From positions 806,001-870,000 of the forward strand of contig CP012155.1 in assembly GCA_001602415.1 (NCBI GenBank): DNA of 64,000 nucleotides, given 5' to 3'. Made by a program: the position numbers and the translations under genes. Source of the DNA: Bacteroidetes bacterium UKL13-3 (GTDB lineage: Bacteria; Bacteroidota; Bacteroidia; UKL13-3). This document shows, piece by piece, positions 1-64,000 of this stretch. How positions within the stretch are numbered: the first letter of the stretch is position 1; the number at the start of each line of letters is the position of its first letter. The notes under the pieces were generated by a model that worked only from the letters and a program-made list of their open reading frames with translations, had not been told where the DNA came from and searched no databases.

Positions 1-509
1 GCAACCATTCCAGCATCACCAGCACCGAATATGGCATAATTTAATACAATGTTTTTATCGGGTTGGTTGGCCCGCATAAACATTAATTTTACAGATAGCC
101 TGAAGGCTGTCATTAATATCAAGGACCCTAAATAATCAATGATGATAACCGAAAGAGGGATGATTTGTGTGTGTGTAGGCGAAAATTTAAAATATAGAAT
201 GTCGATTACAGCCATTAATATGCTGCTAAAACTAACAGTGTAAAATAGCCTTATTCCATCTTGTAAACTAGTATACCTTATGATGCCAGCGTAGATTCTA
301 AAGTACCTGATAAATACTATTCGAATGGCTAATACAAGAGGCAGCGGATAGAAAAGGGCAATGTTGTATGCTTCGCTATTGAAAAAATTGAACCGTAGCA
401 GTGTTGCAAACACAAATGAAAAGGTACAAATGGCAACATCAATGGCAAAAATGATCCACCGAGGTGTTGTAGTTGCTGAAGGAAAAAGGGTTTTATAAAT
501 ATGTGCCAT
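1..509 (-). CDS. CapD/PglF-type polysaccharide biosynthesis membrane protein, partial
   Basis: Reading the minus strand from an ATG at 507-509, the frame stays open to the window edge (169 codons), so only the N-terminal part is present. It shows four hydrophobic segments (about residues 13-35, 44-60, 81-100 and 115-135) and then the start of a Rossmann fold with GAGDAG next to the edge. Four membrane helices followed by a nucleotide-binding SDR domain is the layout of CapD/WbpM/PglF enzymes, which convert UDP-GlcNAc to a 4-keto-6-deoxy sugar. It follows the phosphoglycosyl transferase gene, which often uses such a sugar as its substrate. The catalytic residues lie outside the window, so dehydratase rather than epimerase activity is inferred. 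Confidence 0.8.
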   Translation of the reverse strand, partial: MAHIYKTLFPSATTTPRWIIFAIDVAICTFSFVFATLLRFNFFNSEAYNIALFYPLPLVLAIRIVFIRYFRIYAGIIRYTSLQDGIRLFYTVSFSSILMAVIDILYFKFSPTHTQIIPLSVIIIDYLGSLILMTAFRLSVKLMFMRANQPDKNIVLNYAIFGAGDAGMV

Positions 510-541
510 CACTTTACGAAAATAGCTTTTTTATGTATATA

Positions 542-1150
542 TCAACTTATTATATTAAGTATTCTTAACGCAGTTATCAATATGATCTTAAAATCTTGCA
601 ATACACCAATTTTGTGAACGTACTCGAGGTTAATTCGTAGTTTGTCGGGCATAATCTGTTGAATATAGGTTTGCTCTGGGTTTGTAGATTGTGCCAATAG
701 GTCATTTTCGTTAAAATAACAGATGGATGCATAATCTGTAATGCCAGGTTTTACTTTTAACACATTGAGTTGCTCGGCCGAATAAAGATTAACATATTTC
801 CTCACCTCGGGGCGTGGACCCACCATACTCATATCTCCAACAATAACATTGAATAGTTGTGGCAGTTCGTCAAGTTTATATTTTCGCAGAAAATACCCCA
901 TTCGGGTAATTCGGTTATCCCTTGCTCCAATGGTTAGTTGTCCGAGTTTCTCAGAGTTAGGTTTCATGGTTCTGAATTTGTATAAACAAAAATCAACGCC
1001 ATCTTTACCTACTCTTATTTGCTTAAAAAAGATTCCTCCTCTGGATTCTAAAGCAACAGCTATAGCAATAAGCACAAAAAAGGGAGACAAAATGATGATG
1101 CCTCCCAAACTGAAAATAATATCGAAAAAACGTTTGATGATTAGCTGCAT
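542..1150 (-). CDS. Monotopic phosphoglycosyl transferase (bacterial sugar transferase, PglC-like)
   Basis: This 202-residue protein has one N-terminal hydrophobic segment (about residues 9-33, expected to form a re-entrant membrane helix) followed by the compact catalytic domain of the bacterial sugar transferase family. Visible landmarks are KFRTM, the Asp-Glu catalytic dyad in YKLDELPQL and MVGPRPE. The length matches the small PglC class, without the extra helices of WbaP/WcaJ. The family moves a sugar-1-phosphate from a UDP-sugar to undecaprenyl phosphate on the cytoplasmic face, which is the committed first step of the glycan. It is the only initiating transferase seen in this locus, so it probably primes the polymer built by the upstream glycosyltransferases. 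It lies 39 bases after the aminotransferase gene. Confidence 0.93.
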   Translation of the reverse strand: MQLIIKRFFDIIFSLGGIIILSPFFVLIAIAVALESRGGIFFKQIRVGKDGVDFCLYKFRTMKPNSEKLGQLTIGARDNRITRMGYFLRKYKLDELPQLFNVIVGDMSMVGPRPEVRKYVNLYSAEQLNVLKVKPGITDYASICYFNENDLLAQSTNPEQTYIQQIMPDKLRINLEYVHKIGVLQDFKIILITALRILNIIS

Positions 1151-1189
1151 TATTACTGCAACATACCTATCTTTTAACTATTGTGCAAC

Positions 1190-2404
1190 TTAGCTTTTCA
1201 ACACCTCATTAATTGATGATACAACCGCTTCAATTACTGTTTTTAATTGAGATTCGGTTAAATCAACGTATACAGGAAGCGAAATTTCGTTGGCAAAATG
1301 TGCGTAGGTATTCGGGTATTGGCTGATGTTGTAACCAAGTTGTTTGTAAAAACTTGTCATAGGCAAAGGTAAAAAATGCACGTTTACCGAAACTTGTTTT
1401 GCAAAAATATGTGTAATAATTGTATCACGCTGTTGTTCCGTAATGTTTTGGATGCGCAATGGGTAAACATGAAATGAAGATGTTTTTTGTTCATGTTGGT
1501 ATTGTGGAATTATTGCCCAACCGAATTGTTTGAAGGCATTTGTATAGGTATCGAAAATATGTTTACGCTTACTCAGTATACCAGAATCATAGCGAGACAA
1601 TTCAACCAATCCAATTGATGCCATAATATCGGTCATGTTCATTTTGTATCCGGCTTCTACGATATCATATTTCCAATTGCCGGGTTGCGTTTTGGCAAGA
1701 GCGTCTTTGTTTTGACCATGCAATGTTGTAATGCAAAGTTGGGTGTAGATTTCTTGGTTGTTAAACGGAGCGGGTAAGTTAAATGCTATAGCTCCTCCTT
1801 CTGCTGTGGTTAGGTTTTTTACGGCATGAAATGAGAATACTGAAACATCTGTAAATGTGCCTGCTTTTTTACCATTATACATTGCACCAAATGAGTGTGC
1901 CGCATCGCTCAAAATAAGAATGCGACCGAGTTTTTGTTGCTCGGGAGTTGCGGCAGCAAATAATGATTTGATTTCTGGTTTTGTTACGATTGAATGAAGT
2001 TCATCATAATCGCATGGTAAACCGGCAAAATCAACTGGCATTATTACTTTTGTTTTAGCTGTAATAGCTTTTTGTACTGCTTGTGCCGAAATATTAAAAT
2101 CCTCCCCAATATCTAAAAATACTGGTTTAGCCCCACAGTGTACAATAACATTAGCTGTTGCGCTGTAAGTGTAGGCAGGCAAAATAACTTCATCTCCTTC
2201 TTTCACACCAAACCATCTGAGCATTATTTCTAAACCAGCCGTTGCCGAGTTCAAGCATAATGTTACAGGATTGCCACAATATGCCGAAAGTTCTTTTTCA
2301 AAACGTTTGGTTTTAGGACCTGTAGTTATCCAACCGGATTTTAGTGTATCAACAACTTCGTCAATAATTGCCTGATCGATATGTGGTGGAGAAAATGGAA
2401 TCAT
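1190..2404 (-). CDS. DegT/DnrJ/EryC1 family sugar aminotransferase
   Basis: A PLP-dependent aminotransferase of about 404 residues. I chose the ATG at 2402-2404 (MIPFSPPHI). A longer frame exists, but it would overlap the upstream gene by 59 bases and adds 21 residues unlike the family. Family landmarks are GWITTGPKT near the start, the cofactor-binding SDAAHSFGA and the Schiff-base lysine in SFHAVKNLTTAEGG. Relatives (ArnB, PseC, WecE) transfer an amino group from glutamate to a 4-keto nucleotide sugar. Its position next to the CapD-like and PglC-like genes suggests it makes the UDP-4-amino-4,6-dideoxy sugar used by the initiating transferase, but the exact substrate is inferred. Confidence 0.9.
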   Translation of the reverse strand: MIPFSPPHIDQAIIDEVVDTLKSGWITTGPKTKRFEKELSAYCGNPVTLCLNSATAGLEIMLRWFGVKEGDEVILPAYTYSATANVIVHCGAKPVFLDIGEDFNISAQAVQKAITAKTKVIMPVDFAGLPCDYDELHSIVTKPEIKSLFAAATPEQQKLGRILILSDAAHSFGAMYNGKKAGTFTDVSVFSFHAVKNLTTAEGGAIAFNLPAPFNNQEIYTQLCITTLHGQNKDALAKTQPGNWKYDIVEAGYKMNMTDIMASIGLVELSRYDSGILSKRKHIFDTYTNAFKQFGWAIIPQYQHEQKTSSFHVYPLRIQNITEQQRDTIITHIFAKQVSVNVHFLPLPMTSFYKQLGYNISQYPNTYAHFANEISLPVYVDLTESQLKTVIEAVVSSINEVLKS

Positions 2405-2408
2405 TGTG

Positions 2409-3383
2409 TTAGAGTGGAGGGTTGAGTTTAGCGCCTTCTTCTTTACAAATATGGATGATTTCTTCAAAGTAGTTCCACAACTGTGGTTTAATAATCATGT
2501 TTTCGGGATGAAATAGTATACAAGCAGAACCTTTATATTGTTTTAACTGCTCAAGTGTTTGTCTAAAATCCTGCATCACCTCATGATAAGGTTTGGTAAA
2601 AAAAACATTGTCTAACAAAATGAGTGGAATGACGGTTAGGTCCAATACTTCTCCTGATAAACTATCTACTGGTTTATATTTTCCGGGGAAACCATTTCGC
2701 AAACCAACTGTTCTGGCATATCCAAAACCGAGGTCGAATTTGATATTAGCAGCAACCAATTGTGGATAGAGCGATTGCGGTTGAAAGTTCAAAAAATGAC
2801 TTCGGTGAATTGATATAGGATGCTTTATAGTTTTTGCTAATACTGCTGATTCGCGTGTAATTGTTTTTTTTTTGTCGGCTTCATAGGATGAGTGTAATCC
2901 TATAACAGAGTTGAAGGATTGGAGCAATTGAATGAGTTCTGTAAATAGTTTTTGGTTAATGCCATACCGAATATCGAACCTGCCAATTTGTAATCTATTG
3001 CTTGCTCCAACGCAGAAAATGCCTTGTATTCCTAACTCTTTTTCAAGTTGTAATAATTGCTCAATCGAGCGTAAAAAAATACTACCATCCAATAATTGAT
3101 TCCCTTTAAGCCAACTATGATTGGAAACGAATGACCGAGCATAATTTAAGAAAGAGTAGGGGTGAAATGGCGAAAGCCAATCAATATCGTGGGTGATGTG
3201 AATGGCAAACTCATCATTGTGTTCAGCTTTTGTAAAGGATGACATTTTACTGAATTTTCCAGAGTTTTTTGCTTCCTCATAACATTGAATAAGTGCAGGT
3301 GAAACAGGGTAGTTGGGGTTGAGTAAAAAACTTTCCCGAATGATCTGTTCTAACTGCGATGATGAAGAAGAGGAAGTTTTCAA
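2409..3383 (-). CDS. Polysaccharide deacetylase-like protein (NodB fold)
   Basis: The 324-residue product has the divided NodB-like pattern seen in a Bacteroidota group of polysaccharide deacetylase homologues: ITHDIDW at about residue 62 (metal-binding aspartates), GLHSSYEAD near 165, HRSHFLNF near 196 and LFHPEN near 293. There is no signal peptide or membrane helix, so it should act in the cytoplasm. The family removes acyl groups from amino sugars or is structurally related without proven activity. It sits between a GNAT acetyltransferase and the aminotransferase, which fits tailoring of an amino sugar. The stop lies four bases before the aminotransferase ATG, so the two are probably translated together. 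Confidence 0.72.
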   Translation of the reverse strand: MKTSSSSSSQLEQIIRESFLLNPNYPVSPALIQCYEEAKNSGKFSKMSSFTKAEHNDEFAIHITHDIDWLSPFHPYSFLNYARSFVSNHSWLKGNQLLDGSIFLRSIEQLLQLEKELGIQGIFCVGASNRLQIGRFDIRYGINQKLFTELIQLLQSFNSVIGLHSSYEADKKKTITRESAVLAKTIKHPISIHRSHFLNFQPQSLYPQLVAANIKFDLGFGYARTVGLRNGFPGKYKPVDSLSGEVLDLTVIPLILLDNVFFTKPYHEVMQDFRQTLEQLKQYKGSACILFHPENMIIKPQLWNYFEEIIHICKEEGAKLNPPL

Positions 3384-3390
3384 TTGGGTA

Positions 3391-4035
3391 TTAAAGATTT
3401 TTAATCATCACATAAGAAGGACCAGCTTCACTTTGGATATAGTATCCGTTGCGTTTATATGAACGTATAGCTTGTTCATTATTTTTTCGCACACTTAGCT
3501 GTAATCGTTTGGCTCCCATTTCAATTGCTTTTCGTTCAAATTCTTTTTGCAACAGCGTACCTATTCCTTTTTGCTGCAGGTTGGGAAGCACACCTATCAC
3601 TACCAGGCCTGCGGTTAATGGCTCATTCTTAAAAACTAGCTTTTGTGTGGCAATAGGTTGCTCTTTTATCAACCCCATTTTTCGTTTAATGTTGGTAAGA
3701 ATGAATGCATATTTGTTGCGCAATTCGGGATGAAACAGCAACCAAGGTTTTTTGATAAACGAAAAAATTGCACTGCTAAATCCGAATTGAGTCATGCCAC
3801 TTCCCGAACCATAAGCATCACTTCCATCAATAAGGAAGCCACCGCAATAGCCTATCACTTTTCCATTTTCTTCAACATAAAATAAAAATTTATTCGATGC
3901 GCTTACATACCAATGCATCATGGAACTTATAAACGATATTCCCAACTTGCTACTCAATGTTTCAGGGAATGCGGCTATGTGGCATTGGGCTATTTTAGGA
4001 ATAGCATCCTCGTTGGCATAGGTGATGAGATTCAT
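3391..4035 (-). CDS. GNAT family N-acetyltransferase
   Basis: A 214-residue protein whose C-terminal half carries the acetyl-CoA binding motif of the GNAT fold (VIGVLPNLQQKGIGTLL, then the Asn in RKNNEQAIRSYKRNGY). The N-terminal part (IAAFPETLSSKLG) resembles GNATs found in surface-sugar clusters. It probably acetylates an amino group of a nucleotide-linked sugar, but the acceptor cannot be read from the sequence. It overlaps the upstream glycosyltransferase gene by four bases (ATGA type) and is followed by the deacetylase-like gene after seven bases, so it is part of the same transcript. Confidence 0.88.
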   Translation of the reverse strand: MNLITYANEDAIPKIAQCHIAAFPETLSSKLGISFISSMMHWYVSASNKFLFYVEENGKVIGYCGGFLIDGSDAYGSGSGMTQFGFSSAIFSFIKKPWLLFHPELRNKYAFILTNIKRKMGLIKEQPIATQKLVFKNEPLTAGLVVIGVLPNLQQKGIGTLLQKEFERKAIEMGAKRLQLSVRKNNEQAIRSYKRNGYYIQSEAGPSYVMIKNL

Positions 4036-4994
4036 TTTGATTGTTTTATTGCATTAAGATATCGTGGTAATCCGAGGATGAAACCACTTCCATAGCTTAT
4101 GTGCAAGGTTAAAAAAGCCACAATACTTAATAGTTTTGTTGTAAGGGGTAATGTATTTGCAAACGCATTAACAAGTATACCTCCAGTGTACAAGCACAAT
4201 GGTATGTAGGCAATATAACCAACTGCTAAACTTAACAATGTTACTAGTAGCAAATAAACAACAAATACGGAAGGGATGATATGCCGCAGTTTAATACCAG
4301 ATTTTACCTTTGCAAACACAAGTGGTTTATATAAACCGTATTGAAAGTATTGGTTGAATAAGGCTTTAAACGAATTGCGTACATAATAGCTGCATTCCAT
4401 TTCTGGAACCATTAAAATTTGAAATCCTTGTGCGTTCATTCTGTAGTGTAATTCGTCATCTTGGTTGCGCAGTAAAGATTCATCTAATAATCCTGTTTTG
4501 TGAAATATTTCTTTTTTATAAACAGCAAAGGCTACGCTATCTACCAACATTTTTTTCTTCTCGGTTCTAAATGGAGTTCCTCCAACACCGAATTTAGAGC
4601 TCATTGCAAACGCGATTGCATTTCCGGTAATGTTTTTTCCCAATTGGATAAGTGGACCACCTACCACGTCACATTCGTTTTGCAAGTAATGTATAGCGGT
4701 ATCAAGATATTTTTCAGGATAAATGGCATGTGCTCCTAGTAGGGCAATGTATTTTCCTCTTGTTTGGTTAAACACTTTATTGAAGGCAAACGAAACATAT
4801 TTTTGAGTATTGTGAATGATATGAAGATTCGGGAATGTTAACTTTTTTATTGTGGACAAAGTATTATCCGTGGATCCGGCATCGCAAACAAATACCTCAA
4901 TTGAGCAATTGTTGTTGCAGTAAAGAGAAGTTAACAAGTCTTCAATATGTTTCTCTTCATTTAATACAGGAATAACTACACTTATATCAATCAT
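4032..4994 (-). CDS. Family 2 glycosyltransferase with C-terminal membrane helices
   Basis: The GT-A domain starts at once with ISVVIPVLNEEKHI and contains the nucleotide-binding DAGSTDNT and the later acidic NQDDELHYRM. Two or three hydrophobic segments follow at about residues 230-255, 258-285 and 290-312, so the protein is probably anchored to the inner membrane. The ATG at 4992-4994 was preferred over one 33 bases upstream because the extra residues are not family-like. It overlaps the stop of the upstream ligase-like gene by eight bases. The family transfers a sugar from a nucleotide donor to a lipid-linked acceptor. Donor and acceptor are unknown. Confidence 0.9.
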   Translation of the reverse strand: MIDISVVIPVLNEEKHIEDLLTSLYCNNNCSIEVFVCDAGSTDNTLSTIKKLTFPNLHIIHNTQKYVSFAFNKVFNQTRGKYIALLGAHAIYPEKYLDTAIHYLQNECDVVGGPLIQLGKNITGNAIAFAMSSKFGVGGTPFRTEKKKMLVDSVAFAVYKKEIFHKTGLLDESLLRNQDDELHYRMNAQGFQILMVPEMECSYYVRNSFKALFNQYFQYGLYKPLVFAKVKSGIKLRHIIPSVFVVYLLLVTLLSLAVGYIAYIPLCLYTGGILVNAFANTLPLTTKLLSIVAFLTLHISYGSGFILGLPRYLNAIKQSK

Positions 4995-6318
4995 TTTTAT
5001 TATGATTTTGAAGCGATGAAACAACAAGTTGTGGCTTGCCCGAAGGTGAATTTGGTATATGTTCTACTTCGTTGAAATGAATGGTAATTTCTTCTTGAAG
5101 CTCTTCTAAAATTCTGGATTGTATATTTTGTAAGATGCTAGGATTGAATCCTGCATCACGAATAAATTCTATGGTAATTTGAGATAGCTCATGTTGCAAT
5201 ACCCTGAACTGTTTGATTTGCGGAAGATGCTCGAAGATGCCCGTAAACGAATGCACCACCATCGAGCGTCCTTTAGGCGTGTAAATGATGTCGGTATCTC
5301 TACCAATGATTTTTTTAAACATCGGAAAGGCTAATTCTTTGTTTACGGGATATTCACTGCGAGGCAATTTTACTGCTAAATCTCCAAGGTAATATCTTAT
5401 TAGCGGCATTTCGTATGCATCCAAATGCGTTACCACAACATGGCCTATTTCACCATCTTTAACATCTTTTCCTTCACTATCTAGTAGCTCAACATATACT
5501 TGTGGAGTAAGTATGTAATGGTAGTTGGAATCTTTTTGGGCGGCAATTACAAAACCTTCGGTTGTTCCATACAAATCAAATACTCTACACTGAAAGGCTT
5601 TTTCGATTGTGCTTCTGTAATGGTCAAATAGTTTATCACCCCAACTTAAAATTGATGCAAAATGGAAGTCTGTTTTGCCATGTGCTAACGCAGTTTGAGC
5701 ATAAACATATAATGAAGATGCATAACCACCAAACGTTGCATTGGGTTTGTTTTTAGAGGATTCCAGTGCTTCTAATACGTCTTCTTGCTTTAAGCCAAAT
5801 GCTGCTTCATATCTAACATTAAACAAAAGGTCTTTTACTTTTTTCTCTATACTTCTATTAGGTGTTATTCCGGTTTGTAACATGGGATTTCCCATTTTGT
5901 AACCAGCCCATTCCCATAATACTGTTTGTAAAGCAATAACCTTTGATTGCTCTTCTTTACTCATGTAAATGGTTCCTTGTATACCAGATGAACCACTACT
6001 TTTTTCGCAAACCATTTTATGTTTAAGGTTTGGATGCCACATAAAATCATCAATATTTTTCTTGATTTCATGTTTGTGCAAAATGGGAAAATCTTTTAAC
6101 GTTAGCTGATTGATTGTGTTGAGCGATTGGTAATGCGGAATATGTTGAGCCGCATGGTTTAAGATGCGCTGCAATTTTGTATTTTGGAGTTCTTCAAGCT
6201 CCTGTTCATTGAGTTGTTGAACAGATCGCCAATAGTTGAGCCATTTTATAAAGGAAGTGTTGCGAGCAACATCTGCAATAGGTAAAATGCATCTCTCTAA
6301 GAATTGATTATACAGCAT
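4987..6318 (-). CDS. Phenylacetate-CoA ligase-like adenylate-forming enzyme (CapK/PaaK family)
   Basis: This protein of about 443 residues carries the PaaK/CapK signature: the Ser/Gly-rich phosphate loop EKSSGSSGIQGTI, a central DLYGTTEGF adenylation motif and a C-terminal subdomain with GRDTDIIYTPKGR. The ATG at 6316-6318 was chosen. An earlier ATG would overlap the upstream asparagine synthase-like gene by 116 bases rather than 11. Members of this branch are common in capsule loci and are thought to activate a carboxylic acid as an acyl-adenylate, perhaps to decorate a sugar with an acyl or amino-acyl group. Its neighbour AsnB could form an amide on the same substituent, but that link is inferred. 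Confidence 0.85.
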   Translation of the reverse strand: MLYNQFLERCILPIADVARNTSFIKWLNYWRSVQQLNEQELEELQNTKLQRILNHAAQHIPHYQSLNTINQLTLKDFPILHKHEIKKNIDDFMWHPNLKHKMVCEKSSGSSGIQGTIYMSKEEQSKVIALQTVLWEWAGYKMGNPMLQTGITPNRSIEKKVKDLLFNVRYEAAFGLKQEDVLEALESSKNKPNATFGGYASSLYVYAQTALAHGKTDFHFASILSWGDKLFDHYRSTIEKAFQCRVFDLYGTTEGFVIAAQKDSNYHYILTPQVYVELLDSEGKDVKDGEIGHVVVTHLDAYEMPLIRYYLGDLAVKLPRSEYPVNKELAFPMFKKIIGRDTDIIYTPKGRSMVVHSFTGIFEHLPQIKQFRVLQHELSQITIEFIRDAGFNPSILQNIQSRILEELQEEITIHFNEVEHIPNSPSGKPQLVVSSLQNHNKND

Positions 6319-8173
6319 TTGCCGGTTGATGGGTGTATTCAAATAAGTAGTACTTACGCCAAATGTAAAAGAAAAACAATTGCAATTGAAGCTGATAAAA
6401 TCTTTGAGTGTTATTTTTCGCAAAAAGGTTTTGAACCGATTCTCTGCTTAGCCCAATCCACTCAAAAATATCGGAATTTATGTATTCTTGGTATTCAAAT
6501 GACAGTTCCTCACTCTGTTTAATCAGCATTTCCCATGGAACACTAAAACCAACTTTTTGATGGTTGAGAATGTAATCAGGCAAATGTTTTTTCATTGTTT
6601 GCATGAGGATATATTTTCCTTTTCTACCCTTAAGGAGATGTTTTGTGCTGAGCGTTCCCAAACCTTCCATCAGTCGGTAATCCATAAAAGGATCTCTACA
6701 TTCCAGTGATGCACCCATGGTTGCTCTATCGTTTCGATCATTGAGCGATTGTAAATACGTATGTTGATCGTAATATAATAACTGACGGGAAATATCTTTC
6801 GGGTAAAGTTGGGAAGCCTCTCTTGTTATTTCATCACGATAGGTGTTTGTTATATTGAGGTAAGGAAGGTTAAGATCGTTAAAATCAGTTTCGAAATAAT
6901 TGGCTCCATTTGATTTGATGAGTTCATTTATTGTACCGTTAGCAATATAACGTTCGAGTTTTTTGATCCGAGTATTTTTGAACCTATCAGGAGTAATAGA
7001 TAATAGTGTGTTTAGTACATTTGGATGCTTAAGGTATCGAAATACCTTGTAGCGTACATATCCACCTAAAAACTCATCAGCACCTTCTCCTGAAAGTAAT
7101 ACCTTTACATGCTTTTTTGCAGCCGAAGCCAGCGATAAAATTTGAGGGTCATTCAAGTGAACAAGGGGTTCATCATAAGAGACTGTTGACTTTACTACAG
7201 CTTGGAATAAGTTCGTTTTTTCAACAGTGATGCCATGAAAGGGAAAGCTTAGTGATTCTGAGTATCTTTTTGCAATGAACGATTCATCATACTTATAATC
7301 ACTAAAACCTACATTGAAAGTGTGAATGTGTTCAAAGTTGCTATGTTTTAACGATGCAGCAATGCTGCTTGAATCAATGCCTCCACTGAGCATAACACCT
7401 ACCGGTACATCAGCAATCATTCTACTTTTAACAGCGTCATGAAATGTTTCTTCAAACCAATTATATGGGTGGTCAATTTTCGGGTGGTTTTGAATTTGCT
7501 CGCTCAACTTCCACCAACGAGTTTGCTGGAAAGAGCCATCTGGTTTTACGAATGCGTAATGGCCAGGTAATAGTTTTTGAATACCTTGAAGCAGGGTTTG
7601 GTTACCAGCAACATGTCTGTAGTAGAGCCACTCATTAATATTGGCTTGATTGAGTTTTGCCTGAATACCACTTGCAAAAATAGCTTTTGGCTCAGATGCG
7701 AAACTGAATTGATCTTTGTTGATGTGATAATAAAAAGGTTTTACGCCTATCCTATCTCTGCAAATAAAAAGTTCCTCTTTAAGTTGATCCCATATTGCAA
7801 ATGCAAACATTCCATTTAAACGTTTGAGCATTGCGGGACCATAGCAAATAAACAAATAGAGCAATACTTCTGTGTCGGACTTGGAACGAAATGTAAACCC
7901 CTTTTGTGCTAACTCGTTCCTAAAATCATTGTGATTATAAAGTTCACCGTTGTATACAATCGTGAAACGTTTATCATCACTATGCATCGGTTGGCTGCCA
8001 GCTGCACTGGTATCAATAATTGACAATCGTTGGTGTGCAAAACCTACTGAATCATTTGACCAAATGCCACTATCATCAGGCCCTCGATGCGCAATAGCAT
8101 TACCCATCGACCGCAATATTTGCGGGGAGACTTGTTGTTGATTAAAGTTTAATATACCGGCAATGCCACACAT
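6308..8173 (-). CDS. asnB: Asparagine synthase (glutamine-hydrolysing)-like protein, copy 1
   Basis: At 621 residues this has the full class II architecture: Cys2 at the processed N-terminus (MCGIAGIL) for glutamine hydrolysis, RLSIID and NGELYNH in the glutaminase domain, and the ATP pyrophosphatase loop SGGIDSS at about residue 260. Clusters for surface sugars often carry such proteins. They amidate carboxylated sugars (uronic acids) or linked amino acids rather than making free asparagine. A second copy lies at 42146-43837. The pair share the fold but are only moderately alike, so they are not a recent duplication. It overlaps the PaaK-like gene by 11 bases, which suggests coupled expression. 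Confidence 0.93.
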   Translation of the reverse strand: MCGIAGILNFNQQQVSPQILRSMGNAIAHRGPDDSGIWSNDSVGFAHQRLSIIDTSAAGSQPMHSDDKRFTIVYNGELYNHNDFRNELAQKGFTFRSKSDTEVLLYLFICYGPAMLKRLNGMFAFAIWDQLKEELFICRDRIGVKPFYYHINKDQFSFASEPKAIFASGIQAKLNQANINEWLYYRHVAGNQTLLQGIQKLLPGHYAFVKPDGSFQQTRWWKLSEQIQNHPKIDHPYNWFEETFHDAVKSRMIADVPVGVMLSGGIDSSSIAASLKHSNFEHIHTFNVGFSDYKYDESFIAKRYSESLSFPFHGITVEKTNLFQAVVKSTVSYDEPLVHLNDPQILSLASAAKKHVKVLLSGEGADEFLGGYVRYKVFRYLKHPNVLNTLLSITPDRFKNTRIKKLERYIANGTINELIKSNGANYFETDFNDLNLPYLNITNTYRDEITREASQLYPKDISRQLLYYDQHTYLQSLNDRNDRATMGASLECRDPFMDYRLMEGLGTLSTKHLLKGRKGKYILMQTMKKHLPDYILNHQKVGFSVPWEMLIKQSEELSFEYQEYINSDIFEWIGLSRESVQNLFAKNNTQRFYQLQLQLFFFYIWRKYYLFEYTHQPANAV

Positions 8174-8194
8174 AATGTGTCTTAATTAAGATGT

Positions 8195-9220
8195 TTAAAG
8201 GTGTAAATTAGTTAAAATAGTTATCCAACTTTTTAATACTTCTTCGGCCGAAAAGGTTTTACTAAATGTTATACCATTGGCTATAATTCTATTTTGTAAT
8301 TCATGGTTTTGATGTAATTGAATAATTAAATTAGCCATGTCTTCAATCGAATTATCTTTTGAAATAATGGCTTGTTTTTCGTTTTCAACATAATAAGGAA
8401 TACCTCCCACATTTGTTGTTACAATTGGTAATCCCATAGCCATCATTTCGATAAATGACACAGGTGCATTATCTATTTTATTGGTGCACAAATATACGGT
8501 ACATTGTGATGCTAATTCGTTTTTTGTTTTGTTGTCAATTACGTTGTGTATACTAATATCTTTTGCATATTGGCTTGATTTAATGTATGTTAATATTTCG
8601 TTTAAGTAACCAAAGTCTTTACCTGCCATTGTAAGTTGGGCTGGTATGTTTTGCGCTCTTATGTATTCTAAGATTTTTATTGCCTTAAGAGGATCATATG
8701 TTGGATGGTACGACCTCATCCAAAAAATGCGAATAATGTCATTAGGTTTAGGCTTGTTCTCGTATTCGTTCAAGTTAACGTAGTTGTGAATTAACAGGTG
8801 ATTATTTTCTAATAATGGTATGTTTTTAGAAATGAATGTGCTGGGCACAGTAATACAATTGCTGTGTTTGATAATCGTGTTTAAAATAAAATGTTTAATG
8901 GGATTACTCCGATAAGCATTTGGAATGTCTCCTCCATGCAGTGTACTTATTATTTTAGTACGTTTAATCCACCCCGTAAGCACGGTCAACCCTTCCAGGT
9001 AAATGCCAAGCGTGCTGTATACTTGAACAATTATTACATCCCCTTTGTTGAGTTTCAGTATTTGAATAATCGTATCAAAAATTCGGATCAGTGGATTGCG
9101 GAAATGGGATACAATAGTTGCATTCCAGCCGGCCGAAACAAGTAAATCGCGCAGGTATTGACCTTGCGTTTTAAGGTCACTCTGTTGGTTTAAATCTGTT
9201 CCTACAATTACTACTTTCAT
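8195..9220 (-). CDS. Family 4-like (GT-B) glycosyltransferase
   Basis: A 341-residue GT-B protein. The N-terminal domain starts MKVVIVGTDL and contains TLHGGDIPNAY. The C-terminal donor-binding domain has RIFWMRSYHPTYDP and APVSFIEMMAMGLPIVTTNVGG. The last motif is the usual sugar-nucleotide binding loop, but the first glutamate of the E-x7-E pair is replaced (NAPVSFIE), a common variant. It is a soluble or peripherally bound cytoplasmic enzyme adding one residue of the repeat unit. It starts ten bases after the O-antigen ligase-like gene, so the two are co-transcribed. Donor and linkage cannot be predicted. Confidence 0.9.
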   Translation of the reverse strand: MKVVIVGTDLNQQSDLKTQGQYLRDLLVSAGWNATIVSHFRNPLIRIFDTIIQILKLNKGDVIIVQVYSTLGIYLEGLTVLTGWIKRTKIISTLHGGDIPNAYRSNPIKHFILNTIIKHSNCITVPSTFISKNIPLLENNHLLIHNYVNLNEYENKPKPNDIIRIFWMRSYHPTYDPLKAIKILEYIRAQNIPAQLTMAGKDFGYLNEILTYIKSSQYAKDISIHNVIDNKTKNELASQCTVYLCTNKIDNAPVSFIEMMAMGLPIVTTNVGGIPYYVENEKQAIISKDNSIEDMANLIIQLHQNHELQNRIIANGITFSKTFSAEEVLKSWITILTNLHL

Positions 9221-9230
9221 TTGATCTGTA

Positions 9231-10652
9231 TTATTGTGAGTCTAGTAAGGGAGCCGAATCAAGGTAAGGTTTTGTTTTCTTTTTGTGAGGGGTTTCCCGA
9301 ATGGTGAGTAGGCTCATACTTATAAATAAAGGCGTTACATAGGTTCGCATAGCCGCATGAAAGGAAGTATACAATCCTATAATGAAAAACGCAATCAAGA
9401 TAGCTTTGTTCAACGAATCTTTATTTTGGGAGATGATTAGAAATGGAAACACAAGTATCGTCAAGAAAAAGAATAATCCGAACAAACCGTGTTCAGCTAA
9501 TAAACGACTTAATTCAACGTGCGCAGCGGTAGGCACCTCTTCTGTTGTTGGCCGTAATTCTTTGGACGCTCCGGCACCAACTCCTAACAAAAAATTTTCT
9601 CGCCATAATTCAACATCACCTAAGAATATTTGATATCTGTTAGTTGTAAACGTATTGATGTCAAGCTCTTTACTTCCGGCAATTGTACCTGCAGTTTCAC
9701 CTTTATACCTCAAGCTTAAATTATTACCGGTAATAGAGTCAACAAATTGAAAAACAAATAGCCCAAGCACGAGAATCGGTATCAGGTATATGGTTATTTT
9801 AGGTAGGCTAATGCTATTTTTAGTGTTCTGAGTCACTCCTGATAGCGAAATAAGGAATAGAAAAGTTAGAATACCTAATGCTCCTCCAATCATTCCTCCT
9901 CTCGAAAAGGTTAATAGACCTTGTAATACAAATCCCATCATTACAATAATGTCTAATATTTTATTTCCCGATAAAGAAGATTTTGTAATCCATAACATGA
10001 AACTTAACAATAAACCCAATCCTAAAATGGTAGACACTTGGTTCGATCCAAATCCCCCTGATGTGTCGAAATTCGCACTTAAACTAAAATCAATGGTGTC
10101 GTAATCGGGTGTGCGTACAAAGGCAAAGGCCAGAACACTTATCGTTGGCAGTAATGCCAATTTTATCAGATTAAATAGTTGCGTTCTGTTAATGATTTGG
10201 CCTTTAAAATAAATTACACCCAAGGCTAAATCAACAGGTCCCATAATATTAAAAATACGCTCGTCTGTTGTAACAGATCCTGTTTGATCGTAAAATGCTG
10301 CGGGTATAATAAAAGCCAATAAAATCAGGCCAATGTAGCCTTTATTATATTGTGAAAAGATACCATAAAAAAACAAAGCACATAAAATATACTTACTCAT
10401 TTCGTAAGGGATAATTGGACTTGTTCTCGCCATACGTGAGAGAATTTCGAAAGACGACATATATACCAACAGGTAATTTAACCGAACATTTAGGCCTTTT
10501 TGACCTGGTAAAATAGTTGGTATTTCAATAGCAAGTACACCAAAGAAAAAGGCAAAAAGCACTGTTGTACTTGAAGCCGAGAATACGCCTAAGGCTATAT
10601 GCAACAAAACACTGTAAAGTGCAAATCTATTGTTGAGTAAGTTTTTAATCAA
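9231..10652 (-). CDS. O-antigen ligase/polymerase-like membrane protein (Wzy_C family)
   Basis: The 473-residue product is highly hydrophobic, with about eleven predicted membrane segments and one large extracytoplasmic loop. In that loop GVGAGASKELRP and, further on, AAHVELSRLLAEHGLFGL match the conserved region of the O-antigen ligase/Wzy_C family (His next to a glutamate, followed by a membrane helix). Such proteins either polymerise lipid-linked repeat units in the periplasm or transfer the finished glycan to an acceptor. The two functions cannot be told apart by sequence alone. No Wzx flippase is visible nearby, while an ABC exporter is present, so a ligase role is possible. Confidence 0.87.
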   Translation of the reverse strand: MIKNLLNNRFALYSVLLHIALGVFSASSTTVLFAFFFGVLAIEIPTILPGQKGLNVRLNYLLVYMSSFEILSRMARTSPIIPYEMSKYILCALFFYGIFSQYNKGYIGLILLAFIIPAAFYDQTGSVTTDERIFNIMGPVDLALGVIYFKGQIINRTQLFNLIKLALLPTISVLAFAFVRTPDYDTIDFSLSANFDTSGGFGSNQVSTILGLGLLLSFMLWITKSSLSGNKILDIIVMMGFVLQGLLTFSRGGMIGGALGILTFLFLISLSGVTQNTKNSISLPKITIYLIPILVLGLFVFQFVDSITGNNLSLRYKGETAGTIAGSKELDINTFTTNRYQIFLGDVELWRENFLLGVGAGASKELRPTTEEVPTAAHVELSRLLAEHGLFGLFFFLTILVFPFLIISQNKDSLNKAILIAFFIIGLYTSFHAAMRTYVTPLFISMSLLTIRETPHKKKTKPYLDSAPLLDSQ

Positions 10653-10689
10653 AGTAATTATTATTTGGCTTCATTCGGGTAGTAAGATA

Positions 10690-11748
10690 CTACAATGTGT
10701 TTAGATAAGAATTGTATTCTTCGAAAAAGCACTCACCGCTAAATTCTGTTTTGATGTGTTCATAAAATTTACTCGATTTATCCTCCACTAAAGAGGGATT
10801 CATCAATAATAGTTCAATTACTTTTGCTAAACTTTCAACATCGTTTGGTTCAACAATCCATCCGAACTCTCCATCTTTTAATACGCTAGCGCATTGTCCC
10901 ACATTGGTAGAAATTACTGCTAATTTAGCTAGTCCGTATTCAAGCAAACTCATGGGTAGACCTTCAGAATTAGAAGTAATAACACCTATAGAGGCTAAAC
11001 CTAAAAACTTTTCAATATCCGTAACTTGTCCCATTAGCATAACGTTATTTCCTAGTCCATTTTCTTGAATAAATACTTTCAGCGTATTAGTGTAATGTTC
11101 ATCTATTTCTTTCCCGATGATTATAAGTTTAAATTCAATTTTTTTTCTATGCACAATCACTAGAGCTTTTAATAGCATCATGTGATTTTTTACGGGTAAT
11201 AAATTAGCATTAATCACTATTGTTTTGATATCCCTGTTTTGGAACGAAATATTTTTCAAAACTGGGAAGTTAGGTAAGTATTTTATGTTTGAAGGTTCCA
11301 TCAACAGGTAGTTATGATGCCAATGTGTTAACTCATCATTTACAGTAATCGTTGCATTAAGGAAAATAGAGAGTACTTTATGAATGATTTTGTCTCCTGA
11401 TACTTTTCGATTTCCATAATGATCATGCCAAATAAGTTTCGTAGTTGGAATTAGTATTTTCAATAAACAAGCCCAGAACAATGTAGTAGAGTGGCTATGT
11501 ATGTAGTTTGGTTTAATCTTTCTAACAAAACGATAGATCTTCAGAAATGTAAAAAGATCCCATCTGCTTTTTTTATTGGTTAATAGTATTTCTGTTTCTC
11601 TGTTAAGAAGTGGCTTCAACGAATGTGGAGCCCGTGTTACAACAAGTTTATTTTCAATATTGTGAGAACTTAACATATTGGCTATGTTTACACACATTCT
11701 TTCCGTGCCACCAATTTCCAAACTATCTACAAGTTGAAGTATTTTCAT
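10690..11748 (-). CDS. Family 4 glycosyltransferase
   Basis: This 352-residue GT-B enzyme opens with ILQLVDSLEIGGTERM, the classic acceptor-side glycine loop of GT4 enzymes. It carries a full E-x7-E motif in NSEGLPMSLLEYGLAK near residue 265. WHDHYGNRK in the middle is also typical of the family. It overlaps the next upstream glycosyltransferase gene by four bases (ATG inside its stop region), so the pair are translationally coupled. It is a retaining transferase acting on a lipid-linked intermediate on the cytoplasmic side. The sugar is unknown. Confidence 0.92.
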   Translation of the reverse strand: MKILQLVDSLEIGGTERMCVNIANMLSSHNIENKLVVTRAPHSLKPLLNRETEILLTNKKSRWDLFTFLKIYRFVRKIKPNYIHSHSTTLFWACLLKILIPTTKLIWHDHYGNRKVSGDKIIHKVLSIFLNATITVNDELTHWHHNYLLMEPSNIKYLPNFPVLKNISFQNRDIKTIVINANLLPVKNHMMLLKALVIVHRKKIEFKLIIIGKEIDEHYTNTLKVFIQENGLGNNVMLMGQVTDIEKFLGLASIGVITSNSEGLPMSLLEYGLAKLAVISTNVGQCASVLKDGEFGWIVEPNDVESLAKVIELLLMNPSLVEDKSSKFYEHIKTEFSGECFFEEYNSYLNTL

Positions 11749-12872
11749 ACTAGTTTTTGTATTTCCAACTCAAATTTCTCAAGTGTATATTGGCGCGACC
11801 AATCTACTCCTCGATATGCAATTAGCGAATATTCTTTTGGAGAATTTATTAAAGAAAGAATATTGGCTACAGCATTTACTAAATCAAAAGCTATTACCCC
11901 TCTCTCTCCATTAGCAAGCATCCACGGTACACACGAAACCTGCGTTGTAACCGGTACACACCCCCACCACATGGCCTCTGCCACTGCTTTGGGCCACCCT
12001 TCACTATCAGAGAGTAGTACCATAAAATGACTGTCTCGGTAAGCATCTTTTAAGGTAGCGCTGTTAACGTTTCCGTGCACAAACGCGTTGTGTTGCATGT
12101 TTAGCGTTATTATTTTTTTTTCTAAAGAATCGCGTAGTGAGCCTTCTCCATAGAAGTGAATTTCTATTGCCACGTTTCGCTTGATAAGTTCATGTGCAAT
12201 CAATAAACTATCTATTGGATTTTTACCACTTTCAAGAGCGCCTACAAACATGAGTTTAATGATATCTCCTGTTTTCAGTGTTCTGGGCTCAATAGGTAAT
12301 AGATCTTTTTCACTATATGAAGCCGTGAAAAAAGGAACAATATTTTTTGTTCGGTCGTGCCATTCTCCATATACCAGTGTTTTCATTCGGTGTGTAAGAA
12401 TAGTGTTTCTCAATAAACGTTGTTGTAACCGATAGGTGAAAGGTTGTTGGCTCTGCCAATCCCAATTACCTGCATACTTTGCTGTTTTCTTTTTGAATGG
12501 AAAAAATAACTGGGCAAAACATCCCAATAATCCCATATTACCCGGACATCTTAAATGAATATGATTGGCTCTGAACATCGTCAAGAGCAACACAGTCATA
12601 ATGTACGGAACAACCCAAAGGCTTTTCAGTACATTGATACCATTGGTAAGTTGAAACGAAGGAACACGAATGAACGTTACATGATTATGGGTGTAGCAGA
12701 TATCTATAGGATTGATGGTTGTTTGCTTGGATAATGGAGCAACGATAATGACGTGTTGCGCGTTCTTGATCCACAGATTCATTTCCCGAACATAAGGTCC
12801 ATAGGCATAATAATTTCCATTAGCATAGGTATGCATGACATGGGTTACAATCAAAAAGCGCGGAATCGTCAT
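11745..12872 (-). CDS. Family 4 glycosyltransferase
   Basis: About 375 residues starting at the ATG 12870-12872 (MTIPRFLIVTHVMHT). The open frame runs 186 bases further upstream, but that part is translation of the intergenic repeat element that precedes the gene and is rich in Arg, Gly and Pro, so I exclude it. The GT-B fold is supported by HAYANG-like acceptor residues near the start, LMFVGALESGKNP and the full E-x7-E motif in SDSEGWPKAVAEAMWWG. It is the first gene after the DUF559 element in transcription order. The element therefore sits directly in its 5' leader and may affect its translation. Confidence 0.9.
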   Translation of the reverse strand: MTIPRFLIVTHVMHTYANGNYYAYGPYVREMNLWIKNAQHVIIVAPLSKQTTINPIDICYTHNHVTFIRVPSFQLTNGINVLKSLWVVPYIMTVLLLTMFRANHIHLRCPGNMGLLGCFAQLFFPFKKKTAKYAGNWDWQSQQPFTYRLQQRLLRNTILTHRMKTLVYGEWHDRTKNIVPFFTASYSEKDLLPIEPRTLKTGDIIKLMFVGALESGKNPIDSLLIAHELIKRNVAIEIHFYGEGSLRDSLEKKIITLNMQHNAFVHGNVNSATLKDAYRDSHFMVLLSDSEGWPKAVAEAMWWGCVPVTTQVSCVPWMLANGERGVIAFDLVNAVANILSLINSPKEYSLIAYRGVDWSRQYTLEKFELEIQKLV

Positions 12873-12917
12873 GTTTTGAAAATAGCGTATACGTTTGAAA
12901 TAGTTAGATTGTGCGGC

Positions 12918-13075
12918 TTTTCTCCCCTCACGCCCCTGCCCTGAAGGGTTCTCACGCATGTTCTGTTTTTCAGTCGTGGGTCGGTCTCCCTTTAGGGTTG
13001 GGGTAGTATTGGACTTTTCTCCCCTCGCGCCCCTGCCCTGAAGGGATCCTTCGCACATTCTGTTTTTGCGTTGTG
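12918..13075. repeat. Left flanking repeats of the DUF559 element
   Basis: GC-rich repeat block with two copies of a unit that contains CGCCCCTGCCCTGAAGGG followed by a tract ending TTCTGTTTTT. A complete first unit spans about 12918-13008 and a shorter second one about 13015-13075. Between them lies CCCTTTAGGGTTGGGG, which can pair with CCCTGAAGGG of the second unit (12988-12997 with 13036-13045, one wobble). The same unit occurs on the other side of the DUF559 gene at 13556-13671. The base composition differs strongly from the AT-rich neighbours. It resembles the palindromic intergenic repeats seen around DUF559 genes in other Bacteroidota, as far as I recall. Confidence 0.85.
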
Positions 13076-13087
13076 TCTTCCTTTTTC

Positions 13088-13504
13088 TTATGTTTTGGTT
13101 AGCGGAGATTGTTGTAAATTGTGTTCAAAGGTTTGAATGTGTTTACGAATATCCTTCACGATTTCGATAGGACTATATAGGGCTATTTCATTAGGATATC
13201 TTATCGTTTGTATTCCCCATTCTTTCATAAGAGTTTCTCGTTCCTTGTCATATCTTTTGACATCCAAATTGTCTGTATGATGGTTGCCATCTAATTCAAT
13301 GACTAGTTTAAGTTTGTGAGCATAGAAATCTGCAATAAACATTCCGATAGGATGTTGCCGTCTGAATTTATACCCATTAAAAGACCCGTCTTTCAGATAA
13401 TTCCAGAGATTCTTTTCCGCATCGGTCACTCTCTTTCTCAAGTTTTTCGCTCTAGCAAAAATCTCCGGAGAGGCACCGTAAAACATGTCAGATTTGTTAT
13501 TCAT
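13088..13504 (-). CDS. DUF559 (VSR/PD-(D/E)XK-like) endonuclease-domain protein
   Basis: A 138-residue protein almost entirely made of the DUF559 domain. Residues fit an active PD-(D/E)XK-type core: Asp59 in FIADF and Glu70/Asp72 in VIELDGNHH. FRRQHPIG at 47-54 and the RY-P stretch IRYPNEIAL near 113 are further family marks. The family is related to very-short-patch repair nucleases, but its biological role is unknown. It has no link to sugar synthesis. It is bracketed by GC-rich repeats on both sides and lies between two glycosyltransferase genes in the same orientation. I interpret gene plus repeats as one inserted unit. Confidence 0.9.
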   Translation of the reverse strand: MNNKSDMFYGASPEIFARAKNLRKRVTDAEKNLWNYLKDGSFNGYKFRRQHPIGMFIADFYAHKLKLVIELDGNHHTDNLDVKRYDKERETLMKEWGIQTIRYPNEIALYSPIEIVKDIRKHIQTFEHNLQQSPLTKT

Positions 13505-13555
13505 AAGAGGGTTCTTCCTTACATGTATTTTTCTATTTGTGTTACGGATAGAGCA

Positions 13556-13671
13556 CCCTTTAGGGTGGGGGTAGTGGAGACTTTTCTCCCTTCGCGCCCC
13601 TGCCCTAAAGGGTTATCACGCACGTTCTGTTTTGAGTCGCAGACTGTTCTCCCTCTAGGGCTGGGGTAGTG
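13556..13671. repeat. Right flanking repeat of the DUF559 element
   Basis: Copy of the repeat described at 12918-13075. The arms CCCTTTAGGG (13556-13565) and CCCTAAAGGG (13603-13612) are perfect complements and could form a 10-bp stem extended by GGGG/CCCC. Positions 13581-13671 align as a direct repeat with 12918-13008 at roughly 80 percent by eye. The outer edge of this copy provides the last codons and the stop of the neighbouring glycosyltransferase gene. Confidence 0.85.
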
Positions 13672-14695
13672 GAGGCTTGAATAATAGTAACTCTACCCAT
13701 GCAACAATTCTACCACAAAAATCGCCCCATGCTTGTTTGCGTTTAAGAGAGTTTGTTGTTAATACATTACTGAGCCTGAAGAATGCTAAAAGCAAAGTGA
13801 TAATATGCCATTTTATAGTGTTTTGTATTCCCGGTTTAGGGTGTTTGAGTCGCCAAACGTACCATCCATTTCGCACAACCATTTTTCCGAAAGTATATGT
13901 ATGCGGGCGACCAGAACCTGCATGATGGTGGGATACTTTGGCCGCTGTATTGGTTAATAATCTACCAAACCTATTTGCTCTTACTGAAAAATCAAAATCC
14001 TCGTATAAACCATATCCTTCAAAAAAGGTAGAAAATTGAATATGGTTAAAGATGGTTTTTCTGTATGCGGTAATACCTCCCATGATGTGATCAACTTCAT
14101 ATTGTTTTCCGGTAGGAGGTAAGGAAGATTTTCCATGTCCGTATAATGGAATGTTACCGGGTTGTATATGAAGTGGAAATAAGCCAAAAATTGCTCTGAA
14201 ACGATCTCGCGCTGATAATTTCAAGTGAAAGCCATCCAATTGTTGTGAAAATTTTGGGATGCTTTGATTTGTTTGGTTGCGTTTCCAGTAGCATTCATTT
14301 GTGATGAATCCATCGCAACCAATAACTGTTGGGTCTTTAAATGCTGTTAGCATTTGTTCAAAAAAATCGTGTTCCAAAATCACATCATCATCTAGAAAAA
14401 AGACTATTTCACTTGCCGATGAGAGTTGGTTGATTCCAATGTTTCGTTGTTTGGTGAGTCCACGATTGGCATCATTTACCTTGATATATTCAATCGGTAA
14501 TAAAGTAGTAATAGGATGAATGATGGAAGCGGTTTCGGTATCGTGAGATCCATCGATAATCAATACCTGTTTCGGTTTACACGTTTGTGGTAATATAGAG
14601 TGTAATAGGCTCAGAGTCGGCTGCGGACGCATATAGGTGCAGATGATAACTGAAAAAGGTAGATGTGTATTATCGTAATGCGAAGGTTGGTTCAC
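13655..14695 (-). CDS. Family 2 glycosyltransferase with repeat-derived C-terminus
   Basis: The 346-residue product begins near PFSVIICTYMRPQP (GT-A fold) and contains the donor-binding FFLDDDVILE, a GGITAYRK segment and YEDFDFSVRANR, where ED-type residues are expected for the acceptor base. Translation starts at GTG 14693-14695, five bases after the upstream stop. The last seven residues, KPPLPQP, and the TAG stop are encoded by the DUF559-associated repeat. The original C-terminus was therefore replaced or extended when the repeat arrived. The catalytic domain looks intact, so the enzyme is probably active. Sugar specificity unknown. Confidence 0.9.
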   Translation of the reverse strand: MNQPSHYDNTHLPFSVIICTYMRPQPTLSLLHSILPQTCKPKQVLIIDGSHDTETASIIHPITTLLPIEYIKVNDANRGLTKQRNIGINQLSSASEIVFFLDDDVILEHDFFEQMLTAFKDPTVIGCDGFITNECYWKRNQTNQSIPKFSQQLDGFHLKLSARDRFRAIFGLFPLHIQPGNIPLYGHGKSSLPPTGKQYEVDHIMGGITAYRKTIFNHIQFSTFFEGYGLYEDFDFSVRANRFGRLLTNTAAKVSHHHAGSGRPHTYTFGKMVVRNGWYVWRLKHPKPGIQNTIKWHIITLLLAFFRLSNVLTTNSLKRKQAWGDFCGRIVAWVELLLFKPPLPQP

Positions 14696-14699
14696 GTTG

Positions 14700-16229
14700 T
14701 TATTTATATCTTATTCCCAATGCTACAAGTTTTTTTGCATACCAAACAGATTTGCTGTATTGTAATAATTTATATGGAATATTCAAGATTCTGAGAGGCA
14801 AACGTAGTTTACTTCCCCTGCCTAAATAGTACATAAAGTACTTAATTTTATACTCGGCAATTTGTTGGGGAGGGAAGTGTTTATGAATATAATACATAAT
14901 TGTTGGACTAGGTACGGGCCTTATCCATTTAACCGGAGTATCCAATTCCCAAGGTTGTTGTTTACGTTTTTTGCCAAGCAATTTTGCTTGCGCTCCCCAC
15001 CAGCGATAACCACCTGATGCGGGTTTTAAATGTAGGTTTACAGAGAATGGATTATATAAAACAACAACACCTGATTTTACGAGTGATAACCCAAAGTCGC
15101 TGTCTTCTCCATATCCGCCATCATAGTTTACATCATTGCCAGTAAGTTTTGTTACATGCTCTCTTTTAACACAAGAGTTTGCATTGTTAAAACCGGCTGT
15201 TACACCAACTTTAAGTATAGGATGCGTTAAGCGTTTTTGTGCAAGGTCATCAAGATTTTGCAAGTGGTTCTCCGCTCGTATATCTAATCCATTGCAAGCT
15301 CCGGCATTATAAGTTTGCAGTAACCGAATATGATTTTCAATATAATCGGGTGCAAGGCGAATGTCATCATCTCCGAATACAATAAAATCTCCGCTACAGT
15401 ATTCTATACCTTCATTACGGGCTCGGCAACTGCCTTTACTTGTTTGCCATTTTACTACAAGATCAAACGGATAATGAGATGTGTTGTAAAGCGATTCATC
15501 TCTCTGGTCGGGAGGTGTTGCATCTATTACAACTACCTGTGAGGGTTTATACGTTTGGTTGTTTAAATCATCCAACAACTGCAATGTGTAATCTTGCCGC
15601 ATCATCGTTGGAATGATATAACTTACGGTCGGTTTCCCTTCTATCGGCTTTAACATTTTGGGTGCAATAACCGGAGTGTTTCGATCAAATGTTGCGTTTC
15701 TTTTCGCGTAGAAAAAGGCTTGAATATCTTTCCAATTCCAAATGCCTTTGCGGAACAACATATAAAGCGAATGCCCCGACTTAAATTTCTTACGGAAAAA
15801 CAAATACTCATCAATAACGGGAATAGGATTACAAGATATCTTTGTGTCGGTATATAAGCCTTTTACATAAAGAGGAACTCCTCCGTTACGTATCAAATCA
15901 TAGCCAAGCGAAAGGGCTTTCATTTCATTTGATTGATAGGCATTGTCAAAACCTTTGTATAACTCCCAAATAGTTTTCCGTATCACAAATTGATAGGGAT
16001 TAATGCGCCAGCTTATACATTCATTGAGATTATCAAAATCATTTGTGTACCACCAGGCCGTATGAGTTTGATACTGAATATTAGAAAATGCGTTTTTAAA
16101 ACCTTGTTCAAAGGAGCTGTGCCAGCAATCGCCACAGCCCGAAGCCAAGTTCTCAAGCATACTTATTTCGGGTTTACCGGAGTATAAAAGTTCTTCACCT
16201 TTGGAAGTGGTATATGTTTTAAGATCCAT
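14700..16229 (-). CDS. Two-part family 2 glycosyltransferase
   Basis: A 509-residue protein. The C-terminal part (about residues 198-440) is a typical GT-A domain: TVSYIIPTMMRQDYT, VVVIDATPP, FIVFGDDDIRLAPDY and GEDSDFGLSLVKSG. The first 190 residues resemble the end of another GT2 domain (VIRKTIWELYKGFDN, NGGVPLYVKG) with a Cys-containing GCGDCWHS stretch, but no complete donor site is seen. It may therefore be a remnant catalytic or binding domain fused to an active one. It overlaps the upstream GT4 gene by 11 bases. Bifunctional polymer synthases often have two GT-A domains, but here only the second looks competent. Confidence 0.82.
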   Translation of the reverse strand: MDLKTYTTSKGEELLYSGKPEISMLENLASGCGDCWHSSFEQGFKNAFSNIQYQTHTAWWYTNDFDNLNECISWRINPYQFVIRKTIWELYKGFDNAYQSNEMKALSLGYDLIRNGGVPLYVKGLYTDTKISCNPIPVIDEYLFFRKKFKSGHSLYMLFRKGIWNWKDIQAFFYAKRNATFDRNTPVIAPKMLKPIEGKPTVSYIIPTMMRQDYTLQLLDDLNNQTYKPSQVVVIDATPPDQRDESLYNTSHYPFDLVVKWQTSKGSCRARNEGIEYCSGDFIVFGDDDIRLAPDYIENHIRLLQTYNAGACNGLDIRAENHLQNLDDLAQKRLTHPILKVGVTAGFNNANSCVKREHVTKLTGNDVNYDGGYGEDSDFGLSLVKSGVVVLYNPFSVNLHLKPASGGYRWWGAQAKLLGKKRKQQPWELDTPVKWIRPVPSPTIMYYIHKHFPPQQIAEYKIKYFMYYLGRGSKLRLPLRILNIPYKLLQYSKSVWYAKKLVALGIRYK

Positions 16230-17373
16230 TAGTGTTTACCAATTGTGTGTAGACGTCAACACTTTTTTGAGCCGTTAGCGTAATGTTAAAGGCTTCCGTT
16301 ATTTTTTTACGGGCTAGCTTACCCATCTTAACGCGCAACTCAGGATTGTTCAGAAGCGTAATAATGTGGCGCGAAAACTCTTCGTGATTGTTAGGATAAG
16401 CTGTCATTCCCGTTTGGTTGTGATCAACTATTTCGTTAGCCCATCCAATATCAGACGTAACAATGGGTTTTTCCATAGCCATAGCCTCTAACCAAGATAC
16501 CGGACATGCTTCTGCATAAGAAGGAAAGATACACAGCGTTGCATTGTTTATGTGATGCCGAATGGTTTCGTAAGGCACTTTACCAAGATAAGAAACTTGT
16601 TTGAGGGTTTCTTTTTCAAACATCGGTTTCATCAGCTCCCATGTTGAGGGACTGCCCGATTGTATATCGGAAGCATCTGCTCCAATAAGTATAAGGTTTA
16701 CGTCCGAAATTTGCTTACGAACCTTATTGAAGATTTGAGGAATTTCCAATACTCCTTTTTTGCGGATTAAGGTTCCGAAATATAAGATATAAGGAGTGCT
16801 TGATGTAGCAGTTTCCTCCGGTATAAAAATGTTTGTGGGTATACCGTTGTGAATAACGGTAAATGGTTTGTTACTCTTAAATATGGTATTTGTTTGTTCT
16901 CCCACAAATTTACTCACGGCAATAATTCCATCTGCCTGCGCATAAGCCGTTTGTTCTTGAAACGTATTCCACCATTTAACCTTCCGGCTCTCAAGTGCGC
17001 AGAAATAGCTGTCCGAACCGTGGAGGCGCATCACCATTTTGCACTGAATATTAATCCATGCTGAAATCCCGGTCCAGTCGGGTACTTCCAATACTTCAAT
17101 ACCGTAAGTTTTGCAATCGGCATTAATGATACGTTCAATTTTTTTACGTGTAAGCCACCAGCTTAAACCTTTAAAACGGACGTTCCGTATTCGAATAAGT
17201 TTTACATCACCATCAAATACATATTCATCACTCGATTGACCGTACACATAAACCCTTACGGTATGTCCGGCCTCCGTGAGCGCATGAGCCAGTGTTTTAA
17301 TACTGGATCCTAAGCCTCCTGATGGACCGGAATCAAGATGAGGGTATTCGGGTGTGAGAAAGGCTATGTTCAA
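16219..17373 (-). CDS. Family 4 glycosyltransferase
   Basis: 384-residue GT-B enzyme. MNIAFLTPEYPHLDSGPSGG is the usual glycine-rich acceptor loop, MRLHGSDSYF lies in the middle, YILYFGTLIRKKGV begins the donor domain, and SYAEACPVSWLEAMAMEKP holds a full E-x7-E motif. This pattern is that of PimA-like GT4 enzymes. It starts three bases after the large membrane protein gene upstream and overlaps the downstream two-part GT2, consistent with one polycistronic message. Donor unknown. Confidence 0.93.
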   Translation of the reverse strand: MNIAFLTPEYPHLDSGPSGGLGSSIKTLAHALTEAGHTVRVYVYGQSSDEYVFDGDVKLIRIRNVRFKGLSWWLTRKKIERIINADCKTYGIEVLEVPDWTGISAWINIQCKMVMRLHGSDSYFCALESRKVKWWNTFQEQTAYAQADGIIAVSKFVGEQTNTIFKSNKPFTVIHNGIPTNIFIPEETATSSTPYILYFGTLIRKKGVLEIPQIFNKVRKQISDVNLILIGADASDIQSGSPSTWELMKPMFEKETLKQVSYLGKVPYETIRHHINNATLCIFPSYAEACPVSWLEAMAMEKPIVTSDIGWANEIVDHNQTGMTAYPNNHEEFSRHIITLLNNPELRVKMGKLARKKITEAFNITLTAQKSVDVYTQLVNTNGS

Positions 17374-17376
17374 GGG

Positions 17377-19248
17377 TTATACTTTCAATTTATAAAAATA
17401 GAGCTTAGAAATGGGGTCGTGCACTATTTTCGAAATACGATTTCTCATCACACCAGGGAGCTTCGAATATGAAATTCTGGATAAGGCATACTCGATTTTA
17501 TAGGTATCCAAAAAGTTCTTATATAGCAGTTCTTCATTCTGATTGACTGGAAAACATCGTTTTTTAAATATGTTTATGGCCATTTGGCTGTAATTTTTTC
17601 TGTAGATATTAACGTAATAGCCATGTTTCTTCTCAACCGTTTTAAAATCATCAATTGCCCACCTGTTTGCACTCAGGTTTACCACATCCATGTTTCTTCC
17701 AATAGTTGAAAGAAACCAAAGGTGTTCTTTATTTTCATAGATTTCGGATCTTCCCCCGATACTATCAATCGGCAGGTATACCCCAATCGGTTGTTTGATT
17801 TCATTCATAAGAATGGAAGAAACCTCTGAAATAAAATATTTACTGTGTCCGCTCAAAGAGTTTCGAGAAGTATACATCTTCTCCTGTTCATAATTATGAT
17901 ATATCCCGAATGACAGGAAACCAATTAAAAGTTTGATGTATATGCTGCGGAGTCGATAATTGGATATTTCCTGAATAAGTAGATGTGCTAACGCAAATAC
18001 AGCGATGTTAAAGTAAACATTTAAAAAGTTTGTGCAAAATTGAAATCCATCGTGTATTACAAAGTTCAAAATACAGTAAGTTAAATACGCTCCCACACAA
18101 CTAACAGACATGAATACATTCATCGGTCGCGTTTGGTCTTTTGCCCATGTACTTCCCATTTTATTCAGCAGAATAGCTAGTGCAAGAAGGATTAACACAT
18201 AAGGGAGAAAGGATAATAGTAAGTCCTTGTGAAAAAAGTTATGGATATAAACAAGGAGATCAATCGGTTTACTGAAGGTATCTTCTCCAAGCTGTCCACT
18301 CATTATCTTTTGTTCATATGCATAGTAAAGAATGATTAGTAGTAAACATCCCATGTATTTCAAGAGACGTTTTATATAATCTCCCTGCTTATCCGTTGCA
18401 ATTAAGAGTGCCAAAATTAGGGGTACGAATAAACTTATTGGACTAAAGATAAACAGGAACAAAAAACTGGTATAGGCCACTTCGTATTCTCTGTTTTGAT
18501 AATGGTAAAATAGCAGTGTAATGAATACATAATTGATAGAGAGTTTCGGAAATCCGCTTAAACTATAGTAGTACGTGAGTCCTGAGTAATCGTTGGTTTG
18601 GTAGATTGTAAAAAAAATAAATGCAAAGGCGGAAAAGATCTTAATAATAAGTTTCGTATGTAAGTGTTTTAGAAGTAATTCATAAACAGTAATGACTACT
18701 AACGAATAATTGATAATCCATACGATATTTTCAAAAACGACAACGGTATCAAAAGAGGTAAGTTTTAAAAACAGGGCACTCAACCACGTCTCATTGAAAC
18801 GATACGGAGAATTAAAATGTAAATCGAAAAGAATATTCTTCGAGGTCATGGTATTTTCATTACCTGTTAACACGAAATACTCTGCAATTTTCATGTAGGT
18901 GGTATGATCTGATGCAGGTATATTATTGTGTTGGTATAATTCATTGTATATAAAGAAACTCTTGGTTATGTATACCAGCGTGAATAAGATAAGCAGAGGA
19001 ACTAACTGTGGTAGAGAATTTTTTTTACTGAGACTTGGAGTATTCATCTTACGTATCAGCTTTATATAGTATACAACCAGTGGAATATTGAATATAGCTA
19101 TAGTGTTACATCCGGTAATTACTAAAGCTGTTACACTCGTTATCAAGATATGCCCAATTATCAATCCATGTAAATGGGATTTGTTGGAGGTCACGTAGCA
19201 ACCAATAACAAGACAGATTATAAGATAAAGAAGGCTGTAAAAAAACAT
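17377..19248 (-). CDS. Large polytopic membrane protein of unknown function
   Basis: I do not recognise this 623-residue protein. It has about 12-13 hydrophobic segments in the first 470 residues and a hydrophilic C-terminal domain of about 150 residues (from HNYEQEKMYTSRNS). The first long loop after the third helix carries an acidic/aromatic stretch (IPASDHTTYMKIAEYF, then NETWLSALFLK). That layout resembles GT-C-fold proteins such as GT39-like mannosyltransferases, which have acidic residues in the first periplasmic loop, or divergent Wzy polymerases. It sits between two GT4 genes and is co-transcribed with them. A role as a lipid-linked-sugar transferase or polymerase is inferred, not shown. 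Confidence 0.75.
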   Translation of the reverse strand: MFFYSLLYLIICLVIGCYVTSNKSHLHGLIIGHILITSVTALVITGCNTIAIFNIPLVVYYIKLIRKMNTPSLSKKNSLPQLVPLLILFTLVYITKSFFIYNELYQHNNIPASDHTTYMKIAEYFVLTGNENTMTSKNILFDLHFNSPYRFNETWLSALFLKLTSFDTVVVFENIVWIINYSLVVITVYELLLKHLHTKLIIKIFSAFAFIFFTIYQTNDYSGLTYYYSLSGFPKLSINYVFITLLFYHYQNREYEVAYTSFLFLFIFSPISLFVPLILALLIATDKQGDYIKRLLKYMGCLLLIILYYAYEQKIMSGQLGEDTFSKPIDLLVYIHNFFHKDLLLSFLPYVLILLALAILLNKMGSTWAKDQTRPMNVFMSVSCVGAYLTYCILNFVIHDGFQFCTNFLNVYFNIAVFALAHLLIQEISNYRLRSIYIKLLIGFLSFGIYHNYEQEKMYTSRNSLSGHSKYFISEVSSILMNEIKQPIGVYLPIDSIGGRSEIYENKEHLWFLSTIGRNMDVVNLSANRWAIDDFKTVEKKHGYYVNIYRKNYSQMAINIFKKRCFPVNQNEELLYKNFLDTYKIEYALSRISYSKLPGVMRNRISKIVHDPISKLYFYKLKV

Positions 19249-19254
19249 CGGAAG

Positions 19255-20328
19255 CTAATTCATTAAAGTGATATACTTTTCAACCATTTGGTCAATCGTA
19301 TAGTGGTTTCGAATGGGTGCAGAAATATCGCCCCGGATACTTATCTCGCCCGAGCACAAATCCTTCAGTAACATACTTAATAGTGTGGTTTTTTTGCATG
19401 GGAAGATATATCCATTGCTATTATGGATGACTACTTCCTCATTGCCGCCTACGGCTGTTGTGATCACCGGAACATTAGCGGCTAAACTTTCCAATATACC
19501 CAAACTAAAACACTCCATATGTGAAGGATGAATGAGGTAATCATACCTATGGTAAATGGATCCCAGCTGGGGAGAGTTTCCTTTAAAGGTAAACTGAGTA
19601 GTTAGTTTTTTTTGCTCAACCAGAGCTTTAAGGTCTGGAGCGTATGGACCATCACCATACACATCAATATGAATATCGGTGCGAATAGGTTCGGGTAACA
19701 GCGAAACCGCTGCTATTAAATCTTGTATTCCTTTAGAATAACGAAGGTGACAGGCTGTTAAAAAAGAGGGTTTTATGGGACTTCTGTTCAATCGTTTTTG
19801 TATCGAATCGGTTACAATGCCATTGTATATAACAATTGTTTTTGAGGCCACTGTTTTTCCAAAGTCGTTCCTTATTTCGTTAATCGTGTATTGCGATACT
19901 CCAACAAGGGTATCAATATACCGGGAGTAGAGCAGGCCTTTTATTCGCTTGGAAATTCGTTTCGTTAACGAATATCCCTCTATAGGGCGAGGGTTATGAT
20001 CTACAGCTATAAGTTGGGCGTTCGGCAAGTGTTTTTTTACCTGTTTGTAAAAAGGAGTACAGAGTTCTAAAAAGTGACAGAATACAGTGTCATACTTTCT
20101 TTGCTCATGTTCAATATATCGAAGGAATGTTTTTTCAACCGAAGGATTTCCGGATGCAACAATGGTTAAAGTTTTATAGCCACCCTGTTCGGCAGTATTA
20201 GGGAAAAACCAATCAACCTCATAACCGGCCTTTTTAGCGGCTTCATCAAACTGCCAAAAGAAGTGATCCATCCCTCCGATACGATCGGGTAATAATTGGT
20301 AATTAGAGAGTACGGCTATTTTTTTCAT
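19255..20328 (-). CDS. Family 4 glycosyltransferase
   Basis: 357 residues with MKKIAVLSNYQLLPDRIGGMDHF at the start (a GG acceptor loop), AVDHNPRPIEGY, VYGDGPYAPDLKAL and SHMECFSLGILESLAANVPV containing E-x7-E. These are standard marks of GT4 enzymes using a nucleotide-activated hexose. Its ATG region overlaps the stop of the upstream GT-B gene by four bases. It is a soluble cytoplasmic enzyme, one of the many transferases building the glycan. The sugar cannot be deduced. Confidence 0.93.
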   Translation of the reverse strand: MKKIAVLSNYQLLPDRIGGMDHFFWQFDEAAKKAGYEVDWFFPNTAEQGGYKTLTIVASGNPSVEKTFLRYIEHEQRKYDTVFCHFLELCTPFYKQVKKHLPNAQLIAVDHNPRPIEGYSLTKRISKRIKGLLYSRYIDTLVGVSQYTINEIRNDFGKTVASKTIVIYNGIVTDSIQKRLNRSPIKPSFLTACHLRYSKGIQDLIAAVSLLPEPIRTDIHIDVYGDGPYAPDLKALVEQKKLTTQFTFKGNSPQLGSIYHRYDYLIHPSHMECFSLGILESLAANVPVITTAVGGNEEVVIHNSNGYIFPCKKTTLLSMLLKDLCSGEISIRGDISAPIRNHYTIDQMVEKYITLMN

Positions 20329-21725
20329 GAAACAATTGAATGAAGTGTTTGGGCGATACGGTTGCTGGTCCCATTTATTTCACCTCCTATTTCCAATCTA
20401 ATAAAAGCTTTTCGAGCCTCATTTTTGATTCTAGGATTTTGCAAGCAATCTTCTATTGCCCTTGTCAATTCTGATTGATTATGCACTATATATGAGGAAT
20501 TGCTTTCAACTAGATGTGTAAGATGTTTGTATTTTAGAAAATGTTGGTCGTTAAACAACTCATTTTCATTGTTACCGAAGACAGGGTTAATAACAGGTTT
20601 TTCAAAAATGAATGCATCTAGCGATATTGTTGATAGGACATTTATTACAACATCTGAGTATGCAAGAAGTGAGCGTAAAGTTAATATATCATTCGTTGTG
20701 GGAACCCTTTGAGTCCAAGGTTCCGGGTGTTCCGCACGAGTTAATTTCCATTCAGGAAAGTTCCAAATAATAAATGGATATTTATTTTTCAAGTGCATGA
20801 ATCTATCAGGCTCTTCTGCAGGGGATGTTCTTATTATTAAGTTAGCAATTACTTTTTTACTCTTGATTTGTTCGGCTAAGATTTCAGCATAAATAGGATC
20901 ATTTTCGCTACTCGAATCGTTGCAGGTGAAAAGAACAGTTGGAATATCGGTTTTTATTTTGAATCTCTTACTAAAACTGTCTTTCGATTCAATGTAACGC
21001 TCCAATATATAGGGCTCAAATTGTGGCGTTCCTACAATGAATATGTTGTCTTTATCCACTGATTCGTAAAAGTAAATTAATTCCTTCTTCATTAGTTCGC
21101 TCCAAACTAGGTAATAATCAAATAAGCCAGCCATTCGTCCTTTGGATGCCAAATTATCCCAACTAAAGATAAACGAGGCTGTTTTTATTTTTTTTCTTTT
21201 GGCCGAAGCAATTATCGGTGCTATAAACGGTGGTCTCTGATGCGTGAAGAAAAGTATGTCAACAGGGTTTTCTTCAAGGAGTTTATCAAATAGAGAGTTG
21301 TTTTTGTGAAATCTGAAGGAAAGTTCTTGTAGCTTTTCAATGAAAAGGATATTTTTCTCGCTATGAAACCAGTCTGTTATTTTAAATATTGCTCGTGTAA
21401 AAAATCCTCGAAGAGTTTTCGCGTTATTGTAATTTATCTTTAAGTTATCCCTAATGCCATAATTGTTGGAGGCATATTTTTTTAAATGAGCAATTTCTTT
21501 TGTTTTCCGGAAAATCCATGTGACAAAATGTTCTTTAAAAATTGGGATCTCTTTTATACGGCAATTTATTGAATGCCCAGAATATGCTGAATTAGGTAAG
21601 CAAGAGAATATAATAACCTCATCAAATTTTTCTTTTGCTTCACGAATAAAGTCACTCAAAATAAAGTTTCGGAATCCAACACCATCGGTTATTACAAGTC
21701 CTAGTACAGTTTTATTTCTTTTCAT
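20325..21725 (-). CDS. GT-B-fold surface carbohydrate biosynthesis protein (CDP-glycerol transferase-like)
   Basis: A 466-residue protein that does not match GT4 motifs. VLGLVITDGVGFRNFILSD at the start and FIFSWDNLASKGRMAGLFDYYLVWSELM in the centre resemble surface carbohydrate synthesis proteins related to CDP-glycerol glycerophosphotransferases and UDP-GlcNAc 2-epimerase-fold proteins. VVINVLSTISLDAFIFEKPVI near residue 380 looks like the donor-site region. It may transfer a sugar or a polyol phosphate. A decayed copy of the beginning of a related gene lies at 23582-23641. It overlaps the GNAT gene upstream by four bases. Confidence 0.75.
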   Translation of the reverse strand: MKRNKTVLGLVITDGVGFRNFILSDFIREAKEKFDEVIIFSCLPNSAYSGHSINCRIKEIPIFKEHFVTWIFRKTKEIAHLKKYASNNYGIRDNLKINYNNAKTLRGFFTRAIFKITDWFHSEKNILFIEKLQELSFRFHKNNSLFDKLLEENPVDILFFTHQRPPFIAPIIASAKRKKIKTASFIFSWDNLASKGRMAGLFDYYLVWSELMKKELIYFYESVDKDNIFIVGTPQFEPYILERYIESKDSFSKRFKIKTDIPTVLFTCNDSSSENDPIYAEILAEQIKSKKVIANLIIRTSPAEEPDRFMHLKNKYPFIIWNFPEWKLTRAEHPEPWTQRVPTTNDILTLRSLLAYSDVVINVLSTISLDAFIFEKPVINPVFGNNENELFNDQHFLKYKHLTHLVESNSSYIVHNQSELTRAIEDCLQNPRIKNEARKAFIRLEIGGEINGTSNRIAQTLHSIVS

Positions 21726-22552
21726 AAACTACCAATTCTACCGTGATCGGAATATGAGCGATGCACAATAAAGTCATTTGGTAAAGCGGTTTCAGAAAGA
21801 AAAGATATGTTTGAATATCTTCCTTTCTCAAGTGGATTGAGAAGCCAAGGAACACAAGTATTTGAGTCTAATTGCCATCCTTTTTCTTCTAATTTTCTAC
21901 ATTTTAAATCGTTCCAAGAGGTTATATAATCCATCCAGTTGTATCCCATTTCCCAAGCTTCCTCCTCAAACAACAGATTTTCATTTAAATCAACGATTCT
22001 GGCACCACCTACTTCTGATTGGTCAACCGCTGTGGTTTGGCCAATAAATTCTATTCCTTTCAGAGAGGGTTGTTTGAAATAATGATTATCCTTATGATTC
22101 AATTTTACGGCATTTATTTCCTTCGGGACACAAACTTCTTCGAAGGTGTTTTTACATATTGGATTAATTTTCACTAGTCGTACTAAATTATGGTATCGTA
22201 TCCATCTCATATTTCTGTATAGTCTTAAACCTGCATCATTTGCAGCTGTTGCAGCTAACGGGTGATATTCTCTGGCCATTTTATACAAATCTGTAAGAAT
22301 ACCTTTTCCCCGATATTTTTCGCTTAAGAACACATTGATGATCCATGCAATTCCACCTCCAAAAGACGCTCCGACATGTCCGACAATTTCTCCATTGTCA
22401 TCTTTACAAATGAACGATCTTCCGTAATTAGGATCTCCATATTGCCATTCCCAGAAGAGTTTGTTCTGTAAAGGATGATTTTGCCTATATATTTTATTGT
22501 AAAACAAGTTTAATGAAGGCCAATCATTTATTGATGCTACTTTTATTTCCAT
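21722..22552 (-). CDS. GNAT family acyltransferase
   Basis: 276 residues. The N-terminal 140 residues follow the GNAT pattern: FICKDDNGEIVGHVGA, then INVFLSEKYRGKGILTDLYK (acetyl-CoA pyrophosphate loop R-x-x-G-K/G) and AANDAGLRLYRNM. The remaining part is not recognised and may bind the sugar acceptor. It is placed between a deacetylase gene (two bases away) and a carbohydrate transferase (four-base overlap), so it probably acylates an amino sugar freed by that deacetylase. This pairing is inference. It is a cytoplasmic protein without membrane segments. Confidence 0.85.
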   Translation of the reverse strand: MEIKVASINDWPSLNLFYNKIYRQNHPLQNKLFWEWQYGDPNYGRSFICKDDNGEIVGHVGASFGGGIAWIINVFLSEKYRGKGILTDLYKMAREYHPLAATAANDAGLRLYRNMRWIRYHNLVRLVKINPICKNTFEEVCVPKEINAVKLNHKDNHYFKQPSLKGIEFIGQTTAVDQSEVGGARIVDLNENLLFEEEAWEMGYNWMDYITSWNDLKCRKLEEKGWQLDSNTCVPWLLNPLEKGRYSNISFLSETALPNDFIVHRSYSDHGRIGSL

Positions 22553-22554
22553 TT

Positions 22555-23472
22555 TTACAGTTGAGAATAGTTTTTGCCACCTGGTAAATCATTACAGTCG
22601 TATCTATTTAATAATAATAAGTTGCTGTTTGTTGTATTTGTTCCGGTGATTGTTGTAAAACCTAGTTGATAACCTTCCTCATGAGCCAAATCTCCTATTT
22701 TATCATTGATTGCAGCATCCTTTCCGTATGGATATGCAACCGAAATTATGGGTTCATTGCATAGTGTCTCGAGATATTTTTTTGATATTTTTAGCTCTGA
22801 GATGATTCTATTTTCTGAATACAATGCAAGAGGCAAATGACTGTGTGTATGGCTACCTATATATCCTAATTTTGCTAAGTTGATTATTTCATCTTGATTC
22901 ATGTATAGTTTTTTAACCATATCTTCTTCATCAAAGTAATCACAGAAAAATGAATCTATAAAGGACTCTACTTCTATCGGATTGAGGATGATATTAAGTA
23001 GATATTTTACACTTGCATTTGCCGGGTCATCATAATGATAAAAGCTCTGAGCGGTATTTTTTTCGAGTGCAGTAATTTTTCTTCCAAATTTACCTTGAAT
23101 GAGTTTAATAATTTCATCGGGAGAAATTACAGACCTTACCAGATGAATCTTATGAACAGCACTAACTTTTCTTTCTATATGATTGATGGTATTTATAAAA
23201 AAGTACGCAGGGATTTTATGCATATTGAGTATTGGGAGGGCATACTCATATTGTTCTTTTAATCCATCATCAAATGTGATAAGCATGAAGTTAATATCTG
23301 ATGAGAGTACATTTTGAATATCATTTTGTAATGCTTCAAGTGTAATGAAACTGTATGTTTTTCCTAGTTCTCTGATTTGATTATCAAATTGTTCTTGTGT
23401 AACTCCAAAGATACTTGGATATTGGTTTTCGAAGCTGTTTCTTATATAATGATAGTTACAAATAGTCAACAT
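22555..23472 (-). CDS. Polysaccharide deacetylase (NodB homology domain)
   Basis: A 305-residue protein with the canonical carbohydrate esterase 4 motifs: FMLITFDDGLKEQYEYALPIL (motif 1, catalytic Asp-Asp), SHTHSHLPL (motif 2, the H-x3-H metal site) and VAYPYGKD (motif 3). No signal peptide is visible, so it should act in the cytoplasm on a nucleotide- or lipid-linked intermediate. Three spaced motifs make N-deacetylase activity likely. It is followed within two bases by the GNAT gene, which could re-acylate the free amine. Upstream there is a 167-base gap containing a gene relic. Confidence 0.9.
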   Translation of the reverse strand: MLTICNYHYIRNSFENQYPSIFGVTQEQFDNQIRELGKTYSFITLEALQNDIQNVLSSDINFMLITFDDGLKEQYEYALPILNMHKIPAYFFINTINHIERKVSAVHKIHLVRSVISPDEIIKLIQGKFGRKITALEKNTAQSFYHYDDPANASVKYLLNIILNPIEVESFIDSFFCDYFDEEDMVKKLYMNQDEIINLAKLGYIGSHTHSHLPLALYSENRIISELKISKKYLETLCNEPIISVAYPYGKDAAINDKIGDLAHEEGYQLGFTTITGTNTTNSNLLLLNRYDCNDLPGGKNYSQL

Positions 23473-23581
23473 TTTTAATTCTTTAATGATTGAGTAAAAG
23501 TTGTGAAAGAAGACTTCATATTTTGTTTGTTATCTTATATTTTTAATCTGACCTAAACAATTCTCTTTATATTAATATTTA

Positions 23582-23641
23582 CGCATGTTTAATAAAATTC
23601 TACAAGCCTACACCATCGGAGATAACGATTCCTATTTTTTT
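23582..23641 (-). pseudogene. Relic of the start of a carbohydrate transferase gene
   Basis: Read on the minus strand, this stretch gives KKIGIVISDGVGL, a TAG stop, then NFIKHA. It mirrors VLGLVITDGVGFRNFILSD, the beginning of the transferase at 20325-21725, with the stop falling where that protein has FR. It has no start codon in frame and overlaps the last bases of the upstream gene. I read it as a decayed remnant of a related gene once located here. The rest of the 23473-23581 gap shows nothing recognisable. Confidence 0.6.
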
Positions 23642-24947
23642 ATGGCCATTGCACTAATTCGGGTATAGAAGGTTCAGGTGATTGATGGCGAATTTTCCAC
23701 TCAAAACGTTTGTGTGCGTATTCAATGAGTTGATTAGTTTTGGTTTCTATAGCTTGTTCACTGAGTTGAGAAATTACTTTCTTGCGTTTGTCGTAAAATA
23801 CTTTTTGTTGGGCGGGTTGTTGAAATTGTTCACATACCGCAACTAGTTTTTTCTCTATATCACCCCGAGATTCAGGGGTGGCTGTCATTCCTCCATACTC
23901 CAGTACCAGTTTGTCCATTGATGATTGAGCAGCCGTAATAGCAAAAATGGGAATACCATCCGAAATAGCTTCAGTTAATTTTCCTTTTAACAAATCACTA
24001 TGCAAAGGACCATCAAATACCAGTGAACAATCGGATTGTCGCAGAAAGGTAAGTGATTCTTCATGTGTTACTCCCATTTGTATGGTACATTGATGGAAGG
24101 TTGATTTAAGCCATTCAATCGAATAGTCATCATATTGTGACAACAAAAACCGAAAGTCACATTTTTGTCCAATGGATGATTGGGCAAATTGTCTTAATTC
24201 CTCTTGTACAGCTTTTGAAAATGCAGAACGGTAGAACGTGCCGGAATAGATAAATCGAATATTTCGCGTCTCGGAAGGAAATGAGTATAGGGATTCACTA
24301 TCTCTTGATACGTGAGGGAGAACAAAACACCTATCAGGGTCTAGCCCATATAGGGTAGAAATTTTAGTAGCCAATTTTGCGGAGGGGAAAGTCCAGCATT
24401 GCGCACAATCACGTGTTTGTTTGAGCAACTGATGATCACCCCAATCCGGAACAGGTTGTGTTAGATCTTCTAATGTCTTAACGTCAATAGGGTCATTGAT
24501 ATTTACAATAAACGCGAATGGTTTTCTGTTCCAAACCGAAAGGATAGTATACAGAGAGTAACACGGAAGGATTCGCACCCAAACAACCGAATCGGGATTG
24601 TTATCCAAAAAGGTAGTAAGGGATTGGTGATGGTGTTTCCTCCATATTCGGAGGAATAAGTTTGACTCTCCAGTTTGAAACAATAGTATTTTCTGCAATA
24701 AACGAAAGGTTAGTCCACTGAGTGTTCGGGTCGATTTTTTTGAGAAGTTGAAAAGAGTTTTTAATAGTGTCGACCCTTTGGATGCTTCTTTTGCTCCCAT
24801 TCCGGTGAATGCACTAATAACTGATACCTTTCTTCCGGATTTCTGCATGATTGCTATCCAATTTGCATTCACAATTCCTTCACTTGATTTCGTTTCGGGA
24901 TACACGGCAAAAGCATCTATCAGCAAACTAGTCTTTGTTTGTTTCAT
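23640..24947 (-). CDS. Divergent GT-B glycosyltransferase-like protein
   Basis: 435 residues, with LLIDAFAVYPETKSSEGIVN at the start and IRFIYSGTFYRS near the middle, the latter matching the first strand of a GT-B donor domain (YxGT). The C-terminal portion has LLKGKLTEAISDGIPIFAIT and LEYGGMTATPESR, equivalent to the donor loop of GT4 enzymes but without a full E-x7-E. It forms a pair with the next gene upstream (overlap of four bases). Both share this weak GT-B look, so they may act in sequence or as a complex. Function beyond glycosyl transfer is not predictable. Confidence 0.75.
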   Translation of the reverse strand: MKQTKTSLLIDAFAVYPETKSSEGIVNANWIAIMQKSGRKVSVISAFTGMGAKEASKGSTLLKTLFNFSKKSTRTLSGLTFRLLQKILLFQTGESNLFLRIWRKHHHQSLTTFLDNNPDSVVWVRILPCYSLYTILSVWNRKPFAFIVNINDPIDVKTLEDLTQPVPDWGDHQLLKQTRDCAQCWTFPSAKLATKISTLYGLDPDRCFVLPHVSRDSESLYSFPSETRNIRFIYSGTFYRSAFSKAVQEELRQFAQSSIGQKCDFRFLLSQYDDYSIEWLKSTFHQCTIQMGVTHEESLTFLRQSDCSLVFDGPLHSDLLKGKLTEAISDGIPIFAITAAQSSMDKLVLEYGGMTATPESRGDIEKKLVAVCEQFQQPAQQKVFYDKRKKVISQLSEQAIETKTNQLIEYAHKRFEWKIRHQSPEPSIPELVQWP

Positions 24948-26176
24948 AGTTTGTCGAGTGTGTGTTTAAGTTCATCAACATCACAATACGCAACAAGATC
25001 GGATCTGTTTAGGTTGAAATTTTCAGGAGCATTTTTCCACTGTTGGTAAAGGTTACTTATCAACTGCGCTATTTTCTCGCTATCATCAATTTCTGCCCAA
25101 AACGGATAATCTTGTCCAAGCAGCCGTTTGGTTTCACTCTTTTCGGGAGCTAATAACAATATTGGACGGTCGGCTTGCACACAATGTGGAAATTTACCGG
25201 GTAAAAAAGGACTGATAGTTGACTTTGCTTCTATAATAATATTCACACTTGTTTGTTGTTGCAGCAGTATGGATGTGTTATAGTCCAATTGACTGGCAAT
25301 AACTATTAAGGGGTTTGATGCAAATGTTTGAAGGAATTGTTTATAGTAGTCATGTCCACCTATCAGCATCAATTGCGTATCGTTTAAGGCTTCCGGGTGG
25401 TTGTTTAAAAAGATGTCGAATCCTTTTAATAGTCCTGTTGGATTGCGTGGTGACAATAAATTTCCTGCATGTAATAAGGTAAAGGAATCCTTCCTGAAAA
25501 AAGAAGGTAATTCTATCGTCAAATGCGTTCTGTAAACTTGATGCGGAATCACTATACCCGTTTGGGTGAAAGTTGGAAAAAATTGGCCCATCCATTCCTT
25601 AAGTAATAGGCTTGGAAAGGCTGAGTAAGTTGCTTTTTCAGAGACCTGATAAAAAAAATGCTCCTTCTGCTTGTAACCGTCTTGATACCAATTATAGGGT
25701 TTCGGATAACAATGAAAAGGATAAGGGTCGTGTACGTAAGCCATCCATTTGGAGTGCCACTGGGGAATTTTTAATAGGGCGTGGTGAGGTCTGAAACTGG
25801 CCGCCTGACTGAGTGTAAGCACTAAATCAGGTTTAAATGTGTTTTCATCTTTTATGGCCTTTTTGATGCTATTGCTATCGTTTAAAAAGGTAAACGAAAA
25901 TCCAATTGCATTTTCAATAACCTTGTTTAGGTTAATCCCTGTCCAGCGGGCAAGTAATCTTTGCAGTCTGCCTAATATAAAGAATAGATTCCATTTTTGC
26001 TCAGCAATACCTACACAAGTAACGCCTTCTAGTACAATTTCTTTTCTTGAATAATGATACACTTTAACAATGTATCCTGCTTTGTTAAGATTAATAATGA
26101 GTGCAATATTCGCCTTTGCGCCACTGCCAGCATTTTCATCAATTGAGTCTACTACAACAAGTATTTTTTTTACCAT
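24944..26176 (-). CDS. Divergent GT-B glycosyltransferase-like protein
   Basis: About 410 residues from ATG 26174-26176, which shares its A with the TGA of the 2-epimerase gene (TGATG). KILVVVDSIDENAGSGAKAN is the acceptor-side loop, FTLLHAGNLLSPRNPTGLLKG starts the donor domain, and LPGKFPHCVQADRPILLLAPE is the nucleotide-sugar loop, again without E-x7-E. This group resembles transferases in capsule and O-antigen loci of Bacteroidota. Cytoplasmic, no membrane helix. Donor possibly UDP-ManNAc made by the adjacent epimerase. This is inferred from position only. Confidence 0.8.
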   Translation of the reverse strand: MVKKILVVVDSIDENAGSGAKANIALIINLNKAGYIVKVYHYSRKEIVLEGVTCVGIAEQKWNLFFILGRLQRLLARWTGINLNKVIENAIGFSFTFLNDSNSIKKAIKDENTFKPDLVLTLSQAASFRPHHALLKIPQWHSKWMAYVHDPYPFHCYPKPYNWYQDGYKQKEHFFYQVSEKATYSAFPSLLLKEWMGQFFPTFTQTGIVIPHQVYRTHLTIELPSFFRKDSFTLLHAGNLLSPRNPTGLLKGFDIFLNNHPEALNDTQLMLIGGHDYYKQFLQTFASNPLIVIASQLDYNTSILLQQQTSVNIIIEAKSTISPFLPGKFPHCVQADRPILLLAPEKSETKRLLGQDYPFWAEIDDSEKIAQLISNLYQQWKNAPENFNLNRSDLVAYCDVDELKHTLDKL

Positions 26177-27294
26177 CAATATTGTAAAAGTATATCAACA
26201 ATACGCTTGGCAGCTAACCCATCTCCATAAGGATTTGATGCAATAGACATTTGCTGATAAATAGCCGCATTATCTAATAATTCTTGTGTAGCTGTAATAA
26301 TGGATTTGGCATTGATGCCAACAATTTTTGCAGTTCCAGCCTCTATGGCCTCAGGTCTTTCGGTTGTATCTCTAAATACCAACACCGGTTTGCCAAGCGA
26401 AGGAGCTTCCTCTTGTATGCCTCCCGAATCTGTTAAAATAAGGTAGCAGTTTTTCATCAAATAAATGATGGTAGGATAATCAACCGGTGGTATTAATGAA
26501 ATATTTTTTGACTCACCAAGTAATCTCCTTACAGGTTCTTGCACATTTGGATTTAAATGTACTGGATAAATAATTTGAACATCATCCCTTTGTGAAAGAG
26601 TGGCAAGTGCAGCACAAATGTTTTCAAAGCCATCTCCAAAATTTTCTCTGCGATGCCCTGTTACAAGTATTATTTTTTTGTTGGGTTGAATAATTGACTC
26701 AGCCAACTTCATATCGGCAGATTGAAATCCATTGTCGATTTTTTGCAATCCAATTTGTATAGCATCAATTACTGTGTTGCCTGTTACTGTAACTGTTGAT
26801 GGCAATATTCCTTCATCTATTAACTGTTGCCGTGCTAGTTGGGTTGGTGCAAAATGATAATCAGCAATGCGGGCTGTAAGTTGTCTGTTTACTTCTTCAG
26901 GAAAAGGAGCATATTTATTAAAGGTGCGAAGTCCTGCTTCCACATGGCCTACTTTTATACCACGGTGGAATGCCGACCACGCTGCTACAGAGGAAGTGGT
27001 CGTATCTCCGTGAACCAATACGATATCTGGTTTAGCCTTGTCTAATACTGCATCCATGTTATCAAATATGCGCGATGCAAGTTTATTGAGTGATTGATTG
27101 GGTTGCATCAAATCCAAATCATAATCGGCTTTGAGTTCAAAAAAATTCATCACGCTGTCGAGCATGCCTCGGTGTTGCGCTGTTATACAAATTTGTATGG
27201 GTATTCCTGCAGCACGAAACGCCAATACAACTGGAGCCATTTTTATGGCCTCTGGTCGGGTGCCAAATACACAAAGAATATTTTTGTAGCTCAC
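26176..27294 (-). CDS. wecB: UDP-N-acetylglucosamine 2-epimerase (non-hydrolysing)
   Basis: 372 residues, the normal family length. Diagnostic motifs are ILCVFGTRPEAIKMAPV at the start, LVHGDTTTS, GHVEAGLRT, VTGHRRENFG and LTDSGGIQEEAPSLGKP. The enzyme interconverts UDP-GlcNAc and UDP-ManNAc in the cytoplasm and so supplies ManNAc residues (or ManNAcA after oxidation). No UDP-ManNAc dehydrogenase is seen in the window, so ManNAc itself is the likely product used here. It is distinct from the hydrolysing NeuC-type epimerase at 44540-45700. Confidence 0.96.
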   Translation of the reverse strand: MSYKNILCVFGTRPEAIKMAPVVLAFRAAGIPIQICITAQHRGMLDSVMNFFELKADYDLDLMQPNQSLNKLASRIFDNMDAVLDKAKPDIVLVHGDTTTSSVAAWSAFHRGIKVGHVEAGLRTFNKYAPFPEEVNRQLTARIADYHFAPTQLARQQLIDEGILPSTVTVTGNTVIDAIQIGLQKIDNGFQSADMKLAESIIQPNKKIILVTGHRRENFGDGFENICAALATLSQRDDVQIIYPVHLNPNVQEPVRRLLGESKNISLIPPVDYPTIIYLMKNCYLILTDSGGIQEEAPSLGKPVLVFRDTTERPEAIEAGTAKIVGINAKSIITATQELLDNAAIYQQMSIASNPYGDGLAAKRIVDILLQY

Positions 27295-27310
27295 TATTAA
27301 ATGGATTTAT

Positions 27311-28441
27311 TTATGAATTATTTAGGATGTAGTTATAAAATCGATATTGCACAATTTTAGCAGCAAACTGATTTTGTAACGCCAATAAACATTGTTGTTG
27401 GTAATATTCATAATTGGTTCTCAATTTATAAAAAGCGTCATATAATTGTTTGCTATCATTAGTGGAAACAATAATCCCCGCTTCGTATTGTTTTAATAAA
27501 TCGCCAACTGTTGAGTCTTGCGGACCATGATACACAAATGGAATTCCAGCACCGATGTAAGTTATTATTTTAGTAGGAAGCGATAATTGGGCAAATGCCA
27601 ATCTTGCTGGGTTTAAATCATCACAGGCATAGCCTATGTCAATTGTTTTTAGTACTTGGTTAAATGCAGCTTCGGGCATGTTTTCATAAATGATTGTGTA
27701 CTCATTTTTCCATTTACTCAATTTACTGTCGAATAAATGCAAGAAACTGGGTTGGTCATTTTGCATTAGCTCCATAGCTTCAATAAGCGGTAAGGGCCAT
27801 GGTGAAGGTACATTTCCATAACCGCCCATTAATACGTTAATGCTTGTTGAATCACGTAAACTATTTGTAGGAAAATTTGAAGGAATGCCTCTAGTGATAA
27901 CAATAGCATTTATATTATATTGTGTTTTGTAACTATCCCTCATTCTATTTGAAATCACGTCAACAGATTTTGCATTAGACAATAAGGTTTGAAACAATAC
28001 TTTTCCTTCTTCTTTTTTTGTTGATTCTAATTCCACAATTGGATCGTCATGTACTGTAATATGAAATGGAATTGTGAGTTGGGTTGAAAGCACACTTAGT
28101 CTATATAATTCGTTATAGGTAACACCGCATATTATCCATAGTAGTTGGATATTATTTTTCTTAATAATCTGATTCAAGTCGGACGCAAACAACAAACTAT
28201 CTAGCTTTCGAATGAGTTTAAATTTCCCTTGTCCCCTAATATATCTAGGTTTGAAGGGCAGTATATTAATATTATTGACTTTGCTATTTTTTTGATTGCG
28301 TTCAACACTAAATGTAGTCCAACTTAGGGTTACATCATTAGGAATGTTTTCAAGTAAACTTCTTATAATAACTCCACCACCCCAACCGCTGTCTGGCAAA
28401 TAATCGGCAAGTACAAGTATGTTTGTTGTTGGGTTGCTCAT
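27311..28441 (-). CDS. Glycosyltransferase-like protein (GT-B fold)
   Basis: About 376 residues. I take the ATG at 28439-28441 (MSNPTTNILVLAD). The open frame continues 69 bases upstream, but those codons are translated repeat DNA. ADYLPDSGWGGGVIIRSLL is a GT4-like glycine loop, HITVHDDP lies in the middle, INVLMGGYGN opens the donor domain, and ITYIGAGIPFVYHGPQDS matches the sugar-nucleotide loop, without a full E-x7-E. It follows the repeat remnant at 28442-28500 and is separated from the epimerase gene by 16 bases. Sugar unknown. Confidence 0.8.
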   Translation of the reverse strand: MSNPTTNILVLADYLPDSGWGGGVIIRSLLENIPNDVTLSWTTFSVERNQKNSKVNNINILPFKPRYIRGQGKFKLIRKLDSLLFASDLNQIIKKNNIQLLWIICGVTYNELYRLSVLSTQLTIPFHITVHDDPIVELESTKKEEGKVLFQTLLSNAKSVDVISNRMRDSYKTQYNINAIVITRGIPSNFPTNSLRDSTSINVLMGGYGNVPSPWPLPLIEAMELMQNDQPSFLHLFDSKLSKWKNEYTIIYENMPEAAFNQVLKTIDIGYACDDLNPARLAFAQLSLPTKIITYIGAGIPFVYHGPQDSTVGDLLKQYEAGIIVSTNDSKQLYDAFYKLRTNYEYYQQQCLLALQNQFAAKIVQYRFYNYILNNS

Positions 28442-28500
28442 TGTTATCGGGTATTGTCGAATTGGTGTAATCGGGTTGTTGTCGAACTGTGAAGTTTCCG
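28442..28500. repeat. Solitary unit of the TTCGAC-type repeat
   Basis: This stretch contains ATTGTCGAATTGGTGTAATC followed by GGGTTGTTGTCGAACTG, matching the 25-bp unit (GTCGAATCGGGGTAAT plus CGGGTTGTT) that forms long arrays at 39343-39724 and 40422-40600. Here only about one and a half units are present and no S23 gene accompanies them. It lies between a glycosyltransferase and the epimerase/dehydratase gene, in the 5' leader of the former. Confidence 0.8.
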
Positions 28501-28518
28501 TTCCGACCATTTTAATTC

Positions 28519-29571
28519 TTAACTCTTCAATCGTTTATGCCAATTTTCGATTATTTCTTCAAATGTCACTTGTATGTTCTTGGTCAGTTTCCAGTCTGGA
28601 TAATGCGCATACATTTTGGTTAAGTCAGAGTAATAACAAATATGATCACCTTCACGATTTGTTTCAGTATAGGTATAATTCATTTTTTTACCCGATAGCG
28701 ATTCAACAAGGGCAAAAGCTTCTAAGATCGAAATGGAATTGTTTTTCCCGCCACCAATATTATAAACTTCGCCTTTGCGTGGATTTTGAATAAATGCATC
28801 AATAAATGTAGCCACATCATAAGCGTGAATATTGTCGCGTACTTGCTTGCCCTTATATCCAAATATGGTGTACTGTTTTTGTTCCAAATTTGTTTTGATT
28901 AAATAACTCAAAAATCCATGCAATTGCACCCCTGAATGATTGGGGCCAGTTAAACATCCGCCACGCAGACAAGCTGTGTACATGCCAAAATATCTACCAT
29001 ACTCTTGTACCATTACATCTGCTGCTACTTTTGATGCTCCAAAAATGGAGTGTTTACTTTGATCAATGGTAAATGGTTCACTAATTCCGTTTGCATAATT
29101 TGAATTTGCATACTCCCAACGCGTCTCTTGTTCAGTCACCGCAATTGCATTTGGAGCATCACCATAAACCTTGTTGGTCGACATATGCACAAATGGAGAC
29201 TCTGCACAAAACTGACGGCAAGCCTCTAAAAGGTTAAATGTGCCAACTGCATTCACATCAAAGTCATCAAATGGACGTTGTGCTGCCAAATCGTGACTGG
29301 GTTGTGCAGCCGTGTGAACAATAGCATCTGGCTTATGAGTTTCCAGTAGCTGCAATACAGCTTTTCGGTCGCGTATGTCTAGTTCAATATGAGTGAAGTT
29401 CGAAAACGATTGGGTAAGACGTTGCTGGTTCCAACGCGTATCGCCACCGGCTCCAAAAAAGTCGGCCCGCATATTGTTGTCCACTCCAATAATTGAATGT
29501 CCTTGCGATGCAAAAAAGGAAACAACTTCACTTCCAATTAATCCACTGGACCCTGTTACGAGTATTTTCAT
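28519..29571 (-). CDS. NAD-dependent epimerase/dehydratase, CDP-paratose/tyvelose 2-epimerase-like
   Basis: An extended SDR of 350 residues: Rossmann glycines in [38 protein letters not shown] and the C-terminal [23 protein letters not shown] and the overall layout are those of RfbE-type CDP-tyvelose 2-epimerases and their Bacteroidota/Actinobacteria relatives. At the place of the usual YxxxK catalytic motif the protein has FGASK, so the tyrosine is Phe. No CDP-glucose pathway gene (rfbF, rfbG) lies in the window, so substrate assignment is open. It overlaps the upstream glycosyltransferase by four bases. Confidence 0.85.
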
Positions 29572-30557
29572 TGACGAGTATGTTTTACAAATAAGAGTTT
29601 AAATTTCTTGAATCGGGGTGAGGATATAATTTTAGCTATCCACTTGTTTGATTTCAAGGGAAGCTTGATACCTTTGTCTATCACTAATTTCAAAGGTTGT
29701 TCTGTGTAACCATTGTTCTGCGCTATGACCCCATTCATCCATGCTTCCGGAACATTTCCCATGTGGTACACGTAACCGGTAACGGTAGATAACCGCAAGA
29801 AACCACCTTGTTCAACCGGTTTGTCCAAATAATCTTTTTCGGCATTGTTTATATTTAATCCCGAACTGGTTAATGGTATGTACGGAATAATATTTCGATT
29901 ATAGGTTGCACAAAAATGTCCTGCTCCCAGGCAGGCCTTTTTATTCTTATAGGTCAGATAGATGGGGTGTTTTTCAATATCTGTCAGTTGATTTCCTGTC
30001 CCAATACTCTGTTTAAATAGGCGGAGCGATTCTTCGTCTTTATTTGACTCTCTGGTTAAATTTCCTTTTGTAAAACCTAGATACCATGACCATGTAGTAA
30101 ACGTATTGTAAGCCGCAGGAAAAGGTATTGGACTCACCATCCCTAAGTTAGGAAAAACAGTGTATAGGTTTTCTACCTCACGTTGCCAGCCTACTTTAAA
30201 CAGAACATCACAATCTGTTATGGTGATAAGCGGTTCAAAACAGGATTTCATTGCTCCCACAATCGGATCTACTTTGCCTTTGTTCTCAGCGTTAATGATT
30301 AACGTATCGATGATTTTTTGGTCAGTTAAATCTATCAGGTAATTCAGCACCTCTTTGCTGCAACCGTTGGCTATAATAGTTAAGGCTGTTTGTTTATGAG
30401 TTGTTTGTAGAAGAGATTGAATACATAATTGTACTGTTTCAAAAGAATGCTGAAAGTATCCGGAATCATTCGGTATATAAATCGGAATGATTACACGATG
30501 CGTGTATTTCTGTTCTGGTAGCGTTTGCAGTTTTGCTGGATTGTCACCTTGTCTCAT
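29568..30557 (-). CDS. GT-A-type glycosyltransferase
   Basis: About 329 residues from ATG 30555-30557. A GTG nine bases further upstream abuts the previous stop and is the alternative start. [17 protein letters not shown] starts a GT-A fold, [13 protein letters not shown] follows and [12 protein letters not shown] provides a D-x-D-like donor site. [13 protein letters not shown] and [10 protein letters not shown] lie in the second half. It looks like a divergent family 2 enzyme and has no membrane segments. Its stop overlaps the start of the epimerase-like SDR, so the two may cooperate in making and adding one unusual sugar (inference). Confidence 0.8.
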
Positions 30558-30566
30558 AAATTTCAC

Positions 30567-31412
30567 TTAAGAGCTAATAATCGCGCTAATTTCCTTTTCT
30601 ATGTTTTCAACTGTAATTAACTGCATACATTCTTTGTGAATATTATTCGAACACTCAGTAAGCCAACATGGAGCACACGGAATGGAACTGTAAATATTTC
30701 GATTCATTGCATAACCGCTTTGCCAAGGCGCTTCAAACCCTCCATATATAATTACAGATTTAGTGCCAACAGCTGCGGCTGCATGCATTAAAAAGCCAAC
30801 TGTACCTACAAAGACATCTATATTTTGCAGTAAGGAGAATGTTTGGGAGATACTCAACATGCCTCGAGCATCAAAATGTGCTTGAATAGGTTCATCATTC
30901 TTTAGTCCAATTTGAATAATATGGTAAGAGGAAAATGTCTTTTCGGAAAGTTTTTTAAAACGATCTGCGTACCAAGTTTTATTCTGTGTCCACTGGCTAT
31001 TGTAACCTGTGTGAATAGCTATTATTTTTTTTTGTGATGAACTGAGTAAATTAGATAAGCCAGAAGGCAGGTTGCTGACATCAGTACTACCGAAGTATCG
31101 AGGTCTAGAGACTTCTATTTTTAGTTTTACTAAACTAGATAATTTTTTCAATATGTGATTGTTCTCCAATGGTGCATATCCAAGCAATTGGTGTTCAATT
31201 TTTATCCCGATTATTTTTAGAAAGCGTACTAACCATTTTAGCTGATATGCATTGGAGATGGGAAGTACTTTCACGTGAGGATTCTGTGTGAAGACTTCCT
31301 TATAGTTAGTTGCAATCCATATGGTTTTGCCAATCTCTGCACCTTTTTGCGCAGCTATACTATTAACTAGTAAAGCATCTCCAATCCCAGCAAATCTACT
31401 GTAAATAATCAT
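30567..31412 (-). CDS. Family 9 glycosyltransferase (heptosyltransferase-like)
   Basis: 281 residues with the GT9 layout: IIYSRFAGIGDALLVNSI at the start (G-x-G-D), IAIHTGYNSQWTQNKTW before the donor domain, and VFVGTVGFLMHAAAAVGTKSVIIYG, the ADP/nucleotide-sugar loop. A cysteine cluster near the C-terminus (IPCAPCWLTECSNN, then HKEC) is common in this family in Bacteroidota. The protein is shorter than E. coli WaaC/WaaF (about 320-350). It shares a single base with the upstream GT2 stop/start junction. It may add heptose or another sugar, and a heptose pathway is not visible here. Confidence 0.87.
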   Translation of the reverse strand: MIIYSRFAGIGDALLVNSIAAQKGAEIGKTIWIATNYKEVFTQNPHVKVLPISNAYQLKWLVRFLKIIGIKIEHQLLGYAPLENNHILKKLSSLVKLKIEVSRPRYFGSTDVSNLPSGLSNLLSSSQKKIIAIHTGYNSQWTQNKTWYADRFKKLSEKTFSSYHIIQIGLKNDEPIQAHFDARGMLSISQTFSLLQNIDVFVGTVGFLMHAAAAVGTKSVIIYGGFEAPWQSGYAMNRNIYSSIPCAPCWLTECSNNIHKECMQLITVENIEKEISAIISS

Positions 31413-32302
31413 TATAATAATCTACCTTTTAATCCTAAATATTTCTCTTTCCCAGATAGTCTGAACGCATCCAATAAGTTTCGCTTTTCAATTAAGCGCA
31501 ATACTCTGTGATGAAAAGAACTGTCGATTCTATTGAGAAGGGGGGAAGAGAAAGGAGCATATTTCTCTCTTACATCCCCCATACTTCTGAGATATCCCTC
31601 CCAATCATTGCTTTTTCGTTCATGTCCAGAGCGAACGATCCCAAGAGGTTCACCATCAATAAACTTAATCCTATTCTTAGGATAGGTTTTGAATATGCGA
31701 AGCCAATAATCATAATCCATTGCCATGTGGATAGATTCATCGAGGCCTCCTATTGTATCATACACTTCTCTTCGCCAGAACGCACTCTCTTGATTTAAAA
31801 TTCTTAGATTGTAGAACAAGTCATTATAGGTATATGAATACTTCGGTAAGGCTGTTCGGGTTATTCCGTTGGAGTGTGAAGCATTATTTCCCCATAAAAA
31901 CACTAAATTGTTATCAGACTCGAATTCTTTAGCTATTCTGTTTAAAGTCCCCGGAGTGTACATATCATCGCTGTTTAGCCAACAAATAATATCACCTGTC
32001 GCTTTAGCAAATCCTTTGTTTACAGCATGACTTTGACCACTGTCTTTTTCAGAAACCCAATAACTTAATTGAGATTCATACTTAAATATCTTATCAATAG
32101 TATTATCAGTGCTGCCACCATCAATAATGATGTACTCCAAATTTTTGTATTGTTGATTTAAAACGGATAGAATAGTGTCCTCAATGAATATGCCTTGGTT
32201 GAAACTAGGGGTAATCACTGAGATTTTTAATTTTTCATTTTTCAATGGTATGGAGGTTTTGAGTTTTGTCCAAGTTTCAGGGAAGCTTACAGAGGTTGAC
32301 AT
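31412..32302 (-). CDS. Family 2 glycosyltransferase
   Basis: A clear GT-A enzyme of 296 residues. [51 protein letters not shown] and [13 protein letters not shown] are in the canonical order and spacing, and [12 protein letters not shown] provides the acceptor-side acidic residues. No membrane helix. This subtype (GGSTDNT, NSDD) is common in O-antigen clusters. The gene begins 27 bases after the DUF5672 gene and ends inside the start of the GT9 gene. Sugar unknown. Confidence 0.94.
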
Positions 32303-32328
32303 CTGCTATTCTGAGAGGGTATCTATTT

Positions 32329-33153
32329 TTATATTGTTCGGGCTCTAATATAAGATATCCAAAAATCAGGTTCATATTTTTCCCATGCGTGACAACCAAA
32401 TGGTAATTGGTCATTGTTCAAATGAAATAGATAGGAAGGTTCTAATTCAAAGGAAAATTTAAGAGCTTCTTCAGCCTTGGGGACTTTAAACCAATTAAAA
32501 TTTTTAGCAACTACTTTACACCAAAAGTAATCTTCATGAAACTTGTAATCATTCAAAAGATAATAGGTGTTGTTGATAGATATCAGCTGTTTCACTAGTT
32601 TAAAACTCAATTGCAGATAAGCCTTAAAAGACCTTTTTGGCTGGAAATACTCTTTAACGAGTTTTTTTGGTGATACTATGTAGGAGAATGAGTGAAGAGC
32701 TTTAATGTGGTCTCTTACTTTTCGTAATGAAAGTCCCCCATTGCCAGTGTCATCAAATTCGAGCAACCCATTTTTTTTTACAATCCATGGAGCTCCTATG
32801 TATGAGTATCCCTTGTTGCACCAATCTTTTAGTTCGTCTCTGAAGACAAATGCATCAAGTTGATATATAAGAATGAAAGTATACATCTTAAAAGCCTTAT
32901 AAAAGGATGGTGCAATCATTAACTTATTGTAACCTTTGATATTCTCGAAGTATGTTTTTTTAAAGTACTTAACAGAATAGGTAATGTTCTGTGCATTCAT
33001 TATGGCAGTGTAATAAGTTATATCACAGTGCTCAAATGTAACAATGGTTATCTCATAGTTTGATAAGATGTTAATGCATTGATTGAAAGAGAGAATTTCT
33101 TGTTGGTTGGGTCTGTTTTTATAAATTGGAATAACAATTGTTACTGTACTCAT
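32329..33153 (-). CDS. DUF5672 family protein
   Basis: A 274-residue protein with TIVIPIYKNRPNQQE at the start, YNKLMIAPSFYKAF and LIYQLDAFVFRDEL in the middle, GNGGLSLRK, and HEDYFWCKV and FGCHAWEKYEPDFW at the end. These match DUF5672, a GT-A-like family found inside polysaccharide loci and presumed to be glycosyltransferases (LDAF in the D-x-D region, GNGG in the acceptor region). It stands alone after a 561-base non-coding gap, so it may have its own promoter, but I could not define one. Function is inferred. Confidence 0.85.
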   Translation of the reverse strand: MSTVTIVIPIYKNRPNQQEILSFNQCINILSNYEITIVTFEHCDITYYTAIMNAQNITYSVKYFKKTYFENIKGYNKLMIAPSFYKAFKMYTFILIYQLDAFVFRDELKDWCNKGYSYIGAPWIVKKNGLLEFDDTGNGGLSLRKVRDHIKALHSFSYIVSPKKLVKEYFQPKRSFKAYLQLSFKLVKQLISINNTYYLLNDYKFHEDYFWCKVVAKNFNWFKVPKAEEALKFSFELEPSYLFHLNNDQLPFGCHAWEKYEPDFWISYIRARTI

Positions 33154-33714
33154 AGATTAATATTTACGATTAGCAGTTTGTTAAAGTACTCAATATATGC
33201 TTGCATTTTCTCTGGTGAACTTGATTGAGTGATAAACTTGATGGGATTTTTAAAGATTTTAAAGACTGATTTAGAGAAATACGATTGAAAATTTCGAAAC
33301 TTTATTTAGCTGTGGTGTAATCATGGCAATGCTTTCGGTGATTACTCCATACACATGTTTATTTTATGCTTTTTGATTCGAGTAGGTTTAGTTTTTATTG
33401 AGTGTACCTATTTGGAGACACAAGTATCGAGTTCGTCTATGAACTATTTATTCTTTGGTATCGGGTTTTACATGTAAAATATCACTATGAGCTAATTTTT
33501 CATGATGATCGATACTGGTAGAATATTGTTTTTATTATCCTATATTTAGCTTACCCCTTCGTTTGAAAACTTACAGTAAGTTAATTAAGTTTATTCAAGC
33601 TTAATATTGACATAGACTAGTCTTAGACCTTTATATGTTTCAAGAATTTTCCTTAAAACATATGTAATTCCTTCTGTAAAAGTCAATGAAAAAGCTACAG
33701 ACTAGATGGTTAAA
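33154..33714. other. Gene-free gap with possible decayed coding remnant
   Basis: No intact gene is visible in these 561 bases, the largest non-repetitive gap of the locus. On the minus strand two open segments in different frames lie end to end. One, around 33285-33360, contains HVYGVITESIAMITPQLNK. The other, 33157-33306, contains NFQSYFSKSVFKIFKNPIKF and stops just before the DUF5672 start. A single frameshift near 33300 would join them, and further upstream the first frame has several stops. It may be the tail of a decayed gene of the locus. I recognise no family. Confidence 0.35.
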
Positions 33715-34671
33715 TTAGCTAGTGATTTTATTTCCGAATTTTATTAGTAGACGAAATCTATTTTTAACAAAATTTTTCGCTTGTCGTTCGATTCGTTTAT
33801 AATATAGAGTCCAAAAAACTAGTATTTTATATTGTGATAAGCAATTATGTAGTAACTTGAAGGTATTATAATTTAATTGGTTGTGGTAGATAATAATAGT
33901 CTCAGCAGTTGAGAACAGGCGATTTAGAAGAATTTTTTGTATCTGATCATTAAACGAGGGGATTAAATAGTACAACATCAGAAACCATTTTTGTACTTTT
34001 TGTTCTTCTGATGTCAAGCTGTGTACCCCACCTGGATGCCTCCTGTATACTGCCATCGTATCTGGCAGCTGTTTTATTTTGCCATGCTTGGCTAGCAACA
34101 TGTATATGAAGTAATCTCCTATTGGTGTGTGTTGCATCCCAACAGGTAGAGAGTTTAAAATATTCCTGAATAGCACTGACGGAGTATGTATATAGTTCCC
34201 ATATTCTGCTAGGGTTGTAATTTGCTCGTAATTGTGGGGAACTTTCGTAATGAAATCGCTAAGAATCGTGCCGTCTGATTGTTCGATATCTACAGGGTGA
34301 AAACAAAGTACATATTCAGGATTCTTATCAAGAAAATCAACCTGTTTCTGCAGTTTGAGCGGATCGGTCCAATAATCATCACCGTCACACAGAGAGATGT
34401 ATTCACCGGTACACATTTTTAAGGTTGAAAGAAAGTTTTCTTTTCCCGGAATACCCGATCCTTTTACCTCGCGTAGGTTTAATCGTATTATATCCGGATG
34501 TTTTTCGGAATAGCTTTTTACAATTTCCCTCGTACCATCTATAGAGTTATCATCGCCAATGATGATTTCAATAGGAAAGGAAACTTTCTGCATGAGTATC
34601 CCGTCAATACACTGTGAGATATAATCCTTTTGATTATATGTGATTACATGACAGCTAACTTTTTTTCTCAT
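33715..34671 (-). CDS. Family 2 glycosyltransferase
   Basis: About 318 residues from ATG 34669-34671. A GTG 12 bases upstream overlaps the previous gene and is less likely. Motifs: VSCHVITYNQKDYISQCIDG, IIIGDDNSIDGT and YISLCDGDDYWTDPLKLQKQ (the family DGDDYWT signature), then VYRRHPGGVHS near residue 215. It lacks membrane segments. The last hundred residues are Tyr- and Leu-rich and variable. It is the last gene before the 561-base gap, so transcription may end or weaken here. Confidence 0.92.
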   Translation of the reverse strand: MRKKVSCHVITYNQKDYISQCIDGILMQKVSFPIEIIIGDDNSIDGTREIVKSYSEKHPDIIRLNLREVKGSGIPGKENFLSTLKMCTGEYISLCDGDDYWTDPLKLQKQVDFLDKNPEYVLCFHPVDIEQSDGTILSDFITKVPHNYEQITTLAEYGNYIHTPSVLFRNILNSLPVGMQHTPIGDYFIYMLLAKHGKIKQLPDTMAVYRRHPGGVHSLTSEEQKVQKWFLMLYYLIPSFNDQIQKILLNRLFSTAETIIIYHNQLNYNTFKLLHNCLSQYKILVFWTLYYKRIERQAKNFVKNRFRLLIKFGNKITS

Positions 34672-34673
34672 AG

Positions 34674-35600
34674 TCAAATCCACTCTGCAAAACCGATTCC
34701 TGTTTTCCCAAATCCATTACCATTATAGAAGAGCCAAGTTTTTTCGTCTGTTTTTATAACACATGGATACGTCTGCATTGCCGAATCCCAACCGCTTTCT
34801 GAGATGACAATACCACTTTTCTCGTCCTCACGTTTCCATGTAACACCATCCAAAGATTCGGCATATCCAATTCGATAGCTGTCCTTCCCATCTCTGTAGT
34901 CAAACGATCCACGATACGTAAACCACATTTTATATACTCCGTCTTCCTTTATCACTGAGGGTCTTGCAGTGCATTGGAATTTTTCAGAGGGAGGTATACA
35001 AGTGATATTAGGTCGCATCCAATCTATGCCATTCTTCGAATGTGCATACTTTATTTCGTATAGCGGTTCAGGTTTAGTATTCACTATAACAAATCCCGTT
35101 GAGGATGCATACCATAAGTGCCATATATCATCTTCTCTAAGTACACAGGGAGAGGCTGTAAAAAAAGGTTCGTACTTATTTCTTTCGACTATAGCACCTT
35201 GAAAGGCTCTTTTAAATGTTGCTCCATTATCGTTACTTATTGCTAAACCAATCGAGTTTCTGTATGGAACTGAAACACTTGGATTCCATCCAACATAGTA
35301 TAAATATATCTGACTTTCCGTTATCCTCACAGCTGAGCATGGCATGATACCATCATCATCGAATGTGCCAAGTTCACCCAGTTCTAATATCGGTTCATTG
35401 TGGATGTATTTTACAATTGCAGGATTTAATGCATCAACATCAAAATACGTTGGAATACTCTTACCCTCTTTATTTCTGGGTGCGTAGTAAATCCTGATTG
35501 TTGTTTCATTTATTTTCAATGCTGTTGGGACACAAGCATGTGAAATCATCCAATCGTTATAGTTATCGATATTAAGTATTACTCCTTTTTTTGACCACAT
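34674..35600 (-). CDS. Glycosidase-like five-bladed beta-propeller protein
   Basis: About 308 residues from ATG 35598-35600 (MWSKKGVILN). An upstream frame would overlap the acetyltransferase gene. The sequence shows blade-like repeats: IRIYYAPRN, IYLYYVGWN, WHLWYAS, YKMWFTYRG and TWLFYNGNG, each followed by a G-x-A/Y-S element (IGLAISNDN, IKYAHSKNG, IGYAESLDG, IGFAEW). That is the pattern of GH43/GH32/GH130-type propellers. There is no signal peptide, so it should be cytoplasmic, which is unusual for a hydrolase. In such loci it may be a phosphorylase-like or binding protein. Activity cannot be predicted. Confidence 0.75.
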   Translation of the reverse strand: MWSKKGVILNIDNYNDWMISHACVPTALKINETTIRIYYAPRNKEGKSIPTYFDVDALNPAIVKYIHNEPILELGELGTFDDDGIMPCSAVRITESQIYLYYVGWNPSVSVPYRNSIGLAISNDNGATFKRAFQGAIVERNKYEPFFTASPCVLREDDIWHLWYASSTGFVIVNTKPEPLYEIKYAHSKNGIDWMRPNITCIPPSEKFQCTARPSVIKEDGVYKMWFTYRGSFDYRDGKDSYRIGYAESLDGVTWKREDEKSGIVISESGWDSAMQTYPCVIKTDEKTWLFYNGNGFGKTGIGFAEWI

Positions 35601-35601
35601 A

Positions 35602-36282
35602 CTAACCTTTAGTTTTATGTGAAATACTATCAATTTCGATACTTTTACCCTCTTTCATTGATGATTTAGCACCATGCCAAATACTAAAATCAGGAGTATC
35701 TTTGGTAATTATTGCTCCCATACCTATGAGCGAAGCTTTTCCAATGATTGTCTCATCTCTGACTGTTGCATTGACACCAAAGAAGGAGTTTTCACCTATT
35801 TCACAACAGCCTGAAATTACTACATGGGAAGTAATAAAAACATGGTCTTTAATAACAGTATGATGTCCAATATGATTTCCACTCCATAATATACAGTTAT
35901 TACCAATTTCAACAAATGGCTGTATAGTGTTATCTTCAAAAATGAAACAGTTTTCTCCAACGTTCAAGTCAGGCCAAGTTGTTGCTTTTGATGATATATA
36001 ACTTACGCATGTATAGCCTTTTTCTTTTGCAGTTTCGTATTTTGCTTTTCGAAGAAAACTCATCTGCTTGAAGCTTATCGGTAAGAACATTTTGTAATCT
36101 GACGGTGGATAATATTGGTCAATGTCTTCAAAAGGTACAACTGGTAATCCTCTGAATTCTTTTTCTTGAATATAGTCCTTGTCAACAGTAAACGCGACAA
36201 CTTCGTGTGGAGAGTCGTGTGTAAAATAGAAATGAGCCAAGCTAGCAAGTTGACTGACACCGAATATTACAATTTTTTCCAT
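35602..36282 (-). CDS. Sugar O/N-acyltransferase with left-handed beta helix (NeuD/PglD-like)
   Basis: 226 residues. The N-terminal 95 residues form a small Rossmann-like domain (KIVIFGVSQLASLAHFYF) and the rest is a hexapeptide-repeat helix (IQPFVEIGNNCILWSGNHIG, VISGCCEIGENSFFGVNATV). This two-domain build is that of PglD and NeuD acetyltransferases, where a His in the turn near GNHIGHHT acts as base. It probably acetylates an amino sugar or nonulosonic acid made by nearby genes. The adjacent aminotransferase (37000-38079) and WbqC-like gene suggest a shared 4-amino sugar pathway. Confidence 0.88.
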   Translation of the reverse strand: MEKIVIFGVSQLASLAHFYFTHDSPHEVVAFTVDKDYIQEKEFRGLPVVPFEDIDQYYPPSDYKMFLPISFKQMSFLRKAKYETAKEKGYTCVSYISSKATTWPDLNVGENCFIFEDNTIQPFVEIGNNCILWSGNHIGHHTVIKDHVFITSHVVISGCCEIGENSFFGVNATVRDETIIGKASLIGMGAIITKDTPDFSIWHGAKSSMKEGKSIEIDSISHKTKG

Positions 36283-36293
36283 GTTTTTTTATT

Positions 36294-36998
36294 TTAGAAT
36301 AACTCGTATTGACCTAAAAAATATTGCACAGTTGGAACGTCATTAAACATCAGAACATCTATAATGGAGAGGTTAGGAACAAATGGTTCTTGATACTGCT
36401 TATATTCAATATTTTTTGTTTTAAGAAAATTGAGTTTTATCCCGGCTTTACTAAATTCTTCGGTTGAGTATAATTTCATGCCTCCTGATAGATTAATGTA
36501 GTTTGAAGCGCTTTCCCGTTTACAAATGTCAATTATCCTATTTTGACCATTGAGTTCTGAATTTAAATACTTCACGGATGATTCTACGAAAATTGTATTT
36601 ATTCCAATATACGCTGCAACCAGTTTAAGGCTCAAAGTTGCAAGATTACTTATGTTCTCTGATTTCAGATTGAGTGCCTCTTGGAGCAGGGGAAATACAC
36701 TTTTAAAATGAGGAGCTCTCTTATAGTTTGAGTCGATTGTTTTGATTAGTTTATTTTTCCATGTTGGATATAATTCATCATTAATCGCTGTTGCGTTAAT
36801 TTTTTGAAATGAACTTTGGTTTTTAAGAGGTATTGAGAATAGGAATGATTTTGAGTTAACGAGGATTGAATTTCTGTTTATCCACCCCTGTTTAATAAAC
36901 GTTACATCATCATATACGATGAATTTATCGACAGCATTCAATAATTGAAAATACCCGATATACGGAAAAAGATACGGCTGCATGATAGCAATTTTCAT
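36294..36998 (-). CDS. WbqC-like family protein
   Basis: 234 residues with the full WbqC family signature: MKIAIMQPYLFPYIGYFQLL, FIVYDDVTFIKQGWINRN and, near the C-terminus, LSGGMKLYSTEEF with IDVLMFND. The biochemical role of the family is not established. Members are common next to DegT-type aminotransferases in O-antigen and capsule loci, and acyl or amino-acyl modification of amino sugars has been proposed. Here it lies between an aminotransferase (one base away) and an acyltransferase, the usual context. Confidence 0.93.
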   Translation of the reverse strand: MKIAIMQPYLFPYIGYFQLLNAVDKFIVYDDVTFIKQGWINRNSILVNSKSFLFSIPLKNQSSFQKINATAINDELYPTWKNKLIKTIDSNYKRAPHFKSVFPLLQEALNLKSENISNLATLSLKLVAAYIGINTIFVESSVKYLNSELNGQNRIIDICKRESASNYINLSGGMKLYSTEEFSKAGIKLNFLKTKNIEYKQYQEPFVPNLSIIDVLMFNDVPTVQYFLGQYELF

Positions 36999-36999
36999 A

Positions 37000-38079
37000 C
37001 TAATTATTGAGCGTTCTAAGAATAATTCTACAGATCATGTCGATCTCTGTATTGGTCAGTGAATGGTAGAGAGGTAAGCATATTATTCTTTTAGCTATAC
37101 TCTCACAATTAGGTGTTGGATGCGACTTGTATAAGCTAACGGTATTCAGTGCGGGATAGAAATATCTTCTAGGACTGATTAGACTTCGTTCTAAAATAGT
37201 GATAATACTTACTGCTAACTCCTCTGATTCAACCATAATGGGCATGTACGCATAGTTATAGTTTGCTTCTTTGGTTAGCGTAAGAAATTTTATCTGAGGA
37301 TGTTTAAGCCATTGCTGGTAATGCAGGCACTGCGCTTTTCTCTTTTCGAAAATGGGGGCCATATACTTCAGGTTGACAATCCCCATGGCTGCGTGGAATT
37401 CTGAATTTTTTCCATTAATCCCCACTTCTGCAAATTCTTCCGGTCCGGCATGTCCGAAATTACGCATGAATGCCATTTTTTTGATTAGTTCCGGATCGTT
37501 GCTAAACAGCGCGCCTCCTTCAACTGTATGAAATATTTTGGTAGCGTGGAAACTGGTGGTACTGATATCGCCATAGGCAAATACACTTTTTCCTTTATAG
37601 GTAGTTCCAAAACAATGTGCCGCATCGTAAATTACTTTCAGGTTGTGTTTTTTGGCAGTGCGGTCGATAGCTTCGATATCACATGGATTACCATATACAT
37701 GCGTAGCCAGTATGGCAGATGTATTGGGGGTGATAGCTGCTTCAATTTTTTGTGGATCAATATTAAATGTTTCCGGGTGAATATCGACAAATACAGGTTT
37801 ACATCCTTCCCAAACAATACTGCTGGTGGTGGCCACATAACTAAAAGGCGTGGTAATAATTTCGCCTGTTAGCCCTAACGCTTTAATGGCTATTTGCAAA
37901 GCAATGGTTCCATTGTTTACATACAATACATGAGGTAAACCCAGGTAGTCTTTTAGTTTAAGTTCGAGCTCATTTACCAATGGACCATTATTGGTAAGCC
38001 ATTGGCGCTGCCAAATATCGGCAAGCAGTTGCTGATATTCTTCTATGGGTGGTAAAAACGGTTTCGTTACTGGTATCAT
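37000..38079 (-). CDS. DegT/DnrJ/EryC1 family sugar aminotransferase (VioA-like)
   Basis: About 359 residues from ATG 38077-38079, which overlaps the wzt stop in an ATGA junction. An ATG three codons upstream is possible. Motifs: IPVTKPFLPP, RQWLTNNGPLV, TTPFSYVATTSS, IYDAAHCFGTT and the Schiff-base lysine in SFHATKIFHTVEGGALF. These are typical of aminotransferases acting on dTDP- or UDP-4-keto-6-deoxy sugars. With the adjacent WbqC-like and hexapeptide acyltransferase genes it probably forms a three-gene module for an N-acylated 4-amino-4,6-dideoxy sugar. The precise substrate is inferred. Confidence 0.9.
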   Translation of the reverse strand: MIPVTKPFLPPIEEYQQLLADIWQRQWLTNNGPLVNELELKLKDYLGLPHVLYVNNGTIALQIAIKALGLTGEIITTPFSYVATTSSIVWEGCKPVFVDIHPETFNIDPQKIEAAITPNTSAILATHVYGNPCDIEAIDRTAKKHNLKVIYDAAHCFGTTYKGKSVFAYGDISTTSFHATKIFHTVEGGALFSNDPELIKKMAFMRNFGHAGPEEFAEVGINGKNSEFHAAMGIVNLKYMAPIFEKRKAQCLHYQQWLKHPQIKFLTLTKEANYNYAYMPIMVESEELAVSIITILERSLISPRRYFYPALNTVSLYKSHPTPNCESIAKRIICLPLYHSLTNTEIDMICRIILRTLNN

Positions 38080-39338
38080 GTTGTCCATTCAAAAGTATGT
38101 CTGATATATCCCACTTCTTTTCCCATCCAAGTGCCTAAAGCACGCTGTTCGGGTAGAATTTGAAAATATAAGGTGTCAGGATCATAAAATATTTGATCGT
38201 ATCCGTTTTTACTTTGATTAAGAATCATCAATTCCATTGAATAGGTTCCTTCATTAAAGAAGCCTGCAGGAATAATCATTATTGCTTTATTTTCTCCGAT
38301 AGTGACTAATTCTCGCTCATTATCCGATGCCGTCACTAAAAAGTACTTACCTTCATCATCCTTAAGTTTAATGTTAAAGTATAGACTTTCAAGAGTCGTT
38401 TGATTGTCATAACTGAACTCAACCATAATTTCCTTATCACGTAGGATATTGTCTTTAAAGGTTGAGTAAGTATTTTTTATGCCAACAGTTTTGAGTACGA
38501 ATCCTTGATTTGTTTCATTAATTACGCTGTAGTTCAAGGATTGGTTATTTCCGCCCAAATATTTTCCTACGGCATTATCAATTTCTCCTGAGTAGTTTAA
38601 ATGTCCATGCTGCAAAACCATACCTTTTTTACATAAAGATTTCACACTTGCCATATTATGACTGACAAACAAAACTGTCCTTCCTTCGCCTTGGCTTACT
38701 TCGCCCATTTTACCCAAGCATTTTTTTTGGAACTCAGCATCGCCCACTGCAAGCACTTCATCTACAATTAATATTTCACTTTCAAGGTGGGCAGCAACAG
38801 CAAATGCTAAGCGTACATACATACCACTGCTATATCGTTTTACTGGCGTGTCAATATACCGCTCCACACCACTAAAATCTATAATCTCATCAAGCTTGCG
38901 TGTAATTTCTTTTTTGCGCATGCCTAATATGGCACCATTCAAATAAATGTTTTCACGTCCTGTAAGCTCAGGATGAAATCCTGTGCCTACTTCAAGCAAG
39001 CTTGCTACACGCCCTTTTACTTTTACGCTACCTGTAGTGGGTGCAGTAACACGTGAAAGCAATTTGAGCAGCGTACTTTTACCCGCCCCATTTTTTCCAA
39101 TAATACCAACGGCATCACCTTGTTCAATTTCAAAGTTGATATCCTTAAGCGACCAAACTATGTCTGATGTTCCTTTAGTACTGCGGTCGTTTGTTTCTCC
39201 AATTTTCAAAAACGGATCTTCATTGCCCAATATTTTGGTAGTCCACCAGCGGTGTATATCCCTACTAATGGTTCCTGTTCCAATCGTGCCTAATTGGTAT
39301 GCTTTGGATAGGTTTTCTACTTTAATGGCTGTTGTCAT
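38076..39338 (-). CDS. wzt: Polysaccharide ABC transporter ATP-binding protein with C-terminal Wzt domain
   Basis: 420 residues. The ATPase domain carries Walker A GKNGAGKS (81-88), the signature YSSGM (169-173), Walker B LIVDE (190-194) and the H-loop His227. Residues from about 270 form an extra domain of beta strands like the carbohydrate-binding C-terminus of Wzt, which recognises the finished O-antigen. With the permease it would export the lipid-linked polymer across the inner membrane. Unusually, the wzm partner is not adjacent: almost 1.95 kb of repeats and an S23-family gene lie between them, and the ATG of wzt begins directly at the edge of the repeat array. Confidence 0.95.
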   Translation of the reverse strand: MTTAIKVENLSKAYQLGTIGTGTISRDIHRWWTTKILGNEDPFLKIGETNDRSTKGTSDIVWSLKDINFEIEQGDAVGIIGKNGAGKSTLLKLLSRVTAPTTGSVKVKGRVASLLEVGTGFHPELTGRENIYLNGAILGMRKKEITRKLDEIIDFSGVERYIDTPVKRYSSGMYVRLAFAVAAHLESEILIVDEVLAVGDAEFQKKCLGKMGEVSQGEGRTVLFVSHNMASVKSLCKKGMVLQHGHLNYSGEIDNAVGKYLGGNNQSLNYSVINETNQGFVLKTVGIKNTYSTFKDNILRDKEIMVEFSYDNQTTLESLYFNIKLKDDEGKYFLVTASDNERELVTIGENKAIMIIPAGFFNEGTYSMELMILNQSKNGYDQIFYDPDTLYFQILPEQRALGTWMGKEVGYIRHTFEWTT

Positions 39339-39342
39339 TTTT

Positions 39343-39724
39343 GTTGTCGAATCGGTTATTTGTCGAATTGGGGTAATCGGGTTATTGTCGAATCGGGGTA
39401 ATTGGGTTGTTGTCGAATCGGGGTAATTGGGTTGTTTTCGAATCGGGGTAATCGGGTTGATGTCGAATCGTGTTTTGTCGAATCGGGGTAATTGGGTTGA
39501 TGTCGAATCGTGTTTTGTCGAATCGGGGTAATCGGGTTGATGTCGAATCGGTTAGTTGTCGAATCGGGGTAATTGGGTTATTGTCGAATTGGGGTAATCG
39601 GTTTTTGACGAATCGGGTTGTTGTCGAATCGTTTAATCGGGTTGTTGTCGAATTGGGGTAATCGGTTTTTGACGAATCGGGTTGTTGTCGAATCGTTTAA
39701 TCGGGTTGTTGTCGAATCGATAAT
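39343..39724. repeat. A-type tandem array 1 (GTCGAAT units)
   Basis: About fifteen units of a 25-bp motif, GTCGAATCGGGGTAAT plus CGGGTTGTT, with shorter variants such as GTCGAATCGTGTTTT. Read on the minus strand each unit splits into GATTCGACAACAACCC (16 bp) and GATTACCCC (9 bp). The unit length is not a multiple of three and several stops occur, so it is non-coding. The array ends at a junction ATCGATAATC, where unit orientation flips into the B-type array. The same junction recurs near 40594. Confidence 0.95.
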
Positions 39725-39725
39725 C

Positions 39726-40012
39726 CAGTTCGACAGTTAACCGATTCGACCTTCCTTCAGTTCGACAGTTAACCAGTTCGACCTTCCTCCAGTTCGACAG
39801 TTAACCAGTTCGACCTTCCTCCAGTTCGACAGTTAACCAGTTCGACCTTCCTCCAGTTCGACAGTTAACCAGTTCGACCTTCCTTCAGTTCGACACTTAG
39901 CCAGTTCGACCTTCCTCCAGTTCGACCTTCCTTCAGTTCGACAGTTAACCAGTTCGACCTTCCTTCAGTTCGACACTTAGCCGGTTCGACATTCTTTCAG
40001 TTCGACAGTTTG
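39726..40012. repeat. B-type tandem array 1 (GTTCGAC units)
   Basis: Roughly eighteen 16-bp units in opposite orientation to the A array. Two unit types alternate: AGTTCGACAGTTAACC and AGTTCGACCTTCCTCC, with GATTCGAC variants. CCGATTCGAC in these units is complementary to GTCGAATCGG of the A array, so the A and B halves could fold back on each other. The array ends nine bases before the stop of the S23-family gene. Confidence 0.95.
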
Positions 40013-40020
40013 GTCCTACC

Positions 40021-40407
40021 TCATTTCTTTAGTTTATGGTTTCTTGATAGGAGATATGTGTGAAAAGCATTAAGTTTATTTAGTAGCTTATCAATATCTA
40101 AGCGCAATGATTCGTATGTCTCATTATTAATATACTCCATATCAAGTGCTGTGATAATATGGTCAATGGTTTCTAATCCACTAGCATATGAAATATTTAT
40201 AAAGTGTGCCCTGTCTTTGTCAGTTGCTCTGCCGCTTCCTTCAACAATATTCGCACTTATACTGCCCACAGATCTTTTGAGTTGAGAAGTTAATCCATAC
40301 ATCTCTTCGCGAGGAAACTTTTTGGTAATAGTGTAAATTTCTTTTTTAAGAGATCTAGCAATTTTCCATACTTCCAAGTTTTCAAATGCATACGTATGAG
40401 GCTTCAT
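40021..40407 (-). CDS. Four-helix-bundle protein of the S23/Avd family
   Basis: 128 residues of the family first known as 23S rRNA intervening sequence proteins. FENLEVWKIARSLKKEIY, LTSQLKRSVGSISANIVEGS and FINISYASGLETI are the conserved helices, and the length is normal. Relatives include Avd, the pentameric helper of diversity-generating retroelements, which binds nucleic acid. There is no reverse transcriptase or template repeat in this window, so a retroelement is not supported. The gene is enclosed on both sides by A- and B-type repeat arrays and lies between wzm and wzt, genes with which it has no known functional link. Confidence 0.93.
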   Translation of the reverse strand: MKPHTYAFENLEVWKIARSLKKEIYTITKKFPREEMYGLTSQLKRSVGSISANIVEGSGRATDKDRAHFINISYASGLETIDHIITALDMEYINNETYESLRLDIDKLLNKLNAFHTYLLSRNHKLKK

Positions 40408-40421
40408 TTGGTATATTAATT

Positions 40422-40600
40422 AGTTGTGTTATTGTCTAATCGTGTTTTGTCGAATCGGGGTAATTGTGTTGTTGTCGAATCGGGGTAATCGGGTTATTGT
40501 CGAATCGGGGTAATTGGGTTGTTGTCGAATTGGGGTAATCGGTTTTTGACGAATCGGGTTGTTGTCGAATCGTTTAATCGGGTTGTTGTCGAATCGATAA
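40422..40600. repeat. A-type tandem array 2 (GTCGAAT units)
   Basis: About seven units of the same 25-bp motif as 39343-39724, in the same orientation, starting 15 bases upstream of the S23 gene start. It ends with the identical junction GTCGAATCGATAATCCAGTT that closes array 1, so the whole A-junction-B composite has been duplicated on both sides of the S23 gene. Confidence 0.95.
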
Positions 40601-40602
40601 TC

Positions 40603-41260
40603 CAGTTCGACAGTTAACCGATTCGACCTTCCTTCAGTTCGACCTTCCTCCAGTTCGACAGTTAACCCAGTTCGACCTTCCTCCAGTTCGACCTTCCTCC
40701 AGTTCGACAGTTAACCGATTCGACCTTCCTCCAGTTCGACCTTCCTCCAGTTCGACAGTTAACCGATTCGACCTTCCTCCAGTTCGACCTTCCTCCAGTT
40801 CGACAGTTAACCGATTCGACCTTCCTTCAGTTCGACCTTCCTCCAGTTCGACAGTTAACCGATTCGACCTTCCTTCAGTTCGACCTTCCTCCAGTTCGAC
40901 CTTCCTCCAGTTCGACCTTCCTCCAGTTCGACAGTTAACCGATTCGACCTTCCTCCAGTTCGACCTTCCTCCAGTTCGACCTTCCTCCAGTTCGACAGTT
41001 AACCGATTCGACCTTCCTCCAGTTCGACCTTCCTCCAGTTCGACCTTCCTCCAGTTCGACAGTTAACCGATTCGACCTTCCTCCAGTTCGACCTTCCTCC
41101 AGTTCGACAGTTAACCGATTCGACCTTCCTCCAGTTCGACCTTCCTCCAGTTCGACAGTTAACCAGTTCGACCTTCCTCCGATTCGACCTTCCTCCAGTT
41201 CGACCTTCCTCCAGTTCGACAGTTAACCAGTTCGACAGTTAACCAGTTCGACCTTCCTTC
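40603..41260. repeat. B-type tandem array 2 with higher-order structure
   Basis: About 41 units of 16 bp built from P (AGTTCGACAGTTAACC) and Q (RRTTCGACCTTCCTYC). They are arranged mainly as P-Q-Q trimers of 48 bp, with some P-Q-Q-Q tetramers. The first Q after P usually begins GATTCGAC and later ones AGTTCGAC, which shows a higher-order repeat rather than random expansion. The unit is not a multiple of three and no gene is present. The array ends 24 bases before the wzm stop. Confidence 0.95.
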
Positions 41261-41284
41261 ATCTCTAAACTCCTCCATTCCCTA

Positions 41285-42136
41285 TCAAATCGTATCAATA
41301 AATGTTCGTTCGGTTTTGTTAAAAAATAGTATTCCTATCAATACAATTACCAATGTTACTGTAGTAGTATAACCCAAGCTCCAAGCTGAGAATTCGCCAC
41401 TACCTAAAAAGGCATATCTAAACGTTTCAATTATACTAGTCATTGGGTTAAGTTCTATCCACTTTTTGTATTTTTCGGGAGCGGCACTCAGCGGATAAAT
41501 TACAGGTGTAGCATACATCAATAACGATACACCAAATTGAATAAGGAACTGTAAGTCCTTGTATTTAGTGGTCATAGCGGTAATAATCATTCCTATGCCT
41601 AATCCTAAAAATGCCATTAAAACGATAAGCAAAGGGAACAATACTACAGCCCAAGTAATGTTAAATGCACCACCTGTAACATAAAAGTATCCCATTAAAA
41701 TAAAAAACATCAATAGTTGAATGCCAAAGCGCATCAGGTTGCTTACCACAATAGTTAAGGGCATAATGAGCCGGGGGAAATATACCTTACCAAATATGCC
41801 AGCATTAGCTGCAAATACAGTACTGGTTTTATTTAAGCAATCTGAAAAATACCCCCAAGCTGTGATGCCTGCCATATAAAATAAAGGCTTCGGAAGTCCA
41901 TCGGAGCTTAATCCTGCAAGGTTGCCAAACACAAAGGTGAAGGTAATGGTAGTAAACAATGGCTGTATCAAAAACCACAATGGACCTAAGATGGTTTGTT
42001 TGTAGCCCGATATAAAATCACGCTTCACAAACATTGCAAGCAAATCGCGGTATCGCCAAACGTCTTTAAGTTTTAAATCAAACAACGATGATTTTCCATC
42101 AATGATTAAGTCCCATTCTTGTTGATTTTCTTGCAT
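41285..42136 (-). CDS. wzm: Polysaccharide ABC transporter permease
   Basis: 283 residues with six predicted membrane helices and the ABC-2 permease signature: VWRYRDLLAMFVKRDFISGYKQTILGPLWFLIQPL before the first helix (cytoplasmic coupling region), GLGIGMIITAMTTKYKD in the middle and PMTSIIETFRYAFLG before the last pair of helices. It pairs with the Wzt ATPase to move lipid-linked polymer across the inner membrane. In other genomes the two genes are normally adjacent, but here the repeat/S23 insertion lies directly downstream of its stop. Confidence 0.95.
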   Translation of the reverse strand: MQENQQEWDLIIDGKSSLFDLKLKDVWRYRDLLAMFVKRDFISGYKQTILGPLWFLIQPLFTTITFTFVFGNLAGLSSDGLPKPLFYMAGITAWGYFSDCLNKTSTVFAANAGIFGKVYFPRLIMPLTIVVSNLMRFGIQLLMFFILMGYFYVTGGAFNITWAVVLFPLLIVLMAFLGLGIGMIITAMTTKYKDLQFLIQFGVSLLMYATPVIYPLSAAPEKYKKWIELNPMTSIIETFRYAFLGSGEFSAWSLGYTTTVTLVIVLIGILFFNKTERTFIDTI

Positions 42137-42145
42137 TATTTTTTA

Positions 42146-43837
42146 TTAAATATATTGAGCTAAGCTAATGTACTGCCAAATATTTACTGATTGAGCAGGG
42201 TTGGTGCAAAAACCGATATACTCAGAAAGTAATTTGCCTTTTTTAAAGTATGAAGTATTATCAAGTTTATCAATGCTTTCAATTACCAATGGTTTAAGCT
42301 CATTCGCTAACCATTCTCGCTGGGGAGTTTGCATTGCCCTTTTGGGTGCCAAACTAATAGCAGAACCTAAGTATGAATGAACCAATTTACGCAGCATCCA
42401 TTTGGTATTACCATCATGGTATTTTTCTGTATATGGTCTCGAAAACGCTAACTCCACTAATCGGTGATCCAAAAAAGGTTCACGTAATTCTGTAGAGTAC
42501 ATCATTGATATCCGATCATTAAATCGTAAGGCGCGTGGTATTTTTGTATAAAACAAATCGCGGTACTGCAAGTTCATTACCCTGTTGTCAAAAGGTGACG
42601 CATACTTTTCTACAATAGCCAATTCTTTAAATTCATCACTTAATACTGCAATATGGTAAGGTGAACTTGTAACTCCCTGAACATTGAAAGCAGTATCATT
42701 ATGGTAATAATCATAGCCCGCCCAAGCCTCGTCCATTCCTTGTCCATCAAGCAAGACCTTCGTTCCATTTTCCTGTGCTTGCTCAAATATTTTAGCATAA
42801 GCTAAAGTTGGTATTCCACCAAAAGGTTCGTCCTGGTAGTAAGATACTTTTTGCAGCAGTGCTGGAATTTCGTCAACAGTAAGCTTGCATTTATGCAACG
42901 GGTTACCAGTTTGAGCAATCATGGGTTCAACCCATTCCAATTCATCGTATCGTGAATCACCTGTATAAAAAGTGTAGGCTTCAATTGGCGAATGAGGAAA
43001 GCATTTATTAACCAGTGCGAGTAGGGTAGAGGAGTCTAACCCACCAGAAATATTAAACCCAACAGGAACTTCAGAACGAAACCTCAGGTTAATGCTCTCA
43101 ATCAATAATGCTTCATACGTTGCAGTTATATCTTCTTTGTGTTGAGCAATGAGTGTAGATATATTTTCTTCAAACGTATACCACTTTTTAATCTTCGCGC
43201 CTTCTGGTAACGAATAGGTTAAAAAATGCCCAGCAGGCAATTGTTCTATTTGTTCCCAAAAAGTTTGATGTGGCAAACCATATGTTCCATAACAAAAATA
43301 ATTTGCCCATACTTGATCTTGTTTTTTTTGCTCAATTCCACTTGCCCACAGTGCTTTTATTTCGCTTGCAAATCGAAATGATTTGTTTGAAACCGAAAAA
43401 TAAAATGGTTTAACGCCAAAACGATCACGGGCTGCAAATAAAGTTTGTGAGGCGGTGTCCCAAATAGCAAAAGCAAACATGCCGATTAGTTTGTCTAAAC
43501 ATTTTTCGCCCCATTGCATCCAAGCTGCTAGTACAACCTCGCTATCAGTTTGCGACTTGAATGAATATGTAAACTGCAATTCCGATTTCAACTCCTTGTA
43601 GTTATATACCTCTCCATTAAACACAAGCACATATCTTTTATCTTCGCTGTACATTGGTTGTTTTCCTTGTTCGCTAAGATCAATAATGCTCAATCTATTA
43701 AAACCTAAAGCAGCAGTTTTATCCTCACTTACAAATTTTCTTGTAGCATCTGGTCCGCGGTGGTGTTGAACTTTTACCATGGTGTCAACCATTTGTGATG
43801 CTTCAGTATGAAACAGAACTCCGCTAATACCGCACAT
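42146..43837 (-). CDS. asnB: Asparagine synthase (glutamine-hydrolysing)-like protein, copy 2
   Basis: 563 residues, shorter than copy 1. Cys2 (MCGISGVL), NRLSIIDLSEQG, NGEVYNY and the PP-loop SGGLDSS near residue 262 are all present, so both the glutaminase and the amidotransferase sites look intact. QGMDEAWAGYDYY and REPFLDHRL are further conserved parts. It lies between the CMP-sugar synthetase and the ABC permease, so it may amidate the nonulosonic acid or a uronic acid within the glycan. Free asparagine synthesis is the less likely alternative. Confidence 0.93.
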   Translation of the reverse strand: MCGISGVLFHTEASQMVDTMVKVQHHRGPDATRKFVSEDKTAALGFNRLSIIDLSEQGKQPMYSEDKRYVLVFNGEVYNYKELKSELQFTYSFKSQTDSEVVLAAWMQWGEKCLDKLIGMFAFAIWDTASQTLFAARDRFGVKPFYFSVSNKSFRFASEIKALWASGIEQKKQDQVWANYFCYGTYGLPHQTFWEQIEQLPAGHFLTYSLPEGAKIKKWYTFEENISTLIAQHKEDITATYEALLIESINLRFRSEVPVGFNISGGLDSSTLLALVNKCFPHSPIEAYTFYTGDSRYDELEWVEPMIAQTGNPLHKCKLTVDEIPALLQKVSYYQDEPFGGIPTLAYAKIFEQAQENGTKVLLDGQGMDEAWAGYDYYHNDTAFNVQGVTSSPYHIAVLSDEFKELAIVEKYASPFDNRVMNLQYRDLFYTKIPRALRFNDRISMMYSTELREPFLDHRLVELAFSRPYTEKYHDGNTKWMLRKLVHSYLGSAISLAPKRAMQTPQREWLANELKPLVIESIDKLDNTSYFKKGKLLSEYIGFCTNPAQSVNIWQYISLAQYI

Positions 43838-43840
43838 AAT

Positions 43841-44539
43841 TTAGTTGATGCGAGTTTTTAATATTGTTTCTGCTCGATGCCAATCTTCAATAGTATCAAT
43901 GTTTACATAATCAGTAGGATCAGATTCTAGATATCCTATTGTATTTCCAAAAAAGGAATGCTGATGTTTAATCACATTGGTTAGGGTTAGATAAATGCTA
44001 CCATCCCTAAAAAATGTCTTTGGCAATTCTTGCCTGCGTGGTATAATTGTTTCGTCACCGGTTGCAATTCTTAATAAACCCTTATTATCTGGCTCAAATA
44101 CCCAATGCGGATTGTACTCATGCGGAACAGGTAATACACTTATGAGTGTATCAACTTTTTGTTTTATAAAAGCATTAATACATTCATCAATAAAACCTTT
44201 TTGTCGAAACGGACTGGTTGGTTGTAATAAACAAACTGCATCAAAATATTTCCCTTGCGCTTCTAGGTATTGAATACAATGCAAAACAACATCAATTGAT
44301 TTGGCTTCGTCTGTTGCTAATTCGGCTGGTCGAATAAATGGAACTTCAGCACCCAATTGTTTAGATAATTTTGCTATATTTTCATCATCGGTAGAAACAA
44401 CAACACTGTCAAATTGCGTGCACAATAATGCTGCTTCGATGCTGTATGCTATTAAAGGTTTATCGCCAAGTAGCTTGCTGTTTTTTTTTGGAACACCTTT
44501 TGAACCGCCTCTAGCGGGAATAATAGCTAGTAATCTCAA
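43841..44539 (-). CDS. neuA: CMP-nonulosonate (acylneuraminate) cytidylyltransferase
   Basis: 232 residues with the family P-loop-like LLAIIPARGGSKGVPKKNSK (CTP binding), LIAYSIEAAL, VVVSTDDENIAKL, LLQPTSPFRQ and, near the end, DYVNIDTIEDWHRAE. It activates a nine-carbon keto sugar with CTP for transfer. NeuA, LegF and PseF are not reliably separated by sequence, so the sugar may be N-acetylneuraminic or legionaminic acid. It is directly downstream of the hydrolysing 2-epimerase (one base apart) and two genes after NeuB, giving a complete core pathway. Confidence 0.92.
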   Translation of the reverse strand: MRLLAIIPARGGSKGVPKKNSKLLGDKPLIAYSIEAALLCTQFDSVVVSTDDENIAKLSKQLGAEVPFIRPAELATDEAKSIDVVLHCIQYLEAQGKYFDAVCLLQPTSPFRQKGFIDECINAFIKQKVDTLISVLPVPHEYNPHWVFEPDNKGLLRIATGDETIIPRRQELPKTFFRDGSIYLTLTNVIKHQHSFFGNTIGYLESDPTDYVNIDTIEDWHRAETILKTRIN

Positions 44540-45700
44540 TTAGTATTCAATTGTTTTATGAAACAGTAACGGAACCGTAGCCAATAAATCAGCAATTGTT
44601 TTTCCTGCATTACCATTCCCATAAATAAGTGATGAATGTGGTTTAGGATTTTGTTGTATTGAAGCAATTGCGTTTTTAATTTTAGCCGCATTGTAATCTA
44701 CATCCACAACATTATTTCCTCGTTCACGTTTATGTTGGCGAGTACCAATATTTACAACAGGTACTCCCAGGTATGCACATTCCCGAATCCCCACACTTGA
44801 ATTTCCAACCAAACAATCTGCCTTCAGGAGTAAACGTAAGAAATCTTCTCCTTCCATATTTTTGAAAAAATGCATGTGTTTAGGTTGATGGTGCTCTCTA
44901 AAAGCTCTTATGCCATTGGATGTTCCATCGGCACCGGCATCTACATTCGGCCAAAACCATAATACCGGTTTTGATAAGTCTTTCACCGCTTCCAATGTTT
45001 CTTCAATGTGTTTTCTTGATTCTTTATATTCATTGGTTACAGGGTGTTGCATTACCACAACATAACCATTCGAAAGGTTGGGATGATTTCCTACACCTCC
45101 ATATTTCTTGTATGGATCAAATGCAGTATTAGTTTGTTTTAAAACTTCTGCTGCAAGGTCAATGGATGGGCAACCGGTATTGAAAACAAACTTTGGATTT
45201 TCACCTAGTTTCATTACTCGTTCATACGCTCCCGCTGATGCTACAAAATGATAATCGCTTAGTTTGGTGATAGCATGTCGTACTTTTTCGTCAATATTTC
45301 CGGTTACCTCTCCACCTTGTACATGGGCAAGTGGAATATTCATATAAGAAGCAGCAATGGCTGTTGCCATGGTTTCAAATCTGTCGGCAATGGTTACTAC
45401 AATATCGGGTTTGAGGTTATCAAACACCGTTGATAGTTCGAGTATGCCTAATCCTGTTGTTTTAGCAGCAGCGGTTAAGTTTTCACCTTCCAGTACATTA
45501 AACACTTTGGCGGCAATGGTGAATCCATCTTGTTCAATATAGTTCACTGCTGAGCCATACCTTTCGAGCAGTGCCGAAGCGGAGACAATCACTTGCAGTT
45601 CCAATTCGGGGTGTTGTTGTATGGCTTGCAAGGCAGTTTTTATTCTGCTGTAACTTGGTCGTGCGGTGATTACAACTGCAATTTTTCGTTTACTGTTCAT
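44540..45700 (-). CDS. neuC: UDP-GlcNAc-type 2-epimerase (hydrolysing), NeuC/LegG family
   Basis: 386 residues: RKIAVVITARPSYSRIKTAL, VTIADRFETMATA, HVQGGEVTGNIDEKVRHAI, VVVMQHPVTNEYKESR and LVGNSSVGIRECAYLGVPVV are typical of the hydrolysing branch, which releases free ManNAc-type sugar from a UDP-sugar. The product feeds NeuB. UDP-GlcNAc (sialic acid) or UDP-diacetylbacillosamine (legionaminic acid) are the candidate substrates. The gene is preceded by a GxxExxY element that separates it from NeuB. Confidence 0.93.
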   Translation of the reverse strand: MNSKRKIAVVITARPSYSRIKTALQAIQQHPELELQVIVSASALLERYGSAVNYIEQDGFTIAAKVFNVLEGENLTAAAKTTGLGILELSTVFDNLKPDIVVTIADRFETMATAIAASYMNIPLAHVQGGEVTGNIDEKVRHAITKLSDYHFVASAGAYERVMKLGENPKFVFNTGCPSIDLAAEVLKQTNTAFDPYKKYGGVGNHPNLSNGYVVVMQHPVTNEYKESRKHIEETLEAVKDLSKPVLWFWPNVDAGADGTSNGIRAFREHHQPKHMHFFKNMEGEDFLRLLLKADCLVGNSSVGIRECAYLGVPVVNIGTRQHKRERGNNVVDVDYNAAKIKNAIASIQQNPKPHSSLIYGNGNAGKTIADLLATVPLLFHKTIEY

Positions 45701-45702
45701 AA

Positions 45703-45733
45703 GATTTTACCACTGAGGACACGAAGATCACGG
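45703..45733. repeat. Left repeat of GxxExxY element a
   Basis: ACCACTGAGGACACGAAGA in plus orientation, immediately outside the stop of the GxxExxY gene and directly upstream of the neuC start. It is an imperfect inverted copy of the right-hand repeat at 46152-46187 (ACCACGGGAGAACACGGAAG when reversed). Confidence 0.7.
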
Positions 45734-45735
45734 TG

Positions 45736-46113
45736 TTAAAGCGCAATTCTTTTAAAGCCGTTTTTTAATAAGGTAACATTGAAGTTTATTAATAGCCCAA
45801 GGCGTACTCCCAATAATTTCATGTAAGTAATAACCTGAGCATGATGAACAGGATGTATAGCTTCAACTGATTTTGTTTCAATGATAATGGTGTTCTCCAC
45901 AACTAAATCCATTCGATATCCGCAATCCAATTTAACATCTTTATATACCAATGGTAAAGGGACTTCGCGTTGCACATATAAACCTCTTTGCAATAATTCA
46001 AATTGAAGGCATGTAACGTAGGCAGATTCAAGCAACCCGGGACCTAGTTGTTTGTGCACTTCAAGTGCTGACTCAAAAATAATGGTACTTTTTTCTCGTT
46101 CGATGATTTCCAT
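45736..46113 (-). CDS. GxxExxY family protein (PD-(D/E)XK-like), copy a
   Basis: 125 residues. The name-giving motif G-x-x-E-x-x-Y is at residues 26-32 (GLLESAY), preceded by EVHKQLGPG. Asp68 in YRMDLVV with Glu78 and Lys80 in IIETKSV fit a PD-(D/E)XK nuclease core, and HHAQVITYMKLL and GLLINFN close the domain. The family is widespread in Bacteroidota with no settled function. It interrupts the NeuB-NeuC-NeuA order and is flanked by imperfect inverted repeats. A second member lies at 63345-63731. Confidence 0.92.
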   Translation of the reverse strand: MEIIEREKSTIIFESALEVHKQLGPGLLESAYVTCLQFELLQRGLYVQREVPLPLVYKDVKLDCGYRMDLVVENTIIIETKSVEAIHPVHHAQVITYMKLLGVRLGLLINFNVTLLKNGFKRIAL

Positions 46114-46151
46114 AGGATTTATTAATTATAGGGTATTATATTTAGGTAGTG

Positions 46152-46187
46152 TTTTGTCTTCCGTGTTCTCCCGTGGTTACAAAAGAT
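46152..46187. repeat. Right repeat of GxxExxY element a
   Basis: Inverted partner of 45703-45733. Its outer edge, TTACAAAAGATC in plus orientation, contains the TAA stop of neuB, so the repeat begins exactly where that gene ends. Similarity to the left copy is about 75 percent with gaps, by eye. Confidence 0.7.
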
Positions 46188-47181
46188 CGTTATTGGAAAG
46201 AAAATCCCATTGCTGTTTATCAACCTTTAGTGTTTTATTAACTACAGATAGGTAATCTTTGGCAGGGATACCTCTATCGCCCGGTTTCTTCGATTCCAAA
46301 TCACTCAGTTGAATAACATGACCAGCTTTGAGTGACTTATTTACGGCTAAACTTTTCCCAAAAAGTATTTTGAGTTCGTTAAAGGGAGTGTTGTCTTGTT
46401 TGGCATGGTGCGATTGTAATGCATCGGATATCTGCCGAATACCTTTAACAAGAGTATGAATTTGATTTATGGTTAAGGAGGCTTTCGTATCGGGTCCAAA
46501 CATGGTCTTATCAAATGCACAATGGAATTCAATCATTTCAGCTCCTAAGCTAACGGCTGCCAATGGCGCAAAAATATCTCCTGAGTGGTCGGAGAATCCT
46601 ATCGGAAGTCCGTACCGTGTTTTCATTTCACTAATGGCTGATAGTCCCCATTGGTGAGGTAATGTTGGATAGGCAGTTGTGCATTGTAAGATAGAGAGAG
46701 AGTTTCTGTATGGTTTTAAGAAAGCAATCGTAGCATCTAACTCTGCCCAGTCGCTCATACCTGATGAAAGAATAATGGGCTTACCTGTTTTTGCAATGGC
46801 ATCCAGCATTAAGTAATTGGTAATTTCTCCCGAACCAATTTTGTATCGTTTAACGTTTAGTCTTTCCAACAACTCAACTGCAGCTACCGAAAAGGGAGAA
46901 GAGATAAATTCCACTCCTTTATCTTCACAGTGTTTTTTGAGTCCTGCCCATTGATCGGGTGTAAATTCCATACGTTTCCAATAATCGAAACGGCTTTTAT
47001 CTTCATAACTAAATGGAATACGGAATTGCTCGAATGAGCTGCTCTCTGCATTGGCAATATGTGTTTGGAATTTTACGGCATCTACACCACAAGTTGCAAG
47101 TGCATCAATATAACTGTGGGCAATTCCTAAGCTGCCTTCATGTGCTTGTGCTATTTCAGCAATAACGAATATAGATTTCAT
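46177..47181 (-). CDS. neuB: N-acetylneuraminate synthase-family enzyme (nonulosonate synthase)
   Basis: 334 residues, normal for the family. The TIM-barrel domain shows VIAEIAQAHEGSLGIAHSYI, VDAVKFQTH, KIGSGEITNYLML, LSSGMS, LQCTTAYPTLPHQWGL and IGFSDHSGD (conserved metal and phosphate-binding residues). A C-terminal antifreeze-like SAF domain begins near GKSLAVNKSLKAGHVI. It condenses phosphoenolpyruvate with a ManNAc-like sugar to a nine-carbon acid. NeuB, LegI and PseI share this layout. The neighbouring hydrolysing epimerase argues against PseI. The last codon and stop abut the GxxExxY repeat. Confidence 0.94.
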   Translation of the reverse strand: MKSIFVIAEIAQAHEGSLGIAHSYIDALATCGVDAVKFQTHIANAESSSFEQFRIPFSYEDKSRFDYWKRMEFTPDQWAGLKKHCEDKGVEFISSPFSVAAVELLERLNVKRYKIGSGEITNYLMLDAIAKTGKPIILSSGMSDWAELDATIAFLKPYRNSLSILQCTTAYPTLPHQWGLSAISEMKTRYGLPIGFSDHSGDIFAPLAAVSLGAEMIEFHCAFDKTMFGPDTKASLTINQIHTLVKGIRQISDALQSHHAKQDNTPFNELKILFGKSLAVNKSLKAGHVIQLSDLESKKPGDRGIPAKDYLSVVNKTLKVDKQQWDFLSNNDLL

Positions 47182-47193
47182 ATAAGCCTTGTG

Positions 47194-47295
47194 TTAGCTG
47201 AGTATCTCAATATGCGGTTGTTCCAAAATTTTGGATTGCTGCTCCTTGAATTCTTTTTTTGAAAAAATTACAAACTGAATTTTTTTGTGTGGCAT
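47194..47295 (-). pseudogene. 3' fragment of a duplicated regulator gene
   Basis: This 33-codon frame reads HKKIQFVIFSKKEFK followed by SKILEQPHIEILS and a stop. It matches the end of the regulator at 48715-49242 (HKKIRFVIFSEDEFK, SKILEQPHIEILN) over its whole length with no gap, at about 75 percent DNA identity by eye. It begins with an ATG by chance or by reuse. The rest of the regulator is missing. The AlbA gene lies between the fragment and the full copy. It could be translated as a small protein, but a relic is more likely. Confidence 0.75.
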
Positions 47296-47315
47296 AGTTT
47301 CGTGATGAAACGTAT

Positions 47316-48704
47316 TTAGTTGTTAATCTCCCAACTACCCGACTTATCGGTTCCCTTGCGTTTAACTTTTTGTTGCACCTTCAACTGTTCAATATCTCTG
47401 GCTATGGTTCTTCGTGTCACCGAGAGGTTGCTGGCAATCTCAGTTGTGGTAATATTCGGATTTTTATGCATGAGTTGCAGAATGAGTTGCTTTCTTTTTT
47501 CTGTGACATTTTCTGTGACATTTTCTGTGACATTTTCTGTGACATTTTCTGTGACATTTTCTGTGACATTTTCTGTGACATTTTCTGTGACATGCTTTTT
47601 TTGCAATTGCTTCAATTCAATTTCAATGCCTCCGGCAAATTCACGTACTTTAGCTTTTGGCAGTTTTGCATTTGTGAGTGCGTCATTTATTTTGGCAATA
47701 CCTCGTCCCCATACTTCAATAAAGCCGGCTTTAAAAAATACTTCGGCAATACGCTTGTTACGAGGACGTGAAGGATGTTTTCCCAACAGTTTTTTGATTG
47801 ATAAATCACTCGGGAGTTTTCCTTCATTCCATAATATCAGCTTATTGTTGTATACGCTTAGCTGGATTGATGTTCCAGTATAATCCTTGTGAACGATAGC
47901 ATTGAGTATAGCTTCGCGAAGTGCGTCTTCCGGGTATTCGAGGGTTTCAATGCGCTGTAAGCCGTTATAGCTGATAGGGGATGTAAGGTATTTGGCGCGA
48001 AGTATATCCATTACCTGATCTGCCATTTGTAAGATATTGCCTTCTACTACATCTTGAAACAGAAGATCTGAATCATCCTTTCCAAATCTGCCTATTTTAA
48101 AAGAAGCATTGGCGAAGAATCGTTGTGGCTTTTTACCGAATATAAGTAAGGCAGCATGGGTTATTTTTCCTTCCGGAGAAATGAGGTTGAGCTTTTCTAA
48201 AACAGATTTAGGTGTTTCTGATTTAGACTGGAGTGGTAATCGTTTACTTCCTATTGCATACCTGGTAAAGTATTGGATGGCTAAAGGGTCTATATCTTTT
48301 AGGGTTGCAGCATTTACAGGAAGTTCGTCCCATGATTTACCGTTTTTGGTCAGGAGGAATTGTTGCAATAAAGCCCCTTTAAGTTCTTGTTTGGTACTTC
48401 CAGAGCGGTAATAGTATCCACCTTGAAAGGAGATTGGAACACTACTGGGTTGTACAATAATTTCGATATAATGTAATTTATTCTTGCGAAGCAAATTAAC
48501 TTCGGGCATGATGCCTAACTGTTGAATGATTTTGTTTGGAAGATCATCAAGCAATTTTTTTGATTCAGAAATACCTGTTACCACACCTTTATCGTTAATA
48601 CCGATATATAATTTTCCTCCTTTCGCATTTGCAAATGCACAAATCCATTTAAGGTATTCGTCACGCCAAGATAATTTATATTCGATGCTTTGTGATTCAG
48701 GCAT
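47316..48704 (-). CDS. AlbA_2-domain ATP-binding protein with winged helix
   Basis: 462 residues. N-terminal AlbA_2 (Schlafen-like) domain with ESQSIEYKLSWRDEYLKWICAFANAKGG and IGINDKGVVTGI, a GHKL-type ATP-binding C-terminal part (EYPEDALREAILNAIVHKDYT, GRGIAKIND), then a run of eight VTE(N) repeats, and a final helix-turn-helix (TTEIASNLSVTRRTIARDIEQLK). Proteins like this are common accessory genes, thought to bind nucleic acid and act as regulators, but the targets are unknown. It lies between the locus regulator and a copy of that regulator's 3' end. The tandem-repeat linker may vary in length between strains. Confidence 0.9.
   Translation of the reverse strand: MPESQSIEYKLSWRDEYLKWICAFANAKGGKLYIGINDKGVVTGISESKKLLDDLPNKIIQQLGIMPEVNLLRKNKLHYIEIIVQPSSVPISFQGGYYYRSGSTKQELKGALLQQFLLTKNGKSWDELPVNAATLKDIDPLAIQYFTRYAIGSKRLPLQSKSETPKSVLEKLNLISPEGKITHAALLIFGKKPQRFFANASFKIGRFGKDDSDLLFQDVVEGNILQMADQVMDILRAKYLTSPISYNGLQRIETLEYPEDALREAILNAIVHKDYTGTSIQLSVYNNKLILWNEGKLPSDLSIKKLLGKHPSRPRNKRIAEVFFKAGFIEVWGRGIAKINDALTNAKLPKAKVREFAGGIEIELKQLQKKHVTENVTENVTENVTENVTENVTENVTENVTEKRKQLILQLMHKNPNITTTEIASNLSVTRRTIARDIEQLKVQQKVKRKGTDKSGSWEINN
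47501..47592. repeat. 12-bp tandem repeat inside the AlbA gene
   Basis: Seven perfect copies of CTGTGACATTTT (plus strand) and a degenerate eighth. On the minus strand they encode VTEN repeats joining the ATPase part to the winged helix (about residues 371-402). Being 12 bp, gain or loss of units keeps the frame and only alters linker length. Confidence 0.97.
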
Positions 48705-48714
48705 ACTCGTTTGA

Positions 48715-49242
48715 CTAATTCAAAATTTCAATATGCGGTTGTTCCAAAATTTTCGATTTCTGGATTTTGAATTCATCTTCGGAGAAAATAACAAACCGGA
48801 TTTTTTTATGAATGATTTTCTCTGCTTTTTCGGTTAAATTAAGCAGATAGGTTTTGTTAATATCACCAATAAAAATCAAATCAATAATGGGGTTGTCGAG
48901 TCCTTTGGCCAATTCACCAACCAGATACACCGCCTCTACATTACCCAGTTTCCCAATTACTTGTTCAACAATTTTATCCAACCCGGTATACTTCATCAGA
49001 ATATTTTGAATATCCGAAAACATGGGATGTAAGGTGTTGGCTGTAAATATTTTTTTGTTTCCACTCAACGAAGTGCGCAACAGTTTTGCATCTTCAAACT
49101 TATTTAATTCTAACCGAATGGAGTTGGTGCTTTCACCAAACTCGCTTTCTAAGTTCCGCAAATAGGACGATGTTTTGCTGTTCAGGAAAAACTTAAGCAA
49201 CAGTTTTATTCTGGTTTTAGATGTGATGAGGGTGTCTAGCAA
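48715..49242 (-). CDS. Winged-helix / nucleotidyltransferase-fold transcriptional regulator
   Basis: 175 residues. The first 75 form a winged helix (SKTRIKLLLKFFLNSKTSSYLRNLESEFGESTNSIRLELNKFEDAKLL). The second part looks like a reduced nucleotidyltransferase fold (AVYLVGELAKGLDNPIIDLIFIG), where the usual GSxARG-type catalytic residues are altered (GELAKG). Proteins of this build often sit next to polysaccharide loci in Bacteroidota and are taken as regulators. It lies downstream of the UpxY-type gene after a 224-base gap that holds a hairpin. Its 3' end exists in a second copy at 47194-47295. Confidence 0.85.
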   Translation of the reverse strand: MLDTLITSKTRIKLLLKFFLNSKTSSYLRNLESEFGESTNSIRLELNKFEDAKLLRTSLSGNKKIFTANTLHPMFSDIQNILMKYTGLDKIVEQVIGKLGNVEAVYLVGELAKGLDNPIIDLIFIGDINKTYLLNLTEKAEKIIHKKIRFVIFSEDEFKIQKSKILEQPHIEILN

Positions 49243-49359
49243 AATAGTTTGCGATTTAAATTAGCTTGTTTAAGGAACTGTGAAGTGTGTTTAAGTATTA
49301 TTGATGAGAATGTTTGAATCACAGCTTCGCCTGGTAAGTTACAGTTGTGCAACAATAAA

Positions 49360-49380
49360 TTGAGTAGTTTAGTTACTCAA
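49360..49380. other. Perfect 7-bp hairpin between UpxY-type and regulator genes
   Basis: TTGAGTA and TACTCAA flank a 7-base loop. On the minus strand it is followed by a short AT stretch without a long U run, so it is not a good terminator. It lies about 87 bases after the UpxY stop (minus direction) and 118 bases before the regulator start. It may be an RNA element or an operator for the winged-helix regulator. The remainder of 49243-49466 shows nothing I can identify. Confidence 0.5.
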
Positions 49381-49466
49381 AAATAGATTATATGAAGTGA
49401 AATACAAGTTTTTGGTAAAAAAAACAAACGGTTTAGGAAATGGAAGGCTACAATAAAGGATAACTA

Positions 49467-49976
49467 CTAATATGGTTTTAGGTGCTGGGCTGGAATCTTA
49501 AGCAAAAGATGAGTTCCGAGTTGTACTATATTTATGGCAAAATACCGATTGCCATGCTGCTCGGCAATAATTCCTCTGTAACCTTGGAGCGGGCCGGCAA
49601 TTACCTCAATAAGTTGGTTCACTTCAAACTGTTCGGATGAGGTTTGCAGTTCGTCAAAGTGGGATAATGAGAGTTGAATGGCGTTAATAATTTCGGCTCT
49701 TATAGGTGAGAGTTCTTTTCCAATTCTTATGAATTTAACTACACCTAATGTGCTCAAAATAGCTACATGTTCTTTTTCATAATGAATATTTACAAATACA
49801 TAAGATTTAAACAATGGTTCTTCTACTTTCTTTTTACGATCGCTCCATTGTTTGATGGTAGTTTGTAAGGGTAAATAAACGTCAAATCCTTTGTTTGTAA
49901 GTAATTGTGCTACTTTTTTTTCGGCACGGGGATTGGTATAAATGGCATACCATTTTTTCTGATTAAAAACTTTCAT
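49467..49976 (-). CDS. UpxY-family NusG-like transcription antiterminator
   Basis: 169 residues. The N-terminal NGN domain is clear (KKWYAIYTNPRAEKKVAQLLTNKGFDVYLPL, then EPLFKSYVFVNI) and the C-terminal part has a KOW-like turn (IEVIAGPLQGYRGIIAE). In Bacteroides, UpxY proteins are encoded near the start of capsule operons and let RNA polymerase read through the long operon. Here it follows six upstream genes (wza to the ArnC-like transferase), so the 50-kb part downstream may be what it controls. No conserved leader element was recognised. Confidence 0.93.
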   Translation of the reverse strand: MKVFNQKKWYAIYTNPRAEKKVAQLLTNKGFDVYLPLQTTIKQWSDRKKKVEEPLFKSYVFVNIHYEKEHVAILSTLGVVKFIRIGKELSPIRAEIINAIQLSLSHFDELQTSSEQFEVNQLIEVIAGPLQGYRGIIAEQHGNRYFAINIVQLGTHLLLKIPAQHLKPY

Positions 49977-50049
49977 AGGTTAAGGGTTACAAAATGGGAT
50001 TGAGAAATTTGTTTGAAATAGTTTTTTAGGTGAGTTGTGGTTGCTATAA

Positions 50050-50976
50050 TTAAATTACTTCGTCAACTATATAAGGCGGTCGTTTGCGGCTGGCTTCGAG
50101 GTTGCGCCACAAGTACTCACCAATTATGCCAATGGCTATCATCTGAAAACTTGATACCAATAAAAATACTACCATCAATGCCGACCATCCTTGCACATCA
50201 ACATGTCCGGTTAATTTTGCCCACAATACATAAATAGCGTAAATGAATGATCCCAATCCCAATAGTAAACCTGCTGTTGTAATAAAGCGAAGGGGAGTAT
50301 AAGAGAATGAAATAAAGGAATCGATGAAGAGTTGAATTTTCTTTTTAACCGTCCAACGCGATTTGCCAATGGCTCTTTCTTTTCGTTTATAGGCTATCGA
50401 AATGTAATCATATTTTAACCACACTAATAAGTAAAGTGAGTTGGTGTTTTTTTCTTCTAAAGCAACTACTTGTTCGCGGAGTTGTTTATCAAATAAACAA
50501 AAATCGAAACCACCTTCGGGTAAATTGGGTAAAGCATATTTACGAATTAACTTTTGGTAGTAGTTAGCAAATAGTTTGCTCAAAAACGGATCTTCTCTGT
50601 CCTCTCGGTTAGCCAGCACAAGTTTTATTCCCTGCTTCCAATACTCAACCATTTTAACCATCAGTTCAGGAGGGTCTTGTAAATCTGCTGCAATAACTAT
50701 GTTACAATCTCCGGTTGCATATTTCATTCCGGCTTGTATGGCATTATACGATCCAAAATTCCCCGACAGTTTTACCAGTTTAACTTTGTTAGGATATTGC
50801 GCCTTAAAAACTTTGAGTGCTTCAAATGTTTTGTCTTTACTTCCGTCATCAACCATTACGTATTCAAACTCTATGTCGGAGGCAAACAAACTTTCGTTGG
50901 CAATAAGTTCCCGCGCGGTTACAGGGATATTTTGCTCATTGTAATAGCAAGGTATGATGATGGATATTTTAGCCAT
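50050..50976 (-). CDS. ArnC/DPM1-like family 2 glycosyltransferase
   Basis: 308 residues: ISIIIPCYYNEQNIPVTAREL, VDDGSKDKTFEAL, NFGSYNAIQAGMKYATGD, IAADLQDPPE (D-x-x-D site) and IGKSRWTVKKKIQLFIDSF, followed by two C-terminal membrane helices (about 230-255 and 270-295). This is the layout of polyprenyl-phosphate glycosyltransferases (GtrB, ArnC), which load a sugar onto undecaprenyl phosphate. Its overlap (eight bases) with the 3-aminotransferase gene suggests that the 3-amino-3,6-dideoxy sugar may be its donor. This is inference. Confidence 0.92.
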   Translation of the reverse strand: MAKISIIIPCYYNEQNIPVTARELIANESLFASDIEFEYVMVDDGSKDKTFEALKVFKAQYPNKVKLVKLSGNFGSYNAIQAGMKYATGDCNIVIAADLQDPPELMVKMVEYWKQGIKLVLANREDREDPFLSKLFANYYQKLIRKYALPNLPEGGFDFCLFDKQLREQVVALEEKNTNSLYLLVWLKYDYISIAYKRKERAIGKSRWTVKKKIQLFIDSFISFSYTPLRFITTAGLLLGLGSFIYAIYVLWAKLTGHVDVQGWSALMVVFLLVSSFQMIAIGIIGEYLWRNLEASRKRPPYIVDEVI

Positions 50977-52075
50977 GTAAAAATTGTTGAATATGAGATG
51001 ACACGTAGGTTATTTCTTCATCTGTCATTCCTGGAAACATGGGTAAGCTCAAACACGTGTTGGCAATTTCTTCAGCAATCGGATAATCACCCGGTTTTCC
51101 ATTTAATTCACTATAGGCTTTTTGTAAGTGCGGTGGAACAGGGTAGTGAATCAATGTGCCAATTCCTTGTTGTTGCAAATATTGCTGCAGTGCATCACGT
51201 TTAGATGTTCTGATAACAAATAAATGAAACACAGATGTTGCACCATTGGCAATTGTTGGTAGCACTAAATCTGTTGTTCCGGCAAGGAGCTCCATATACT
51301 TGGCTGCAATATGGTTTCGGTTGGCATTCCACTTAGCAAGATTTTTGAGTTTGATACTTAGAAATCCTGCCTGTACTTCATCCAATCGTGAATTGATTCC
51401 TTGTTCATCGTTGTAATATTTTTTTTGTGAACCATAGTTGCGAATAACCATTGCACGTTGGGCGAGTGCATCATTGTTGGTTGTTATTGCACCTGCATCA
51501 CCGTATGCGCCTAGGTTTTTTCCAGGATAAAAACTCGTGCCGTTTATATCACCAAAACTTCCGGCAAGTTTGCCATTATAGGTAGCTCCTTGCGATTGTG
51601 CATTGTCTTCAACAACAGCAATGCCATGTTTTTTGGCAATGGTCATTATCGAGTCCATTTCACAACATTGGCCGTATAAATGCACTGGCATAATGGCTTT
51701 GGTACGTGATGTAACACTGGCTTCAATTAGTTCGGGGTTGATATTGTAAGTGTCCATTTTGGGTTCAACAGCGATAGGTGTTGCGCCCACATAACTTACC
51801 GCCAACCAACTTGCTATGTATGTGTTTGAAGGAACAATTACCTCATCGCCTTTTCCAATATTAAGTGTTTTGAGTGCAATGATGAGGGCGTCTAACCCAT
51901 TGGCAACGCCAACGCAATGATTGGTTTGGTTGAAGTTTGCGTATTCATTTTCGAATTGTTTAACCTGATCGCCTAAAACATACCAAGCTTTATCAAAAAA
52001 GTGTTCGAAAGATGCTAGTGTTTCAGCCTTTACATCGGCATTCATTTTATGGAACGATAGAAACGGAATATTCAT
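50969..52075 (-). CDS. dTDP-3-amino-3,6-dideoxyhexose aminotransferase (FdtB/QdtB-like)
   Basis: About 368 residues from ATG 52073-52075, which overlaps the upstream TAA (TAATG). An upstream in-frame start would overlap that gene more. Motifs: IPFLSFHKMNADVKAE, VGVANGLDALIIAL, VPSNTYIASWLAVSYVGA, VVEDNAQSQGA and the Schiff-base lysine in TSFYPGKNLGAYGDAGA. These are characteristic of the FdtB/QdtB/DesV group that aminates the C3 keto position. The two preceding genes encode the matching ketoisomerase and N-acetyltransferase. dTDP-glucose synthesis genes (rmlA, rmlB) are not in the window. Confidence 0.93.
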   Translation of the reverse strand: MNIPFLSFHKMNADVKAETLASFEHFFDKAWYVLGDQVKQFENEYANFNQTNHCVGVANGLDALIIALKTLNIGKGDEVIVPSNTYIASWLAVSYVGATPIAVEPKMDTYNINPELIEASVTSRTKAIMPVHLYGQCCEMDSIMTIAKKHGIAVVEDNAQSQGATYNGKLAGSFGDINGTSFYPGKNLGAYGDAGAITTNNDALAQRAMVIRNYGSQKKYYNDEQGINSRLDEVQAGFLSIKLKNLAKWNANRNHIAAKYMELLAGTTDLVLPTIANGATSVFHLFVIRTSKRDALQQYLQQQGIGTLIHYPVPPHLQKAYSELNGKPGDYPIAEEIANTCLSLPMFPGMTDEEITYVSSHIQQFLHG

Positions 52076-52659
52076 TAGAGTATTTTTTTTAAACCAGTTT
52101 CGGTTTGTGTATAAATAACGCCTTCTTCCGAAATCCATTCGGTTGAAGTATGAGGTTTGAGTTTTTGCCCAAATTCATCTACCCAGCCTTTTAAACGTGC
52201 CGGATTTCCATAAACAAGAGCGTGGTCGGGAATGTTTTTTGTTACGACAGAACCAATTCCACTCATGCAGTATTTACCTAGCGTAATTCCTGCAAGAATC
52301 GTACTGTTTGCACCAATAGACGCACCCTCGTCAATAATTGTAGGTTGAATGGGCACATATTGTTTGCTTCTGGGTCTTACATCATTTGTAAACACTACGT
52401 TTGGACCTAAAAAAACATTATCTTTAATGGTAACACCCTCCCAAATATAAATTCCCGATTTGATAGTAACGTTATTCCCAATTACAACGTTGTTTTCAAT
52501 AAAACAATGGTCGCATATATTACAGTTTACGCCAATTGATACCTTGCTGAGTATATGAACAAAGGCCCAAATACGGGTGTCATTTCCCACCTCTGACGTA
52601 TTAACGATTGCTGTTGGGTGTATGAATGGAGGTCTGGTTTCGGTTCTTATTTCCCCCAT
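52075..52659 (-). CDS. Hexapeptide-repeat N-acetyltransferase (FdtC/QdtC-like)
   Basis: 194 residues of left-handed beta-helix: FIHPTAIVNTSEVGNDTRIW, HILSKVSIGVNCNICDHCFI, ENNVVIGNNVTIKSGIYIWE, GVTIKDNVFLGPNVVFTNDV and NPARLKGWVDEFG at the end. The pattern and length match QdtC/FdtC enzymes, which acetylate the 3-amino group of dTDP-3-amino-3,6-dideoxyhexose with acetyl-CoA. It overlaps the ketoisomerase gene by 13 bases and the aminotransferase by one, so the three are one module. The product would be dTDP-Fuc3NAc or dTDP-Qui3NAc. Confidence 0.92.
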   Translation of the reverse strand: MGEIRTETRPPFIHPTAIVNTSEVGNDTRIWAFVHILSKVSIGVNCNICDHCFIENNVVIGNNVTIKSGIYIWEGVTIKDNVFLGPNVVFTNDVRPRSKQYVPIQPTIIDEGASIGANSTILAGITLGKYCMSGIGSVVTKNIPDHALVYGNPARLKGWVDEFGQKLKPHTSTEWISEEGVIYTQTETGLKKIL

Positions 52660-53057
52660 ATCTTTTTGAAGTTTTCGTAGTCTCTGATATAATCTTTTTC
52701 ATCATACAACGAAGATGCCAAGGCAACTTGAATAGAGGTATGTGAATATTGCATGGTATGCCATACATCGGGTGGAATGTATACTGCCTGATTGGGTTTG
52801 TCGAGCACAAAGGTATGTAGCTCTCCATCTGCCGACTCGGTGTTTACGATAATTCTACCTGCAACAGCAACTAAAATCTGTTGGGTTTGATGGTGTGCAT
52901 GTCGGCCTCTAACAATACTTTCGGGGGTATAATAAGTCCAAAAAATACGCTTTACCTCAAAAGGTAGTTTGTCGTTTTGTGCAACCGAAATATAACCAAT
53001 ACCGGAATCACCCAGTTGGGCAAAATCAATAATATGTGGTTTAGGGTACTTACTCAT
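52647..53057 (-). CDS. dTDP-4-keto-6-deoxyglucose 3,4-ketoisomerase (FdtA/QdtA family)
   Basis: 136 residues from ATG 53055-53057, overlapping the wzc stop by eight bases. The frame is open for another 80 codons upstream, but those are the wzc C-terminus in another frame. It is a cupin: FEVKRIFWTYYTPESIVRGRHAHH with His residues at the active site, QQILVAVAG, and AVYIPPDVWHTMQYS. FdtA and QdtA move the keto group from C4 to C3 but differ in C4 stereochemistry, which cannot be judged here, so the sugar may be fuco- or quino-configured. Confidence 0.92.
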   Translation of the reverse strand: MSKYPKPHIIDFAQLGDSGIGYISVAQNDKLPFEVKRIFWTYYTPESIVRGRHAHHQTQQILVAVAGRIIVNTESADGELHTFVLDKPNQAVYIPPDVWHTMQYSHTSIQVALASSLYDEKDYIRDYENFKKIWGK

Positions 53058-55551
53058 GTTTAGGTTTAGATTTCTTTTTACCGTTTGACTTAAATAGTTT
53101 TTTAATGAAAGAAAAAGGTGAAGAGGATTCATCTGGTTCATCTGCATAGTAGCCGGAATAATACGAATCGGTATATTTTCTTCCGTAATATCCGTAACCA
53201 CCTTTTCCGTAATACCCACCACTGCCGCTGTGATACCCACCACCTTGATTGCTCTTGTATATACTGCTGTATACAACAGAACTCGTATCAAAAGCATTTA
53301 ACAATATGTAAATATTTTTGATATTACTATCTGCTTTTAGCCTGTCAGGAATAACAGCAAAATCTCTTCTCGAATATTGTGAACGAATAACATATAAGTT
53401 GATGTCAGCCATACCCATAATGATTAATGAGTCGGATACTAAGCCAACAGGTGCCGAGTCAATTAAAATATAATCATAGGTAGATTTAAGTGTTTCCAAT
53501 AAATCGCGCATTTCATCTGTTTGAAGCAACTCGGCCGGATTAGGCGGTGTTGGTCCTGCTGTAATAACATCCAAGTTTGGATATTCAGTATGCTGAATGA
53601 TTTCATCCAACGATGATTTTCCAATGAGGTATGTGGTAAGCCCAATACTGTTCGTGATATTCCCAAAAGATAGATGCACTTTCGGCCGTCTCAAATCACA
53701 GCCAATAATGATTACTTTTTTATTGAGCATGGTAAAAGAAGAAGCGAGGTTAATGGTGCAAAATGTTTTTCCTTCACCGCTCACCGTGCTCGTAACACAA
53801 ATTACTTTTTTATCTTTTCCCTTACTAATAAAACTGATGCCTGTTCTTATACCTCTTATCGATTCTGTGAAAACAGATTTAGGATTTCGAAAGGTGTATA
53901 TGTCATATTCGTTGTCTTCTGTTTTGATTTTCTTTACTACACCCAAAACAGGCACGTTGCTTAAACTTTCAATGGTTTCCTTGTCGGGTATTTTTTGGTA
54001 AACCAAGCGCGATAATACAATGCTTCCAACCCCTATACCTAACCCCAAAAGCCAAGCTAAACTGTATGATTGATTTGTGTTAGGGTAGATTGGCCAAGAG
54101 GGAGTTTGAGACGCTTGCACAATAGCGGCATTAGGAGTGATCGAAGACTTACTGATAGATGTTTCTAACTTCTTTTCAAATAAGTATGTGTATACTTTTT
54201 CGTTTACTTTAAAATCACGTAAAATATTGATTACCATACGCTGTCGCATGGGAATGCTCCCAAGAATTGCATTAACATCGGCAATTCGTTTATTGGTAAA
54301 TGCAATACGCGAGTTGATTTTGTCGGTTAAACTTTTAATGGTTCTAATTAAAATGGTCCTAGTTTCTTTCAACTTTGTCTCATTTTCGATGGCTACCGCG
54401 CTTTGCGCAGTATTTCGTTGTAGAAGTGAAACACGGGTTAATACTAAGTCATTATAATTTTGTAATAGGCTTGGTATATTTTCTACATCTTCTTTATCAA
54501 AGGCAATGAAATTTATTGGGCTATCCTTGCTTTCGAACAAACTTTTTTGAAGGTTATTTATCATGTCTTGTTTAATCAACAAGATGTTTTTTTCACTCTC
54601 AAGACCAGCTAATTTGGCCACTTGTGTACTGGCAACAGCATCAATCTCAATTCCGTTATTTTTACTCTTTAAATCAGATAGTTCAAATTCGTTTTGCTGC
54701 ACCTTGTTGGTAATTTCCATTAACTGCTTATCAATAAAGTCAATGGTTTGTTGGGCTGCTTGCGATTTGTTATTAACGGTTTCTGTGATGTAGAATTTAG
54801 CAAAGGCATTGAGGTAATCGCTTGCCAGTTGCGGAACCTCATGTGTAAGTTCTAGGCTAATTAAACTTGTTCCTTTTACAATTTCTACATTTACTCCTCC
54901 TGCATATCCCGGTGCAGCATTTTCGTAACTCGAGCGGTTACAAATAACGGTTCCAAAATCGCTTGTAAAAGTGTTTCCACCGTTGGGAGCTTCCACCATT
55001 ATCAGGTGATTTCGATATGCGAAAGGTTCACCAATTTTATGAACACGTTTCTCATTTTTAGTTTCTGATTCGAATATCTGAAAACTTTCGGGCGTAAGGT
55101 ATTCTAAATTAAAACTGAAATTGGGCTGTGAACTATCAATTTGAAGCGAAACAATTTTAAAATGAGTGTTGGGGTATTGTTGGGTAGTAACAAAATTACC
55201 TTTCACAAAAAAGGTATATTCTAATCCCATAAGTGCCAATGTTTTTTCGGCATATTTGGGAGATCTGATGGCTTCACTTTCCGTTTTTAAGAAGTTATCA
55301 AACTTGCCAGAAGTTCTTCCGTATTTGAATATGTCACTTATTTGGGTTGGTTTTTCATCATCCAATTTGAGCATGATTCCTGCTCTGTATAGTTGCTTGG
55401 TATACCTTAATTGTAGATACGTAACCGTAAGACAAATAGTTACCGATAAGACAATGATGTACCACCTACGTATGAGGATGACGAGTATTTTATTGATATC
55501 AATACTCGTCTTTTTTCCTTCATAGTCGCTATTTTCAGTGTAGTCTGTCAT
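53050..55551 (-). CDS. wzc: Polysaccharide co-polymerase and tyrosine autokinase
   Basis: 833 residues. One membrane helix near residues 33-52 and a second near 500-520 enclose a periplasmic Wzz-type domain with long coiled-coil-like stretches (about 280-430). The cytoplasmic BY-kinase has Walker A SGEGKT (about 586-592), Walker A' VIIGCDLRRPK and Walker B DYILIDSAPVG. The tail is Gly/Tyr-rich (HSGSGGYYGKGGYGYYG), the usual site of autophosphorylation. It controls chain length and export with Wza. The downstream ketoisomerase gene starts inside its stop. Confidence 0.95.
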   Translation of the reverse strand: MTDYTENSDYEGKKTSIDINKILVILIRRWYIIVLSVTICLTVTYLQLRYTKQLYRAGIMLKLDDEKPTQISDIFKYGRTSGKFDNFLKTESEAIRSPKYAEKTLALMGLEYTFFVKGNFVTTQQYPNTHFKIVSLQIDSSQPNFSFNLEYLTPESFQIFESETKNEKRVHKIGEPFAYRNHLIMVEAPNGGNTFTSDFGTVICNRSSYENAAPGYAGGVNVEIVKGTSLISLELTHEVPQLASDYLNAFAKFYITETVNNKSQAAQQTIDFIDKQLMEITNKVQQNEFELSDLKSKNNGIEIDAVASTQVAKLAGLESEKNILLIKQDMINNLQKSLFESKDSPINFIAFDKEDVENIPSLLQNYNDLVLTRVSLLQRNTAQSAVAIENETKLKETRTILIRTIKSLTDKINSRIAFTNKRIADVNAILGSIPMRQRMVINILRDFKVNEKVYTYLFEKKLETSISKSSITPNAAIVQASQTPSWPIYPNTNQSYSLAWLLGLGIGVGSIVLSRLVYQKIPDKETIESLSNVPVLGVVKKIKTEDNEYDIYTFRNPKSVFTESIRGIRTGISFISKGKDKKVICVTSTVSGEGKTFCTINLASSFTMLNKKVIIIGCDLRRPKVHLSFGNITNSIGLTTYLIGKSSLDEIIQHTEYPNLDVITAGPTPPNPAELLQTDEMRDLLETLKSTYDYILIDSAPVGLVSDSLIIMGMADINLYVIRSQYSRRDFAVIPDRLKADSNIKNIYILLNAFDTSSVVYSSIYKSNQGGGYHSGSGGYYGKGGYGYYGRKYTDSYYSGYYADEPDESSSPFSFIKKLFKSNGKKKSKPKHE

Positions 55552-55556
55552 GTGGT

Positions 55557-56336
55557 TTAGCGTTGCGAAATGAGGTAAACATTTGCTACGAATAATGCCA
55601 ATTGCATGGTTGCCATTACGATTGCAAAAATGGGCTGTACTGCAACATAAGGTTCGGAATTTGCTTTTACTCCATATGGTTGTACATATACAATATCGTT
55701 ATCTTGCATCACAATTGCAGGCGACTCTAGTGCTTCAATTTTGCGTAAATCAACGATAATAATCTCTTTGCCTCGAATAATTCTGATGTCGTTTTTTTTG
55801 CCCGATTCACCAATTCCACCTGCTTTGGCAATAACATCAACAATGGTTGTATTTTCCTTATCAAGGGTTATTTTACCAGTTGATCCAGCTTCACCCAAAA
55901 CTGTAACACTAAGAGATGGTATGTTTACATCGATGATAGGATTCACAATAAACTTGCTGTATTCTTTCTCTAATCTGGCAGAAGCTTCTAAGCGTGTTAA
56001 TCCCACTAAGTTGGTTCGACCAATTATGGGTAAGATTGTTGAGCTATCATAGTTTACCATATAGGTTACTTCGCCTGTTACTGTTGATGTGGCACTTTGT
56101 GCTGCAGCCGATCCAATATCATAATTATTTAAAAAACGCACTGTTAACCTATCACCAATTTTGATTCGATGGCGGTATGAAGTGCTTCCACTATCTTGGG
56201 CATTTACAACTAATACTGCTTGTTTGGATTTAATCCGTTTAGATGTTTTAAACAGGATGTTTCTGTTTTTATAGGAACAACTTTCAGACAAAAAGAGGAT
56301 TCCAAGTAGCAATAATATGGTGGAGTATTTGTGCAC
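55557..56336 (-). CDS. wza: Polysaccharide export outer-membrane lipoprotein (Wza family)
   Basis: A lipoprotein with signal LLLLGILFLSESC, then YRHRIKIGDRLTVRFLNN (Poly_export domain) and two SLBB-type segments (VTVLGEAGSTGKITL, QDNDIVYVQPYG), ending with a hydrophobic helix (AIVMATMQLALFVANVYLI), as in Bacteroidota Wza proteins. I prefer the GTG at 56334-56336, which gives a normal signal peptide with Cys20. An ATG at 56408, two bases after the upstream stop, gives 24 extra residues and an implausibly long N-region. It is the first gene of the polysaccharide locus. Confidence 0.9.
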   Translation of the reverse strand: MHKYSTILLLLGILFLSESCSYKNRNILFKTSKRIKSKQAVLVVNAQDSGSTSYRHRIKIGDRLTVRFLNNYDIGSAAAQSATSTVTGEVTYMVNYDSSTILPIIGRTNLVGLTRLEASARLEKEYSKFIVNPIIDVNIPSLSVTVLGEAGSTGKITLDKENTTIVDVIAKAGGIGESGKKNDIRIIRGKEIIIVDLRKIEALESPAIVMQDNDIVYVQPYGVKANSEPYVAVQPIFAIVMATMQLALFVANVYLISQR

Positions 56337-56409
56337 GTTCAGTATATTTATGCAAGTATAAGATTTTATCGGCAATATAAGGTGATTAATGCCAATAAAC
56401 GCAAGCATT

Positions 56410-58056
56410 TTAGGCCCCGTGATCTTTTATAATTTTTGATAACCATTTGAGCATTAAAAAGATGCTAAGGGCGGCAAATAAAACAATAATGCAGTTTACA
56501 ATAAAAAAATACTGTTTGTCTTCATAAGTATCCCACAAACTGGCCAATACACCGCTGAGTTTGTTGCCGATAGATGTGCTGAGCATCCAGCCACCCATCA
56601 TCAAAGCTGCAAGGCGGGGAGGAGCTAATTTAGAAACGAGCGACAATCCCATTGGACTCAAACATAATTCACCAACGGTTATAACTCCATACGTTCCTAT
56701 AAGCCACCAAGCCGATACTTTTTCTGCACCATTCATTCCAACATGAACGGCACTAATCATAACGGTTGTAGAAACTGCCGTGATAATCAGTCCCCAAAAT
56801 ATTTTACCAGGAGTGCTCGGTTCAATGTTTCGGCTGCGTGCCCAAACAAAAAAACCAACAACTAAAGGCGTTAAAATAACCACAAAAAAAGGATTGATGG
56901 ATTGGAACAGTTCAGTTGAAATAAGTTGCACCGATTCACCTTCTTCAGGCAATTTTGCAGGAGGTAAATTCTTGTAGTAAAGAGGGTAGTCAACAACTTT
57001 TTGCATCTTGCCTTCAGCCGTTTTAATGGGACGGAATTGAGGATCAACTAGTATGACAGAATCCTTTGTATAGGACACTTCTTGAACCATTCCCAATGCT
57101 TTTGCAGGTGCCACCACAGCCGCAGGTAATTCTCTATTTGTATAACTTTCAGCCCAGGTTGTTAGAGCTGTTCCATTTTGTTTGAAAATGGCCCAAAAAA
57201 TAACAACTACTCCCATTATGGCCAATAATGCACCAATGGGCTTTTTATCTTCTTCGTTTGAACGCACATATAACGAAACATAAAAAAGCAGGATTGGAAT
57301 TGCACCAAAAATGAAGGCATCTGTGCTATCGCTGCCAAAAATATTTCCCGGAATAAACCAGCCCAAAATACCTGCAATGATTGCCGGTAATAAAACGATT
57401 CCTAAAATTTTACCAACGCTCATGTCCTCAGCTTTGGCGGGTTTAATGGTATCAACATGTTTGTAATGTTTACTACCCGCCCAAAAAATGGCAATGCCAA
57501 TAAACATTCCTATTCCGGCTGCAAAAAACGCATATCCCCAGCCAAAATTATTACGTAAGTATGCTGCGAAAAAATTACAGATAAAGGCCCCAATATTAAT
57601 TCCCATGTAAAAGATATTATATCCCGCATCTTTATTGGCTTTGTATTGTGGTTCACTATATAGATTACCCAATAAAGTTGAGATATTCGGTTTGAAAAAA
57701 CCATTTCCAACAATCATTAAAGCCAGTGCAATAAAGAAGGATGTTTCGCCTGGAATGGCCAGGCACATATAACCAAGTCCCATTAAAACGCCACCGATGG
57801 AAATCGCTACACGGTATCCAAGAACCCTATCAGCAAGCAATCCACCCACAAATGGGGTAATAAATACAAGAGCAATGTATGTTCCGAAAATATCTGAAGC
57901 TTCTTTTTTTTCCAATGCCAGACCTCCCGCTTTGGTATCGGTCATGTACAAAAAGAAAATACCGAGCATCAGGTAATACCCAAAACGTTCCCACATTTCA
58001 GTGAAAAACAAATAATATAAACCTTTGGGGTGTTTGTTAGGAATAGTAGTTGTCAT
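56410..58056 (-). CDS. POT family proton-dependent oligopeptide transporter, copy 1
   Basis: 548 residues with about 12-14 membrane helices. The family motif E-x-x-E-R-F appears in FTEMWERFGYYLML and the second signature in FYMGINIGAF (about residues 145-154). A hydrophilic insert of about 90 residues (from TWAESYTNRELP to STELFQSIN) separates two helices in the C-terminal half and should lie outside the membrane. It imports di- and tripeptides with protons. A paralogue lies upstream (58137-60029), with a terminator between them. The nearby dipeptidyl peptidase gene would supply such peptides. Confidence 0.94.
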   Translation of the reverse strand: MTTTIPNKHPKGLYYLFFTEMWERFGYYLMLGIFFLYMTDTKAGGLALEKKEASDIFGTYIALVFITPFVGGLLADRVLGYRVAISIGGVLMGLGYMCLAIPGETSFFIALALMIVGNGFFKPNISTLLGNLYSEPQYKANKDAGYNIFYMGINIGAFICNFFAAYLRNNFGWGYAFFAAGIGMFIGIAIFWAGSKHYKHVDTIKPAKAEDMSVGKILGIVLLPAIIAGILGWFIPGNIFGSDSTDAFIFGAIPILLFYVSLYVRSNEEDKKPIGALLAIMGVVVIFWAIFKQNGTALTTWAESYTNRELPAAVVAPAKALGMVQEVSYTKDSVILVDPQFRPIKTAEGKMQKVVDYPLYYKNLPPAKLPEEGESVQLISTELFQSINPFFVVILTPLVVGFFVWARSRNIEPSTPGKIFWGLIITAVSTTVMISAVHVGMNGAEKVSAWWLIGTYGVITVGELCLSPMGLSLVSKLAPPRLAALMMGGWMLSTSIGNKLSGVLASLWDTYEDKQYFFIVNCIIVLFAALSIFLMLKWLSKIIKDHGA

Positions 58057-58072
58057 GGATTCGAATATGCGT

Positions 58073-58114
58073 TAAAAAAATAAACCCTGCAACTTTTTAC
58101 AAGATGCAGGGTTT
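58073..58114 (-). terminator. Rho-independent terminator after POT copy 2
   Basis: On the minus strand, AAACCCTGCA (58105-58114) and TGCAGGGTTT (58082-58091) form a perfect 10-bp stem around a 13-base loop, followed by ATTTTTTTAACG. It starts about 22 bases after the stop of the upstream POT gene (58137). It would separate that transcript from POT copy 1, which then needs its own promoter in the short remaining gap or is expressed by read-through. Confidence 0.9.
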
Positions 58115-58136
58115 AATGTGAGTTTAATTCCAGAGG

Positions 58137-60029
58137 TTATTGAACCCCGTGCATCATTTTTAATAAACGTTTGCTCAAAAAGAATAGGATAACCGAAGAG
58201 GCTCCTGCCAATCCAACAAACACCATGAAAAAGTCGTAAAGGTTTTTAATTTGCATACCCAAGAAAGAAGGCTTCTCAGGTTTTAAATTCCAAATCTGAA
58301 TTTTTGTAGTTTTTACAGGAACCTTATCAACAACTTTTTCAGTTATTTCCTGTGTGATGAGTTTGGTTCCATTGTCAATTAAAACAGACCTATCGAAATT
58401 ATCGTTTGCCATTTTTATGAGTTTTAAATGGAAATTACTCACTTCTGCAATTTGTGCAGTAGTGTCTATTGATACAATACTATCAACTGCGGAATTTGAT
58501 AATGATTTTACTGTTTGAATTGCCACTACTGGTAACTGGCTAGTGGCTTTTGGGTCGCCACTCCAAACAGTTGTATCCATCATAAACGCTGATAGTTTGT
58601 TTAATAGCTCTGGATTTGTTTCGTTGCTAATTGATTTTTCAATTTTAACTTCTTCTGGATAGAGAGAGCTTAATGTTCCTGCAAATTTATTGGCCGAAGC
58701 CGTTGAAAGAAACCAAACCCCCATAAGTAATGAAGCTAAACGGGCAGGCGATAGTTTATTTACCATTGATAAACCAATAGGCGATAAACATAACTCACCA
58801 AAGGTGTGGATGGTGTATAAACTAACTAGCCAGCCCATCGATAATTTTGTGCTCGGATCAATCCCTTTTACACCAAAAGCAATCACCAAATATCCAATTG
58901 CTAACAAGAATAAACCCAATGCCTGTTTGAAAGGAGAGGCAGGTTCCATGTTGCGTTTACCTAATCCGCCCCAAATCCACACAAATATGGGTGCAAATAT
59001 TACAATGGCTACAGCATTGATACTTTGAAAGTACGATGCAGGTACAATTTTTCCAAAAAGATGACGATCCGTTTGTTCTTCGGCAAAGTAGGTGAGTGAA
59101 GCACCAGCTTGTTCAAAAGCTGCCCAAAAGAATATAACAAAAAATGCAGCAATATAAATTACCCATATTTTGTCTTTTTCCACTTTGCTAAGTTTATCGT
59201 CAGAAATTATAAAACCAGGCGCCACAATTGTTAAGGCGAAAATAAATGTACCAATAAGGTCAAGATTAAAAACAAAGAAAAATAGCACAAACAAAGCAAT
59301 GAAGACGGAACCCCAAATGTAAATTTGTCTTGGGTTAAAAGGTAGTTTATCACCTTCGTTTTCTTCTGTTTCATTCCTGCTTACGTTTGGCTTAACACCA
59401 ATTTGAACCCCCTCCGGGGTAACAATGTATTTATTCTTGAGCATCACAAATAAAATAACACTCACAATCATACCTGTACATGCAGCTAAAAATCCCCATT
59501 TAAAATCTGCTGGACTTCCGGTATCTCCTAAATAGCCGCATAACAATGGTGCTATAAAGGCCCCTAAGTTAATTCCCATGTAAAAAATAGTGAATGCCGA
59601 GTCAACTCGTTTATCTCCCTCGGGATACAATTGACCAACCATCGTTGAAATATTCGGTTTGAAAAAACCATTACCAAATATTAAAAACCCGAGGCCAACA
59701 AACATAATTAAAGGAGCAAAATCTTCTTGATAAAAACTTCCCGCAATGAACATGAAAAACTGCCCAATGGCCATCAGAATACCTCCAATAATAATAGACT
59801 TCCTATTTCCCCAATACCTATCGGCCATGTATCCTCCTAATAGAGGTGTTAAGTAGACTAAACCTGTGTAACTACCATAGATTTGTGAACCTAATGACTT
59901 GTCAAATAATAATGCTTTTGCCATGAAGAGAACAAAGATTGCTCTCATGCCATAATAACTAAAACGTTCCCACATTTCTGTGACAAATAGAACGTATAAA
60001 CCTTTTGGATGTCCTGTTGATTGACTCAT
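58137..60029 (-). CDS. POT family proton-dependent oligopeptide transporter, copy 2
   Basis: 630 residues, with FVTEMWERFSYYGMRAIFV (E-x-x-E-R-F motif) and IFYMGINLGAF. It is longer than copy 1 because of a hydrophilic insert of about 120 residues near the C-terminus (from YPEEVKIEKSISNET to KPEKPSFLG), just before the last helix. The insert has no recognised fold. Like copy 1 it should import di- and tripeptides. The gene lies downstream of the toxin/antitoxin, DUF1569 and small membrane ORF and ends at a terminator. Confidence 0.94.
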   Translation of the reverse strand: MSQSTGHPKGLYVLFVTEMWERFSYYGMRAIFVLFMAKALLFDKSLGSQIYGSYTGLVYLTPLLGGYMADRYWGNRKSIIIGGILMAIGQFFMFIAGSFYQEDFAPLIMFVGLGFLIFGNGFFKPNISTMVGQLYPEGDKRVDSAFTIFYMGINLGAFIAPLLCGYLGDTGSPADFKWGFLAACTGMIVSVILFVMLKNKYIVTPEGVQIGVKPNVSRNETEENEGDKLPFNPRQIYIWGSVFIALFVLFFFVFNLDLIGTFIFALTIVAPGFIISDDKLSKVEKDKIWVIYIAAFFVIFFWAAFEQAGASLTYFAEEQTDRHLFGKIVPASYFQSINAVAIVIFAPIFVWIWGGLGKRNMEPASPFKQALGLFLLAIGYLVIAFGVKGIDPSTKLSMGWLVSLYTIHTFGELCLSPIGLSMVNKLSPARLASLLMGVWFLSTASANKFAGTLSSLYPEEVKIEKSISNETNPELLNKLSAFMMDTTVWSGDPKATSQLPVVAIQTVKSLSNSAVDSIVSIDTTAQIAEVSNFHLKLIKMANDNFDRSVLIDNGTKLITQEITEKVVDKVPVKTTKIQIWNLKPEKPSFLGMQIKNLYDFFMVFVGLAGASSVILFFLSKRLLKMMHGVQ

Positions 60030-60088
60030 GTATGATTAATTTATGGAATGCAATATAAAACTCTGCTCGAACTATGCAAGCGCAGATG

Positions 60089-60196
60089 TTATGTGGTAAG
60101 GTAGGTGAATAAAAGCATGACAAGGTAGAGTAGAATCATGCTGCCAAAAATGGCAGCTACAATAACCAACATATCAATAATGGATTTCTTATTCAT
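60089..60196 (-). CDS. Small single-helix membrane protein (35 residues)
   Basis: The frame encodes MNKKSIIDMLVIVAAIFGSM, then ILLYLVMLLFTYLTT. It has a positively charged start and one long hydrophobic helix. It begins one base after the true stop of the DUF1569 gene (TAACATG) and ends 60 bases before POT copy 2, on the same strand. No family is recognised, and a frame this short could occur by chance. The start spacing and the composition favour a real small membrane protein, possibly linked to the POT transporter downstream. Confidence 0.5.
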   Translation of the reverse strand: MNKKSIIDMLVIVAAIFGSMILLYLVMLLFTYLTT

Positions 60197-60197
60197 G

Positions 60198-60655
60198 TTA
60201 AACGCCAAACTGTGTTAAGTGATGATTCAAGTGTTTACAAGCACTGATGTTCCATTCGTTTACGCTCATCTTACCAAAAAAAGGATGGGCATAAGGAGAA
60301 ACGTTAGCCGGGCCACCTTCCGAAAATTGATTGATTGCTTTGAGCAAGCGTGCTTTTTCTGTTCAAAATCTTTTTCTTCTTCGGTGGTTATAAAGTTTGG
60401 ACTTGTTGGTAATCCGGTTTTGTATGGTTTTGAATTGGTGATTAAATGTTTAAACAATGGACCCAAAATATAGGAGATGAGTTTACGCGGTTCTTTTTCT
60501 TTGCTCATGGCTTTCTCTAGCACAATTGAAGTATGTGCTAACATTTGCGCAATATTCATTTTGCCCCATTGTGGTTTTGAATGAGCAGTTAGTTTATGAA
60601 CACGTGAAACAAAATGTTCAGCTGTTTCCGGTTTAAAAAGGTTAGTATGATTCAT
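60198..60655 (-). pseudogene. DUF1569 gene with a one-base frameshift
   Basis: The N-terminal part (to about residue 99, EEEKDFEQKK) is a normal DUF1569 (DinB-like helical bundle) protein with NIAQMLAHTSIVLEKAM. As read, the frame then gives unrelated residues and stops at 60266. In the next frame the expected C-terminus follows directly: ARLLKAINQFSEGG, then HPFFGKMSVNEWN and HLNHHLTQFGV with a stop at 60198-60200. One missing A in the A5 run (T5 at 60354-60358 on plus) explains it. It is either a recent pseudogene or an assembly error. It follows the ParE-type gene by two bases. Confidence 0.88.
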
Positions 60656-60657
60656 TG

Positions 60658-60972
60658 CTATTTTTTGAGTGGATCTAAAACAATATTATTGGAAATTAAC
60701 CTACTTGAATGTTGAACCGTCAATATGTCGATTTGCTGGTCGTTAACTATTCTATATATGATAAGGTAGTTGCCTTCAATTAATTCTCTTATAAATGGAT
60801 TCTCGAGTTCTGGAACCATTCTACCGGCATAGGAATTTTCTTCAAGAATAACTATTCGATTAAAGAAAGATTCGATGACCATTGATGCATAGTATTCAGA
60901 ATCCAAAGCAATAAACTCTGCTATGTGATTGGCGTCCTCCAGGGCATTGATTGTCCAGTTTACTTCAACCAT
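60658..60972 (-). CDS. ParE/RelE-superfamily toxin
   Basis: 104 residues: VNWTINALEDANHIAEFIALD, FFNRIVILEENSYAGRMVPE, IRELIEGNYLIIYRIVNDQQ and IDILTVQHSSRLI follow the ParE pattern (N-terminal helical hairpin, then beta strands with R-x-L-x-x-x-x-Y-x-I-x-Y). ParE toxins poison gyrase and RelE toxins cut mRNA. The sequence is closer to ParE. The start overlaps the antitoxin gene by 13 bases, the normal arrangement for such pairs. Confidence 0.9.
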   Translation of the reverse strand: MVEVNWTINALEDANHIAEFIALDSEYYASMVIESFFNRIVILEENSYAGRMVPELENPFIRELIEGNYLIIYRIVNDQQIDILTVQHSSRLISNNIVLDPLKK

Positions 60973-61142
60973 TTTGATAAGTGCTTTTTAGCCTCATCAT
61001 TCGATATAATCTCTCCATTTAGAGACTGCTGAGTTCCTTTATCTATTTTTTGTAGCAAAATAATCTTTTGAATTAACTCCTCAGACGAAAACTCATCTGG
61101 AAGATCTTTTATTGTTTGAATAATTTGCGCCTTTGTAATCAT
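60960..61142 (-). CDS. Antitoxin partner of the ParE-type toxin
   Basis: A 60-residue protein, MITKAQIIQTIKDLPDEFSS at the start and ISNDEAKKHLSKWLK at the end. It lacks a strong DNA-binding domain match but has the charged C-terminal helix common to small antitoxins that wrap around ParE. The gene overlaps the toxin by 13 bases, on the same strand. It is named by context rather than by a clear family match. The 38-base gap to the peptidase gene leaves little room for a promoter. Confidence 0.8.
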   Translation of the reverse strand: MITKAQIIQTIKDLPDEFSSEELIQKIILLQKIDKGTQQSLNGEIISNDEAKKHLSKWLK

Positions 61143-61180
61143 ACTCGAATATACAAAATGGTGTGATATTTTATACTCGT

Positions 61181-63343
61181 TTATAATTTCTCTAAAATGA
61201 AACGCGTCATTTTATCATACAGGTGTAAGCGGGTTTTAGCACCGCCAATTCCATGGTTTTTGTTAGGGTAGTATTCGCTATCAAATTTTATACCTTTATT
61301 AATCATAGCGTTTACCATTTCAACAGCGTTTTGAAAATGAACATTATCATCCGCGGTTCCATGGATAATGAGGTAGTTCCCTTTGATCTTATCTACATGG
61401 TTGATAGGAGAGTTGTCGTCATAACTTTTCCCGTTTTCCTGAGGTGTGCGCATAAAACGTTCGGTGTAAATATTGTCGTAATACCTCCAATTTGTTACCG
61501 GAGCCACGGCAATGGCAGCTTTAAATGCATCATTACCTTTACTAATTCCCAAGCTCGACATGTATCCTCCAAAACTCCATCCCCAAATACCAATCCTACT
61601 TGCATCAATGTATGGAAGTTTACCCAGCTGTTTTGCAACATATATTTGATCTTCAATTTCGTATTTACCCAATTGCAGGTAGGTTGATTTTTTGAAGGCT
61701 TCTCCTTTAAAACCTGTTCCTCTTCCATCAACACATACGATGATGTATCCTTTATTAGCAAGTAATTGATACCAAAAATAATTGCCGCCCATCCATCGAT
61801 TTACCGCAAGCTGATGTCCCGGACCGCCATATACATACATTAATACAGGGTACTTTTTATTGGCATCAAAGTTTAATGGTTTAATGATAAATGAATTGAG
61901 TTCTTCTTCATACGCGTTTTTGTATGCGGTCATCTCCGCTTTCGCGATATTGAAAGTGGCCATTTTATTGGAAAGTGATTTGTTGTCTTCCAATACTCTT
62001 AACTCTTTACCTTTAGCATCGCATAATGCATAATAGGGAGGGGTGTTTATAGACGAATGGCTGTGCAAGAAGTAGGTGAATGTTGCATTAAAAGTTGCGT
62101 TGTTCCAACCTTTGCTAGTGGTAAGTTGTTGCTTGTTTTTTCCATCTAATGAAATGGCATACACATACCTTTCGGCTGAGTTCATTTCCGATGTGGAAAC
62201 AAAGAGTGTTTTCTTTTTCTCATCAATGCCATAAAATTGATCAATATCCCAATTGCCTTGTGTAATCTGTTTCATCAAATTACCTTTCATATCATATTGA
62301 TATAAATGATTCCATCCTGTTTTTTCACTGTTGATGATAAACGATTTTCCATCATTCAAAAAAGTAATTTCCGGAACGTCAATGTATGCTTTGTTTTCTT
62401 CTGTATAAACAATGACTGTTGATCCATTTTGGGTATTTCCCATGAGCAGTTCTAGTTTGTTTTGAAGGCGGTTTAAGCGTTCAATGCATAGTGTGTTTTT
62501 TTCTTTTGTCCATTGTATACGAGGGATATAAATATCTTTTTCGGTGCCAATATTCATCAATTGTTTTTTGCCAGATTGAATATCGTAAGCATAAATTTCA
62601 ATCACTGAATTTGCCTCCCCTGCTTTTGGGTATTTAAACTTATACTCCTCGGGATACAACTTGCCATACATCGGCATTCCGTATTCTTTTACTGCACTTT
62701 CATCAAATCGGTAAAAAGCTATTTGTGTGCTGTTGGTATTCCAATAAAAACCTTTTGAAAGTGCGAACTCTTCTTCGTACACCCAATCAGTTGCTCCGTT
62801 GATAATGCTGTTTGTTTTTCCATCGTTGGTAATCTGAAATTCTTTGCTTGAAGTTAAATCGTAATAAAAAAGATTATTGCTGCGCACATAAGCAATTTTT
62901 TTTCCATCGGGCGAGAATGCTGCTAACATAACTGCATCCGAAAATGGCGTTATTACGGTTTTTGTTTTGAGGTCATACACCGAAATATTTGCAGAAAATG
63001 AATGGCGGTAAATTTGTTTAGGATTGGTGAGTATCAGAAGTTTTGATTCATCGGCACTCCACTCATAAGAGAAACCCGAAAATCCGATTTCTTTACTTTT
63101 AGCCAACGTATCAACAGCTTTTCCGGTTGCAAAACTGTATCGTACAATATTGTCCTGGTCATCTTGAGCCGAATAGTATTTGCCATCACTCATCGAGTTA
63201 AATCCTGCTACTCCTTTAGCAGAGAAGGTTCCCTTGGTAAAAATGTCTTCAAGCGTTATTTCCTGTTGTGCAGATACTCTTATTATCGCTGCACTCAAAA
63301 ATAGAACCGCAAAGGCGCAAAGGCGCAATGTTTTGTTTGTCAT
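61181..63343 (-). CDS. Dipeptidyl peptidase IV-type serine peptidase (S9B)
   Basis: 720 residues: signal peptide (residues 1-25, ending SAQ), an eight-bladed propeller domain (DPPIV_N) with the Glu pair in TDWVYEEEFALSKGFYWN, and a C-terminal alpha/beta hydrolase with Ser590 in GWSFGGY, an Asp near 664 in GTADDNVHF and a His near 697 in NKNHGIGG. It removes dipeptides (Xaa-Pro) from peptides in the periplasm. Codons 6-13 of the signal peptide (LRLCAFAV) are the inverted repeat of the adjacent GxxExxY element. The ATG lies one base after the GxxExxY stop. Confidence 0.95.
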   Translation of the reverse strand: MTNKTLRLCAFAVLFLSAAIIRVSAQQEITLEDIFTKGTFSAKGVAGFNSMSDGKYYSAQDDQDNIVRYSFATGKAVDTLAKSKEIGFSGFSYEWSADESKLLILTNPKQIYRHSFSANISVYDLKTKTVITPFSDAVMLAAFSPDGKKIAYVRSNNLFYYDLTSSKEFQITNDGKTNSIINGATDWVYEEEFALSKGFYWNTNSTQIAFYRFDESAVKEYGMPMYGKLYPEEYKFKYPKAGEANSVIEIYAYDIQSGKKQLMNIGTEKDIYIPRIQWTKEKNTLCIERLNRLQNKLELLMGNTQNGSTVIVYTEENKAYIDVPEITFLNDGKSFIINSEKTGWNHLYQYDMKGNLMKQITQGNWDIDQFYGIDEKKKTLFVSTSEMNSAERYVYAISLDGKNKQQLTTSKGWNNATFNATFTYFLHSHSSINTPPYYALCDAKGKELRVLEDNKSLSNKMATFNIAKAEMTAYKNAYEEELNSFIIKPLNFDANKKYPVLMYVYGGPGHQLAVNRWMGGNYFWYQLLANKGYIIVCVDGRGTGFKGEAFKKSTYLQLGKYEIEDQIYVAKQLGKLPYIDASRIGIWGWSFGGYMSSLGISKGNDAFKAAIAVAPVTNWRYYDNIYTERFMRTPQENGKSYDDNSPINHVDKIKGNYLIIHGTADDNVHFQNAVEMVNAMINKGIKFDSEYYPNKNHGIGGAKTRLHLYDKMTRFILEKL
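63306..63328. repeat. Left inverted repeat of GxxExxY element b
   Basis: A 23-bp sequence beginning ACCGCAAAGGCGCAAAGG. It matches the reverse complement of 63742-63764 at 21 of 23 positions. It lies inside the dipeptidyl peptidase gene and encodes its signal-peptide core. Confidence 0.92.
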
Positions 63344-63344
63344 A

Positions 63345-63731
63345 TTAAAAATTATTTACTCTTCTTTTAAAGCCGTCAACGAGCTTCGGTACATTGAAAT
63401 TAATGAGAAACCCTAATGGTTTGTCTGCAAGTTTAAGATAAGTGATGAGTTGAGCCTCATGAACAGGTAATAGAATTTCAACAGCTTTTAACTCTATTAT
63501 GATTTCCTCTACCACCAACAAATCCAATCTAAAGTCCAATTCTAAAGCTTCATTTTTATATTTTACGGGTAATACAACTTGTCGTTGTACAAATAAATTT
63601 CTATTTCTGAGGTCTTTATATAAGCATATTTCGTAAACACTTTCCAATAAACCGGGACCAAGTTGTTTATGAACTTCAATTGAAGCATCCAGAATTTGTT
63701 TACTGATTACGTCTAACTTTTCCCTGTCCAT
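63345..63731 (-). CDS. GxxExxY family protein (PD-(D/E)XK-like), copy b
   Basis: 128 residues from ATG 63729-63731 (MDREKLDV). An open stretch of 19 codons upstream is translated repeat (TAKTQRRK). The G-x-x-E-x-x-Y motif is at 27-33 (GLLESVY). Asp70 in FRLDLLV with Glu80 and Lys82 in IIELKAVE fit the nuclease-like core, and HEAQLITYLKLA and GFLINFN close the domain. It is about 45-50 percent identical to copy a by eye. It is bracketed by a near-perfect 23-bp inverted repeat and lies between the peptidase and a divergent oxidase gene. Confidence 0.93.
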   Translation of the reverse strand: MDREKLDVISKQILDASIEVHKQLGPGLLESVYEICLYKDLRNRNLFVQRQVVLPVKYKNEALELDFRLDLLVVEEIIIELKAVEILLPVHEAQLITYLKLADKPLGFLINFNVPKLVDGFKRRVNNF

Positions 63732-63741
63732 AAAATAGTCT

Positions 63742-63764
63742 TTGCGCCTTTGTGTCTTTGCGGT
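63742..63764. repeat. Right inverted repeat of GxxExxY element b
   Basis: Inverted partner of 63306-63328, with two mismatches. On the plus strand it reads TTGCGCCTTTGTGTCTTTGC and onwards. It ends ten bases before the ATG of the plus-strand oxidase gene and so fills that gene's leader and likely promoter region. Confidence 0.92.
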
Positions 63765-63774
63765 AAAATTGTAC

Positions 63775-64000
63775 ATGCAATATAACAAAGTAACCGCATC
63801 GCAAATAAAGCAGTTTCAATCAATAGTTGGACAATCCTTTGTGATTACTAGTAAAGAAGAAACCCATGAATACTCCCGCGATTACACTGAAGATTTGGAG
63901 TATTATCCTGATGTTGTGGTAAAGCCCAGAACAGCAGAGGAAGTTGCAGCTATTGTGAAAATATGTAATGATGCAAACATTGCACTCACACCTCGTGGAG
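63775..64000 (+). CDS. FAD-linked oxidase (GlcD-like), partial
   Basis: The only convincing plus-strand gene. It starts at ATG 63775 and runs to the window edge (75 codons). The protein begins MQYNKVTASQIKQFQSIVG and continues HEYSRDYTEDLEYYPDVVVK, then PRTAEEVAAIVKICNDANIA and LTPRG. This is the start of the PCMH-type FAD-binding domain of the GlcD/D-lactate dehydrogenase family, which oxidises 2-hydroxy acids. The substrate cannot be told from this fragment. It diverges from the GxxExxY/peptidase genes with only 43 bases between starts, most of it repeat. Confidence 0.88.
   Translation, partial: MQYNKVTASQIKQFQSIVGQSFVITSKEETHEYSRDYTEDLEYYPDVVVKPRTAEEVAAIVKICNDANIALTPRG

Follow-up and report, generated by a model that had tools for sequence, protein, structure and literature searches.

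Elements integrate into the 3′ ends of genes, including those of tRNAs and icd; the 3′ end of the target remains whole, and another such end comes to lie on the far side of the insertion. Homology-facilitated illegitimate recombination (HFIR), as described in transformation and conjugation, yields one homologous and one illegitimate junction, with approximately 1 kb of foreign DNA placed beside the homologous stretch (PMC3240628 and works cited there). The left-over 3′ ends found behind new cargo at T6SS and Rhs loci have been attributed to the same route; in T6SS effector displacement and Rhs C-terminal displacement, a new 3′ part and its cargo stand ahead of the old 3′ end of the same gene (PMC5361080). 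Restriction-modification genes, according to Nobusato et al. (2000, as cited in PMC1643837 and PMC3031569), insert with long target duplication, such that a gene without mobility functions lies between long direct repeats of its target.

The locus described here was analysed within a 64,000-nucleotide stretch of the Bacteroidetes bacterium UKL13-3 genome (hereafter the window, whose numbering is used throughout). On the minus strand the genes are ordered glycosyltransferase, UpxY, regulator (49242–48715), AlbA gene (48704–47316), a short fragment (47295–47194), neuB (47181–46177), GxxExxY, neuC, and cytidylyltransferase. The UpxY-family transcription antiterminator upstream of the regulator (49467–49976) scores 137.8 bits against NF033644 (cut-off 100), and neuB, the native downstream neighbour of the regulator, encodes a sugar acid synthase (Pfam NeuB, E = 1.7e-71). 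The GxxExxY gene (45736–46113) is flanked by motifs resembling ACGAAGATCACGG and CCGTGTTCTCCCGTGG; it occupies the same neuB/neuC position in two relatives (L034 and L037), and none was found at that position in two others (L035 and L036).

The regulator is a full-length ORF of 175 residues with 77–86% amino acid identity to its orthologues in genus g14. Pfam and NCBIfam searches assigned it to no family; its N-terminal part is winged-helix-like, a label given in a preliminary description of this DNA from the appearance of the sequence, and residues 89–166 weakly match a putative nucleotidyltransferase (PDB 2rff; E = 0.0034). The PADLOC candidate defence family PDC-M05A also matches the regulator (E = 3.4e-22), yet here it heads a surface-sugar operon. 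The AlbA gene, which starts 10 nt after the regulator stop codon, encodes 462 residues with SLFN_AlbA_2, HATPase_c_4 (RecG C-terminal type), and HTH domains (Pfam). The linker between the latter two is encoded by an in-frame 12-bp tandem repeat (47497–47593, minus strand; VTEN, 8.1 perfect copies), a length-variable stretch in which a change of length would keep the frame.

A second copy of the terminal 31–33 codons of the regulator is present at 47194–47295, in frame and with approximately 77% DNA identity, as a diverged orphan counterpart of the 3′ end of the complete gene (48715–48816; both minus strand). The pair was found in the repeat search as direct repeat D2 (47204–47289 and 48725–48810; 86 nt, 81%, ungapped), and comparison of the two flanks of the AlbA gene with each other by blastn gives E = 8.8e-20. 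Over 31 codons (HKK...S/N), 72 of 93 nucleotides are identical (77%), whilst over 33 codons the identity is 75% at the nucleotide and 76% at the amino acid level; the coordinates and the approximately 75% identity given in the preliminary description were thus right, as was its placing of the AlbA gene in the gap between the repeats. The fragment has no indels and no internal stops, carries its own TAA (47194–47196), and ends 12 nt before neuB. Its homology to the regulator begins at around 47292, and a search of the 3.24-Mb genome with the regulator gave no other second match (E <= 0.001). The AlbA gene is the only ORF between the repeats; the absence of a recombinase gene there argues against an integrase-type insertion.

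In five g14 relatives of the same family with the same neu-type cluster (L032, L034, L035, L036, and L037) the regulator lies directly before neuB, with stop and start codons overlapping as TAATG or TGATG, and none of the five has an AlbA gene at this junction. The regulator ORF likewise overlaps that of neuB in L039 (genus g11). Because the relatives have this plain, touching regulator–neuB junction, the AlbA gene and the fragment constitute the inserted piece; as expected of HFIR, it lies beside a stretch homologous to the recipient, at a site that is empty in relatives. Presence of the same AlbA gene and fragment throughout the relatives, which the preliminary description had named as refuting its reading, was not encountered; the arrangement was found in this genome only. 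The gene order following the single regulator differs elsewhere, with a WbqC-like gene in L033 and KpsF and KdsA in L038 (gene names assigned by reading the sequences); the regulator thus sits where a conserved head gives way to sugar genes that are exchangeable.

The pattern of divergence between the two tails informs on the origin of the fragment. Of the differences across the 31 codons, 5 fall on first, 3 on second, and 13 on third positions, a significant bias towards the third (13/31 compared with 8/62 for first and second positions together; Fisher p = 0.003). Within codons for equal residues, third positions differ in 10 of 25 cases between the tails, and in 9 of 24 between the regulator and that of L032, which belongs to another genus. 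This third-position-biased, genus-level divergence suggests that both ends were under selection while diverging. When unconstrained decay from the start was simulated, a mean of 21–23 first- and second-position differences arose, with eight or fewer in 0.5–1.5% of matched runs (P = 0.005–0.015), a poor fit on which a neutral in-place duplicate was rejected. With both copies constrained, the observed value was ordinary at w = 0.1–0.2 (P 0.75 and 0.27, respectively) but became less usual at w = 0.3 (P 0.10). We consider, with moderate confidence and on a signal from 31 codons only, that most of the tail divergence arose while both ends sat in working regulators. On this basis the fragment is most plausibly the terminal part of a xenologous, once-functional diverged regulator that was later truncated. 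The same 31 codons point to left-over and complete ends from different lineages, as expected of HFIR.

Capture by HFIR, with the end of the resident regulator left over, is in our view the best explanation of the locus, with a probability of approximately 0.6, because an intact gene, its cargo, and a diverged left-over end match the pattern of one homologous and one illegitimate junction. In the proposed mechanism, the ancestral order would have been UpxY, regulator, and neuB, with the latter two touching, and the incoming DNA, from a related bacterium, would have carried the 3′ part of a regulator followed by the AlbA gene. A homologous crossover would have taken place within or upstream of the resident regulator, and beyond the AlbA gene an illegitimate join would have been made into the resident regulator at approximately codon 143. 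This would have produced an intact regulator, perhaps a hybrid, followed by the AlbA gene and, ahead of neuB, a remnant consisting of the final 31–33 codons of the resident gene. When the regulator was compared along its length with seven g14 orthologues, its identity to them showed no clear mosaic breakpoint. The preliminary description had offered, as one of two origins, arrival of the AlbA gene together with a diverged regulator end; the association of the gene with such an end is supported, with either tail a possible newcomer.

Comparison with the described systems reveals differences as well as likenesses. We infer HFIR as the route, like the donor, the identity of the resident tail, and the present non-function of the remnant, from the finished product, in contrast to the HFIR described in transformation and conjugation. 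At T6SS and Rhs loci the cargo is part of a toxin–immunity module and arrays grow, whereas here one unrelated gene has entered a capsule-type locus in what appears to be a single event. Relative to elements that integrate at gene 3′ ends, the present case differs in that a single gene, without an integrase, lies between the repeats, although one homologue of the AlbA gene (in L122, described below) sits at a tRNA-Arg gene exactly as such elements do.

The main rival to HFIR is entry of the AlbA gene by a transposition-like event of its own, with a target duplication of approximately 100 bp whose copies diverged later; we regard this as unlikely. The pattern is already established for restriction-modification genes and, as there, a gene without mobility functions lies between long direct repeats of a target. 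The copies in those cases are near-identical according to the citing papers, whereas here they are diverged with a coding-type pattern, and the cargo is an AlbA gene. Target duplication gives identical copies of which the second is unconstrained, whereas the second copy here has diverged as if under purifying selection, and the decay of a spare, initially identical copy fits its differences poorly (P = 0.005–0.015, as above). Also against target duplication are the lack of a mobility gene between the repeats and the variation of the repeats around AlbA genes in position and in length (29–442 bp).

Support for this rival also comes from a survey of 60 AlbA homologues, from which the gene of the window and one near-duplicate were left out, as were four with broken or cut reading frames (L059, L156, L172, and L178). 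Flanking direct repeats (E <= 1e-4) were commoner at AlbA homologues than at pooled control ORFs (13/60 and 17/414, respectively; p = 1.3e-5), as were tight repeats, in which neither copy is more than 150 nt from the gene (7/60 and 4/414; p = 8e-5). Amongst the controls, repeats were found at 5/277 sugar-locus ORFs (0/277 tight; a few of these loci themselves contain AlbA genes), at 9/77 ORFs near AlbA genes (3/77 tight, one being an AIPR-like gene), and at 3/60 Fic genes (1/60 tight). Relative to the Fic genes alone the excess is modest (p = 0.014 for any repeat; p = 0.06 for tight repeats), and since three of the 77 ORFs near AlbA genes are also tightly flanked, the footprint is not unique to AlbA. 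At the protein level, a fragment of a neighbour's end was present on the far side for 5/60 AlbA homologues compared with 3/353 control ORFs (p = 0.002), and low complexity seems to account for the three matches amongst the controls. The repeats in L149, L168, and L177 are distant or of low complexity and, although counted as any repeat, were not taken for traces of insertion; in L147 the 79-bp repeat resembles a dispersed intergenic repeat. An AIPR-like ORF (L198:10063–11947; genome G134) lies between 39-bp direct repeats, 8–9 nt from the ends of the ORF, indicating that footprints of this kind also occur around other accessory genes.

The nearest AlbA homologues, at 60–61% identity, are found in G051 (same family) and in G134 (another family). 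That of G051 (L039:6819–8201) is found in the same sugar locus but at the opposite flank of the regulator, where it separates that gene from UpxY and is followed by a short S23-like ORF; no fragment of the regulator or of UpxY is present nearby. In G034 (L122:6602–8135), an AlbA homologue follows a complete tRNA-Arg(CCG) gene, and beyond the homologue the 3′ half of this tRNA recurs as a 56-bp stretch with 98% identity, a repeat that also favours target duplication. The related genomes G035 and G036 carry the tRNA once and lack an AlbA gene at this place; the sequence that they share with G034 continues 16–32 bases beyond the second tRNA copy, as expected if that copy is the old right-hand junction. 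This case would fit either HFIR or long target duplication. In L131, L159, L165, L171, and L173 a short piece of the start of the next gene precedes the AlbA homologue. The duplicated starts belong to hsdR-like (L131), restriction-like (L159), DNA methylase (L165), and mnmA (L173) genes, as named from reading the sequences, and the two hsdR-like starts in L131 differ solely by synonymous changes, a footprint like that of the present locus and in favour of HFIR. In G188 (L129:1025–3472), an entire four-helix-bundle (S23-like) gene is present on either side of the AlbA homologue, the two copies being 93% identical over 442 bp. A piece of an hsdR-like start immediately precedes this homologue, and 7-bp tandem repeats (ATTAACC) occur in the vicinity.

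Taken with the survey, these cases suggest that AlbA genes may be frequent cargo of such capture events. A stronger reading, which we put forward tentatively and think doubtful, is that genes of the AlbA_2–HATPase_c_4–HTH type are a preferred single-gene cargo that repeatedly enters at gene ends (a tRNA 3′ half, a regulator 3′ end, and hsdR-like, methylase, and mnmA starts), leaving a second, often diverged, end of the target. We found no paper on the mobility of AlbA_2 genes in Bacteroidetes.

The other origin proposed in the preliminary description, a tandem duplication of the regulator in place, after which the AlbA gene would have replaced all of the second copy but the final 31 codons, is disfavoured, since the tails differ chiefly at synonymous sites and about as much as regulators do across genera. 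The fragment is nearest to the resident regulator (76% at the amino acid level) and the genome has no second regulator of another kind, both in favour of such a duplication; a long-lived functional pair, recently truncated, would also be compatible with the substitution pattern, though neutral decay would not (P = 0.005–0.015). Nevertheless, separate duplication, selected divergence, insertion, and deletion would all be required, and no tandem regulators are found in relatives, which together make this origin improbable.

It is very unlikely that the fragment is itself functional, as a short ORF through which translational coupling to neuB would have survived the insertion. It is open and in frame, with an ATG near its start (MPHKKIQF...) and neuB close behind, and the relatives couple the regulator and neuB through TAATG; however, 31 codons would remain open with P ~0.34 even under full neutral decay, and no second example of the fragment is found in relatives. 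Its RNA structure is not above that of shuffled sequences (z = -0.83), and an RNA element within it was rejected on this value. Coupling to neuB need not compete with capture, of which it could be a by-product.

A homologous-recombination site at which cargo is repeatedly swapped beside the regulator, as first conceived for this locus, is the least probable reading and was rejected: the gene downstream of the regulator does vary among relatives (neuB, WbqC-like, KpsF/KdsA, and others), but this variation sits behind a single regulator, relatives with the same cluster have a plain regulator–neuB junction, and amongst the 67 loci searched (approximately 60 distinct, seven duplicated), each with its own regulator and its own tail, 0 of the ~60 distinct loci had a credible second regulator end or other cargo between two ends. 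Tails ending in PH[IL]E[IV]L are confined to this genome and g14, most other relatives having LLLWSK-like endings, and a plasmid collection contained only distant homologues of the regulator (<28% identity).

The event at this locus is an ordinary gene capture with a readable scar, not a reusable swap site, and the cassette-exchange idea can be dropped here. The capture by HFIR proposed above is of an already known kind; it illustrates that a single accessory gene can be taken up at the start of a surface-sugar operon while both the regulator and the next gene stay unbroken, and that such an event can be read from the left-over end. The wider lead is the apparent excess of footprints around AlbA genes. 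Should these genes indeed be a preferred cargo, they would represent a class of mobile solitary genes without a mobility gene of their own; if the footprint excess holds, AlbA genes would serve to trace gene capture in Bacteroidota and would exemplify how genes may move when no mobility gene accompanies them.
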